Assembly: GCA_947184155.2 (NCBI GenBank)
Contig: CAMXCT020002779.1
Location: forward strand, 205,831-269,830
Length of the DNA: 64,000 nt
Reading direction: 5' to 3'
DNA from: Cladocopium goreaui
Taxonomy: Eukaryota; Sar; Dinophyceae; Suessiales; Symbiodiniaceae
Both the position numbers and the translations under genes were made by a program. Below the pieces are notes generated by a model that worked only from the letters and a program-made list of their open reading frames with translations, was not told where the DNA came from and searched no databases. Shown here piece after piece: positions 1 through 64,000 of the stretch. The number at the start of each line of letters is the position of its first letter. Positions within the stretch are counted from its first letter, which is position 1.

Positions 1-473
1 GCCCCGGGAGTAGTCATGAAGGTCACGTAGTTGTCACGAAGTCTCTCCTTCAACGGATCGATTCAAAACAGACAGCGGCAGAAAGATACAGTACCTGGAA
101 CGCAGTAGTTTGCCTGTAGTCTTCAGATGTCTTCGAATTCAGTTACTTCATGCCAGCGGCGATTTTGCGAAAAGAGGCACTTCACTTTTTCGCAGAACTA
201 TTCGTAGGGTGCAAAGTACCAGAAATACCTGTAAAATGCCGTTTAAACATATCAAAGTGCCCTAAATATCCGCAGGTTTCCGGTTAAAAGGCGACTTTCC
301 AGTGACCACGAAAAGGAGAACTGCGCGACATCACCAAAAGAGACCAAACTAGGTTTTCTATAGGCAATCACACAAAATGGCAAACGATTTCCACCTAGAG
401 GAAATATCAACAAACTTGCAAGAAGCAATCAATCAAGTCACAAACCAACAATAAGATACTATAAGTCTATTCA

Positions 474-1132
474 TTAACATCTTTTAACAACGAGTCCAGT
501 TAGACTAGCACTTTCACCCCAAACAACGCAGTCTCCGTTCTCTTTGCTCCAAGCTTCTGGGACGAACTGTCCACCGGCTTCTGCAATCGTCGTGTAACAC
601 AATCGCACCAGATCCTGGAAATATCTGGAAATCCGCAGGTTCCATCGGATTCCATCCCGAGTGAAACGGCGGTTTTCATCGGTTTTCGCTATCTTTGGGA
701 CTTTAGCATATAACATGGTGTGACGTCATACGACTGTCATAGGCCATCTAAGTTCAGTTGAAGCCAAGTCTCGGCATCCACAGTGTTTTCACCTCATGGC
801 TTCGGGATGGAGAACTTTCTGATTCCATTGGACCACATGGAATCATGGAATATCATGGATACGTCCTGCATATATCTCCAAATCATTCAACATTAGCTAT
901 CCATAGCTATCCGACATACTTCCAAACCGGCGTTGGGCATTCTCAAGTTTGATGCAGACTGGCAATGGAACCGGATTCCTTGATCAACTCGCTGAGCTTC
1001 CAGGCCTTTGTCCAAAGTGCAGTGGTAGTGGTGCGACCTTGCCCTGGCAGTCGGCAAGTCATGACAGTCATAGAAAGTCTGCTTGGAGAAGCCTGCAAAC
1101 CGGCCCAAAGTCAATGAGTTCCCCGTAGTCAT
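474..1132 (-). CDS. weak minus-strand coding signal, unidentified
   Basis: Two open segments (474-716 and 893-1132) have plausible amino-acid composition on the strand used by every confident gene in the window. The first ends at a stop at 474. I recognise no domain and could not place splice sites, so these may be exons of an unknown gene or chance open frames. Confidence 0.22.
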
Positions 1133-1139
1133 TTAAGGC

Positions 1140-2790
1140 GTCTTTTCAAAGCACGAGAATGACCATCCCCAAAATGCATATCCAGCAATGCTGATCGAAT
1201 CGTGTCTCAAACCATCACAGGCGCACCTTTCAGCACTGACACCCAAGAAGAATCGTATCTTGACTTATCTTGACCACCCTCAGATCCCGAAAAAAATAAC
1301 CGAGTTCTTGAAAGGAAACTACAATCCAAGCAACCCCGCTTCGGGGAAGGTTCCAGGGTACCTATACCTTGGCAGTGTCACACCGTTGTCACACCTGGTC
1401 CAATAGGGCTTCTTCCCATGGGCAATCACCGAACCGATGATGTCACCGTCATTGCTTCCACGCCCAGCTCCTGGCATCCCAGGAAACTGGGCCACCGCTC
1501 GGAAAATCTCTGTTAAAGACTATATAAAGGCCACAAAAAAAACATAGACTCAGTTCCAACAACCATTAGAAGCCATTCAAAGTTGATGAGGGATGATTGG
1601 GATGATCGGGGACATATATATTCTAGTTACCATCATTTATATTGCAAAAGCACCGTCTTTGCCATTCTTTTCAGCGCCCATCAATTGGCCCATCAGCGTC
1701 CTCCAGTGTTTGAAAGAGCCATGATCGATCCACGCAACTCCACTTTGGGTTTCACCTTTTTTGCCGCGGCGCCAACCAGAAATGTCAAATGATAGCAGTG
1801 TCAAAAGTCATGGGAGGCCACTAATAGCAGTGGTCCAATTCTCATTGGCCAATTCTCTGAGTCCTCGGCATAGCCAGTGATCTTGCCGTAATCTGATTGC
1901 ACTTGTGCCTGTCCTGCGGCAACGCAGCTGCAAGTCTGACGCTGTCAGAATCGGAATGTTGGACTCCCTATTTGGTGGATAAAATTTTGGCCAACTGCAT
2001 GAACCCTATTTTTATCCTATATGATCTTTTCCATCCATTTCATGGAAATTATATCTTCATCGTCCCTTAAGAATCTTGGAAACATCAAGAAATCTCTCCT
2101 CCGTAGTACCAGTGAGTTGGCATGGCAATAGCATCTGCGATGTGCATGCCCCACAAGGCTCCAGCAACCTTCAGGCGACGGCCCGGGGGGGGGGGACTTG
2201 GGAATCCGTGCTTCTTCGTGGTTAAGCTATGTAAAGGAAGACTTTACCCGGCAAAATCATGGAAACGTAAATTAGACCACCATTTTTATAGAATTTGGCC
2301 TTTGCATCTTTTTGGGTGTTGCATGGTGTTGCTATAAAGACCATTTTCACGAGTTTTTGGGAATCTGACACTCTGCACATCCTGAGGCCGAGCGCGCGAT
2401 CGGCAAAAGTGGCGGAGAACACCTCCACCGGAGCTTTTGCCGCCATCTTTCCTGCCAGGAGAACATCCGAGCCACTTATAGGTTTGAAGTTGACCTCTAA
2501 ATGTAAAAGATTGCAAAAGAATGTAACAGAGATCTTTCACAAACCGTACCTGGATGTACATGGTTGTGTAGTATTGAGTGCCGAATTAGACTACAGGCAA
2601 TAGGCTGCAACTTAAACCGTTTCCAAAGTCGCGCCTGTCTTCGGTGTGGCCAAGTTGCTTGAAGCAACTTGACCCATAAGTTCGACTATCAGCTGCAATG
2701 TGCTTGAGAAAAGCAGCAAATACGACCAAGAGCATCATGTTGTTCAGCGCCGAGAACAATTTCTAGACCCTGCTTGTCATCATGAAGACT
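1140..2790. other. stretch without a confident gene
   Basis: No exon could be supported. The segment 2222-2603 is open in frames on both strands, which is uninformative. It contains a G-run near 2187-2196 and a short perfect palindrome around 2651-2672 (AAGTTGCTTGAAGCAACTT core). Confidence 0.4.
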
Positions 2791-2879
2791 ACTCAAATAC
2801 TATGGGACATACGGGACATGCGTGTCACAAAGTTGATCTCCAGGAATTCATTGGTCGCCCTGTCCCCTGAGGGCTCTGC

Positions 2880-3000
2880 ATCCCCAGTATGGCCAATTCA
2901 AAGAGCACAGTCTTGCCCGCGCCCGTTGGAGCAGTCACAACCATGTTGCCATGACCCAGGTAGAGTTCCTTCCAGCACTCCGCCTGGCACTCAGCGAAAG
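2880..3000 (-). CDS. exon of a Ski2-like DExH helicase (MER3/HFM1 type), motif I
   Basis: On the minus strand the segment contains VVTAPTGAGKTVLFELAIL, a Walker A (motif I) of superfamily 2 helicases. The TGAGKT core followed by V-FELAI is characteristic of the MER3/HFM1 (Ski2-like) group, which unwinds DNA in meiotic recombination. It is preceded by FAECQAECWKELY, which fits the Q-motif region just upstream of motif I. A CCAG acceptor lies at about 3001; the donor could be a GC at 2879. I found no exons for motifs II to VI, so this may be one exon of a gene running left, or a fragment. The family call is from motif recognition; the edges are inferred. Confidence 0.55.
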
Positions 3001-3231
3001 CTGGACGCCGTTGGGAAGCACGGGGTAGGTACAGGGGTACCATCCAACTCTGATTGTTTTCCCGGCAGCCCCAGGTGGCCACATGTAATTATGGCAATCG
3101 ATGTAGAAGTAGGTAACCATAGGCCATAGGTACCCCCTGGGTCCCTGAGACATCCTGAGACCCATGGGACCCATGGGACCCATGGCACCTGCACGGCGTT
3201 GAAGTTTTCAAACTTGAAGCAAGCTGCATGC

Positions 3232-3447
3232 TCAGACCTCATCAAAATACATCTGGAATCCAGACTTCAACCGCTCAGCCACTGCGACACCCAAACTTTC
3301 ACCGCTCCGCTGAGCCCAGCTCGAGAGGCAATCTCGGATACGCCTCAGGTGATGGGTTCCAAGTCTTGCACTCTTGAAAGGAGTTATGCAATCCTCAAAG
3401 CTTGAGTAACTTGGTGCTTTAATATCTGTCATCCACCGAAACACCAA
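3232..3447 (-). CDS. possible exon upstream of the helicase exon
   Basis: This open minus-strand segment ends with a helix-like stretch (RRIRDCLSSWAQRSGESLGV and following). It lies 5' of the helicase exon in transcription order and could belong to the same gene. No domain recognised and no splice sites assigned. Confidence 0.25.
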   Translation of the reverse strand: MVFRWMTDIKAPSYSSFEDCITPFKSARLGTHHLRRIRDCLSSWAQRSGESLGVAVAERLKSGFQMYFDEV

Positions 3448-3715
3448 GCTTGCCCATACAAGGATGAAGCAGAGACCATACGAGTGAGTTCCGCATGCTG
3501 TTTATTCTGTTCCAAGGGACACTCCAGCGCGATGCGGTGCACCAAAGCCTGCATGTTGTTACACAAACGGACTACACGATCTCAAACGTCTAAAATCGAT
3601 GGGCTATGCGTGGAAAACGAGCAAAATGCTGCAATTTTGACCAGCACAAAGAGTTCCATGATGTATGAGATGTTTTTTCCCCACCTGCCAGGTGAGGGTT
3701 GTTAGATTTTATGTC

Positions 3716-3812
3716 AGTTGCCTCCTCCTGCTCCTCCTCCTGCTCCTCCTCCTGCTCCTCCTCCTCCTCTCCTCCTCCTCCTCGTCCTCCTCGTTGTCCT
3801 CCTCGTCCTTGC
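3716..3812. repeat. CTCCTCCTG / CTCCTC microsatellite
   Basis: Direct reading shows runs of CTCCTCCTG changing into CTCCTC and CTCGTC. It is open in several frames (poly-Leu, poly-Ser, or poly-Glu on the minus strand), which is an artefact of the repeat. Confidence 0.9.
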
Positions 3813-3831
3813 TCAACTGCGACCCGCGATC

Positions 3832-4098
3832 CACAGTGTTCGCTGCCGGACCTCAACCACGACCATCCACGCCCAGTGTTCCCTGCCGGACCTCAACCAC
3901 GACCATCCGCGCCCAGTGTTCCCTGCCGGACCTCAACCGCGACCATCCGCGCCCAGTGTTCCCTGCCGGACCTCAACCGCGACCATCCGCGCCCAGTGGT
4001 CCCTGCCGGACCTCAACCACGACCATCCACGCCCAGTGTTCCCTGCCGGACCTCAACCGCGAGTATCCACGCCAAGTGTTCCCTGCCGGACCTCATGT
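3832..4098. repeat. 40-bp minisatellite, about 6.5 copies
   Basis: A 40-bp unit containing CCGGACCTCAACCACGACCA and CGCCCAGTGTTCCCTG repeats head to tail with few substitutions (AC/GC, GTGTT/GTGGT). Because 40 is not a multiple of three and the unit lacks stops, all three plus frames stay open and each encodes the same ~40-residue repeat out of register. Confidence 0.95.
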
Positions 4099-4107
4099 AG
4101 GAAGATA

Positions 4108-4692
4108 TGGGACAAAGAATGTGCAGAAGAAAGTTAGAAAGAATGTCAGAAAGAATGTCAGAAGATATGCCAGAAGATATGCCAGATAGAATGCCAAATA
4201 GATTGCCAGATAGAATGCCAGAAGATATGTCAGAATATATGCCAGAAGATATGCCAGATAGAATACCAGATAATATGCCAGAAGATATGCCAGATAGAAT
4301 GCCAGATAGAATGCCAGAAGATTTGCCAGATAGAATGCCAGAAAATATGCCAGAAGATATGCCAGATAGATATGCCAGAAGATATGCCAGAAGAAATGCC
4401 AGAAGATATGCCAGAAGATATGTCAGAATATATGCCAGAAGATATGTCAGATAGAATGCCAGAAGATATGTCAGAATATATGCCAGAAGATATGCCAGAT
4501 AGAATGCCAGAAGATATGTCAGATAGAGTGCCGGAAGATATGCCAGATAGAATGCCAGAAGATTTGCCAGATAGAATGCCAGAGATATGCCAGAAGATAT
4601 GCCAGATCATATGCCAGAAGATATGCCAGATAGAATGCGAAATAGAATGTCAGAAGATATGTCAGATAGAATGCCAGAAGATTTGCCAGTAA
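4108..4692. repeat. 12-bp minisatellite (CCAGAAGATATG / CCAGATAGAATG)
   Basis: About 48 tandem 12-bp units alternate mainly between CCAGAAGATATG and CCAGATAGAATG, with variants reading GTCAGAATATATG and CCAGAAGATTTG. As the unit is four codons long, one plus frame encodes tetrapeptides MPED, MPDR, MSEY. The opposite strand is open as serine/isoleucine/glycine repeats. I see no flanking exon that would make it coding. It directly abuts the 40-bp array. Confidence 0.93.
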
Positions 4693-4699
4693 GAAAATG

Positions 4700-5800
4700 T
4701 ATAAATGTCATGGTGGGGATCACACGAAGTAAAGTAATTTTTGCATTGCGTGGACTTCCTGCCCGAAAAGATCTGCTAAACAACTCACAGCTGAAAATTG
4801 AGGACGGCTTTCCCAATCAGGCAGCAACTCTGAACCATATCATCATATCTACCCAATCAAGCCAAGAAATCTTGAAGAACTCTACTGCATCTTGTCACAT
4901 CTTTTAACTCTGTGTTCAAACAGGTTGGGACGATGCTTTCACAAAACATAAAAGGAATTCATCACATGATTTCTCCCTGACGGCATGCCTTCATCTGTTG
5001 GCGCGTCGGAGGCAAACCTAGGTGCGTGGGAGCGACAAGCTCTATCATTGCTTCGTTCTGTTGCCGCCCGCTGGGCTGAGGCATAATCTTCATGGTGATC
5101 GGCGTCTACGACATACTTTGGTATGGCATCGTGTCGTCTTCTATCATTGTCATTCTCATTCAGGATCTGATGCAGTGGGTGTGGAACCAAGCTGCCTATT
5201 CAATGAAGCGAGCATATCCTACAGAATCTCAAAGATAAATCAGACAGGGGCATTCTCAATTGACCGCCATATGATCTCTGCTCGAAGATCTTGAGACACC
5301 TGATATTTTGAGGGTCAGATTTGATCACCATTCTACAGTCTGAGCCGAGGTGGTCGCATCAGTTTGAGATCGTTTGACACTTTCCCATATCCAGAGCTAG
5401 ATATAGGATGATATAGGCCAATATGATTCCTCTTCATCAATAGATTCCGATGCTGAGCCCCAAACAGCTGGCGTGGCTGAAGCTTCCCCCCAATGTGATG
5501 TACCTCCATGGTTTGCGGTGACTGGCTCCGAAACGCCCAACTGCACAGAACATCGTCCAGAACGAGTTCATAAAAGGGTAACGCATCATACCCTGACCAT
5601 ACCCTGACCTGTTGCGGATACAACTGTTAGAATCAGAAATCCGCCTGCCGTCGTCCTCGCTCCACTGGAGACTTGGTGATGGCATCAAACCTTGTCACGG
5701 TGAATCCCAGAGGATTGAATAGGATTGACGCACGGTAGACAGCAGTAGCCGCTACTAGCCTATCCTGAACTCATGACCGCTGCAAGGACTGTCTACTCAT
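4700..5800. other. stretch without a confident gene; one short ORF
   Basis: A 44-codon minus-strand ORF with an ATG lies at 4962-5093 (begins MKIMPQPSGRQQNEA). It could be an exon, but no domain or splice context supports it. The rest shows frames open on both strands without clear coding character. Confidence 0.3.
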
Positions 5801-7596
5801 CCGTTGCTGACAGAGATCTTGTACTACTGAAATACTGACTGGTAATTTGCTGACTTGGATTCCACCCCTTCCATGAAGTCTGCAAAATCAGAGGGTCCTT
5901 CTCCCTGGTCTCCAACGTGCACAGCTTTTCAACTGTGTCTGGACAGAGCTGCCGACTGATGTCTTGGTGCCTACGCTACAAATGTCTTGACCTACTCTAC
6001 TCCTAGTCCTACATGGCTGTAGTGACGGTGTTCTGACCCACCATCAGGGAACCCAAAATCATCAAGCATGACTTTCCAGTGTCGTCTTGGGACCCAAGTG
6101 AGTCAATGGCACACCATATTCTTTGCACAGCAGCCGCAAAACTGAATTGCTTGGAGCGTTCCTGTGACGAGTTGTGGAGTTTCTCTCACCGCTGCAAGTG
6201 CAACAGTCCGTTGAGCCAGTTGGGGCGGCTACTTGTTATGGTCTTTCTGAAAAGCAATTTCTGTGTAGAGACACTCCACAACTCCCCGCATCTTTGCTGA
6301 CCACCTTGCGAGGGCAAAGTGATCTGTGCACGCGCGTGTGAAGCGATGGACCCTGCTGTTGCCATTGATCTGCTGGAAACGGTGGCTCCTTTGGTCGATT
6401 GGTCATGTAATGCTGGTGGCGATTCATGTCATTCTTGACAAGGGCAACAACTCTTACACATCGTCTCAAAGAATGTCGATGCGAAAGGCTGAGTTGTGAT
6501 GACAACGTTGCTAGGAAACCACCAACGGAAACCGGCGACCACAGGGTGACTTTCCACCCTGTCTGTTGGATGGTCACGAGCCAGGAAATCGAAGGGCAGC
6601 TACCAACTGCTCCCCTGTTTCCGGAAGCAAACAAGAGGACTGACACACATACCAAAGGTATTACCTTTCCCAACAATTCCCTGAAAAAGCACTGAAAGTC
6701 AGGCGTGTGTAAAGTGTATAGCTGCAAGTCAGTGGCAGTCCTTCTGGCGGCGGCTCTGCAGTTTCATTCAAGGCAACGGTTACGCACTCTAGAGCAACCT
6801 TCTGCGTTGTTGGAAGATATCTCAGCATGCAATCGACTCAGTTTGCAGCTGACAGAAACGGTTGCTGCGGGGATCAGGATAGGAACTCCAAGATCTAGAT
6901 CATGTCTTGATTCTATGCTGAAGATGTGCAGGAAATGGACCAGCCTTCTATACCTTCCTCGCACATCGTTCAAATTCTGGTGCAAGGCCCTGCAAATGTG
7001 CCCAATGCAACAAACAATTGAACCATCTCACCTGCGAATCTTTGAAGCCACTCTGTACTGGGACGGTTTAATAGATTCTAGTCGTGATGATCAAGTTCTG
7101 CGCTTTCCAGCTTGGAATTCACCTAAGCACCTGCAGGACCTTGAGATCAAAATCAATGCGGTTCAGCTGATGGCTGCGAGATTCTAAGCATGCAGCAAGC
7201 TGAAGCGCAGTTGACGCTGGGAGGCAGCGACGCGGCACCCGTTTCCAGGAAGAAAAACAGCAAATGGGTGGCAAAGTAATAATTTTTACAGTAGTCTTCA
7301 GCGCTTTTTTTGGATACTATACTGACATATAATTAATGACTACAGACATCTATAGACTAACTATATAACACAACTATATATACAAAAATCATCATCAACA
7401 TCCTTAGGAAAACTTGCTTGATTCAAGCGGCAATGTATTTCAGGAAGAACCTGACAGGTGACGCCGAAGCAGCGGCAACACATTGTGTGGTGCACCCTCC
7501 AAGCTCTACGGTCTATGCACAATGAAGTAAAAAACGAGGTAAAAAACAATGGAACAAGCTACACTGTACAGATCTTGCAGCCACCCTTCGGGAAGT

Positions 7597-9864
7597 TTAC
7601 TGAGGTGAATTCTTGAAACAACTGATCATCAGGGCCAATAGTCTTCTGGCTTGGGCTTCGGGAAAGCCTTTGGCCTTGAGCACCTTGCAGTACTTCTCTT
7701 CGTTGTTTTCAAGCTTGTCGGCAACTTCCCTCTTGATCTCATCTGTCGGCATGTTCGAATCGATCACGATAACGTCCTGCAAATCTGCCACGGATTCCCA
7801 GGCCTTTCTTATCCTTTCTTGGCCTTCCAGCCCACCTAGGGGATCCAGCTGTTCGAAAACTCCAACAGCTATGTCAAACCCTGTCCTCGCGACCCTCATA
7901 GAGACTCTCATACTTTGCCAGCAAATTCCGCAAATACTCTGCAGTGATGTCTTTCTCAAACCACCGGCCTTCCACTTTAGCTCGATTCTGTATGCGCGTC
8001 ATGGCTGCCTCACCGTTATCTTGAAATGAAGAATGAGTGTTGGTGCGTAGCGAAGATCTGCATCGATAGCAGCGAGCTTTTCCTCAAACTCTTTGAACTG
8101 ACCTTGACACACAATGCGGCCTAAAAGTCAAAATGACGAAGCTGCAAAACAAAAGTGTTACCTCATGCAACTGAGAGTTTGACTCCATGTTCTTTTTTGT
8201 GATTCTTTTTGTTGAATTGCAGCAACTCCACTGCATTCTTGCAGCCAGGCAAACTTCACAATGCAGCCGATGGTCTTACACACATGAGTTTATCATAGTT
8301 GATCAGGCCACAAGGTAAACGAAACACCCTCTGTGCTTACTAGAATTATTTTTCGTTCCATTTCTTGAGTACAGGTCAAACAGATATCAAGCATCGATTG
8401 ACGTGCATCTATATTCTAAAAGTTAGTTAACATAACTATACAAAACTGTACGAGTACATCCTCTAGACTAACATGGCAAAGACAGACATGTTCCAGGGCA
8501 AAGGTTTATATGTCACATAACCGAGGAGTTTTCAAGGATAGTACCAATTGCCAAGTTAGTCTAGTGGAAGGAAACAGTTTCAGGCATTGGCACTGTCTGG
8601 CAAATTCCCCTGCTCATGCAAGGCCGCACAGAACACCTGCACCGCGGAAGAACAACACCTCTCTGTGATTGCATGTGCGCTCCTGGTGGTTGCAATGCTT
8701 CTGTGGTGTTCCCATATTGTCTCTTCCAACTTGAGGACGGGATCAAAAGAAAACTCTGTGGAGCCAGGTTTGTGCAAGTGATCGTAAAAGTCCTCAAGCA
8801 AAGGCCACCAGGTGTTATCAGCATCCTCTGCGACGGGCTCTCGAAAAATCTGCACTTCAGGGGGCCCAAGTGGCATGGACCTGGAAAGCTCGTCCAAGAA
8901 CGTGGTCTTTCCACATCCAATGATTCCATCGCACACAATCAAGAAATGATTCATCTGTTTCGGCTGTAACTGTTGGATCCGGAGAAGGAAATCCTCAGAC
9001 AACTTGTTCAACTGTTCGTCAAAGCTTGCAGAAGTGCTCTTGTCTCTGGTCTTGGCTGTGATGACACGATTGTTGCCTCCTATTGGGCTGGTGTGGTGAA
9101 CGGTTGGTCGTTGGCCATCAGTGGTCTCCTTCTCCACGGTGCGGGTCACCTGTGAAACGACATAACTTAGAGTGAGGTCTTCTTCCTTTAAAAATCTAGC
9201 CAACGTCCCGGAGAAGGGGTTTGAGCGCTTTGGGTTTTCTCCATCAAGAACAGCACAGTGCTTCTCACAAGCGTGGAAAATAAAGATCTCATGACCGCTG
9301 GCAGACTGTGACAATTTGTTCAGTTTCTTCCAGAGTCTTTCCCTGTTTGTACATGTTCCACGAGAGCAAAAGCTGGAACTAGCTCTTGTTGAGTCATCCT
9401 CTGACGATGTCTGGCAGCAGTCCAGAGTGATCAAATGCAGACATCTGTGAGTCACGAGCTTACGTAAACTCTCAACGATTGAGTCGACAGGAATGTAGTC
9501 TTCCTTGCGGTCTGCATCGGATGGGACCAAGCAGAGAGAACCATTGTACCAGACTCCGTGTCCTGAAAAATGGAACCATGTGAAGGTTGCACCTGTCCGG
9601 ACTGCGTGAGCAAGGCGATCAATGGCCTGAAAGATCTCTCTGCGGGTTGCATCGTAGAGCTCCAAAGTAGCTCGACCTGGGAATTGTCCTTTACGCAGGG
9701 CAGTAGCCATTTCCTCCGCATCCTTGTGGCAACTCAGAAGCTCCTGATGGTTCAAATAGCGTCGGTTGCCTATCACCACAGCCCTGCATGAGTGACGTTT
9801 TGCCCAGTGCTGTTTCCGCCGACTGCTCTGTGGGCACTGAAAGATCATTTTGTTCATTAACATC
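7597..9864 (-). CDS. caspase-like (C14) protease-deoxynucleoside kinase fusion, copy 1, frameshifted
   Basis: Exon 1 (8594-9864) encodes a caspase-like fold with HFSGHG (catalytic His) and LITLDCCQT (catalytic Cys). It is followed by a deoxynucleoside-kinase N-terminal half: P-loop GIIGCGKTT, EPV, NTWWPLLEDFY and an ER motif (ITERCCSSA). Exon 2 (7880-8102) and exon 3 (7597-7776, stop at 7597) complete the kinase by comparison with copy 2. Introns are 8103-8593 (GT...AAG|G) and 7777-7879 (GT...CAG). Exon 2 has lost one base near 8010-8012 relative to copy 2, so the frame breaks between TLILHFK and the RIQNRA lid region. The exon-1 frame also differs by one base from copy 2 just after its acceptor, possibly because it uses an acceptor 30 bases downstream. 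The protein may be caspase plus a truncated kinase, or the copy may be a pseudogene. Confidence 0.7.
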
Positions 9865-11169
9865 CTACATAAACTTGACAAGCAAATGTCAGCAGCGAGA
9901 CAGATGGTCAATTTCACAAAGAACAAGCCTGCATACATTCAAAAGTCTAAGATACTCTATAATAGCAATAAGATGCAATAAGCATAGTGTAGGAATTGGA
10001 AACCACACTCAGAAGAATCTCAGAGATATGTGAAGCAAAAGTGAAGTTTATAAAACTCTGCCGGTCGAACGTGGTGGTTTGCTTTCCCTGGCTCGCGACC
10101 AGCGCTTGGGCACAATGCCAAGGAGCTCAAGCTGGTGGCTCAAACCTGGTCGATGTTGCAGTCTGCACATGGCCAACCCACTTCAACCAAGGACTGTTTG
10201 TCTGGATTCTACTGGTTCAAAAATGTTAAAAGCAATTTAAAAGTTAAATGTAGAATGTGTTCCTGTCCTAAAACATGTTCAAACAGTCCTGCAGAATGTC
10301 TTGAAGCAGAGCATATGCGAAAAGACAACACATCGAAGCTTGGCATTCCAGGTGTCATGAAAAGAACAGAGCTGGAGTCCGGAGAAGAAAATTTATAAAT
10401 TTATGTAAGATGGGAACTTCGTGAAACATAGCTTTGTTCAACAGCATCAAAAGAGTGGATGACCAACAAATCCAGGACGTACCCTTGAAATTTCAAAGCT
10501 AGACTGACGGAAAACATATCAGACATGATTTGGAATTGTGGCACTTGATAAAGCATGTTCCACTTTCTGTGACTAAGTCTTCTGCGATGACCGCGCCGTT
10601 TGGGAGTTCGAAGTGGGGAGAAGAGCTCATCGCACGACATGGCAGCACTGGTTGGGCTGCAGTATGTTGGAAAATGCCAAGTTTGGACAAACACGTCAGA
10701 TTGTTTCCAGGTTGTAGGGAAAGGCCCAAATTGTTCGATGCCTCATGCCTGGGCAAATAGTTCTGATTGCTCCATGTTTCCCTACGCTTCCCTTCTTGAT
10801 CCATTTCATCACATGTGCCCATTCACAATCCATGAATCAGGAATCGCAAGGCTCATCCGCGCGCATCCAACATTGAGCAGCAACTCTGCATGGGTCAGGC
10901 AGGTTTGACGTGCACAACCGGGTATGCGCAGCTCCATGTTGAACGTGGTCCCAGGATGTCCCAGGATGTCCAGCAGGATCCGCACCATTGGAATCATTGG
11001 AATCTTCCAGGGCTGTGCGAGGAGTGGAAGTTGACAAGGCTGTGGCTTCAGAAGACTCAAAAGAATCGGACAAAAAAAAAGGGGGTTCCCTTTCTGCACG
11101 TGATGGCAAGTGTCGATATTTTGGCCCAAAGGTATGTGTCTTTTGTCATTAATTTTGCTTGACTTGCAC

Positions 11170-11443
11170 CAGCCAGCTAACCACAATTCAACAGCAACTG
11201 CAGCCGTGGGCCGTCGCTGACGCTGACAGGCCGCAAACCGTTGCACTTGACTTTGTACATTCTTCAACAATCCGTTCCCTCCGCAGGCAAGGCCAAATAA
11301 GGGAAGCACACTTGCTTGAGGTTTGGCAAATCTTCCGGGGTGAATAAAAACTTCGAATGCCTTGGCCCTGAGAAGGCACATCATCGGTGACTGCACAATC
11401 TGCACAGCTCACGAATCTTCATCAAGACCCATCCTCAGGCGGG
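11170..11443 (-). other. strongly conserved distal block of unit 1
   Basis: About 260 bp here match 17460-17727 at roughly 94% by eye, far better than the flanking parts of the units. One minus frame is open in both copies (begins MQIVQSPMMCLLR), but the few differences are mostly non-synonymous and a second frame is stopped in copy 2, so coding is not shown. It could be a 5' exon, a promoter or splice-leader acceptor region of the caspase-kinase gene, or a conversion tract. Confidence 0.6.
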
Positions 11444-13722
11444 GGAACACAGGCCCAACAATTCAGCTGTAGTGTCTTAGATCAAAAGTCAAAACCCAGC
11501 TGTATCTCAAGCGTCATTCCACTACGGGTTGTAAAAACTGGAGGAGTTTGAGGTCCTAACCAGATTTTGTGGGTCATCGGCAAAATAGTTCTCCATGAAT
11601 ACTATAATAACAGTGGGACCTACATGTCACAAGGTTGATCTCCGTGACTGCTGGAAGAAATTTCTATTCGTTCATTAGCAAGGCAGATCTTGTACTACGC
11701 ACTACCGACACTTTATTGGGACACGATTCTGAAAGAATCCTCAATGTCTCACATGCAATCGTGTTGGTGTCAAAGACCTTGAGACATGCTCCTCTTTGAG
11801 GGACCACCCCATGTTACCCATCTGACCTTGGATTCAATCCCTCCATGAAGTCTGTAAAATCACAGGCCCCTGGGGCCCTTTCTCCCTGATCCCCACAAAA
11901 GTGCAGCTTTTCAGTTGCGTCTGGACGAGGTCCTGACTGATGTCTTTTTGTGGCCTAATCTACTCCTACCGTAGTCCTACGTGGCTGTGGTGATGGTGTC
12001 ATGACCCATGGGAACCCCAAAACCATCACGCATAAACTTTGGGGTCGAATCTACAAACAACTATAGTTGCGTTTTGGAGACCCCAGTGAGTCAATGGCAC
12101 ACCATATTCTTTGCACAACGGCCGCAAAACTGAATTTCTTGGAGCGTTCCTGTGATGCTCGAGTTGTGGAGTTTACGAATGAGACAAGTATGACAAGTGC
12201 AACAGTCCGTTGAGCCGGTTGGGGCGGGCAGCTACTTGGTACGTCCTTCACCAACACATACCAACACTCTTTGTGATGATGATGTATAACTTTCCCTAGT
12301 GGGATATGTACCAACCCCGTTCAAGAACTCAAGCAACTGGAGTATATATTGTACTGTAGTGTATCGAGACCAAATGTGAGAAAGGCCGGGTAAAGGGAGC
12401 TCCTGGCACTGCCGCCATGCGGGCCTTGTCCGAAACTGGGACCTAATCAATCAATATAAATCTGCCCAATCAGATCTGGCAGTCATGAGCTTGAGAAGTT
12501 TTGGCAGTCGAATTTGGTGACTGGGAAACAAATTCTGTGTCACCGGAGAAACTCCACAACTCCACGCATCTTTGCTGACTACCTAGCGAGGGCCAGGTGA
12601 TCTGTGCGCGTGTGAAGCGATGCGCCCTGCTGTTGCCATCGATCTGCTGGAAACGGTGGCTCCCTTGATTGATGATACTGCTGGGCTGCTGGTGGTGATT
12701 GGAATTATATTTATATAATATAAGCATTTATATGCTGTCTTTACAAACGGTGGCAGGGAGCCCACCAACGGAAACCGGCAACCAAGGTGGGTGACCCACT
12801 GTGCTCTGTCACTGTCTGTCGGATGGTCTCGAGCGCAGCTATCAACTGCTCCCCGGTTTCCGGAAACAGCCAATGGGACTGACAAATATGCCTTCTCAAA
12901 ACCACTGAAAGTCTGGTCTGTCTAAAGTGTAGAGGTAGGTTCAGTCCATCTGGCATCATCTGGCTGTGGCTCTAGGGTTTCAAGGCAACGAAGTCTGGAG
13001 CAACCTTCTGGTTGGTTGGAAGATATCCTGCCATGCCAGCAACTCGGACTTCAGCTGGCAGAAAGAGTTGCTGCTAGGATCAGGATAGGACCGACTCCAA
13101 GATGAAGAATTTGCATCGGTTCTATGCTGAAGATGCGCAGGAACTGGACCAGCGAAGGTCCTCTATATCTCCCTGGCACATCGTTCAAATTCTATGTACA
13201 TGGTACCAGGCCCTGCAAAAATGGACAGCGTGCGCTGTTTTAACAAATCCTTTATCCATCTCAGCCGCAAATCTTTGCATCCACCCAATGCCACGTGACA
13301 TGGAGCAAAAATTAGGGTATCCCCAAAACTGGGATGGTCAAATAGTAGAAATGATCAAATTCTGTGTTTTCCCTGTTGCATTGAATTTTCATCCAAACAC
13401 CTGCAGGACCTGCAGGAGCTCTCGGTGAGATCGGACCAGCCGAGCTCATCAAAGCCATTCAGAATCATTCAGCTCCGCTGGCTGGGAGGTTCTACCCAGC
13501 AAGCTGAAAGGTGGACACTTGGAGGCGGCAAATTGTAGAACTAATTTTGATTGAATTGGCATGAAATGACTGTGTATTTGAGAAAGCAAAACTTCACAAT
13601 ATGGGACATGGATGAATGCCGTGGTGCAACCTCCAAGCTCCACAATCTATGGCACGCGGTGTAAAAAACAATGGAACCAGCCACACTGTGCAGGTCTGAT
13701 AGCTGGAGAAAAGCTCCTGGAA

Positions 13723-15918
13723 TTAATTACTGAAGCAACTCATCATGAGGGCTGGCAGCTCTCTGGCCTGGTCTTCTGGGTATCCTTTGCGCTGGAAGAG
13801 CTCGCAGTATCTGGCTTGGTTTTGGTGAAGTTGATCGGCAACTGTCCTCTTGATCTCATCCGTCGACATGCTTGCATCCACCGTAATCACGTCCTACAAA
13901 AGTTGAGAGATAGCTGGTGACTGTCTAGCAAAACAATCACGCCGAACAAGACTCAAAAAAGCTGTACCATTCCGTTCATTTCTGTCCCTGTCCTCCCGAT
14001 TCTTGTAGAGGCTATCATATTTCACATCCAGCTTCTTCAAATAAGGTTCTGGCATGCCCAGCTCAAAATGGCGGCCTTCTTGGGCTCGCTTTTGTATTCG
14101 GGGCATCGCCTCCTCCACTGGCATCTTGAAGTAGAGAATTAGCGTTGGATCGTTGCGACAATTCTGGTGGACACGTTCCAGCTTCTCCATGAACTCCTGA
14201 AAGCAACCTTGAATCGAGCATCAAGATGAAAACGAATATGTATGAAAATTGTGAACATGTGTATTCATGAATCAACCTGTTGCGATCCTTTGAGGCATGA
14301 GATTGTGCCTGCCACCATAATATAAACACACCCACCATAATTTCAACACACCCACCTCTTTAAATCAGCCGGTATGAGGGACTAGATGAGGTGGAGCAAA
14401 AGAAAATGGCTCCGACGATAGAAAGAAGTTGTAGGAATACAAGGCTCACTTCGTGACTCAAGCATGTAAAATCATGTAAACCCCTCGTGCTTCGTGCAGG
14501 ACAGCCTAATTACATCTAATTACCGTGTTGTGGACAACTTGCGTATTACAAGACAGATTCGAGGAGCGCCCCGGGAACAAGCAGCACCATGTCCCACAGT
14601 CTGACCAAGAGTGGATTGATGACATACATTGATTCCTTTGAGCAAAAACGTCCATCTTTCCCGCCTAGGAGCGATCCGACAATATCCCATCCTCGAGCAA
14701 GGCTTTGCAAAACACCAGTACAGCGGAAGCACAGCCCCGCTCTGTAATAGTGGGTGTGCTTCTGTTGGTTGCAATGTTGAAGTGGTGTTGCCAGATCGCA
14801 TTTTCCAATTCGATCACGGCTTCGTCTATGGATTCTCCTGTTCTAATGGCATTGTAGAACTTCTCGAGCAAGTGCCACCACGTGTTTGTTTCATGCTCTG
14901 GGACGGGCTCCGGACAGATCTGTATGCCGGGCACGCGCAAGGACATGGAAAGATCAGCCAAGAGCGTGGTCTTTCCACATCCGATGTTTCCATCTAATAC
15001 AATCAAGAAGGGATCATTTTCCCGTGGGGTTGACATATTCAGAAGGTTGTCAAGCGTGAGCAAAGCCACTCCCCCAAGTCCTTTCATCATCAGCTTCTGT
15101 ATTTTTTGTTCTATATTGACGCACACTTCATCTGCTTGTGTAGCAGTTGTGATGTTGCGAAAGAAGCTCTTTGGGCAAGAGCCGAGGTGGCAAAGCGTTG
15201 GCACCTGCTTTTTGTTGGTTTCCCGGGTTTCCTGAGTAACCGTCTGGGTGACTTCTCCGATGAAATAGCCTAGTTTGCAGTTTGGTAGGTGATCTTCTCT
15301 GTCCGGAACGGCACAACACTTCTCACAAGCAAAGAAGACTACCACCTCATGTCCGCTAGCAGATGGTGAGAAGGAATAAATTCTCTTCCAGAGTTCTCCT
15401 TTCTTTCCACCCATTTTTCCACGACAAGAGGTGGAGCTGGAGACATCCGTATGGTCTCGCAGCGTTTGGCAGCAATCCAATGTTATGATGTGCAAGCATC
15501 CCTGAGTCTCATGTTTGCTCAAAGACTCCAAAATTGAGCTCACCGGAACATTGGCTTCAAAATAGCGAGAATCAGATGGGACTAAGTGGAGATCATCTTG
15601 GTACCATATTCCATGTCCGGAATAATGGAACCATGTGAAGCGCGCACCGCTCCTAACCGCTTCACTGAGGCGGTTGATAGCCTGAAGAATTGTGTTTCTG
15701 TCTGCATCATAGTACACCTCAGTTGCTTCACCTGGAAATTGCCCTGATCGCAAGCCTTTGGAGATTTCCTCAGCATCCTTGTGGCAACTAGGCAGCGGCT
15801 TGTGACAATCGTAGTGCCAGTTGCCAATCACTCCTGCCACTGCAGCCATAAGCTGCCACTCTCCGACTTTGTTCTTGGTGACCACTGCAGCTGCTGACCC
15901 GATAGGTTCATTAACATC
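13723..15918 (-). CDS. caspase-like (C14) protease-deoxynucleoside kinase fusion, copy 2
   Basis: Three exons join in frame: 14673-15918, 13987-14207 and 13723-13893 (stop TAA). The N-terminal domain has caspase/metacaspase signatures: GVIGNWHYD strand, FTWFHYSGHG (His about residue 106 counted from the exon start) and IITLDCCQT (Cys about 153-154). The C-terminal domain is a deoxynucleoside kinase: DGNIGCGKTT P-loop, CPEPVPE, NTWWHLLEKFY, TERG (usual ERS), LILYFKMPVEEAMPRIQKRA (strand plus lid arginines) and EPYLKKLDVKYDSLY. Such kinases phosphorylate deoxynucleosides to dNMP. Intron 1 starts with GC, and intron 2 most simply with GA after REDR. An acceptor (TTTTTTGTAG) at 15919 shows that 5' exons exist but were not found. 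Intact by eye; function of the fusion is unknown. Confidence 0.8.
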
Positions 15919-17459
15919 CTACAAAAAACACTTGAGCACAGTAAACGTCAGCGCGAAAAAATGTCTCCAGCTATCAACATGATGTCATGCAACAACATGA
16001 CAACAAAAACGGAAAACTGAACTTCCAAATCTCACATTGATTTGGCCACATCTCAAACAGGTCAAGTGCACAAAGACTTGGCCGCAGAAATGTGTTGCTG
16101 GTGGCTCCCCCTGATCATCGCTTGGGCACAACATGGCACAACATTTACCAAGTGGCGAATTGAAGCTGGTGGCGACCTGGTGGACACTGCGGGGACACCA
16201 CCAATGAAAACAGGCTTTTTTGCACAGGCGCAGCATATCTGATTCCTGAAATTTCCTCAATGCCTGATGGGACTAATGATTTGCAACATTTAGCAACTAA
16301 TCGTGAAAACTTGAAATCAAATTCAAACGGTTCCAGCATCTTGCGGCTGGGGAACACGTATCAGGTTATCAGCAAACACAAAATTATTTAAGAGTGAATT
16401 AGTTGGGAAACTCATCAAACAGAACTTTCCAGAACAGAATCACCAAGACATACAGACATGTATAACTCAACCCTGCAACTGTGAATACAGAAAAATGGAA
16501 GGTGCAATATCAGAGAGATGATGGTGGAATGATTGCTGTGACAATGGCAGAAACATGTTCCACTTTCCCCGGCTAAGTCTGCTGCGACCGGGGAACGCTT
16601 CGGAGTTTTTTTTGCGGCGAAAAGAGATCATCGCCATGGCAGCACTGGTTGGCCTCCAGTTGAAGAACTACTGCGTTTTGACCAAGACACCCAGATTATG
16701 GTGAAATATGGTGAAATTGTATGAAAGGTGCTTGATGCTTGGGCAAAAAGAAAAAACTGCTCACTTTTTTTTTGGGCCGTTTTTCCAGCCATTTCATCCC
16801 AGGTCCCATGTCTTCGTTTGCCAATGGATCGTTTTTGGGCCCACGAATCGCACCAACTCTGCATGGAAGTCAGGCAAGTTTGAAATGCACACGTTTCTTA
16901 AAATGGAGAGACCTCAAAATCATCCAAGATAGTTATTGATTCCAATAATAGTAGGCAAAACATGGCAAAACATAAGAAAACCAATCTCGGGATACTCCAA
17001 TGGTGAGGAACATGCGAATCTCCCCGTTCGAAGCTTGCGGTACTTTTGACTCGAGCGGCTCTAGCGTCTCCAAATCCGCACCGCCGTTGGATTCTTCCAG
17101 GGCTTATGTGCGAGGAGTGGTGGTTGGCACGGCTGTTTTATCAGAAGGCTTACAAACTCAGGGTTCACCATTTAAAGCAGGGAATAACGTCAAACTTTCG
17201 GCGCAAAGATCTGCAAATGCTTCTCTTTTGGGGATGTACAAACCATCCTGCTGTTTGGCCCAAGTTTGATTCACAAGTCCCCATTTCAGATCTTGCCACA
17301 TGGCTTTCCCAGGCATCTTCAGTGTCATATTAAGATTTGGAATGGTTGGAATGGTCTCAAGCGCTCATGGACAAACTCACAACATCTCACAATCATCTTC
17401 CCTCGTTTGCTTCCTTCGTTTGTGCTGATGACATATTATAATTGACGTGATACTGCTTG

Positions 17460-17727
17460 CACAAGCCAGCCAACCACCATTCAACAGCAACTGGGGCCGT
17501 CGCTGACGCTGACAGGCCGCAAACCGTTGCACATGACTTTGTACATTCTTAAGCAATGCCTTACCTCCGCAGGCAAGGTCAAATAAGGGAAGCACACTTG
17601 CTTGAGGTTTGGCAAATCTTCCGGGGTGAATAAAAACTTCGAATGCCTTGGTCCTGAGAAGGCACATCATCGGTGACTGCACAATCTGCACAGCTCACAA
17701 ATCTTCATCAAGACCCATCCTCAGGGG
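17460..17727 (-). other. strongly conserved distal block of unit 2
   Basis: Partner of 11170-11443. In this copy the minus strand reads GCGGAG|GTAAGG, a good GT donor, where unit 1 reads GGAACGG. That would suit an exon ending here, but it is not established. Confidence 0.6.
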
Positions 17728-17899
17728 AACGTGGCACACAAAACACACACCCTTTCTGCAGGCCCTGCCCAGTGAGTCTGACTCATCGAGGCAAGAACTT
17801 TCGGTGTTACACCGGAACTGAAACATGCTGGTTCATAGGATTTCTTCCAATGGATTAAACAATGCCCATGATATTGCATAGTATATAACATTATATAAC

Positions 17900-18290
17900 C
17901 CCATATGTTAAACAACCAACAGGGCTTTGGGACAGTGATGATTGCATATTATTGCTTGGGACAGCAAAAATCTCGTCATTTCTATCACCAAAAAAAACCG
18001 TTGGGCGAATCAAGGCAGCTACTGTGCTCCGGACTTATAGGACTGGTGCGCCAACCGACGGTTCATGAAGTTGTCCGTGTCGATGGCCTGGAAGCCAACT
18101 GGCTGTCTCAACATCCACAGTCGATTGGTTTAGGGGAATTATTACAGGAAAACTATGGAAAAACCGTGCGTTTACAATCAAAATCATCAAAAATTGGGGG
18201 GTACTGTAAATTTATTCGCTCAGTGCCACATTTCCAGGAGCCGTTGGCCTGTGGAACTAGACTCTTAATTAGACTTTGATGTTTCAAGAC
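17900..18290. other. open frames on both strands, undecided
   Basis: The plus strand is open for 124 codons (17905-18279). The minus strand offers a short exon-like stretch (AIDTDNFMNRRLAHQSYKSG) after a CTTCCAG acceptor near 18090. The minus reading fits the orientation of all confident genes. No family recognised. Confidence 0.25.
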
Positions 18291-18378
18291 TTACTCCCCT
18301 AGAGTATTGATGAACAGCTCCTAGAATCATCTAGAATCTAAGAAACAATAAAACACCTTGCTGTAGAAATGGATCTAC

Positions 18379-18548
18379 TCATTTTCGGTGTCTCCCTTTT
18401 TGAGCGATGGGGTGGCCACCATCCCAGTGAGGCCAGTTTGACCCATCCTGCGGAGGTAGAAAATCATCATCCTCCAACCCCTCCACGGCAGGTGGAAGGA
18501 TAGGTCCAAGGGAAGGTGACAGCATTTCCTTGGCGGAGTTGCTTGCGG
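18379..18548 (-). CDS. probable terminal exon, acidic/proline-rich C-terminus
   Basis: After a CCTCAG acceptor, 55 codons read to a stop at 18379. They contain SNSAKEMLSPSLGPILPP, an acidic EGLEDDD patch and a basic end KGRHRK. It may be the last exon of the coiled-coil or TPR gene to the right, since transcription runs right to left. Assignment is inferred from position only. Confidence 0.4.
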
Positions 18549-19833
18549 CTGAGGTCATATGTTTTAAAAAATGACCGATATCAAAGGATGTCACTTCAGG
18601 GTACAACATGAGGCAAAGGTAGTATTGTTTTTGCTGGCCTTTCCTGTGGACTCCGTCGATTTTGAAGATGGCAGAACTTACAAAGTGCATCCAAATAATT
18701 CCAAATGCACCCTCCAAGAAACATCTCAACATGTTCTGTCAACATCTGTCAAGCAGTTGACCCATCAACCTCAAGCGTCGAAGTTTTGCCTTCGGCTGTT
18801 GAATGATTGACTATCACGAGTGAAACCACTAGAGGGAATCCATGGGCATCGGTGGCAGGGGATTGTTGGAAAGGTGAGACTCTGTCCGCAGCAGTTGTGC
18901 TGGGCACCTCTGTCCTTAAACAATTGGAAAGCAAACCATGGTCTTCATGTGTGGTGAAGAATGGTCAATGTAAAATAATGCGACCTCCATCGTCCTCCAA
19001 TAACTTATATTTCTCGATTTCATTGTGGCAAAGAAAAAGCGAGTCCTCAATGTTCTTGGATATAAAGAAGCACCATGGAACCATTTCCAGGATTTTCGAG
19101 CTAACAAAACGATCAGGTGATATGAAGACCATGGAATTCATTACATTTCACCACTCATCTTCTGTCGGCTGTTGACGACATCGTTTCGGACACTTCGCCA
19201 TCACGGCTGATGCCTCAGCTATTGCAGGATGGTACATTCAATACTGGAATGGAATAGGTGCCGGGCATGACCACACATATCAAAAAAAAATACATCATCC
19301 ATCATCATCCAGCATCCGTTTGTATCTGAATCTGGCAGTTTCAACCGGTTTCAACCCATCCCAGAGATATCTGTCGGCTTGAACTGAAAGTGTGAGAAAG
19401 AAATAAATTGCTCGCTTGGGGTATTAAGATCTTAATCATATATGTAAAGCCACCATGCGGTCATACGCTGCGACACCGAAGGTTCTTACTGAGATTGCTC
19501 CATACATCGTTATGGCCCCCAACGGAGCGGGGGGCACGGAGAGGACACTGCAAGACCCACCGAAGTCTCGCGCGAATGCGACCTGCAACAAACCATGTTC
19601 CCTGCAGCATCCCATGTATTGTGCAGAGTTCACAACTCAAAAAAATAAGAATCAAAAATATCAAAAGACATCAAGAGATAGTTTCAACATGTCTCAGCAT
19701 GTTTCAGCATGTCTCAGCTAACTGAGCCAACTGGTACCGTGAAGGCTCTTTGACATAACTTGTGAAAATGACAATGAAGGTGAGTTGATGTGCTTTGTGC
19801 TCCCAAAGTCAACTCAGAAGTGACACAACGCAC

Positions 19834-19911
19834 CTGTCAGTCCAACTTGACTCTCGAGCGAGGCTCGTTTCTTCTCAGACTCCTCAATTTGACCTTGCAG
19901 CACTTGAACCA
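19834..19911 (-). CDS. short coiled-coil exon
   Basis: The segment reads VVQVLQGQIEESEKKRASLE on the minus strand, a charged heptad-like helix. It is bounded by an AG acceptor near 19912 and a GTGCGT donor at 19833. It could be a 3' exon of the TPR gene or of a separate small gene. Confidence 0.45.
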
Positions 19912-20570
19912 CTGGATGGCGGCATGTGTGTTCTGTTGGGGCTGAAGTTTCAACCCTAAGTCCTAACCCTCCAAACCAAAAGGGATGTGAGATTGTGACA
20001 CTTGCCACCGCAGTTTTGGATCATGGGGGTCGGGGTTCACTGCAACCATGGAAAGCCATTCACCACCAAACGCACAACACATCGCACGTCATGTGTCATC
20101 GTGGGCCCTGGCCAGCTCGCAACAGAAGCTTGTCACGAGTCTCGATCTCACCCAACCTTGGCTGCCAGGAGATGGCATTCCTGGAACACCCAACAACCAG
20201 AAATAGATCTGCTGTTTCCCCAAACATGCCCCATTTGTTATCTATTGTTATCTAGGGATTCTTCACTACGAGAAACAACCATGTATTTCTGGTTGTTTGG
20301 GCTTCCAGGTTGAGTATGTTGAGCATGAAGTCTCCTAGAGTTTGCTCAACATGGAGTAGTTGCGATGATTTGAGTGTCTTCTCTCGTCCCTGGGCCACTC
20401 ACTTTTCACAAGTGTGGGCAATCTCCACCAAGTAAACGGCCACATTTCGATGCTGTTGCCTGTCCAGAGTTTCAGATTTCAAGTGATTTCAATTTTGATC
20501 ATTTTTGGTTGGCGCATGCTGATCTTTATTAACCCCATGTTCTTGCCTAGAGTCGAGGTGCAGTTGTGAG

Positions 20571-20834
20571 TTATGACTTATGGTTTGCAGCCCCCATGCA
20601 GCCCCCATATTGCTTCAAAAAACCAACAGACACACAAACCTTCATTCCGATATTGTTCAGACCGCCAACTTTGCGTGGAAACCGCATCTGTCGAACGTTA
20701 GAGTTGGAGAAGTTGATTTGTTGAACTGTGGAAATACCCAGGTTCTCAACCTGCAAATCATCCTGCATCCAGGTCTCGTTTGCCACCAAATCGCCAGCGG
20801 TTTCCCAGGCTGCCAGCCGGGTTTCCCAACCCAA
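20571..20834 (-). CDS. probable exon(s), unidentified
   Basis: The minus strand reads WETRLAAWETAGDLVANETW and then MQDDLQVENLGISTVQ, with normal composition. The stretch probably includes intron sequence at its 3' end. No domain recognised. Confidence 0.35.
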   Translation of the reverse strand: MGWETRLAAWETAGDLVANETWMQDDLQVENLGISTVQQINFSNSNVRQMRFPRKVGGLNNIGMKVCVSVGFLKQYGGCMGAANHKS

Positions 20835-21169
20835 ATTTCAGCTCCATGATTCTCACCGAACGTTGCAGGAGTACCTGAGGACTGAGCTGATATCGGTTCA
20901 TGGCCTCCGAAAAGCCCACAGGAAACCCCTGGTTTTCGGCTGAAAACCATCTCAGACCATCGATTTAAGTGGCTTATTTCCACTAGTGACTAGTGACCAG
21001 TAAAGCATTCAGTTTCCTATCCCCCAAATCACCTGGTCTTTCAAACCTCGCACATGGCGATCCTCCGCTACTTCCGGCAAACCGAACAAAGGAATTGGGA
21101 ATCGTGGGGAAAAGTGGGGAATAGTGGGGAAGAACATGGAATAACAAAGGTTTGAATGCAGGCAGTCTT

Positions 21170-21267
21170 CCAAACCGTCGTTTTCCCTCGGAACTCGCGG
21201 CCTTCTTTCGTTTGAAGTCTCCCAAATCACCACAGGTCTGTGCCAAGGCCTTGGAGCCACAGTCCAC
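21170..21267 (-). CDS. degenerate TPR-like exon
   Basis: The reading SKALAQTCGDLGDFKRKK resembles the A/B helix turn of the TPR exons to the right (compare NAYGDLGNVYHQKELLEKAL). It may be a further, diverged repeat of the same gene. Edges are uncertain. Confidence 0.3.
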
Positions 21268-22129
21268 AAATTGCGAAACTGAACATCAATCAACTGTGAA
21301 ATGGGTGTGTTCACATTACGCATTCAACATCTGGGGATGCACAAAGTGGTGTATATCATTTATCTTATTGAAGTAATGTGCTTTCGTGCTGCCTGATATC
21401 TGATCTTGAGAAAGGCCAATCACTGATGTTTACACTCTCATTGATAGCTGTGCCACTGGCAGCCAAGATCACACCCACGTTGTAGTGTTCGATGCCTGAG
21501 GGCGCACTGTTTGCTGTTCGTGACTGCGGTGTAAGGAAAAATCAATGTCGAGCGCAATGGCCTCTTGATTCCTTTATGCCATCTATCTTAAAGCTTTCAC
21601 TTGGCATAGTCCATTATTATCATTATTTATGTCCATTGCATTGATTATTACATTCGTTTCGCAAGACACATCTGTTGTCACATCAGGCTTCTGCCTCCAA
21701 ACATCCGAAATCATCCGAGTCTAGGAAGCTGGGGGCTTTGTTTAGCCTACTCCAACTGTAGTGACCCAGAGTTGGGTTCAATACAAAATAGGAATGTCAA
21801 CAAACTCCACAAAGAAAAACTTGAGTTCAGTCATGGAAGGTGGGATGGCAGGACCCGAGGATCACATGTACAATTTTCTACATCGACCTGGGCACAGGTA
21901 GTACGAACGAATTGGTCTTCCAAGCCCAAGCACCATTAAGCTTCAATCCAAGCACACTTGTGATATCTTGTGATAATGGCTATAGGATAATCCACAGACC
22001 ATTCACAAGTTCTTCCAGGCTTCTAACCTGCCAGTTTTTTTTATGTGGTAAACTATGGTAAACTGGTAAACCTGTTTTTCAGAAACCTCCAATTTCTTAT
22101 CATTTCTGGCATGATGCTTACCACTGTTA

Positions 22130-25100
22130 CCACCCAAAATGGTGATTTTTTGGGGCTGGGTGTCCTGGCCGAAGCTTCGCTCCATGATGCTGACGGACTT
22201 CTCCAGCAGCTCCTGGAGAAGTCCGTAGCTGGACGGTGATAGTGACTTGGCCCATGATGTGGAATATGTCATCAATCCTGGATGAATATATGATCAACAA
22301 CTCAACATGGTCTATATATTATATATATGATGTATTAAATATAGATGGCAATAAGTTAAGGAATATGGTGGTAATGAGAAACACATTGCTGTCAATTGGA
22401 TAGACAGGAAAAAGGGATCGATATCTCTGTGCGAATCAGCAAGAGCAAAACAGAGCTTCCGCCAATGGTGGAAGTTCTTGTGCACAGTTGAGCAAGAACA
22501 CTAGGTCTCACTAGGTCTGGCAAATCTGCAAAAGTGAGGTCCTATGCATATACGTGTATATAATTGTATATACATATATGTGCGACGGTCAAAACTCAAT
22601 TCATGTGGTGAGGTCATGGCATCGCTTCATAAGGCCCCCTATCGCTACGCACAGTCCCAGCGCCCTTTTCATCAACTAGGCAGAATCGCTGCTAGAAGAG
22701 GAGGATCCAGATGAGGAATCGGATTCTTATTCCTCTCGCGATGGTATCTCCAGGGAAATTCAAACTTTTACGTGATCACCAAGGCTGACGTCGACAGCTT
22801 CAGCTAGACACCAGCCGGACTCACTGCAGGTCATCTGACCTCGGAGGCTGCCCTTGGCTTGTGTTGGCTTGTCTTGGCTTGTCTTGCCTGTGCTGCCTTG
22901 TTTCCGGCGCCTTTTTTTCTTCACCCCGCCTCCTTTGCAACCTGATACCACGCCAAAATGAATCGGCAAAACTCTGACCAAATGAACCCTTTAAGAACTA
23001 ACCCATTAAGAACTTGAGGGTACCCTTGTTCATACTTCCCATATTTTTCCACCTATAGCACAAGTTGTATAGTTTCAAGTGACCATGTGGGGTGCTCCCT
23101 AATTTCATGGATTTCAGGTATCGCTCTGGGTATCGAGGGGTATCGCTTCGGGCATCGCTACGGGGACCAGAAAATGTATGTTTCAAGTGACACGAAATTC
23201 TGACAAGCTCCATGTTGCAATTCTACTCCTGGACAGTGGCTTTGGAGAAGCGTCCGTGACCGCACAAGGATGCTTTTTCAACATATCTCAGCACGGTCAC
23301 TATCTGAATCAACATCATCACCATCACCATCATCATCAGCATCATCACCATCATCAAGTTCATGATGCGTTATGAATTAGTTTCTTGCATACCTTATAGA
23401 TCAACATACCACAATATATCAACATTGTTTAATGTAACTATCTCATATATACTTGACGACAGGCCATCTTGCAACTACCCAGGAAGACCAGCCCACTGCG
23501 ATTGCTCCAGTGTCGCACTCTGACATCAAAAGATTGGAAAGTCATGCGCCCAACAGGAAGGTTCAATCATAAACAAAGTCTAAAAAGAGGTATCGCTACA
23601 TAAGGCCCCCTATCGCTACACACAGTAAATCACATATTTTGAGTAGTGATGGCGGATCGTAATTGAAGCCTTTCATAGCGTCTTTTGACCCTTGCTCATA
23701 TATATATATATACCAAGTTAAGTCATGCATTTCATAGGTTCGATTCAATGGTTTCTTGGAGGTTGCAACCTATCTGCGACATCAGGGTGTCGTTTTTTTG
23801 CGCCTTCTTGCGGTGGAAATCGCGCAAACGGTCATAGACCATACTCAAGCCAGTCAAGGAACTGAGCCTGCAACCAGTTCTTAAAGACCCCAGAGAGATT
23901 GGACACCCGACCAAGGTTTGACACAGCCACCATCAGGGAAATCGATTCAGAAACCTTATGGAGAAATGGGTATGGATCAATACCTATTAATACCAGTTTT
24001 AGGGGAATGAACATCCATTTACCAGCTATTTTGATGTTCACCAGGGGTACAAGGTTTTGAGACACTGCCAAATTTATGATCCTTCAAATTGTTTTAGATG
24101 TGGGTTCTTGACATTGATCACATATCAAATAATGTTAACTATTCAAACAAATACATACATGAGTATACCTAAGTGACATATTTTCCAACTTGGACATCTG
24201 GAAGAAACTGAGATTCTAACAGCTCCCAGTGGTCTGAACCAAAGTGTCTCTCCTGCTGGCAAGATCACATGCAGTTAAAGAGAGAGACCAGGACAGGCAA
24301 CTCATAAATGAGATGTTGCAGTCTTGTCCTCAAGATTTCATTTAAAATCATAAGAATGTCCTGGTTTAATCATATCATATCATATCATATCATATCATAT
24401 CATTTATCGTGAAGAACAATAAATCAAAAACTCCACCAACTCTACCCTCCAAAAAACATCTCTGGCTGGGAAATCCACTCTCGAGTCTCTCTGGCTGGAG
24501 GTCTGAACATCCGTGGCCTTGGGGATTTTCCAGCAAATCTTTGACGACCGGATACCGGGTACCATAGATTCTTAAGCTTTAATTCCCCTATCCCATCATG
24601 GATAGATCGTGGATACTATCATCTACCATCATAGATGTTATACTATCATAGATCCAATTCATCAACAAAAATGCTGTATATCCTAATATTGTCTATATAT
24701 AAATCATGGGACCATTATTATACAATACTAATAATATATATATATAATATATATAATTATATGCCATCAACATTATTTAATAATTAAATAATAATTAATA
24801 TGGTCATACTAACCTTGTAACATCATGGTGATGATATCTGTCCTGGATGTTGAGAGCCTTCTCGAGGAGCTCCTTCTGGTGATAGACGTTCCCCAAATCG
24901 CCGTAGGCGTTGCCAAGGCTCACCTTCTACTCCCAACAAATGCCATTTTTGCAGCTCTTTTTGATGGGAAAAAAGGTGAGAAATCCATGAGAACCCATTG
25001 GAATTCAAGATGCTGATTCAAGGCATCCCACATCCAATCTACTGAAGGACGGAATCGGCCCCCAAAAAGCCAAGGAACCAAGGCTTTCGCTACTTCAGCA

Positions 25101-28100
25101 TGCTCGGGTCCGAACTCGCGTTGCCTTGGCCAGGCCGGACTCCCCCAGTTCAGTGCCCACTTGCGAAGTGGCAGTCATAGTTATAGGAGTATATAGGGGT
25201 TCTATTCCAACTTATGGGAGTTATTGCCACATGATTAATTATACCATATTATACCCCTAAAAGGACCCCCCAACTGCAACCCCCAAGTAAGAAGCAAAGC
25301 ATCATGATCCAAGTGATATCATATTGAAATCACCAGGTGATATCCTTACCACAGAAAGATCCTGAAAGTTTAGTTTTACAGGTCAACATGGGCCAAGAAT
25401 AGTACACATGGGCGCAAAGACAGCTGGTATTTCTGTGTTCGAATCCTCTCAATAAATGATGATTCTATCCCCATTGCCACACTCCTGGTTTTGCCAAGAT
25501 ATCTGCACGTTTGGACTTACTCATTGGCTGCACCACAATTGTTTGGCGATATCATAGCCATGATCGTTCCACTATTTTGTTTGTATACACAGTACATCTA
25601 ATATGTATATATATATATATATGATTATGTATATATATATATTTAATATTATTATCATATATATATATATATATATATTATACATCTCATACTATTGCAG
25701 GGTACATCCCTATCTTCCTCCTCTGCAAACACTCTGCTGAGTTCTCAGACTTAATCTTCAACGCTCGTTCCAGAAGATCTCGCTTGGCCCCAACATCACC
25801 CAGGCAGCCATAGACATTGCCTGGCTTTTGAATTCAAGCGTCCAACATCTCTAGGGGAGGATCTTTTTGCCACTGAAAATTACAATTAGGATATTGGAGG
25901 ATCAATACAATATGTCTGGCATATATTGACATATTATATGTCTGGATATCATTGGCTATAATAGGATATGGATGATATGGATTAATTATTATTGTCTGGC
26001 ATATATTGAGAATTTCAGAGAAATTCCATCCAAAGGAAAACCCACTCCACAATGGCAATATTGGACATGTCCCTGGATTTCTTCAATGTCAAAGCTCACC
26101 AGACTATGTGTATGGGGTCTTGATGGCAATCCCGAATCAAAGGCTTACTAAGTTGAATAAGTCTGCTCAAAAAACTACACCAAGATACACTAAGTCAATC
26201 TGTCAGGTTCCATTTTTCCTTTTCTATCCTTTTCTTAAGCTTTCAGATCTTTCAGATGATCCGAATGCAAACTGCTTCGATCATCTTCGATCCACCCTGT
26301 CACTGGCCTAGATTCAGGAGGGTGTTGGCCACAGCTCGATGGTCATGACCTCCATGCGAACATGTTGATGGCAATTGATGGAGTCAATTCATCCTGAAAA
26401 ATTCCATGTTAGTCAACTGATTTTTCGTGAGTCACAACCCAGAAACTGAAGCACCCAGGTCACCAAAGAAGGCCTATCCGGCTATCTTTTTTCAAATGTC
26501 GTGGAAAAATCCATCTGCTCAGCAGCAGGCCATACTCCTGCTCGTTGATCTTCAAAGCCCGCTCCAGGAGGTCACGCTGGGCAAACGGAGGACCAACATG
26601 GAACAACCCTGCAGGATATGGATCCATGGTATATTTTTAGGTATATTTTTAGGTATATTATGGACCAACATGGATTAACATGATGAACTGGATCTCTGTC
26701 AGTCTTCTTGAAACTTCTTTGTCAGCCTAGTAATATACCACAATATACCATAATATATTGGGATGGTATGGGTCAAAAGTTCAGTACTAACCATCCATTT
26801 CAGGGCTATTCCAACGGGCTGAAGCGAACAAAAAACGATGAGGCACCTGTCCCTTGACGTCCCCCAAAGCGCCGTAGGCAAGGCTCAGGTTCACCAGGCT
26901 GGCGGACACCTGGAGAATCCCCACTGAGAACAGCTGCTTCAACAACATCATATCTCAGAATCAACAGATTAAAGGAGCAGAATCAACAATAACGAGTCAG
27001 AACAAGTCATAACGAGTCATAAGTCATAACTAGTCATAACTGGTCATAATATGTCATAATATGTCATAACCATCATGATCCCTTCCCCCTTGTCACGAGC
27101 CATACACATGCATACACAGAAACCCCCCCAAAAACCCAGTGATGAAGACAAATCCTCCGGATGCACCATGCTGCGCCATGCAATGCACCTTGTGACTGTT
27201 GGCCCCAAACTCCGCTTCCATAATCCCCAAGGCGCGCTCCAAGATGTCGCGTTGCGTCTCGTGCTCGCCCAGCCTACAGGATGGCCCAAATCAAATTATA
27301 TAGATGGATGATGGATGTTGTCAGTGCATCTGGCATTTCATGGCACTAGCACACTGTATTACTGTATTACTGTATCTGATCTTGTCTAAGTGACAGAAAA
27401 TGTCATCCGCAGTTATCCCATCTCTCTGCTGAGTACCTGGGCACCGCAGGCACCGCACCTTCCATAAACGCTGCCCAGGTTCACCAAGGTGGTTGCCACG
27501 ACATGATGATCTGGACCTGAGTCTTTCTTCTCCTACGACCTCAAAAGAAAACATAAAAAAAAAAACATGCAAATAATATTGAATAGTCATGCATCACAAA
27601 ATAATCAAACTATAATGAAGAATCAATTCGAATTGCCGTGACTAAATGCGCACATCCGGATGTTGGAGTTTACCAGCGCCCTGAGAGCCACACCATACTC
27701 TCGTTCATTGATGTCCAGGGCCCTCTCCAAAAGTTCTTTCTGCTTTTGGATGTTTCCCAAGCGATCGTAGGCATTGCCCAGATTTGAGAGCGTGGTGGCC
27801 ACATCGCAGTGGTCAGGCCCAAACTCTCGTTCCTGGCCGTCACAGCCCCGCGACAGCCCCGCGACGTTCTCCCCGGCTGCAATGACGGTCCTGGATTTCC
27901 AAGGCCTTCTCCAGATGAAGCCGCTCTTGCGCTGCATCTCCGCAAAGACCATACCTCAAAGCCAAGCCAGGCAGGTGGATTTGATCCAAACAAATCCAAA
28001 CGATCCATCTTGATGGATTTGACATCCAATTAATTAGATTGGAATGAATGGACCATTCTGGAGTGTGTAGAGTGTAGAATGACAAGTTGAACATGGTGAA

Positions 28101-29590
28101 TTCATGTGGATCTCTGGACGAGCTGCGCCACGCCGAGATTGTGCAAGGCAGCTCCCACCATTGCGTGTTCTTCCCCGTAGCGGGTTTGCAACCTGCAAGC
28201 ACTGCAAGCACTGCAAGCTGGCCAGTTTGCATCGACTTCAGCTGCTGAAAAAGTGGAGAAAAGAGTTGAAGTGCTCATGACATCCATCACATCCATGACC
28301 CGGGAAAGGCATTGGCCGGTTGGTGGAACCTGAGGTCAGCACTCACTGAGCGCCACAGCACCCATGCGGACTGCTGCTGGTCCTGTGACACGTCCAACCT
28401 TCCACCTTATCACCTGCTGCCAGGTACAACTCCAAATGCGTCTCTGAACCTAGGAAACAATATATGATATATATCTGGGTAAATTATAATAATTCACTAA
28501 CTTGAATAGTTCGGCCATTTGGGGATGATTTCCCTTACTAACCATGATTCCAGTGAGGTCGCAGTGAGGTCGGTATAATTTACCCAGATATATATATATA
28601 TAACATTGATAATGTATACTTACCCATATATATATATGTTTATAACATTGATAATGTATACTGTATATGATCATGTTTGGCAATCAGGATCTGGTAATCA
28701 AGGAAGGGCAAACTCCAATGACGAGCCGGTCCTTCATAGTGATGCTTGCATGTCGGGCAGGCCAAATCCAACCTGATCGTAGCATTTCCAGGATCACTGG
28801 ACCAGTGGCTATGCAAACCTATATGCAACATTGTCAGTGGAGGTGAGTCTCGGACAAATAGCCACGTGCTCGAAAAGCAGCTTCGATGCAATCGATGTGA
28901 ACGTACCTGCATGGCAAAAGATTCTATCAGATTTGTTTAGTGCCAAGCTGCATCTTGAAATAACTTCAGGTTTCCCCAAGTAAAAACTTATATAATTCAT
29001 GGAGGTTTCCAATAAACAATGGGGGTCAATCATTGAAAAACCCCCATTACATAGTTATAAAACTAGGAAAACAGGTAGCCTAAGTAAAATGATTGGTCAA
29101 ATCATCCAATCATTGGACCGGGTAGCGCACTTGGCGGAGCCACGACACACGCACGGACTCAGAAGATCTCCTCCTTCCTGGAACTTCGACCCTGGAACTT
29201 GCCACCCAAAAAGAGTGCCTCAATAATCTTAAGAACATCTATAAAGTGATTTCTCAATAAATACATATATGTTATCTATATATACATAATATGTATATAT
29301 ATATATGATCATTGGTATATATAATTTCAAGAGTTATATCAAAGTATACATAACAGTCATGCAGATTCCAGGTTCTCCGCAGTCCCAGTCCTCCAAACAG
29401 ATCCGACAGCATCGCCCTGGAACCTCCTCTGCCACCTCGGGTGGCTGAGAAGTCTCCTGGCACCGTTGCCCGGGTGCCCAGTTGAGAGAGTTCACATCCA
29501 GATCATCCAACACATGTTTTCTTCCCCATGGTTCTTGCTGTGGAAGAGTTTCAGAACCTGAAGCCTTGAGCTTCAAAGTGGAATGGCCAA
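22130..29590 (-). CDS. RING-CH zinc finger-TPR repeat protein (multi-exon)
   Basis: Exons in transcription order: ~29590-29376 (ends RCCRICLEDWDCG), 29177-29131 (LLSPCVCRGSA), 28906-28866 (YVHIDCIEAAFRA), 28818-28732 (ending ACPTCKHHYE), 28382-28347, 28244-28115, 27954-27891, 27832-27694, 27516-27459, 27273-27189, 26909-26847, 26576-26531, 26349-26308, 25820-25751, 25124-25079, 24923-24843, then weaker ones near 23957-23890 and 22216-22130. All junctions from 29177 to 24843 keep frame. The first four form C-x2-C, C-x-C-x7-H-x2-C, C-x2-C, a RING-CH (E3 ligase type) finger. The rest form about six TPRs of kinesin-light-chain type, such as VATTLSNLGNAYDRLG and QKELLERALDINEREYG. Expected role: ubiquitin ligase or scaffold; substrate unknown. 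The 5' start and 3' end are not located. Confidence 0.78.
22617..23629. repeat. dispersed TATCGCT-containing repeat, two copies
   Basis: ATAAGGCCCCCTATCGCTAC occurs near 22628-22647 and 23601-23620, with further matching bases on both sides (GGCATCGCTTC versus GGTATCGCTAC). A related TATCGCT cluster lies at 23118-23165. All sit in presumed intron sequence of the TPR gene. Confidence 0.6.
23309..23356. repeat. CAT/CAC trinucleotide microsatellite
   Basis: Direct reading shows an imperfect run of CATCAC/CATCAT units in presumed intron sequence. Confidence 0.85.
24374..24404. repeat. (ATCAT)n microsatellite
   Basis: About six 5-bp units, in presumed intron sequence 3' of the TPR exon 24843-24923. 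Confidence 0.9.
25596..25682. repeat. AT dinucleotide-rich microsatellite
   Basis: Runs of TATATATA interrupted by TTAATATTATTATC lie in the intron between two TPR exons (25751-25820 and 25079-25124). Confidence 0.85.
27833..27890 (-). other. 58-bp intron with GA donor
   Basis: The flanks read ATCCAG|GACCGT and GGCCAG|GAACGA. Removing 58 bases restores a TPR exactly (LEIQ joined to EREFGPDHCDVATT). Retaining them shifts frame and reaches a TGA. Both ends share CCAGGA, and the interior holds a near-tandem TCGCGGGGCTG. Confidence 0.7.
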
Positions 29591-30023
29591 TGGTTTCAGC
29601 CGAACAAAAACGGCTGAATGGATTTTCATTGGCATGGCTGAAAAACCAGATTGGGTTGATGTTTTTTTCCACACACATCATAGATCATCACGTGGCATGT
29701 CACAGCCAAAATAACACGCCCGAAGCTCGCCTGATCAATGCCTGGAGTCTCGCCTGCGCCATGGAATCACAATGGAATCAACGGGCATGCCCATGGCATG
29801 GCATCTGGATCATCTGGCGAAGTGGAATACATATTTTTTAAAAAAACATGATCCATTGCTATAATGAATCATGAACTTTTTTAGACTAGCTTTTGGGGTG
29901 CACAACTTAGTTAATTCCAATCAATTCCAGCTTGATCAGCTTCACGCCTGACGCATTGTCGGCCTCAGGCTAGCATCCGGGATGGGGGCTGTACACTGGG
30001 AGGGTTGTGGATAGTTGATGTTT

Positions 30024-30135
30024 TCCTCTGGCAATCCAACAGCTATGGAAAATAACAAATTTCTGGATGATGTAGCTGATGTAGCTGATGTAGCTGTTCA
30101 AAATTGTCATTTTCCATAGCTAAGGATTACAATTT
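30024..30135. mobile_element. degenerate MITE-like inverted repeat
   Basis: CCTCTGGCAATCCAACAGCTATGGAAAAT at the left and ATTTTCCATAGCTAAGGATT at the right resemble the inverted arms of the elements at 50774-50889 and 62020-62124. The middle has three GATGTAGCT units. It looks like an old, non-autonomous member of the same family. Confidence 0.5.
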
Positions 30136-30390
30136 TCCGAAGTCAAACCCTTCACAGTTTGACAACCAATAGTTTACACCAATACATCCACATTTTTGCA
30201 AATGGTTGATGATAGTTCTGGCTGCATTACACAACTAGTGCACAAGATCTGGATTGATAACATTTGATCTCAGGCTTTTTATTCCAGTGCATTATAGTAT
30301 ATTGCATACATACGTATATGCGGATAATATATTCAGCAACATGTTTAGTCCAACATCATGCTGATAAATCCATCGAAATTTTGCCCCTTC

Positions 30391-33300
30391 CCCTTGGGTT
30401 GCTGCTTGCCAGGACGTTGACAGCTGAGGTGTCCAGACGTGCCAGAGCCGTCGACATGAAGTCCAAGCGCTTCTGCAAAGCTTTGCCTGGCCCATGGCAT
30501 CACCTTTTGGAGATACGAATCACATGGATATCACCAGGAAGTGCTACAACAAAAGGGTAGGAGAAAAAAAAACATGATAAAACACATGTTTTTTGTTTGC
30601 CGTAACTAAGAACTTACTTTGACCCAGAAGCAGTGACACATGCTCGATATGTGCCTGAAACACACATGTACAACATACCTCAGCTGGGGGCACAGCCAAC
30701 ATACACTTGGATTACTTAATGGACACAGAGCAGGGATTTATTAACCGAAGCTACTGTACAACCACTAGACTAGAACATAGAACCAGCAAACAAAGTGAAG
30801 ATAGAACACGATTTCATTATCTGCCACGATTACAGATTCTGAAAGTCTGACATCATGGCTGGGATGAATCTGTACTCGTCATGGGCTGGAAACTCCTGGA
30901 AAGTCACTCATCCAATGGTGCCTGATTTGGGATAAATATAGGCACCATTGGATGTCCATCAACATATGACCTTCCTGAAGCTGAAATCGTTTTGTCTGAA
31001 ATCACCTATTGAATAGTTTCCCAGCGCATTAGCCTTTTTACCACAGAAAACAACATGGTTTTCCACAAGGGATTCGACAAAATTCCAGATTTTGAGACGA
31101 CTTCGTTATCGATAGTTTCCCAGCAGTTGCGACCACATCCTCTCGTTGCCACCCACCAGGGGCTGACCACAGCCGCACAGGGAAGGCAGCATGACCTTGG
31201 GACACGCCATTGGGATGATCCCAGGCATCAGGTCCACTGGTCCACCATCAAGGCATGAACCGAAAAATCAAACGCTTTAAGATGCTTTAAGATGGTTTAA
31301 GTCATGTACCTATGTCTACCTTGTTCCACCAACCATTTTGAATACCTGGGCCATTTTTGACATTCAAAACACCACCATTTTGTACCGCGGTATTACGAGC
31401 TCGCTGTGGATTCCAACGTTTCGCTCATGGCGAGAACCCAACGGGCCGCTGAGGCATCATGAAGCGAAACACACGGCTGGCGTCATGAGAGCTACTAACT
31501 TTGGTATCTCATGTTTTTCTTGGGGTAGAGATGAGTATGTGGCTTCCAGATTTGGGGAAAATTGCCGAGTGCAATGTTCACACCATGATGTCTGCAATTC
31601 TAGCAAAGCCACTTCTGTTGGATCACAAAACAATTGGTCTGGGGAGTGGTTTCGCAAGGAGTCAGACTAAAATGGTGAGATTTGCAAACGCATTTTGAGG
31701 CCCTTATGTCTCACTTGCCCAAGTAGACATCGACAAAATGTACAAAAAATGGTCAAGGTGACTTCCAAAAAGTGCTTTTCTTTTCTACATGCCTCAACCA
31801 ATTGATAACCATCTTGATTGAAGTCAAGCCTTGAGCCAAGATTTCACATGCTTCCGCTGTACTTCAAGCCTGCCAAGTCAGAGAGCTTACTCGGCTTACC
31901 GCTCTGGGTCATCTTTCTGGATCTCCAAATCACAACTTTACATTGCACTGCCGGGTCGAGGTTGGGTAGCGCAAACATTAGCGCAAACTAGCTATTCTTA
32001 CGTATTCTTACCTAAGTGATCATAGGTGAATTGATTAAACAGAACAGCCAGAACAGCTGGCACCCCATTTTTTTCATCAAAAAATCTCATAGAGAAACTT
32101 GAATGATGTACTGAGAATGACCAGTCAATGGAAAAATCCGTGGTTCTCCAAGGCACCATATCAGCATCAGGTCGAAATGCCGGAGATGGTCCCACCTGTG
32201 GCGATGGGGATGGATCTGGGTGGTACCAAAACAGATCCTTTTTGGGTAGCAAAAAAAAACGATCCATCTTGGAAGTTGTTGGCTATCCTAGCTATACCAT
32301 CATATCTCCATGAGATTCTCGTTGTTCCTAGTATCTTTTCATTGCAAATCCCATAATCGCATGATATTGACACCATCTATTCCCATCTTGCTTCCATCAA
32401 CCAACATAGCTATGGAGATGGGTTTCCCTGCGAGATGATCTTGAGGGTTTTCCATATCTACTTAAGTTACTTGGCCGCCAAGAGCCGTTGAAGATATCCC
32501 TATCCCATGGTCAGTAAAAATTCCCATTGTGAGATAGAATCATTCCCGGTATGTCAGCTAGTAACCACTAAATCCCGTAATATGGCTTATATTATGTTTT
32601 CATAATTATTGGTCATTAATTGTAGTACATATTCCAGTAATTACTCCTAGCCCAACAAGTATTCCCAATCCAGTTATTTCCAGTTCCTACTGAACCAGTT
32701 ATAATATAAGTTATAATGATTCTAACATCATATAACTTATAATAGGAATTATATAGAATCACTAGGAATATATCATTCCAGTTATCATTTCTATAGGGCA
32801 CCCAGTTCCTCCCGAATTTTCGCACCTGGGGAGTGAAGCCTCGACTCGCCACGTCCGCTTCATCAGTGAAATCATCCTGGTCATCCTCCATGTCCGACGC
32901 CTCAGAGGAGATGGAACTCGCCTGGTGATTTTCCAGTGATTTTTCCCGAAAAAAAATGGTGCGTCCTCTGGGAAAAAGCTGGAAAAACACTGGAAAATCA
33001 CTGGTTGATCAGGGTGTTGAGCTGCGATGATGCTGAATTGCTGCCTTGCTAGGACGGCCCAGTAGCAAAATGTAGCAAACTGTTGACATTGAGACCCCGC
33101 ATGCTCAACCGAGCGTTTGTAATGCCACTCTTGACTGATCTTGACTGTAATTAGCGCCAAAACTCCTTACCGGCTCAAAATGACCAGAGTTCCTAACGAA
33201 GTGGTTGTGCTAATTCCGGTTGCACTAACACTACCAACCACCAAGCCACCAATCACACAGTATACACCCACAAGTCCCCAATGCCCCGAGGTCTCTAATT

Positions 33301-35480
33301 AAATGCTACGTTTCATAAACTTTCATAAGAAAGAAACTTTATCAAAAAACAAGCCAAAATGTGGCATAGTTTCAGCCATACAAGGTTATACATCTATAAA
33401 TTCTATATGGCCAAATAAGTTGAAACCTCAGTTGGAGGCGAATTCAATCTCCCGAATGGCACAGGTTTTTGCACCGAATGGGATGGTGTGATGGTGGCGA
33501 CAATGTGTGGCGACAATGGGCGACACATTTTGGACCCATTGAAACGACCACCCAAACAGATCCAAATCCAAACAGTAAATATATGTGTTTTGAAACTACC
33601 TAGCGGCCTATCGGACATGTCTATCCTATGACCCAAAGTGACCAAAATAGTGGAAAGATGTCACTGTTCTGAATCTTCTTTGGACCATGTTTTACATCTT
33701 GCAGCGTGTCCAAGGCACACTGTCTGAAGGTCTTGAAGATTCTGCCCTGTTGCGAGCCTGTTGAAGTCGTCAGTGAGGACTTTGGCGTCATTCGGTCGCC
33801 ATGACTTTGGGGACATGAGATATCTGAAATATATCTCAAGTATCCAGAAAGGTGCATCATGCATGGAATCCCATGTCAAAAATCACATCTCTGCATCTAC
33901 TGGCTACATGTAATTATCAAAAGGATATGAACCATTATGAATCATTTATGAGCTATAATGTTTGTTGCATCATGTTTGTTGCCAATGACTATATGTGACT
34001 ATAATGCCAATGAAAATCCGGGATGACAAAAAGGCTCGTCCAGACCTGCCTTCAGGTAGTTTTCGGCCTCCCTGTCTGACTCCTGGATGATCGCTAGTGC
34101 CAGCAACCTGTTAGGCTAAGCTAGCTACACCATGATTGGGACCATGATTGGGACCATGATTGGGACCATGATTGGGATGCTTCCTGTTATAATGGTGATT
34201 AAAATCAGTTCATACTATTTCTAGCATGGTGCTTAAACGTTCTTAAATGCCTCACCAGGCTTACTCGTTTCGCTTTCGACATCCCCAAGTGACCGGTCCT
34301 CATCAAAGCCATCATCGCCACGTTGCCAGCTCTGGTAGATGCCCATCCTCAGCTGCACCAGTGGACTTCAAACGTCTAGCTGAGTCTAGCTCTGTCATGG
34401 TACAGTATGTGAAATGCGGTATATGAGTGGCTTGACTTGCATGTCTTGCATCACAACATATCCCAAGTCCTGCGAAATATTCATTCAGAAGTCATCATAG
34501 GTGATCAGATTGACTCTGCCCTGTTATCCCAGTTCTGAGACCTGTACAGAAAGATATTGGAATGAGCCAGCAGGAACGGATCAAATGGAAAATATCCAGT
34601 TCCTTTCAACAGCATCCTTAGTTTCCACGAGTTGCTGATGGCTTCGGGTATGAAAACGGAGAACATGTGCATGTTTCATGTTTCATTCTCCCTCGCTAAC
34701 GCCTGAAAAACATCTGACAACATGGAAATCGGAATCAAAGTGATGGAATTATGGACATCGATGCAGGCTCCTAGGGCACCAACTCATCTTCCTCTGCAAC
34801 GGGCGGTACCTCACTCCAAAACAACCTTTGGAACTTTGGAGATGAAATTCCTGGTATTGTCATCAATGATTCCACATGTGCTTCAAAGTTTAAGGTTTCT
34901 TAGGGCCGGAAAAACCATGTTGGATATATACTTGTGTGTCATGTTGTTGTATGTTGTCCATATTTAGCATTGAACACTATTCGCCACGTCACTTTTGGGG
35001 GATCACCTTGACTGATGGCCGTGTGAACCACCAGTGGGTTGGGCACCATCAGCCGTGCTTTACAACTTGGGGCATTTCATGTCTGAATCGAGACATGAAA
35101 ATATGTGGTCAATATGCAAATACTTGAGGAAACATCAACAAAGTAGTACCCTCTCCTTCAGTCTCGCCATAGCACAAACCCATCAGATTCCTATGCACTT
35201 GGACCATTGGACGCGATAAAAGTCCTGACTGACTACCTATACTAGACCTATACTTCTGCAAAATGGGTAAATGTGAAGGTCATGATAAATGTGGAGGATC
35301 TCCAACTGCCAGCTTTGATTACCACTCTGGCTACCTGGCTACAGGTTCAAGATGGTTCAAGATTGCAACAGCCTAGTAACGTCTGGCAGTAACACCTGGC
35401 AGTAACACCCTGGCAGTCATCCCATCTTGGCATCTCCCACGTTGTACAGTTGCTGCTGCAGGACCTCCGCTAGCTTTGGT
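30391..35480 (-). CDS. string of small exons, unidentified gene(s)
   Basis: Exon-like segments in transcription order: ~35480-35424 (LAEVLQQQLYNVGDAKMG), 34825-34780 (LFWSEVPPVAEEDEL), 34352-34256 (LRMGIYQSWQRGDDGFDEDR then SLGDVESETSKP), 34107-34046 (LLALAIIQESDREAENYLKA), ~33800-33665 (GRIFKTFRQCALDTLQD), 32921-32826 (ASSISSEASDMEDDQDDF then TDEADVASRGFTPQ) and ~30487-30391 (KALQKRLDFMSTALARLD). Several have good AG acceptors and GTGAGG, GTGCGA or GTGCCC donors, and lengths fit whole codons plus phase. I recognise no domain. Not all neighbouring phases match, so exons are missing or more than one gene is present. The long spaces between are AT-rich intron-like sequence. Confidence 0.5.
34127..34176. 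repeat. 12-bp tandem repeat ACCATGATTGGG, 4 copies
   Basis: Four exact head-to-tail units lie between two probable exons. Confidence 0.95.
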
Positions 35481-36979
35481 CTGGTCTGCCTAGGCTGTAC
35501 TGGTCAGCAGAACAGCAACGGGGAACACTTGTTGAGATGGGGTTTAGATATGTTTAGATATGTTTTAATCAGAAAGTTGAAGCTGCCAGCTGAAATTCAA
35601 GTTCTCTACCTGACCTGGATCTTTTGTGTTTCAAACAGCCGACATCCGGCCTGATTGCCCGACAGAACTCCTTCGCGACAGGGCGTCGCATGAGAGAAAA
35701 GGGCCTCAAATGACGGGATCAGCGCAGTCGGATGATCACTGGTTTTTTTGGTAAATGAGCAGTGGATCACTACCAACTCATACAACTTGTGATATCTCGT
35801 GATCATGATGGTTGTTGATGCTGTTGGGATCACAACTTATGTTACGAATCTATTTACTGATCTAGTCTGTTCACTAGCTTCAGGGATTATCCCCGTCTTG
35901 AATTCATCACCAGCTTCCCAGCTTGAGATCTTCACATGTAACGGCTGGTGAGCACTTGTGTCATAGCTGTTTTGTCCATGGGCTGTCCTGCTCGCAAGCA
36001 GCACAACAGGGAGCGATCAGCACAACTATGGAGGTAGAACCCGTTATAACCCGTTCCCCGTTGAGGTTCAACGACGCGGTTTGAGGGATTTCTACATATT
36101 TGCAAATGATATCTAATTAATTATATAGGTATTAGAATCCATACATGAATCTACCGGATTCTTCGGGGAACCTGGCTTTACCGCTAAATGTCATTCATAT
36201 ATCTACCAGCTCTGGGTCCTAGGTCTGGCAATACTTTGTCCAAACCATTCACGCCGTTCCTTAGGACTCAAGCAGTCGCACTTGCATCGTGTTTTTTGGA
36301 TTTTTTTGGCAGGAGATGATCTTGTTTGATTGGATGCACACTCCTGTTCTCACAGAATCTAGTTGACGACATGTTGAAACCAGGTTCAAACAATCACGTC
36401 CATCACTTATGTCCAGACCTTGGCATTTCCCCAAAACACGCGCATGCGATTCAACAAGAGCAGCTTGAAGCAAATGCAGTGCAGCAAATGCAGCAAATGC
36501 AATTCTCAGTTAGTACGTTCATGGCCACAGAGAAGTGTTGAAACCAACAGGCACTCCAAACCGTCTTTCAGAGTCCTGTCTCGACTGAGAACCCGACTCA
36601 TCTGTCTCTTCCCTAAAACCCTGTCATGGCTGACACCAGCTGCTGACACAAACCAACGAGGGCAGAGGCGATTCAAACAAAAAGGTCAAAAGTTGGTTTT
36701 AGTACCACGAAAAACGGATAGATTATAGATGTTTATAGTAACCATTAGTAACCTCAAATACACATATATATATATATACCCTTTAATGTGCAGTAATCTA
36801 CCACTCGTTTAATCATGTTTAAGTTTAATCGTAAGATCTGAATCTTTTCCGGGCGATTCCTCCCAGTGTGCCGGGCACCTCTACATGCCAAACGATGATA
36901 TAGCAAAAAGCCTCCACAATGAATGATGCTCTGGGGCGATGACCAAAGAAGTGGATGAAATATGTTGGGATAGTTTGAT

Positions 36980-37082
36980 ATAGAATTATAATATATATAA
37001 TATAATATATAATATAATATATATATATATTATATAATATATGTATATTATATTATATAATTATATATCATGATATATGATG
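36980..37082. repeat. AT-rich microsatellite
   Basis: ATATAATATAATATAT runs without coding character, just 3' of the probable terminal exon at 37109. Confidence 0.85.
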
Positions 37083-37108
37083 TGTGAATATGTGTGACAC
37101 TTCGGATA

Positions 37109-40100
37109 TCAAATAAGCATAGATTTGCGCAACATGCCAGGCTTGGGATGATCCTTGAGAATGTCGGCGGGTGTGGCTTCGACGGCAGCCTGAACCAAAG
37201 AAGCCATCAACTTCAGCCTGGGCGGGTCATCAGCAGTAAATAAGCATAAATGACCAGTATTGGTTGGTGTACAATGGATTATCCTGGTTGCTTGATTGAT
37301 CTTAATTGGGACTTTTGCAATGGATGATGATAATCCGCATTGGATAGTTCCTGTGGAGCTCGTAACTTTCCAGCAGGTAAAATTAAAACAGCCCAATTGG
37401 CTGAGGAAATTGCAAAAAAACATGTCTTCTTATTGGAGGAGTCTGTTTGGCACAGGTACAGGCCAGCTATCTTGGCTTCCTGGCACGTCTTCTCTGGTAG
37501 ATACTCCGATCTGTTCCCGAATCCCGTGGCCAACCTCCAGCTCCTGGCGATGGAGTCACCAAGGGATGCTGACTGCGAGAGGAGCGTAGAATTTTTAACA
37601 CCTGCCTGAAGCCAGGTGTTGCCAAACAAAGCTAAGTGCCTCGGAACATCTCGCAAATCACAAAACTTGCAGGTGCCTCTCTGGAAGCAAACTCAAAGTG
37701 CTGCCAGGGGCCACACTCACAGCTCCTCACTGAATACTTCACGTTCAGGAATTTGGCCCTGCCTAAGAATGAAGCCAAATACCTCGGCCCACAGTTGATC
37801 CAGTTGATCCCTACTGTCCCACAGCCACTAGCATTCCTCATTCTTCGAAGTTAGGCCGGCACGTGAACCGTCCACTGCAAGCTATCCGATCAGTGCAGAG
37901 GTCAGGGACCAAATACTGATGCGACCCTGGGAAACGCACGAGAAAGCAACACATCTCTTCTCAAGCTCCTGACCAGGGGACTCTAAAGGCTGGTGATTCA
38001 GAGCAAACTTATACAACAGCATACAACAGCCATATTCTCCCTTATTTGCCAACATCATCCAACATCAATATCCTTACACAATCCAATCGCCCTGGATAGG
38101 CGCTGTCCGAAGGCCTGCAGTTTGTTGCTAGCATTCTCCAGGAGCAATTGCAAAAAAGCCTGTAGCAGTGCCCAGGAAACAGCCAAGCGGGCCAAGCTAT
38201 CATCCCCCAAGCTTATGGTTGACACGGCTGACATCGTTGATTCCAAAAGCATCCAATAACCCTCCATTAAACCATATTAAACCAGTTTATACTTCACAAT
38301 ACAACTATCAATGTTGGGTTTTGCTCACATGAGTCGTCACAGCATGCTGGAAATCAAGACCAACTCCAACCTGAAAACCCGGACGGTCCCTAAGTGCCGG
38401 CTGCCTTTGTTTCGACGGGCCTTGATCTCCAATATGGATATCTATAGAATCATAGATATTCATACCAGCATCCGTTGCAAGAAATGATGATGCTGCTGCT
38501 GCTGATGATGATGATGATGATCAGTCTTATTAATGTATGTGGCGCATCCATTATTTTTACAAAGCATTCTTATCATATAAAAACAACATCCATGTTTACC
38601 TATGGGCCGCCTGGGCACATCTCCGGCTCTGATCTCCCTGGTGTCCCTGGTGCCTCTGCCCACACGGGGCACATGCTGCATAAGTAGAACCAAAGAAACT
38701 GGACACATTTCACCTGCACACGGTGCAACAAAATTGCTGGCAGAATTGCTGGCAGAATTGCTGGCAATCTTAAGGCTACTAAAGATTCTAAACATAGATC
38801 TGGGATTAAAATTTGGATGAAGGGACTCCGCAAAAACAAGAAAAAACTGCTACCTGATTACCAACCTAACCGCTTTGGAGGACAGCAAAATGGTGCCAAA
38901 ACATGCAAACATCTTGATATGGTCCTGCTTAAGTCTCCCGGTTGCCATGATCCAGAAGTATTCATTGACTTCATCAGGTCCGCTGCGACCAGAGTCAACG
39001 CCATTCCCGTAATTTAACTCGTGCCATGCTTGATCATCATGATCCAATGAACAGGACTCGACACCCTGCTTGTTTGCCTTGTGCGTGTTCAGGATCACGT
39101 CTTTGAAAATTGTCATCATGGCTGACCTGTTATATAATCTTCAGCACTTTTTTGCTGCCAAAACTCACAACTTCTCAGCACTCGGATGCATCGAGACCCC
39201 GGCACTAGTTGCTGTTGCTGGCAGCGTCGTTCTGTGTCATCTTTTGCTGTGTTCATGAGGTTGGTCTGCAAGTACCTGAGCTGCATCATCTTGGCAAAAA
39301 AAAAAAATCAAGCAACTGGGGCCACCTTAAACTTCCAATATCAGTTTCTTCCTCCAGAAATCACAAGTTCTGTGCTCCTCCATCAGCCGCAACTCAGGCT
39401 TCGGCTCAAAGAACAGCATCATCTGGGCGTCCAAAATGTTGGCCTTATGGGTGCTACATGGTGCTACCATATGGAGCTTGGCTGTGAAAAATGTGAGAGA
39501 AAAAAACGGAAGAAAATGCTTGGATAACCGTGGTTTGTGATATGTTGTGATTGGTTGCATATGCCATCATATGCCTGTTTTCCAATCACACTTCAATCAA
39601 CCTCATCAACCCGAGATTTTTTACCCGAGGCAGCAACCATGGCGTCCCTCTCTTCCCTCATGAAGTCCTGCATCTCCGCATGAAATCTGTGGGTTTAACC
39701 CACCAGATCCTGTCGAAACTTTGCCGCTCCTTCCAAGCACCCTGGAGGCCCTCACCAACGCCAACCTCTGGCGTTTTCGCATTCAGCTGGTTGATATCAG
39801 AGTCGATCTGAACCTGAAGGCTTGGCTGTCTGAAAATTGCCTCCAAAGATGTATCTCTTGATGATTTAAGATTGTGATAGAGACAGTGATACAACATAAA
39901 GCCATGATGGGCCATAGGGGTATACTGTATACCCCCTGTAAGACATCTTGGCATCAAACAAACTTCATTGAAACTGCCTCATCAAATATCCAGCAACAGC
40001 TGGGATCCACACCAACTGGCGCACGATCAAAATGTGCAGGTAGATACTCAGGGAAGGCCTTAGGAGTTGGGCCCTCAAGGTCCTTGACGGGCAGATTAGG

Positions 40101-40320
40101 AGGACTGATGAACCATGGCTGTGGCTCAAAGGAAAGAGTAGCAATGGACTTATAAAATGCACATCTAATCCATTTAACAATCCATTTTTGGTGTGAAGGG
40201 CAGGCCGTCCAGTCTGGGCCACTCGCATGTAGCCGCAAATCAGCAGCAAACCTCCCACCTTGTGCGCAGCATGCGTACGACTTCGATTTTGATGCATCGA
40301 ACAAAGGACAAAGAAAACAC
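37109..40320 (-). CDS. unidentified multi-exon gene, helical protein
   Basis: Probable exons in transcription order: ~40320-40200 (GGRFAADLRLHASGPDW), ~40150-39965 (FEPQPWFISPPNLPVKDLEG, FPEYLPAHFDRAPVG), ~39840-39715 and 39667-39625 (QVQIDSDINQLNAKTPEVG, then DFMREERDAMVAASG), ~39455-39355 (ANILDAQMMLFFEPKPELRL), ~39300-39150 (MMQLRYLQTNLMNTAKDD), ~39000-38860, ~38255-38075 (SLARLAVSWALLQAFLQLLL, ENASNKLQAFGQRLSRA), ~37825-37730 (LWAEVFGFILRQGQIPEREV), ~37580-37450 and 37230-37109 (LMASLVQAAVEATPADILKD, stop at 37109). The segments are rich in amphipathic helix and have adjacent AG and GT/GC signals. No family recognised. Treating them as one gene is an inference from order and spacing. Confidence 0.5.
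38485..38525. repeat. (GATGCT)/(GATGAT) trinucleotide microsatellite
   Basis: A short imperfect run of ATGATG and GCTGCTGCT units in presumed intron sequence. Confidence 0.8.
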
Positions 40321-40559
40321 ATCCCCATATCCCCATGCCGAACCATGAATATTTGAGAATAACATGTGAATGTCGTGGAGCCATGGCATGGCCACTGTTG
40401 CAGAGCATCAAAACACATGACAAAGCATTCGAAATTCGAATCTGGCAACTCGATGCCGGGATTGGAATTCGGGCCAATCTTGAATCCAAGTGTCAATTAT
40501 TTTCTATGGGTGGCAAGTGATAATTTCTCTTCACGCGCTTGCAATCTTCTTCTCGACAT

Positions 40560-41570
40560 GTTGTGAAAAAATAAACATGTAATTGTATAATATATAAACA
40601 TGTGCCTTTGCAAATTGATTTGATAGTTCAGTTGCGATCAGCTCTCCAAAGTGATTCACCTCTATCCGACCCCGTATCATCCAATGTTTTGAAGTCAAGA
40701 TATCAAGGGGTCGGGAAGGTACTTCCTGCGGTCGGGTTTGGTTTTTTCGTGACTTTTTACAGCAAGCGGCTTTCCTTGTTGCAGTTTTACATTGAAGAAG
40801 TTCGGCAAGAAAAAACAGCAGTCGTGTGTTTTTTTCAAACTCCTGAAGCTTGCGGGTAATGTCTCAAACGCTGTGAAAGAACGCTGCGACGCAGGTCCGA
40901 TTTTTCGACGTGGGCATGAATGCAAGTGGGACCAAGGGTTATTTAATGTATTACATGACATTGTCAATGAGCAAGGATGTGTGTGTGACAGGATATATAG
41001 ATGTATGGCAAACACAACACGCTGGGTCCTGGGTGCCGAACCCAGTTGCGATGCTTTGGAACCTCAGTACAGAAGGCAAACAGCAGGGCAGGAGATGACT
41101 TGTGCAACAGCTGAAGGTGAGAAAAAGGATCGAGAGGTGGCAATGTGGCAACCCAATAAAAACGTATGTAAAAAAATCATACCTACAATGTCTGGCCATG
41201 TCTGACCCCTACTACTTCCCGAAAAGGGCTGGGCTCTCCAATCCATATCAACTCCCAATCAACTCCAAATCAGAGGGAAACACCGATAATCATGAGTTGA
41301 TCGGTATAACTTTGTTAAGTTATTTTAAACAAAATCCAATCCCCCGAATGTTAAACAACCCATGGTCCTAAATATACATGCAACTCTAATGATTTAATAA
41401 AACCAGCGTTTCTGATGGCTGTTGAATATGAATGGGGATGAAACTATAACTATAAACATAGTTATGGCTATAACATGCTATAACCATTCATAGATTCATA
41501 TTATATATAGTTTATCAAAGGAAGTTTAGGGGGAGAAACTTCCGTGTTACGGACTTTTAGAATGTCAGGG
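40560..41570. other. stretch without a confident gene
   Basis: Frames on both strands are partly open. A minus-strand stretch near 40870-40915 (HVEKSDLRRSVLSQRLRHY) could be a 5' exon of the gene at 37109-40320. Nothing else is supportable. Confidence 0.3.
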
Positions 41571-41660
41571 AAAGAGTTAGTCAAAGAAAGAGTTAGTGAG
41601 GGAAAGAGTTAGTTAGGGAAAGAGGTAGTCAAAGAAAGAGTTAGTGAGGGACAGAGTTAA
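41550..41660. repeat. AAAGAGTTAGT-type short tandem repeat
   Basis: About seven imperfect units of roughly 15 bp built on GGGAAAGAGTTAGT and AAAGAAAGAGTTAGT lie directly left of the 409-bp array. Confidence 0.85.
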
Positions 41661-41690
41661 TTGTAAATGACATCTTCAAGTTGGATTTTT

Positions 41691-42476
41691 GAAGGAAGTC
41701 TCGCACGAAATGCGTTTTTGAGAGATAGCAGATGCACGAAACCCTATGTTTTTCCATACAAAGTCCGTCCCCGAACCTCGATGATCTACCTCTGCGGTGC
41801 GACGGTTGCGAGACGGTCTCGTGTGTGGTCGGATCATGGGCGGATCATGGGCGGATCATTCTCGGATCGGTTCCGCATTGTAAATGGGGTTTCACCTGTT
41901 TTTCGTGCATGTGCGGTCGACAGAATTCCATTGTGATTTGCAACTGTAGGATCGTTCCCGCAATGTAAATGGGATTGCAAGTGGTGCTGGTGGATGAGTT
42001 GCCGATGGAATTCCATTGTGATTTGCAACTGTAGGATCGTTCCCGCAATGCAAATGGCATTGCAAGTGGTGCTGGTGGAAGAGTTGCCGATGGAGTTTTG
42101 AAGGAAGTCTCGCACGAAATGCGTTTTTTGAGAGATAGCAGATGCACGAAACCCTATGTTTTTCCATACAAAGTCCGTCCCCGAACCTCGATGATCTACC
42201 TCTGCGGTGCGACGGGTGCGAGACGGTCTCGTGTGTGGTCGGATCATTCTCGGATATGTTCGGATCATCCTCGGATCATTCTCGGATCGGTTCCGCATTG
42301 TAAATGGGGTTTCACCTGTTTTTTCGTGCATTGCGGTCGACAGAATTCCATTGTGATTTGCAACTGTAGGATCGTTCCCGCAATGTAAATGGGATTGCAA
42401 GTGTTGCTGGTGGATGAGTTGCCGATGGAATTCCATTGTGCTTTGCAACTGTAGGATCGTTCCCGCAATGTAAATG
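41691..42476. repeat. 409-bp tandem repeat, about 1.9 copies, with nested ~84-bp unit
   Basis: GAAGGAAGTCTCGCACGAAA begins at 41691 and again at 42100. The second half of each unit contains a ~84-bp subunit (GAATTCCATTGTGATTTGCA...GAGTTGCCGATG), seen near 41925, 42009, 42345 and 42429. Open frames on both strands (up to 244 codons minus) follow the repeat and are not treated as genes. Confidence 0.92.
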
Positions 42477-43215
42477 GCTGCGTCAAGGTTGCTTCGTGCT
42501 GTGGCTGCATTGGTAATACTATTGTCTTTTGCAGCTGGACTTCGTAAATCGTATTGGAGTGGCTGCATGAAGGCTGCGACATGATTTGTCAGCAGATTTT
42601 CTCCATTTTGGCGCTAGTGATTTTCCTTCTAAAAATCCTTTTAAAAAGTGCTTCAAAATCGTCTTTTTTTCGCTCTGGCGTCGAGATCTGGTTTTGGAGC
42701 ACAATTTCCGACGCCGTTGCGCGTAGTTCTATTGTGTTTTGCAACTCAGTCTCTGCAGATCGCATTGTAATGGCTGCGTCAAGGTTGCTTCGTGCTGTGG
42801 CTGCATTCGTAATACTATTGTCTTTTGCAGCTGGACTTCGTAAATCGTATTGGAGTGGCTGCATGAAGGCTGCGACATGGATTTGTCAGCAGATTTTCTC
42901 CATTTTGGCGCTAGTGATTTTCCTTCTAAAAATCCTTTTAAGAAGTGCTTCAAAATCATCTTTTCTTCGCTCTGGTGTCGAGATCTGGTTTTGGAGCGAC
43001 AATTTCTGACGCCGTTGCGCGCAGTTCTATTGTGTTTTGCAACTCAGTCTCTGCAGATCGCATTGTACTGGCTGCGTCAAGGTTGCTTCGTGCTGTGGCT
43101 GCATTCGTAATACTATTGTCTTTTGCAGCTCGACTCGTAAATCGTATTGGAGTGGCTGCATGAAGGCTGCCACAGTGATTTGTCAGCAGATTTTCTCCAT
43201 TTTGGTCGCATTAGT
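42477..43215. repeat. ~296-bp tandem repeat, about 2.5 copies
   Basis: GGCTGCGTCAAGGTTGCTTC starts at 42477, 42772 and 43070. Copies differ by a few substitutions. Its TTCTATTGTGTTTTGCAACT portion resembles TTCCATTGTGCTTTGCAACT of the preceding array, so the two arrays share ancestry. Confidence 0.93.
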
Positions 43216-43227
43216 GTTTTTTTGTTC

Positions 43228-43522
43228 CACGTAGGTTTAGAGCAGTGTGAAGTGTGGGGCGTAAAGAGTGCAGTGTGAAGTGTGAAGTGTGAAGGAAGCA
43301 GTGGGAAGTGAGAAGTGTGAAGTGTGGAGTGAGAAGTGTGAAGTGTGGAGTGTGAAGTTTAAGTTTGGAGTGCGAAGAGCGCAGTGTGAAGTGTGAAGTG
43401 TGAGGTTTGGAGTGTGAAGGAAGCAGTGAGAAGTGAGAAGTGTGGAGTGTGAAGTGTGGAGTGTGAAGTTTGAAGTTTGGAGTGCGAAGAGTGCAGTGTG
43501 CAGTGTGAGGTGTGGAGTGTCG
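43228..43522. repeat. GTGTGAAGTGTGGAGTGTGAAG minisatellite
   Basis: A long irregular array of 7-bp-based units (AGTGTGA, AGTGTGG, AGTTTGA), in direct contact with the 296-bp array. Confidence 0.92.
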
Positions 43523-43559
43523 AGGGAAGGACGCGGTCGGGACAGGTTGTCTTTGAACT

Positions 43560-44840
43560 ATAGGTCATTTATGTTTGGGAAACTTCCGCCGCCGGCTTGC
43601 CCGGGTCTATGTTAGATGTTTATAGCTATAACCATACCCATAACGTCCCATTTCTGCTATATTGGCCAAATTCAAGGCATCACTGAGTTCCAACCGTGGC
43701 GAACTTCCCGCGAAGGGGTGGAAACCTCGAAGAACATAAAAAGGGGGGGAACATCAAACAAATAAAATATGTAAGCCGGCTATGATGTTGAATCTTGAAG
43801 AATTCTTGAATGATTCAACTTGGCTAACTTGATGAATCTTGACTAAGACGGCTATGATGTTGATAGACTCTCCCAGTTGATCACCACTGGATCAGTAGCA
43901 GAACTGGAAATTTTTCTTGGACAAACTTCCTGCTCAAGCAAAAATGGAACAGATTCATTGTTCAACAAAACGGAGCTGCTTCTGCTCAAACTACACCCTC
44001 TTTACCAAGGTGTTGTGATCTGTCACCAGATAGTCAATGGGTATTCTTTGAACATGTTGAGTGCGGTTCAAGTATGTCATGGTACAAGGAATCATCAAAA
44101 TGAGTGTTACCATGGCATGAGACCATCCATTCACTGCGGAAGAAATATTTGGAAGTATTGAAGGTTATATAGATGGTGGTGGGCAATACGGCAACAGACA
44201 CAATTGTATAATATATATATACATATATATATATATATACACACGTAAAATTACCTACAAAGCAATGTTTGGTGTCAAAACCAGGGTTTTTGCTGAGTCT
44301 GTGCTGTTAAAATCCTCTTCTTCTTCTTCTTCTTCTTCTTCTTCTTGATTCCCCATCCATTTTTCATATTAAAACCCCCCCTCATATCTGTTGAAGTCCC
44401 AATGGGTCCCATTGGTTGGTGTCACTCCCCACTTCCCCCGTTTTCTGGTGACCTTCTGGCGGCGAGTTCCGCCAGGCTCTTCCTCAGAGTAAAATGTCGG
44501 AAAATCTTGGGGAAAACCTTGGGAAAATGATGGGAAATCCACTGGTAAACCTGGGAAAATGATGATAAATCCATGTAAATCCACTGGTAAATCATGGTTA
44601 ATAATGGTAAATCCACTGGTAAATCGGTTAATCATAGTTAATAATGAGTAAATCCACTGGTAAATCATGGTTAATCATGGTTAATAATGAGTAAATCCAC
44701 TGGTAAATCCATGGAGTCATCATCACTGGGGAATCACGAGTATTGAGCAAACCATCTTCACAAAATTCGATGGCCGTTACTCAAGTGGGACAGCATTTTT
44801 CTTGCATCAAACAAAAACGAGAAGCATGTCGATCTTCAAC
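43560..44840. other. stretch without a gene; two simple repeats
   Basis: Contains a CTT run at about 44310-44346 and an array based on AAATCCACTGGTAAATCATG at about 44530-44712. A TA/CA run lies near 44211-44244. No exon could be supported. Confidence 0.55.
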
Positions 44841-44849
44841 TTTCAGGTT

Positions 44850-46290
44850 AGTTGCCAGACAGTGCCAGAGGACCCAGTTGCAAAGCTAAGCCCTCAGCAT
44901 CGCTCCTGGATTTACCTTCGAACATTGCTGTTGGGTCAAGAGTCAAAGGGAATCTTCCCATTTGCACATTGTCAGCCATTGCCAGCAACTTAAGCACAGA
45001 ATATACCGCATGTACAATGACTTCTCAAGCTTTCACATTCCTGGCCAGCAAGGCAGCAAGGGCACTTGAGCTGCTGCATCTGCTGGACAATGTTTCAGTG
45101 AATTCACAGTTCGCATGAGAATGGGTGGAATCACATCAAAAAAATGTGGTAAACCCAATAATTTACCATGCCCTAAATCACCATCAATGGGTGCTATATA
45201 CCTTTACCATCCCTTAAATGGGAGTTGTTTATGATCACTGGCATTGGATTTCCCGTGCTTCCCCATGGTTTCCCACAGTGAATTCACCCACCTGCAAAAT
45301 CTTGCCCAATGCGTAGCAGATTCGTCGCTGACCAGTTACCTTGCCGGAGCCCAGAAATCGCCCCTCGACGGAAAACCGGGGTCACCGCTGCAGATGCTCC
45401 AGGCTTAGTGGTGCACGGTAAAGGACGGAGTATTGTCCATGCAACGGATGTAGCTAAAGTCCTCTGAAATTGGGAGCGGAATGGAGTGGAACCACTGGAA
45501 GTGTGACACTGGATATTTTTGGATATACTCCAAGAAATCCAAGAATATATAAAATCAAGATTGAAGAACTTACAGCACCTCCCACTGAGAATTCATCTTC
45601 TTGTCATACCGCTTCCAACATTCTCATCACAAGAAGTCTTCGGCATGTTTTCATCTTGTTCTCTCACAACATGCCATGTTGAAACGCACACAACATGCGA
45701 AGATCAACGCCAAGTTCAACGCCGCCTCCCCAAATCAGCTGCAGCATGTCCTCCTCACTGCCATCCCCACGAACCACGAAAAAACATCTCAACGCAAAGG
45801 TGGGATGTTGACCTGGACAAACAGCTTCATGACGTCATGGAATCTTTCAACGCACACATCTTTGATGATATTATCAAACCATGTCAACCTTGTCATGCAA
45901 GTATCTTGACCCCTAGTGCATGTGTCCAGATGCAGGGACAGAAAGGACCTCATGCCCTTGCAGAAGGCTACTTGGGGTGATGGTGCTTAAACAAGTTTAA
46001 GGTAAGCGCTCAAACAGGCTGCGAAGATGCAGGTATTGACATATTTTTTGCTGAATTCTAGGTTTATACCATTTTAGACCACAAATCGAAGTTTTTCAAG
46101 AAAATCCCACCAGTCTGCCCAAATCCATCCGACACTGCAAGTGGCAGATATTTTTTGCCCACACTATGGGGCTCCAGCACTTCCAACCAGTGGTCCCCGG
46201 CCTGCTCGAATAGCCACACATCCTTCAGCCTGACACAGTGCGGCATTGATGACTTCAATACTTTGGGATGTTGTGCCTTAAAAAGAAAAA
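44850..46290 (-). CDS. small exons of unidentified gene(s)
   Basis: Exon-like minus segments: ~46290-46120 (two competing frames, one reading VRLKDVWLFEQAGDHWLEVL), ~45770-45710 (GDGSEEDMLQLIW), ~45430-45340 (PGASAAVTPVFRRGAISGLR, followed by a GTAACT donor) and ~44985-44850 (LAMADNVQMGRFPLTLDP then FEGKSRSDAEGLALQLGP). They lie 3' of the 46442-47038 segment and may belong to the same gene. No family recognised. Confidence 0.4.
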
Positions 46291-46441
46291 ACAGCAATGA
46301 TCACGAGTGCCTAGCTGGCTGTTTTGGACTTGCACCATTGTTGACCCATGGGCCCATAGCTGAAAGCTCTTAGTTCCCCATTTCAAGCGTTTCAACCTCA
46401 ACACCACGGCAGCACCACGCTTTTTTTTCAGCACCTGGCGC

Positions 46442-47038
46442 TCAAAGGAAGTCTCTGAAGCGACAACTTTTATGGCGCAACGCCTGACGAAAGCCTCCAA
46501 GATCCACTGGCGGCTCCAGCAGCACTGGTGCTGTCGCAATACCCAGGCGCTGTGCCATCTGCCATGGCGTCGGTTGTTGATGCTCAGACATCGTCATCTC
46601 CGCATGCTTCAATAGTTGCTGCAAATGTTCGGGGCTTTCTTCATCTACCACGCGATTCAGTTCCTGGATGTTCTCGTTCATCAAGGCGCGGTAGTCCTCA
46701 ACGGCTTCTTCACCATGGGCAAGACTGTGCTTCAATCCCATCTGCATCTCTTTCATGAAGCCTCTTCGAAGTTTCGGCTTCTTGGCAAATTCGGCCTGTA
46801 TCTGTGGGTGCAAGCGTTTTATGAGGCTTTCAGGGGCCAAATCTGCATGTTTGCCCTTCGAACCAAACCAGCCAAACAGAAAGGATGTCGGCTCATGGCA
46901 GCCTTGTGTCACATGGGGATCTAACAAGTGGCCAATCTTTGGGCCTGTCATTCTGACTTGTCCAACCAGCGCTGCGGATGCTATAGCAAGTTGATAACAG
47001 TTGCCGAACTCTCTGGGTTCTACGTAATCCAAAACCAT
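46442..47038 (-). CDS. 198-codon open segment, unidentified protein
   Basis: This is the longest convincing unspliced coding segment outside the caspase-kinase genes. It begins MVLDYVEPREFGNCYQLAIA and includes LIKRLHPQIQAEFAKKPKL, RGFMKEMQMGLKHSLAHGEE and ALMNENIQELNRVVDEESP, so most of it should be helical. An AG (CCTTCAG) sits three bases before the ATG; it could be a trans-splicing acceptor for a leader or a cis acceptor. The 3' part may run into intron. I recognise no domain. Confidence 0.6.
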   Translation of the reverse strand: MVLDYVEPREFGNCYQLAIASAALVGQVRMTGPKIGHLLDPHVTQGCHEPTSFLFGWFGSKGKHADLAPESLIKRLHPQIQAEFAKKPKLRRGFMKEMQMGLKHSLAHGEEAVEDYRALMNENIQELNRVVDEESPEHLQQLLKHAEMTMSEHQQPTPWQMAQRLGIATAPVLLEPPVDLGGFRQALRHKSCRFRDFL

Positions 47039-47445
47039 TGCTGAAGGGTGGCTGAGTGTAGCTGGTCACACCCTAGTAACACTTAAGCATTGACTGTGTT
47101 TCAAGTGATTGAGACCACTGTCTCATTTGGATGCTTTCAAACAGTTTTACGGCAGAAATGATGTACCAAAATCACCACTTTCATCCTGTGGCTTAGAACA
47201 TCCACCATCAAATGGGAAGCCGGGACCATGGACTACCCACCTTCTTGTCGCTACGCGGATGATGTGATAGCAGCTCCTTGATCTTCTTGCTATCCTGCAG
47301 TGGATTGAGAGAATGTGTGGGGGATAGATGGAATATCTAAGCGTTGATCACACATAGAAATCATAGAATATATTGAATTATGTTGATAATATTCGAGAAT
47401 CATCTCCCGTAAAGTACATCCACACTCAGGTGATGATTCGAACAA

Positions 47446-48640
47446 TCAACCAGGGGTTTTAGTTGGTTTAACACATTCTAACCACCACTCAGCCACAGTT
47501 TCTGGCGGCAGCGCCTCTTCCTTCAAGAGCTCGCCATTCTGGTAGGATTTCAGAGTGGATTGACACCAAGCCTGGCCGTTTTGCGCCCAGGCTTGGTGAA
47601 GCCCCGGCAGTCCCGGCTTGGTGAGCCAGGAAAAAAAACACCCCATGACATGATGAACTTCTGCAACTCCCATTTTAGTCACTACAGAAAAATGCACAAA
47701 AAGGTTAAAAAAGGTTCCTGCATCCGCAAATCTCTGGCATGGTTTTGACTCTTATGGCTACACAAAGAGTAACATAACGCAGTAGCACTAAGTCACTAAA
47801 CCAACTATCACTTCAACGATCCCAAGATATCCCAAGTCATTTTCTCACTGTTCACATGCCATGGCGCCATGGCTTGCCCAACGCATTTTGGCGTTTCCAC
47901 CCACCATGACATCCATCGCCCAGCATGGCCCATGGCCCATGGCCCACCTTCAGCTCGCGGCGATCCAGGAATTTCATCCCGCCCAGACTGATCTGCTCGC
48001 AGTTGATCTGCCCGCGATCGAAGTTTCGGCGTGTCCAACGACGGCACCATGACATGACTATCCATGACTCAAAAAAACTAATCATATGCCACATTTCATG
48101 GGATTTTATGGTGATTAATTCGGATATATCTTCTAGGGATTATACTCATCATGTACATTTACTGGGATCTTCCTGGGATTTTCCTGGGTGGAAGTTTATG
48201 GTGATCGAACCAACAAGAAGATTGTCAACGATGGCACCATCAAATGCTGTGCGTAATGGCACAATTTGGCCAGCTTTGTGCGCATCTTCCATATCTTCCA
48301 TGACTTCTGTGCGAAGCAAAAAGGGATTGGAACCATATATACATCCATATTGGTGGTTTCCTGAAATGGTGGTACCCCCAGTCATCATCCATTTTCATAG
48401 GATCGTCCATCAAAAAACCATCCATGGGTGTCCGCATTTCTGGAAACCTCCATAACATACAAACTAATGACCAACTTCTACCATTGGCATAGTTCCTCCC
48501 ACACTCGCGAAATGCCAAAAGGGGCCTCCTGCCATACACCGCCATCTGCCAGTGCTTTGACTAGCGCCTAAGATGGGCTGCAAGTCATCAGTCATGGAAA
48601 GAATCTGTTGGCATCCTTCCGTGTCGCGTTTCTTGCGAAG
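47446..48640 (-). CDS. exons of an unidentified gene
   Basis: Minus-strand exon-like segments in transcription order: ~48640-48580 (LRKKRDTEGCQQILSMTDDL), ~48555-48470 (ALVKALADGGVWQEAPFGIS, after a CATCTTAG acceptor), ~48310-48215 (TEVMEDMEDAHKAGQIVPLR), ~48065-47945 (RRNFDRGQINCEQISLGGMK then FLDRRELK with a GTGGGC donor) and ~47640-47480 (QSTLKSYQNGELLKEEALPP then ETVAEWWLECV). They may be upstream exons of the gene that includes 46442-47038. No family recognised. Confidence 0.45.
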
Positions 48641-49399
48641 TTACAATCCCGTGTATAGAATACAATGGCATACATTCATATACATTCAATATATGATTCA
48701 TAAAATATCAGCCGTCCAGAAACTGTTGATAAAACAGAAACGCGGCTGTATGGTGGTACTTTGAAACAAGCCGCTTTTGAAGGATGAACCGGGATGACCG
48801 CAGATCTCAACATGGCCATCAAATTCTTCGTGGATTGAACTTCCCAACGAGTTGCAACACCAAAGGGAAATTGTGTTGCCCGTTGTTTTTAATGTTTTTT
48901 GGACTTCCTCGTGAGTCTAGAACTAGGCTATAGTTTTCCAGTTTTCCACAATCTCGGGGTTGATCAAAGTATCAAAGGTCGGCAGTCATGGGTCGCTCAA
49001 ACTTCCCGAGGCAAGGTGCTTCAACAATCTGATGCATGTTTGTCTGACCTGGGGAGCAGCCCAACCAGGAGACAACTTTACATGTTTGTCAGCCACCAGA
49101 AAAGGCTGACAAGAACCACGGAACTACGGCAATTGCGGGATTTTCAGCTAGTAAGCCTGTAGACCTTGACCCCAAATCTGTCCAAAGTGTAAATCGTTAT
49201 GGCAGAGTTTCTCTCCGCAGTATAAGGTTTGCACTTTGACAGGAATAGTGAATTGCCTTAGTCGCTCTCCGAGATAGCTGGTCTCAGTCGCGATGGAGGG
49301 CATTCCCATACCCTCCATGATGCTTCACCTGCCTTGCTAGTATCTTACCAAGAAATCTTGACACTTGACACCTGTCTACAACGTGTATCTATAATATAT

Positions 49400-49450
49400 A
49401 TATATATATACTGATCTAAGTCGTATATGTAATATATATTATATAGGTAT
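49400..49450. repeat. AT-rich microsatellite
   Basis: ATAATATATATATATATAT and similar runs; no coding character. Confidence 0.75.
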
Positions 49451-49999
49451 AATCATATATTCCATATACCAAACATGCCATGTGGGAAATGAAGAAGTCC
49501 TGCAACATCTGAGTTCGCGTCTCTTGTCACCAACTCATCAGCCACTTCGGGAGTCTGGCTCAATTGATGGTCAACGCTTGCAGAAAGCCATACTACATTG
49601 CAACAGGCATTGGCAGTCGGCTGTGCGAGTTACATCGTTTTACCTCGTTCTCAAAGCTGGCAATTTCAAAACCAATGGTTCATGATGTTCCTCTTGGATT
49701 GCCAAGTGATGTTTGAAAACTCCCCAGCCCTGGATTCCCAACCTGCAAAGGGAAATCTCCCCATCGGTTCAGAACTTCGAAGACTGGCAAGTCTTTTCTT
49801 AAATCTGCCTGTGAATGGCTGGCTGAGGGGATCTAATCTCTGGTTCTTTTGGGTCTTGGGGCTGCCTTGGGGCCTTGGGGCCTTGGGGCCTTGGGGCCAG
49901 GGCGGATCTTTGGTGAACGTCCAACCCCCACGGTCACCTGAGGGATGCCAACTTGATCAGAACATGGCCAGTGTGGCTTGAACGAATCTGAAGGTTACG

Positions 50000-50643
50000 C
50001 TTGCAACTGCCAAGTTCTTCCAAGAATCTGTTGCACACCCGCATGGAAATCCATGGAAATCCCATACCCAGTGGCCCAGAGTCTGCTCATATTTCCTGCC
50101 TCAGGAGATAGCTGAGATGTTGTCTTCAGCTTTGGTTCGTAAGAAATTGGACCATCAACGCAGACAACTCCAGTTTCCCATATGACCATGGCTCGCTAAA
50201 GGCAATGACGCTTGCTACTTGAGGCAAGGATTGGCCATGGGCTGATTGCTAAGTTGGTGGTCAGGAGGTTGTACCCTATATGCCTATTATATATATATAA
50301 CCAATGGGATTTATGGGATTTTCTTGGGCTACTACTTGCTTTTGGCTCCCAGGGTTGTGTGATACCTCATTGTCTCTATTTTGACTCTGCAGCTTAAGCG
50401 GACAAATCTCTTTGACTTCGGAGGGGCTCTTGTCACTTGCCAAAGAAAGCCGGCAACGAAACACTGGAGAATTGATGAGAATTGGACTCCCCTCTGATCA
50501 GCCAACATCGGGAGGCTGTCGGCTGTCAGGAGGTCCTTGAAGCGAGGCCGCTGTGCACAGCCATTCTTTTTCTTCACCAAACTGCGATCTGTAGCTGGGG
50601 TAGCTGCAGATTCTCTCCAGCGGTGAAACCAAGTTCCAATATT
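50000..50643 (-). CDS. exon-like segments just downstream of the transacylase gene
   Basis: Two minus-strand segments look coding: ~50643-50420 (NIGTWFHRWRESAATPATDR, RPRFKDLLTADSLPMLADQR) after a TTATTTCAG acceptor, and ~50170-50010 (VCVDGPISYEPKLKTTSQLS). The first starts only about 30 bases after the transacylase stop codon. It could be a separate gene's exon, or an alternative C-terminal extension reached by a 43-bp intron. No domain recognised. Confidence 0.45.
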
Positions 50644-50674
50644 CTGAAATAAATGGGAAGACATTTAACATGAC

Positions 50675-53600
50675 CTACACACTCACGTTTTCGGTGCGCT
50701 TGAAGGCATCTGCATCGATTCCTTGCGCAGGGATGGACTGCAAAAACGATCAGTTCATGAGTAACAGTGATACTACCCTCTGCTTATCATAGCTATCGGA
50801 TACAGCTATCGAAAATGGCACAATTCTCATGATGCCCCTGCTAAAAAATGTAAGTTTTCCATAGCAAGCTGTTAAATAACCAGAGGGTACGTAATACTGA
50901 TTTTGGATCAACTCGCTCAAACGCCTGCAGTTTGATTGGTTGTACATTAGATAGTGTCTGATCTGGTTGGTGGTTGAAAAAAGGTGTAGTCATATAATCA
51001 TCCTAAATATGCAAATATGGTTTCTGTATGTTTCTGTATGTTTCTGTATGTTTCTGTATGTTTCTGTATGTTTCTGGTTGAACATGCCAAAATCGAAAAC
51101 CAACTGAAAAACCACTAAATGCCTGGATGTGATGTTTGTTCTCGGGAGTTTTCACCAGCTGAGCCCCAGACTCTTCAGCATGGACTTGAGCTGTTTCAGC
51201 GGGCCCACCCTTATTCAAAGCTGCGTATAGACAAGAATCTGAGCCAAAACTATAGACTGGGAGACTCCAAACTCCTTGATTTCCTGGCTAGAATAACTCA
51301 TAGTAACTCCATATCGAATCGGCAGGCATTTAAGGCTTCAAAGTGGAATCTGAAGTTCCCAAGCAGCTTGTCATTCCCTTCCTTTCCCAGGGCTTGCTTC
51401 TGAGTAGTCAAGGGATATCTGGGGGGCGCCATTGGGCCATGGCCAGTTGGCCGAGGCTGGGGCTCGAAGAAATCCTTGACTCCATCCATGATCATCGCCT
51501 GTGATGATGAGAATCTGATCATCCTGATCTCCATAGGGGGAGTATGGCTGGAAGTAAACCACAGGCGAAGCTATCTGCTATCACCCATAGGATCCATGGT
51601 GCTGGTATATTAATGCTAACATAAAGGGGGTATATTGATGGGATCCATGTTACCATATGTTACCATATAGCAGCACCATGGATCCTATGGGTCAGGTGAT
51701 CTCAAAAACTTCCGCGACGATCCACAGCTCTGCGAAGCCAGGACATAGCCAGAATCCACAGCTCTGACAGAATTCGCCCCATTCCATGGAATATGATGGA
51801 ATGCCTTGTAGCCACATCGAAATCAAATGCAGAATCTTATGTTCCAGAACCAAGCCCCACCATACTCAACATCACCTCTTGAAAGTAAACATGGAGCAAC
51901 GCGTTTCATGCCACCGTCATTTGTAGCACTTCGTCCCAACGCCCGGAGCCGACCCGAATGGATGGCTCCCAGAGGACTTCATTGGTCAGTTGCAGCCTGG
52001 TCGGATGGTCGAAAAATCATCAGATTTCTATCTGATGGACGATCCCTCTTATGATGTGATATTTATGTTGGTTTATGTGTGGTGCTTATCCCGGCTTATC
52101 CCAAAAATAGAATATCAAAATTATTAAAGGAACAATTCTTAGGGGCTAACTAGGCCAATGATGTACTGGGTGTCTCTAGTATTTACTGAACATCCCAGCT
52201 TTAGTTCTGGGGAAGACGGGAAAGCTATAGAGGAAACTCCTCATCTTTGATTGGCAAATCCATAGTTTCCTGTAGATTTCCACTTGAACCAAGCCATTCA
52301 AAACGGTCCAAAAATCGCCACCCCAGGCACATCTTGGGACCGTGGGACCCTGGGACCTCTGGGACCTTGCCAACCTGAGGGGCCAGACTTCATCAGCTCG
52401 ATGAAGGTTGCTGGATCCGAATTCTCCTTCACCTGAGCGGCCGTGGATCTGGCTCCACCGATGACATGACAATGTCACCAATTTTCTCTACGATCCATGA
52501 CAATGTCTGCCAATCTATTGTGTGGGATGAATATTGTGTATGATCCATGTCATCCCAAAAAAGGATCATACAAAGTACCAAGTTCACCACGTTCGAACAT
52601 CATCCAAAGGGGCCCCTGGGAGAATCGTACACAGTTCCTCCATGGGTCCCGTAGGGCCGCTGCCCTTCTGCCGTTGATATTGAAGTAGATGCTGCACCTG
52701 TGGGAAAGAAACAAGTACAAACTGCACAAAATTTAACCATCAATAATACAAGTAAATGACTCAAAATCCGGAAAAAAACACTAGAAATCAACAGCTGTAT
52801 CAATCTATCATAGTCCACTTCACTCCCCTATTCAAAATGTAATTCTTCTATAGTGAACCGTCAGCGTTGATCCAAAACTGCTGGAACCTCGGGGGCATCA
52901 TCCTTTGAGAGGCGGCATCCAATGCCCGAGACAGCTGCTCCTGGCGGAGCATTTTGGTCAGCGCACTATCAGAGCTTGGTTGCATCCACTGTTTTGAAAT
53001 TACTTGTATATCATATTTCAGGACAATATAATAATCTAATATACTGATTATACTGTATATAATATATATTTATTTATATAACTCCATATATAAATATAGT
53101 ATAATATGAGCTGCCTCCCAGAGGACCCTCCGACTCTAACTCCTCCAGCTGCGGCCAATTGATCCTGATCAAAATACCTCTTTATTTGCTAATGTGGTAC
53201 ACCCAATCATAAACAACAACCATTTAGGGGATGGTTGAAAATGTTGAAAAAAACCACCCATACAAATTGGTATTTTGAGCATGGTTTATGGCATTGGTTT
53301 TGCCACATTAGTTGATATGTGATTGGTTTATGGATGTCTATGGCATTCCATGGCCATGAAAAACTCACCCAGCTTGACTTGTGTTTGTCATTTAAGTCCC
53401 GGGATGTATGATGATGTGTTAATGTACAGCCTGCAACGACATGCTACTGCTACCCTGTGCCATCTCACCATTCTTGCTAGAAATCCCAGCGGCTCCTGTG
53501 CAGGAGCCATCAGTGGAGTATGAAACGCTCCACTGGTCTTAATGAGTCGTGCCTGAACGTCTGCTGGGAGTTGGCGCACAGCTTAAGGATGCTTAAGGCC

Positions 53601-56600
53601 TCTCAGTTCTGTCTGACTGTTTCGAAGATGCTCCTTTCAATGCATCTTGCAGTTGTGTCCCAAAAAAATGGGTCGAACAGATTATGGACAACCCCCCCAA
53701 TGAAATTGGGCCGGTCTTCAGATACCCATGAGTTTCCCAGTTACTGTAACCCCATTGGAAAAACATGGCTTACCCTCGGAAGTACCTCGGTCAAAACACC
53801 CAACACATCAGAGAAGGCATTCAAACACTGTTGGGTGTTCCCCACGCAATTGTTGGGAAAATATAAATACCTCGATTGGGAGATGCACCATGCCCTTATC
53901 TTTGGCATATGTGGGTATGGCTACAGATTGGTGAAAGCCCGAAAAAAGCTTATTTCCACAGCCATTCTCAATACTTACTTGATAACCATCCCATTATCAG
54001 TACCTCAGTTTCGATGATGGCATCGCTTCGTGGTTCATCCGAACATAATAGTCAAGTGGGATCCAAAATAGTGGAGAAACAAATAAACACCACCAACCGC
54101 AGATTTATCAATTGGATGAGACGATTGGTGCGAATAGGGATGATCGATTAAACATATGAAACATTATGAAACCACCAAGCAGATTGGTTGATATGATCCA
54201 TGCGTTGTACTGTATCATGGTATATTCAAATAGTTGTTTTGGTTTATCTCCTATATTATATTGTCTCGGTAAAATCCCATTGATCCACATTTATGTATCC
54301 CATTAAGCCACCTGGTTTACCTCCTATATTTGTTGGTTAAATCACAAAAACCAAGCAGCAACCAGGGGTTGCGAAACCGCAAAACCGCGAATCGGCCCGC
54401 GCGCCTGCAAGGCCTTCGCTGCAGTGGCCCGCTTACAAAGTTCATCGATCGCCACTTTGGTGCCAGCCTTGGGCACTGGCCGGGCTAGAGATGCTGGTGA
54501 TCGTGGCTATAGATATACTGCAAGGTGTTACACTGTTGTGCCCCCCAGTTATGGAATGTTATAGACACGTTTTAGATATATCATCTACTAGTATTACTTA
54601 GTATCATATAATTAGTCATATAGATATCCATGAATCCTAGATAGCCTGGTTATAAACCGACTTCGCGAAGTAGGGGGCATCACCTTGCGGTGGAACTGAT
54701 GTGGAACTGATGGTATAATTGATGCTAGGCTGATGCATCAGTCCGTACAACTAGAGACAAGTAAAACCCAATGGTTGAACATACCATCACTTTTATGACT
54801 TCTACACATTGGCTACCCCAAGAATCCAGAGGAAAACAGGATGACATCGGCTTCGAAACTGTTTATTTTCCTATTAAGTCTTAAATCTACAAATGTCTTC
54901 AAAGCGATTCAAAACATCATCCGTTGGAACTCTATAGGAGAGCACGATGAATTCAACATAATCTGGGCATAGTCTTTATATGTCATTGTAATGGACCTGA
55001 TCTATCAACTATCAGAAGCAAAACCAGATGCGAGAACTCCATAGAATTCCAAACAACGCACGAAGGCTTGCCCTTGTACAAACCAATAAAAGTATATATA
55101 AAAGTCATACTTTTAAAGTCACTTCAAATGCATTAAACAACAACGAATAAAGGGATCAATATGGATCAATGATGTGCACAACTCTGATGCATCATTTTTG
55201 GAATTCTATTGAAATTTTCAGCACCAGACACAAGTGAATCCTGAAGGAAACAGGAAATTTGCGACCTCAGTTTGTCAACAAGACCATTTCATCATTTTGC
55301 CCTTAGCAAGGTGAAAAATGACTCTTGAATAGACACCACCATTTCGGGTTGTCATGGCACCGTTTTCCTTGGAAATCCGTGAAACACTGGACTGGCTTCA
55401 GAGTTAGTTTGAATCTTTGCATCCTTTGAAGTCTCTCTGTGCTGAGAGTCACGCTTGACACTGCGGGTCAGGGCTGGGATCTGCCCCTTTGGCGTCCAAA
55501 CAGAGCTGGTCCACCTTTGCTCGATCCAATCCTGCCACCTGCAGCCGAGCTAGGCCAGGGGCACCAGGGGCACCAGGGGCCAGGGGCTGCCTGAGGGTCG
55601 CACAGAGCACATGGCCTGAGGAACTCGGGTTGCAGCATCTTGCATCGCCTGACATCTAAGGAAATCTAGGGAACCCCCCAAAATCCAGCAACTAGCATCA
55701 TTTCCTGATCAAAAATGTGATCATGTGGGAAAAGACACCATTTTTCAGACAAACCCAAATCGGTGTTTTGAATGTTCTGAAAGCCTCTCTTAGAGCACCC
55801 AGCCGTGCATGTCATCTGGACCAATCCCCAGCTGTCCCCAGCCAAATGGGCCAAATGGGACCAAGGTTTGTCAAACAGAGCCGTCTTCCGAATCAGGCCT
55901 TGATCGTTTGTTCAATGTTCTATCAATTCTACGGTCCATCAACCCAGCTAAAGAGAAAACCTTTTGTCCATCGCAGATATTACCTCATACGCATCATATA
56001 TGTGTATATATATATGTGTATATATATATGTGTGTGTGTATGTGTGTAAATTATAATGCATTATGTAGTATACTGACTGGATGCTCCAATTTACTGGCCA
56101 CATACTGGCCATCTTTTAGTGGGGAAAATCGTCAAGCGCTGGATTTGTGCCTCCGCCCTCAGCTGCACCAGCTTCAGGCCATCCTCAAAGGACAAGACCT
56201 GGAGCGGTCCATAGAGCTACCAGGGATGTCCTTGGACCCTTGGATGCTGGAGGAAGAAACCCGGAAGTGGTGTTGCGGTTGATGTATGTTGAAGTGCTAT
56301 GAAGTCATGACTCTTGTTGCTCAAGAAACAAATGGAGCATATCAGCATATCCATATCATTCCATATCCCATCATACCCGTTGACTTTAGATTCTTTAGAT
56401 CCTTTCACATAGGCATCCTCCGCCGCCCAGGCAGCTGACCCCTGCAGCTACAATGGCCGTGTACTCGCCCAGCGACAGGCCGGCCTTGGCGATGGGTTGG
56501 GGCTTATGAATTATTAAGGTTAGCCATGGAGATGGGTCATGCCACGTAACGGACCATTGGTTCATGGGGATGTCATGGCACCAGCTAAGTCAGAGCTATT

Positions 56601-58944
56601 TTGCTGGTCGAAAGACAGGGTACCAGAGTTTTGACCTGGAACCAAAGGGAGTAGAGCCCATCACTGAGGATGAGATCTCCGTTGAAGCTGGGCAAGTGCA
56701 AGCGCATCACTAAGGTCTCAGCAACGCAAAAGGGCCTATCCACCACTTCTGGCTTCGTTTCTCTGAGTACCTGATAGCATCGTCACCGCCACATGGCTAT
56801 CATCCCTAGATTATCATCAGTACTGCTGCTATCACTATGTAAGTTATTCTCACTAATAGTAAATAGTATCATCATCAAGAAAATATATCACCATTGGACC
56901 ACTATGATTCCCCGCAGAACCTAAGGTTCGCCCAAGCTGACATAATATGCAAGAACACACATGCTCCAGGCAAGCCTCCGGTTCTGTGCGTATTATTCTT
57001 ATCTCTTTTAATTACTATAAGACTATTGAATCATGGTTCGTAGTATGGCTACTCCATTGCCCTTAACATGTTTTAACAATTCGGAAACACAACTCTGGTT
57101 TAGCATTGGATCCATTCATAAAAGGGTATAAAAAATGACAGTATATTACAGTCTCATGTCAGGATGGATCAATTCTATTAAACCACCATTATTGATGTTT
57201 AAACCATGTTTAAACCATGTTAAACCATGTTAAACCATGTTAAACCATGTTAAACCATGTTAAAGCACTATTATTGGTCTATTTAACCCGGTGAGTTCAA
57301 TCTTGAGGGGACCAGCCTCAACCGCGGCCAGGCCGGCGATGAACATGATGGGCTGACAGTACCTGCGAGCTGAGGCTGATTGTGATTCTTGGATATTGCT
57401 GGCCTATTGTCAGTATTGAGGCTGATTTGTCAGTATTGATGACTCAACAATCAGCCTCAGTATTGATGTCAGGATGATTGTTGGCCTATTGTCAGTATTG
57501 ATGATTCATGGCTGCCTTCTGTTGTCAATGGAGAACTGGATTGTGCCTTCAACCAGTGTTGTTTCCGTGCAAAAATCGCTACCAAAACATTTGGCGATGT
57601 TCTAAGCATTCCTCAAAGTCCTTGTCCGTCCTTCGGTCTGATCGATGAAGTATTGATCAAACACTGGAAAACTGAATACAACATAAATTCGAACCTGAAC
57701 CACAAATTTGGTCAAAAAATCTGCCCTAAAAATAGCTAGAAGATCTAGAAGCATCAATTTTGACCCTAAGTGTGTATTTCTAGATCCCACATACAGTAAT
57801 AGTTTAAATAACCATACTGACTATATATATATATATGTTATTATATATATATTGTAGTATATATACTATACTATATATAGATATCATATATTATATGTAT
57901 TATATATTATATATACGTACACACATACATAACATGTCATCTACTCATCGGGGTTTCAATCATTTTGACCCAACATGACCTTGAGCTGTGCGCACTTGGT
58001 TTCACTGAGCTTCTCTTCCGGACCTTTCAAGCAGAGCTCCCGGACATCCCAACCTGGAAAGGGGAATGGAGCGAGGTGCAGAAGTTTGTTCATCTGCAAT
58101 CATCACAAATATATCTTTGTTAATCTGATTCAGAAGTTTGTTCATCTTTGATAATCTTTGCATATCGTTGAATCATGTTGAATCATGTTGAATCATCACA
58201 AACAGTTTGGGGCCTGGCGTTGGGGTTGAAGCCTTTCAAATCCAGCTCAAGCTTGGGCGCGGGCCAAGAATCGACTCGGCCTTGTCCAGCATGCTCTTGA
58301 CCTGCCAGAGTCCATGGCAGCTGCGTGGTGGCATGGCACTGGCTTGCTCTGAGTGGCAGGCGGCTGGTCGCTCCATGACGTCTTTCAACATGCCGATCTC
58401 AGTAGGCGCCAACATTAATGGGAGAACTATCCCCCCTAGAGATTGCCATCAAAGAAAGGACAAGGATAACAGATCACAATCATGAATCATGTTATCCAAT
58501 AGGATTTTTTTCCAGGGGAATTTTACCGTAGTTTAACATATTTCAGACAAACCAAATTAGGATCCCATGTTTCGCCACTGGGAGTGACCAAGGTCCCAAC
58601 ATATTGTGATCCCTGTCCCGGGAAGAGAAGGGCCACTGGTAATGGAGGCTCCTGGCGTTAGACCATGGACCAGACGTGTTGGAGGATGTAAAGAATACTC
58701 AAAAAGTATACTTGATATCACTTGATATCTTGATATCTATTTCAAGCGCTGCAGTTCTGCGGTTATGGTAATTCGATGTAATTCGTAATTATCTGATCAA
58801 AGAGCATTGAATTGTTGATAATTGTTGCTTCATGAAACACTGCCATGTTTAGGGTTTTCTTGGGGGTTTAGCAGCAGCCCAGAGCCCAGTCGACCACAAG
58901 TCACCCTGGGTCGAACCTTCTTCTCCGGCTTCTCCACCTTGGAC
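50675..58944 (-). CDS. fabD: malonyl-CoA:ACP transacylase (FabD/MCAT type)
   Basis: Exons in transcription order: 58944-58905, 58651-58601 (LLFPGQGSQY), 58397-58365, 58301-58265, 58053-57996, 57362-~57313 (QPIMFIAGLAAVEA), 56484-56440 (AGLSLGEYTAIVAAG, catalytic Ser), 56198-56151 (LSFEDGLKLVQLRAE), 55648-55604, 55538-55455, 54467-54405, 53552-53469 (KTSGAFHTPLM, catalytic His), 52940-52888, 52697-~52658, 52432-52389, 51995-51953 (NEVLWEPSIR), 51498-51464, 51209-51160 (VGPLKQLKSMLKSL), 50721-50675 (stop TAG). Codon phase and family order agree at nearly all junctions. The enzyme moves malonyl from CoA to acyl carrier protein, supplying type II fatty-acid (or trans-AT polyketide) synthesis, probably in the plastid. 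Pieces before Ser and before 54467 are unresolved; the targeting peptide was not found. At least eight introns have GC donors. Confidence 0.88.
50774..50889. mobile_element. MITE-like element with TACCCTCTG termini
   Basis: TACCCTCTGCTTATCATAGC at the left and GTTAAATAACCAGAGGGTA at the right form imperfect terminal inverted repeats with AGCTAT/ATAGC inside. It has no coding capacity. It sits in the intron between the last two transacylase exons. Confidence 0.6.
51021..51076. repeat. 10-bp tandem repeat TTTCTGTATG, about 5.5 copies
   Basis: Perfect head-to-tail units, in intron sequence. Confidence 0.95.
51583..51692. mobile_element. 110-bp element with 22-bp perfect inverted repeats
   Basis: ACCCATAGGATCCATGGTGC (first 20 of 22 bases, 51583-51604) is exactly inverted at 51671-51692. 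The middle has ATGTTACCATATGTTACCATAT. No ORF. It lies in the intron between two transacylase exons. Confidence 0.65.
53010..53105. repeat. AT-rich simple sequence
   Basis: TATAATATATATTTATTTAT-like run in the intron between transacylase exons 53552-53469 and 52940-52888. Confidence 0.7.
55539..55603 (-). other. 65-bp GT-AG intron in the transacylase gene
   Basis: TGCTCT|GTGCGA and GGCTGCAG|GTGGCA flank 65 bases. Removal joins AMCS to VAGLDRAKVDQLC, matching the FabD pattern MAAVxGL-x-V-x-x-LC. The interior carries tandem CCCCTGGTGCCCCTGGTG. Confidence 0.75.
57199..57263. repeat. 10-bp tandem repeat TAAACCATGT, about 6 copies
   Basis: Near-perfect units in an intron of the transacylase gene. 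Confidence 0.95.
57813..57925. repeat. AT/GTA-rich microsatellite
   Basis: TATATATATATATGTTATTA and related runs in the intron between transacylase exons 58053-57996 and 57362-57313. Confidence 0.85.
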
Positions 58945-59279
58945 CTTGAGGAAGTGAGTTTTTGGCGACTGCAAAGGTGAGCAAATGGGAGAAGAATCTG
59001 AGTGGTTGTTTTTTATCCATGATATTCCATGATATTCCATGATCATCCTGTTCAGGTCTCTCTTGTTCGGGCTGTATTCTCCACTTCTGCTACAGTAGAT
59101 CATCGAAACAGTTTAAAGTTCAACATGTGCTTCTTGTTTTACACAGGTAGGTTGACAGAGACTCCACATCGCAAATCTCTTCCGATCTTCCCCCATGCTT
59201 CTCAACTCAAGCTAATGCGGCTGGACCATTTACTATCATTTACTCATCCATACCCACCATCTGATTATATCTAGTCATC

Positions 59280-59395
59280 TCTGATCCCTCCAATCGACTC
59301 CGAACCGGCTCCCCCCTTGGCTGTCCAAACAGGGGCAGGTCCAGTCGACCCTTCAGTTGTTCTGGAACGGGGTATGGTTTCTCCTGAGCTGAAGC
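59280..59395 (-). CDS. probable exon, 5' part of the transacylase gene or its upstream neighbour
   Basis: After a GCTCAG acceptor the minus strand reads EKPYPVPEQLKGRLDLPLFG and continues QPRGEPVRSRLEGSEMTR, with no stop until after the likely donor. It lies directly 5' of the first placed transacylase exon (58905-58944), so it may encode part of the N-terminal extension. No domain recognised. Confidence 0.4.
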
Positions 59396-59483
59396 ACAAT
59401 CCATTTTTTTTTTCTGAGTATTGAGAAGACCATCGAAAGACAATCGAAGTTTGGCTTTGGGTGCATCTCCAACCCTGCAAAAT

Positions 59484-59580
59484 TCATTGGATTGGTTTAA
59501 GGGAAAATCTACAGGAAACCATGGTTTTTACCATTAAACATGGGGTTTCCTGTAAATTTTCCTGTAAACCAATCCAATGA
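59484..59580. mobile_element. 97-bp inverted-repeat element
   Basis: Arms of 37 bp (59484-59520 and 59544-59580; left arm begins TCATTGGATTGGTTTA) match at 34 of 37 positions around a 23-bp loop. Such a near-palindrome in an intron-rich region suggests a MITE or foldback element. It differs in sequence from the TACCCTCTG family. Confidence 0.65.
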
Positions 59581-59794
59581 AAAATTCTTTGGGCGCCAAT
59601 CTGTTCACTATTTGAATGACCCAAATCTGTGGCTCCCATAACTTCACCAACTCAACCTATTCCATTCCTTCAGGTTGCTCCAGACTAGAGCTGCCCCCTC
59701 TAACACCTGACACCAATCCTCAACGCAAGGAGTTGAACTGACTACATTTTACTACCACCGGAACGTTTGCACATAGTTTTAAGGATCGTAAACA

Positions 59795-59885
59795 CCATCA
59801 CCATCACCATCACCATCGTTCATCATCATCGTCATCGTCATTCTCATCATCGTCATCGTCGTCATCATTATCATCATCATTCCAA
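59795..59885. repeat. CAT/CGT trinucleotide microsatellite, possibly coding poly-Asp
   Basis: ACCATCACCATCACC grading into ATCGTCATC units. On the minus strand it is in frame with the exon-like segment to its right and would encode an Asp/Asn/Glu-rich tract. Confidence 0.85.
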
Positions 59886-62800
59886 ACATCCTCTGGTGTG
59901 TAAACACCGGTTGAGCTCCGCACATAGCCGCCAGTGCCAAAGAGGTACTTGCGCTGTTTCAGCAAATCTTTGTCCAACCTCTCCACGGGTTATTTGTCAC
60001 TTTCTAGGTAAATAGATACGGAAACAAAAAAAACATAGAAAACATGTCGTTCAGGAAGATCATTTGCCACTCTGGCATTTGTCGCCAAGGTTGCAACCTT
60101 TTGGCATCCACTCTCGTGCCGATGAGTCATGATAGTCATGATCCACGAATACATCCAGCAACAGCAAGTTGGAATTGTATCAAATTTTGCACCAGCGTTC
60201 CTTTCCCATGGAAAATTGGGGGCTCCCCCCAGGGGCTCCCCCGATCAAGTGGGACAAACCGGGCTCCCAACCTCTCCGTGACAACTGCATCATTGCCCAT
60301 GGCTCGACGCTTCACCAAGTTATACCTGAGTGCGACATTGGTGCTATGAAATTACGGCTGCTATGATATCTGTGTCACGACCTTTAACTTTACGTTAACC
60401 AAACTAAAACTGTGTTTACATTCTAAAGTATATAATTCAGCTTATTTTATGATATTTTATGTACCTATTTGTCCGATTTTCCAGTGGCATGAACGCCCAT
60501 GAACAGGTCATCCCTTCATCAGAGAGGGCCCGACTCCTGTGCTTTCACGGAATTCTTTTCCACGAGCTCTCCCTTTAGGGCCTGGCAAAATCAACACATA
60601 GGTCAACCACATCAATGTGGATAAAGAGTTATGACCTATTGGTGTCTGTGCATCATTCTATCCAATAAAACCAACAAATACGCATACGAGCAATAAAAAT
60701 AAATAATGAAAATAATAAGAACAATAATAATATTATCATTATTATCATCATCATGATCATCATCATCATCATCATCATCACCATCATCACCATCTGAAAA
60801 TCAAGGGTTGTGGCTAGTTTCACGAAAGATCATGATTTCGCGCCCCGATTCATGCGATCCCTCTATAAACTCCGGCCTGGAAAATCCACTCTTGTTCGGA
60901 AGTATGTAAATCTCTAGTTTTCCTCGGACCAGGACTGGCACAACCACGCAAATCTGGAGACACACAGCCCCTGCCAAAGTCTTGGTGCCATCAATCTGCT
61001 CAGGTCCGGGCCAAATTCGATTCTCTGGGGTGTCACCAGCATTGTTCCTTGAGACCGTGTCAGCACCTTGCAACAGTCATCCCTCGCACCATTGTGGCGA
61101 TCAGGATCACTTATTTTTGTATGGTGGTACGGAATGGTTTTCCGTGCCACCTCAAATGGTTGTACCACCAATTACCTAGTTTTTAACATCGCAGCTAATA
61201 AAAGGGTTCGTTGGAAAACGTGCAGGTTATACCACTTATACCATCACTATTCCCCACTACTGCTGTGACCACCAGCGGCTTGCCTAATTCGACCAGTTTC
61301 TGAAGGCACCAGCTGGTACCGTACATCACCTCATGACTGGACAGCCAGGATGTCATATGGGGGCTGATATTATCACAAAGGAATACCATGGAATACCCCA
61401 ACACAAAGCCAAAAACCATCTCCACATCAGTGTGTCTCAAAACATCCCAAAATGGATGGATAGATGGATGGATGGATAGATAGATAGATACAAAGATTGT
61501 TTCTCAGTGTTTTTAAGTTTTTCAGTTTTTTCAGTTTTTTTCAGTTTTTTGCAAGTGCTACCTTGCGAAGCATCTTACAAATAACCACCTGGTCACGGGG
61601 GCGCTGACCATATGTAGGTAGAGATTGTATACACAGCAAATTGAAGAGTATATGTATATATATATACATCAAGTTCAAGAAGATATATATGTATGCATAT
61701 GTATATATATATATATACACAAGAGAGGTAGGTTCTGGGGGGGTGACCTGACCATAGATAGGTAGATAGATAGATAGATCGATCGATAGATCGATCGATA
61801 GATAGATAGATCGATAGATAGATAGATAGATAGATATCATGCATGATATATCATATCCCAATTTATGGTAAACAGATGGCAATCTATGCCGTTTTCAATT
61901 GGAAACTGCCGCCGCGTCACGGCATAGTGAGCCGGCCGGTCGCCCATGGAGCTGGGCCGGCTCAACTCTTCCGCGGTGCACATGTCCAGCATGGCAACCT
62001 CGTCGCCAGATACAGAAACTACCCTCTGGTAATTTAACATAGCTATGGAAAATCACCATTCTTAATGGGAAAATCCACTATAAATGGCCATTTTCAATAG
62101 CTATGTTAGTTTACCAGAGGGTACTGTGGATGGAAGAAATGCTGCACTAAAAGGATGGTTGAAAGTTGAAACATGTTGAAACCCTATGAAAAAATTTAAT
62201 GACAATTATGGGGTAAGCTTACCACCTATATCAACTGGTGCAGGATTTCTTCCATCCACACTCTGACCCATCGGAAAAGTGAAGAAAGTTGCCTTTTCAG
62301 GCAAATTGGCCTTTCCTATCACTTCCATCTCTGGCACTTCAGGTGATATATTATCTTTCGAAGGAGATAACGAAAGTGAGCAGGTTTCAGTCGTCTTGAA
62401 AAAGAGCGGAAATGGAAGTGCTATATGGGGCATCTGCATGGCCACAGGCCAGGACCCACACTTAGAAATAAGTTTTGATATGGTTCGCTAATCACTAATT
62501 GAAGGATACATCTACCGGGATTTTGGGGGAAACCTCCCATGGTTGTTAGTGCTTTGTTCCACCCAGCTGAGGATCCTGAGGCCTGGACATCTCCATATTT
62601 ACAAGCGATGTGAGCTATGGACCATCCCAGGGGATTCACAAAACCATCCCCTGCGGTGTACATGTAGTCCTGCCGTGGGGGAGCTGGGGAGCTGGGGATT
62701 CATGGCCACGGACGACACTTGCTGAGGTTGTCTACAGATTCTGTTGCCGCCGATTAGTGCCTTCCTAGATTGCCAAATAGAAAAGAACCAGAGATGTCAA

Positions 62801-63560
62801 GCAAACTTAACTGCAGATCATTGAATCACATCAGCTGTCGTCCAATTTCCCATTCCAACTCCCGCGGCCTTTGCAGTGACAATGACACCGTTGAAGGGAT
62901 GTGTCAAAGGGTGCTTTGCCTCAGATTCACGAGGAATGGGCTAAAGGATAGTAAAGGGTTGAAGGACCATGCAATATCTACTATAGTTACTATACCATTA
63001 TAGTTACTATACTATTATAGTTACTATACCATTATAGTACAATATTGTTACGTATAGTACAATATAGTATAACATAGTATTTCTCGAACGAGGATGGATA
63101 GCTCAAACTTCCAAAAGTGGCTCTCCAGAACAGTCTCTGTGCGTGCCCAGTTGCCCAGGTGGGAAGCTTGTAGGATGCGAACTTCTTATGTCCCGGCCTG
63201 GCAAACATGGCTGCTCTCCAAAGATCCAGTGGTTGTTTCGAGATGTTTCAAGAGATGCAGAACTGCACCGAACCTATTTTCGGCCATGCCATCTTCTTTC
63301 ACATCGTAGTCTTGGCACCTCGGCAATAAAAATGAAATGCTTGGTTTGCATCTTAGAAGGCTATCAACATCAATATCCAATATATTCACGACTGAGCCCT
63401 TCATGCTGATAGCGGTCACACGGTCACCAATCGTTGCTGTTCCGCCTTACCAACCCGCATCACTGAGGAGTCGGGCCAGGTCTCTCCATCTTCCAAGTAT
63501 GGCATGGTGCTCCGGTGTGCCTTGGTCCAACGCACCGCCAGCGTTTCAAAAACTGTGCTC
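59795..63560 (-). CDS. exons of unidentified gene(s)
   Basis: Minus-strand exon-like segments in transcription order: ~63560-63435 (FETLAVRWTKAHRSTMPYLE, DGETWPDSSVMRVG), ~63300-63190 (GAVLHLLKHLETTTGSLESS), ~62655-62550 (VYTAGDGFVNPLGWSIAHIA), ~62025-61905 (VSVSGDEVAMLDMCTAEELS), ~61620-61560 (GQRPRDQVVICKMLRKVAL), ~61365-61255 (EVMYGTSWCLQKLVELGKPL), ~61080-60830 (SQGTMLVTPQRIEFG; SGFSRPEFIEGSHESGREI), ~60330-60235 (LVKRRAMGNDAVVTERLGAR) and ~59985-59870 (LDKDLLKQRKYLFGTGGYVR). The last runs into an Asp-rich stretch encoded by a GAT microsatellite. No family recognised; more than one gene is likely. Confidence 0.45.
60736..60797. repeat. (ATC)n microsatellite
   Basis: ATTATCATCATCATGATCAT followed by (CAT)n. 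No coding context. Confidence 0.9.
61453..61492. repeat. (GATG)n/(GATA)n microsatellite
   Basis: ATGGATGGATAGATGGATGG followed by TAGATAGATAG, read directly. Confidence 0.9.
61755..61840. repeat. (GATA)n/(GATC)n microsatellite
   Basis: Long run of TAGATAGATAGATCGATCGA units, adjacent to a TATATA/TATGTA tract at 61645-61720. Confidence 0.93.
62020..62124. mobile_element. MITE-like element with TACCCTCTGGTAA termini
   Basis: TACCCTCTGGTAATTTAACA at the left is mirrored by TTAGTTTACCAGAGGGTA at the right, extending inwards through CATAGCTATGGAAAAT / ATTTTCAATAGCTATG (about 36-bp arms). Total about 105 bp, no ORF. It is the best preserved of three related elements in the window. Confidence 0.7.
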
Positions 63561-63759
63561 AAAAGAGAAAGTCGCAACGACAATCCTCATGATTTCCATT
63601 CAATTCCATTCAGATGTGTAAAATTCTCCAAGAATCTCAAAAACCAATGTTTTTTTTTAGTATGATCATTAAATCATATTAACCAGCGCCGCTAGATGCA
63701 CATCCATGGTATCCATGTTTTGAAACATCGCAGTTCTCCCTGCGACAGTCGCGCCTGTG

Positions 63760-63784
63760 TCCTAGGAGCACGCCGCTCCTAGGA
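63760..63784. other. short GC-rich hairpin
   Basis: TCCTAGGAGC and GCTCCTAGGA are perfect inverted repeats separated by five bases. Function unknown. Confidence 0.5.
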
Positions 63785-63841
63785 TCGGCTCCCGAGCTGC
63801 TGCTCTCTGAACCAAATGCTGCAGGAGATCGCTGCTGACTA

Positions 63842-63960
63842 TGTTATATATATATATATATCATTGCATATATATATATATACATTAAATGTATATTATG
63901 TATTATATAATTATGTACTGTATATTCCATTGAATACATGTATATCAGATTATAACATAG
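63842..63960. repeat. AT-rich microsatellite
   Basis: TATATATATATATATCATTG and similar runs. No gene was seen between 63600 and the window end. Confidence 0.85.
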
Positions 63961-64000
63961 TGATGTTCTTGTCATTTATCCTGGTGTCTTGAAGCAGCTG

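Follow-up and report, generated by a model that had tools for sequence, protein, structure and literature searches.

Paracaspases and metacaspases cleave after basic residues; MALT1-like proteases become active on dimerising, and enzymes with the deoxynucleoside kinase (dNK) fold are themselves dimers. To our knowledge, the question of how caspase-like proteases are switched in protists that have no animal-type caspase pathways is largely open. In bacteria, according to excerpts of two papers, NTP-dependent conflict systems contain caspase peptidases that are fused to, or encoded beside, nucleotide-dependent proteins (PMC7159879, PMC8195603), and the effectors of such systems include a small-molecule kinase of the aminoglycoside-kinase type (excerpt of PMC8195603). 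The gene described below resembles these systems, as the same excerpts present them, in pairing a caspase with a nucleotide-dependent protein; neither paper uses the term "nucleoside kinase" or "nucleotide kinase" in its text. The excerpts of PMC9412976, PMC7159879, PMC8195603 and PMC5982838 make no mention of a caspase-kinase fusion. Among open-licence PMC articles, a scope that leaves subscription papers and preprints outside, no description of a caspase-nucleoside-kinase fusion was recognised by title or abstract, and a match on related terms concerns, to judge by its listing, a red-algal Nme5-like protein. The statement in the initial annotation that no described protein joins the two folds is consistent with that literature.

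The gene lies in a 64,000-nucleotide stretch of Cladocopium goreaui DNA (the window). One minus-strand frame of 417 codons, 15918-14668, holds the FTWFHYSGHG and IITLDCCQT motifs of a C14-type protease core together with the P-loop GNIGCGKT, EPV and ER motifs of a kinase. The features of this gene, copy 1, are as follows.

15850-15918, minus strand: exon 1, probable 5' UTR following the acceptor-like TTTTTTGTAG (comparison of acceptors in the four genome copies).
14673-15849, minus strand: coding exon 1, with caspase-like domain, linker and first kinase half in one frame; GC donor (Pfam; exact P0001 match).
15139-15849, minus strand: caspase-like domain, residues 1-237, ends approximate (Pfam, fold matches, alignment).
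15615-15613, 15471-15469 and 15777-15775, minus strand: His79, Cys127 and the putative P1-binding Asp25, respectively (alignment); their roles are presumed from known caspase families.
15291-15292, minus strand: site at which 15 residues of p10 are absent, Asp186 being followed directly by His187 (family alignment, pLDDT contrast).
15013-15138, minus strand: linker, residues 238-279, mostly low-confidence and fast-evolving; its in-frame Met272 (15036-15034) is the start of P0011.
14673-15012, minus strand: first part of the dNK-fold kinase, with the P-loop at 14991-14968, then EPV, WW and ER.
13993-14207, minus strand: exon 2, the kinase lid region, bounded 5' by a 465-nt GC-AG intron and 3' by a 99-nt GA-AG intron (Pfam, P0001 match).
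13723-13893, minus strand: exon 3, the C-terminus of the kinase and the stop (P0001 match).

Joined through these GC-AG and GA-AG introns, the three exons reproduce to the letter the 520-residue P0001, which is entered for Cladocopium goreaui as an unnamed product at NCBI and as "Kinase protein" in UniRef. (The gene models of this species, according to an excerpt of PMC9412976, were built with full-length transcripts as a guide, which need not have included one of this gene.) The annotated Met lies at 15849, the frame opening at 15918 behind TTTTTTGTAG; in each of the other three genome copies, an acceptor-like TGTAG stands at the equivalent site. The coordinates given in the initial annotation are thus correct. 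Since the length between the acceptor-like site and the Met differs in copy 3, 15850-15918 is unlikely to be coding.

That one uninterrupted exon carries both a C14-type core and the kinase motifs was borne out by Pfam, structure models and conservation. In exon 1 of copy 1, Peptidase_C14 (PF00656) scores 56.1 bits (E 5.6e-15, residues 27-229, cut-off 21.4) and dNK (PF01712) 41.1 bits (E 2.1e-10, residues 306-415, cut-off 27), so that profile searches recover both folds; among the fold matches listed for the structure models, paracaspase MALT1 and fly dNK rank first for the two domains. Exon 2 alone holds the remainder of dNK (E 6.8e-6) at 26.4 bits, slightly below the gathering score of 27 for what is a fragment, and the full-length joined P0001 reaches 81.6 bits (E 8.5e-23, cut-off 27), in keeping with the earlier proposal that two further exons complete the kinase. 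Pfam found nothing above cut-off in ten other open reading frames of the window, and Rfam returned no match anywhere in it; PADLOC gave weak matches to caspase, VakA and mad8 models.

Three other origins were considered. No stop-to-stop frame in the window is longer than the two fusion exons (452 and 417 codons), and in 60 first-order Markov surrogates of it the longest frame does not exceed 293 codons (median 189). A chance open frame is thus rejected, 417 codons being longer than any surrogate frame. A mis-joined gene model is likewise rejected, because a single exon holds both domains and the same architecture is present in other genomes. A viral origin found no support: exon 1 has no match in phages, and the six stretches in viral_contigs that fit the P0003 pattern yielded no confirmed case.

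In Cladocopium and its relatives, the caspase-kinase fusion makes up a real gene family with two domains. A search of the genome (11 candidates scored) gave four matches, all of them fusions and arranged as two tandem pairs: copies 1 and 2, about 6.1 kb apart, on contig C2779, and copies 3 and 4, about 6.3 kb apart, on contig C5794. The second fusion in the window, which the initial annotation had overlooked, lies at 9938-7597, 6 kb from copy 1 and in like orientation.

8594-9938, minus strand: copy 2 exon 1, a second caspase-kinase fusion, taken from the Met at which P0009 starts; the p10 helix is kept, and identity to P0001 is 46% here.
7886-8102, minus strand: copy 2 exon 2, covering the kinase lid; it is out of frame, whereas copy 4 has an open frame at this point.
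7597-7776, minus strand: copy 2 exon 3, the C-terminus of the kinase.

The acceptor-like AG of copy 2 (9866-9865) is followed directly by an in-frame ATG at 9863, which is a likelier start than the Met at 9938. Copy 2 has both domains above the Pfam cut-off, its Peptidase_C14 score being 83.8 bits. P0003 and P0014 are exact reads of copies 3 and 4. A search elsewhere found both domains in P0002, P0005, P0006, P0010 and P0019 (75%, 59%, 59%, 45% and 32% identical, respectively, to exon 1 of copy 1), none of them identical to any of the four genome copies, and P0009 is 97.8% identical to copy 2 and distinct from all four. P0019 is a single open reading frame with most of the caspase and the entire kinase. 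The names s24_g31 and s24_g33, taken alone, suggest that P0002 and P0005 are another tandem pair.

With the p10 segment absent from copy 1 and kinase exon 2 out of frame in copy 2 (a pseudogene or a sequence error), neither copy in the window is clean. In the 4.2-kb locus of copy 4, neither a word search nor tblastn found exon 3. These defects are what a decaying family of functionless relics would leave, an account that we nevertheless regard as very improbable: the three exons of copy 3, examined singly and unjoined, have no visible defect, the transcript-derived P0011 carries both splice junctions of copy 1, and dN/dS in the deeper pairs of copies is far below 1. The last point comes from Nei-Gojobori estimates bootstrapped 500 times over codons; for the domain figures quoted here, 462-500 replicates were defined. 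For copies 1 and 2, dN/dS is 0.23 (0.11-0.43) in p20, 0.59 (0.31-0.99) in p10 and 0.33 (0.19-0.53) in the kinase; for copies 3 and 4, 0.30 (0.15-0.51), 0.37 (0.18-0.63) and 0.30 (0.14-0.51); for copies 1 and 3, 0.37 (0.17-0.81), 0.42 (0.21-0.73) and 0.38 (0.21-0.65). Both domains are under purifying selection in these deeper pairs. A run without bootstraps on copies 1 and 2 agrees roughly (dN and dS 0.33 and 1.30 in p20, 0.66 and 0.99 in p10, 0.31 and 0.83 in the kinase). For the recent pair, copies 2 and 4, the values are 0.50 (0.24-1.08), 0.53 (0.30-0.98) and 0.37 (0-1.83), with 0.57 (0.40-0.89) for the whole exon, the p20 and kinase intervals spanning 1. Synonymous distance is uneven along the copies (0.13 in p20 and 0.76 in the kinase for copies 1 and 3), a patchiness that points to gene conversion between them.

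In the caspase-like half, the SGHG and D-[CM]-C-Q motifs are present in all 13 family rows that hold the region, and the part of the p10 PFS/LFS helix that copy 1 lacks is kept in the other 12. By fold, this half matches paracaspase MALT1 best (PDB 3uo8 and 3v4o, 18-19% identity, among the best 50 Foldseek matches listed). Plant metacaspase 9 also matches, lower down at rank 35 of that list, so that the protease may be of either the paracaspase or the metacaspase class. All the Foldseek and VIA matches listed (50 each) are caspases and dNKs. MALT1 has Ig and Death domains, whereas the fusion has a kinase fold in their place; Pfam (E 0.01) finds neither Ig nor Death in P0001 or P0005. The profile for caspases of the bacterial NTP-dependent conflict systems (NF047832, EACC1-associated) sets the fusions well apart, with 39.1 bits for P0001 and 33.8 for P0005 against a cut-off of 140, P0019 being unlisted. 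A role as a "death protease", as first suggested, is unsupported, given the paracaspase as best fold match and the loss of part of p10 from copy 1.

The kinase half was aligned with MAFFT (14 family rows, fly dNK and 10 dNK-family proteins, four of these named as bacterial). All 14 family rows retain the P-loop Lys, the EPV Glu and the ER Arg, and 13 retain Tyr70. In contrast, the column of fly Gln81, which we take to be the base-contacting residue, holds V, G, T, I or A in every family row, and Gln in 10 of the 11 references. The name deoxynucleoside kinase, as originally given, therefore stands for fold and profile but is too specific as to substrate. Fly dNK (1j90), which heads the kinase fold list (best 50 listed), and human dCK and dGK have the base-binding Gln, whereas the fusion family has it replaced and has its own WW motif and an attached protease. 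Thymidylate kinase profiles also match P0001, weakly and far below dNK (PF02223 27.6 bits against a cut-off of 27; TIGR00041 31.8 against 83.25). To judge from the alignment, this looks like a distinct dNK-fold subfamily and an active-looking kinase; it is unlikely to recognise its substrate in the usual dNK manner.

Some relatives have the kinase and no detected caspase: at least ten among the 120 of 2069 matches listed (P0012, P0013, P0016-P0018, P0026 and P0029-P0032). What they share with the fusions is the kinase itself: most have WW and ER, and the Gln is lost in all five that were tested of the ten. They differ in having no detected caspase and in being absent from the four matches in the C. 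goreaui genome. A tree built from 25 kinase segments, its root unplaced, puts the ten in one group (85/94) among the fused rows, with moderate supports for that grouping (85/94, 83/86 and 90/96); P0027 was scored as fused by eye, from an N-terminus that resembles a caspase tail, with no PF00656 call. Fusion followed by loss of the caspase is possible for these kinases, and their branching, with that moderate support, among fused rows means that the kinase may work alone. P0012, P0013, P0017 and P0018 have in common a GACYWC motif in the N-terminal part upstream of the kinase. In P0026 (an ENA contig) one open reading frame links the C-terminus of one such kinase to the N-terminal exon of another, which points to kinase units arranged in tandem and lacking a caspase.

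The only relative marked as a transcript is P0011 (MMETSP, four member sequences, labelled "complete"), and no transcript spanning the junction of the two domains was present among the relatives found. P0011 is identical to copy 1, a 249-residue kinase alone that begins at the linker Met, and thus it supports the splice junctions, not the fusion. Taken at its label, it would fit separate products, with a kinase-only mRNA made by internal trans-splicing or initiation and the caspase part existing in the gene model only or being made apart. A pyrimidine-rich AG (75% over 20 bases) at -44 from the P-loop in copies 2 and 4, just before an internal Met, could serve as the start of such an mRNA. It is copy 1, however, that is the source of P0011, and there an internal trans-splice site looks poor on base composition: the AGs from -121 to -79 have 25-40% pyrimidine upstream, no further AG occurs before the Met, and one has to go back to -179 for an AG that is clearly pyrimidine-rich. 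An acceptor-like site precedes the caspase start at the equivalent position in all four copies, the caspase part is under purifying selection, and an assembly shortened at its 5' end would give an identical picture. We tentatively prefer to read P0011 as 5'-truncated in this way, and consider separate products improbable.

How might the two domains work together? Dimerisation of dNK-fold enzymes and activation of MALT1-like proteases by dimerisation suggest that the kinase half may pair and switch the proteases. The kinase-fold domain would bind a nucleotide or other phosphate acceptor, would bring two protease domains together and would switch them through its ligand state, and cleavage by the protease would follow basic residues, as it does with para- and metacaspases. 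Copy 1, short of part of p10, may be a weakened protease that works mainly through its kinase or by partnering intact copies. This gating within a genuine fusion family, an idea already raised in the initial annotation, is the account that we lean towards, tentatively and at something short of even chances.

The linker counts against a precise allosteric coupling, being poorly conserved. It is about 40 residues long and modelled mostly at low confidence, the structure models (pTM 0.48-0.51) give no arrangement of the domains, and linker dN/dS is 0.62 (0.22-1.57) for copies 1 and 3 and 2.96 (0.61-4.85, 325 replicates) for copies 2 and 4, the two deepest pairs being undefined. A real fusion protein whose halves are merely tethered, each doing its own work without cross-talk, would have such a linker and such models (pTM 0.48 at the lower end), and the existence of kinase-only relatives suits it also; it is a possible but rather unlikely account, for exon 1 stays open across both domains in four genome copies and in divergent relatives, which suggests that the link itself is kept. 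Alternatively, on some trigger, the protease might cut its own Lys- and Arg-containing linker, freeing an active kinase or itself. The fold is paracaspase-like, of a class with basic-residue cleavage, the linker of copy 1 contains QKIQKLMMKG and TPREN, and P0011 starts near the end of the linker; yet the basic sites are out of register between copies and p10 is damaged in copy 1, and we think self-processing quite unlikely.

Carried further, ligand gating by the kinase fold would make the family a new class of protease-sensor, a paracaspase-like protease switched in cis by a nucleoside-kinase fold now repurposed for sensing a nucleotide or nucleoside-like metabolite, evolved in dinoflagellate symbionts. 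We hold this to be doubtful; if true, the metabolite might be one raised, for instance, by viral infection or by stress of the coral host. With protease and kinase fused, and the fusion conserved, in a coral symbiont, proteolysis and metabolite sensing become testable in one polypeptide.

The surroundings of the two genes in the window are also repeated. Between their flanks there are four matches of 76-93% similarity, offset by about 6.0-6.3 kb and located in 6083-6978 with 12070-13193 and 11163-11439 with 17456-17725 (BLASTN); at that setting no coding match longer than 80 bases appears between copies 1 and 2. Elsewhere in the window, 3812-4694 and 41682-43221 are tandem or near-tandem repeat blocks, made up of short degenerate repeats and of others in which 389 and 463 bases align at about 95%.
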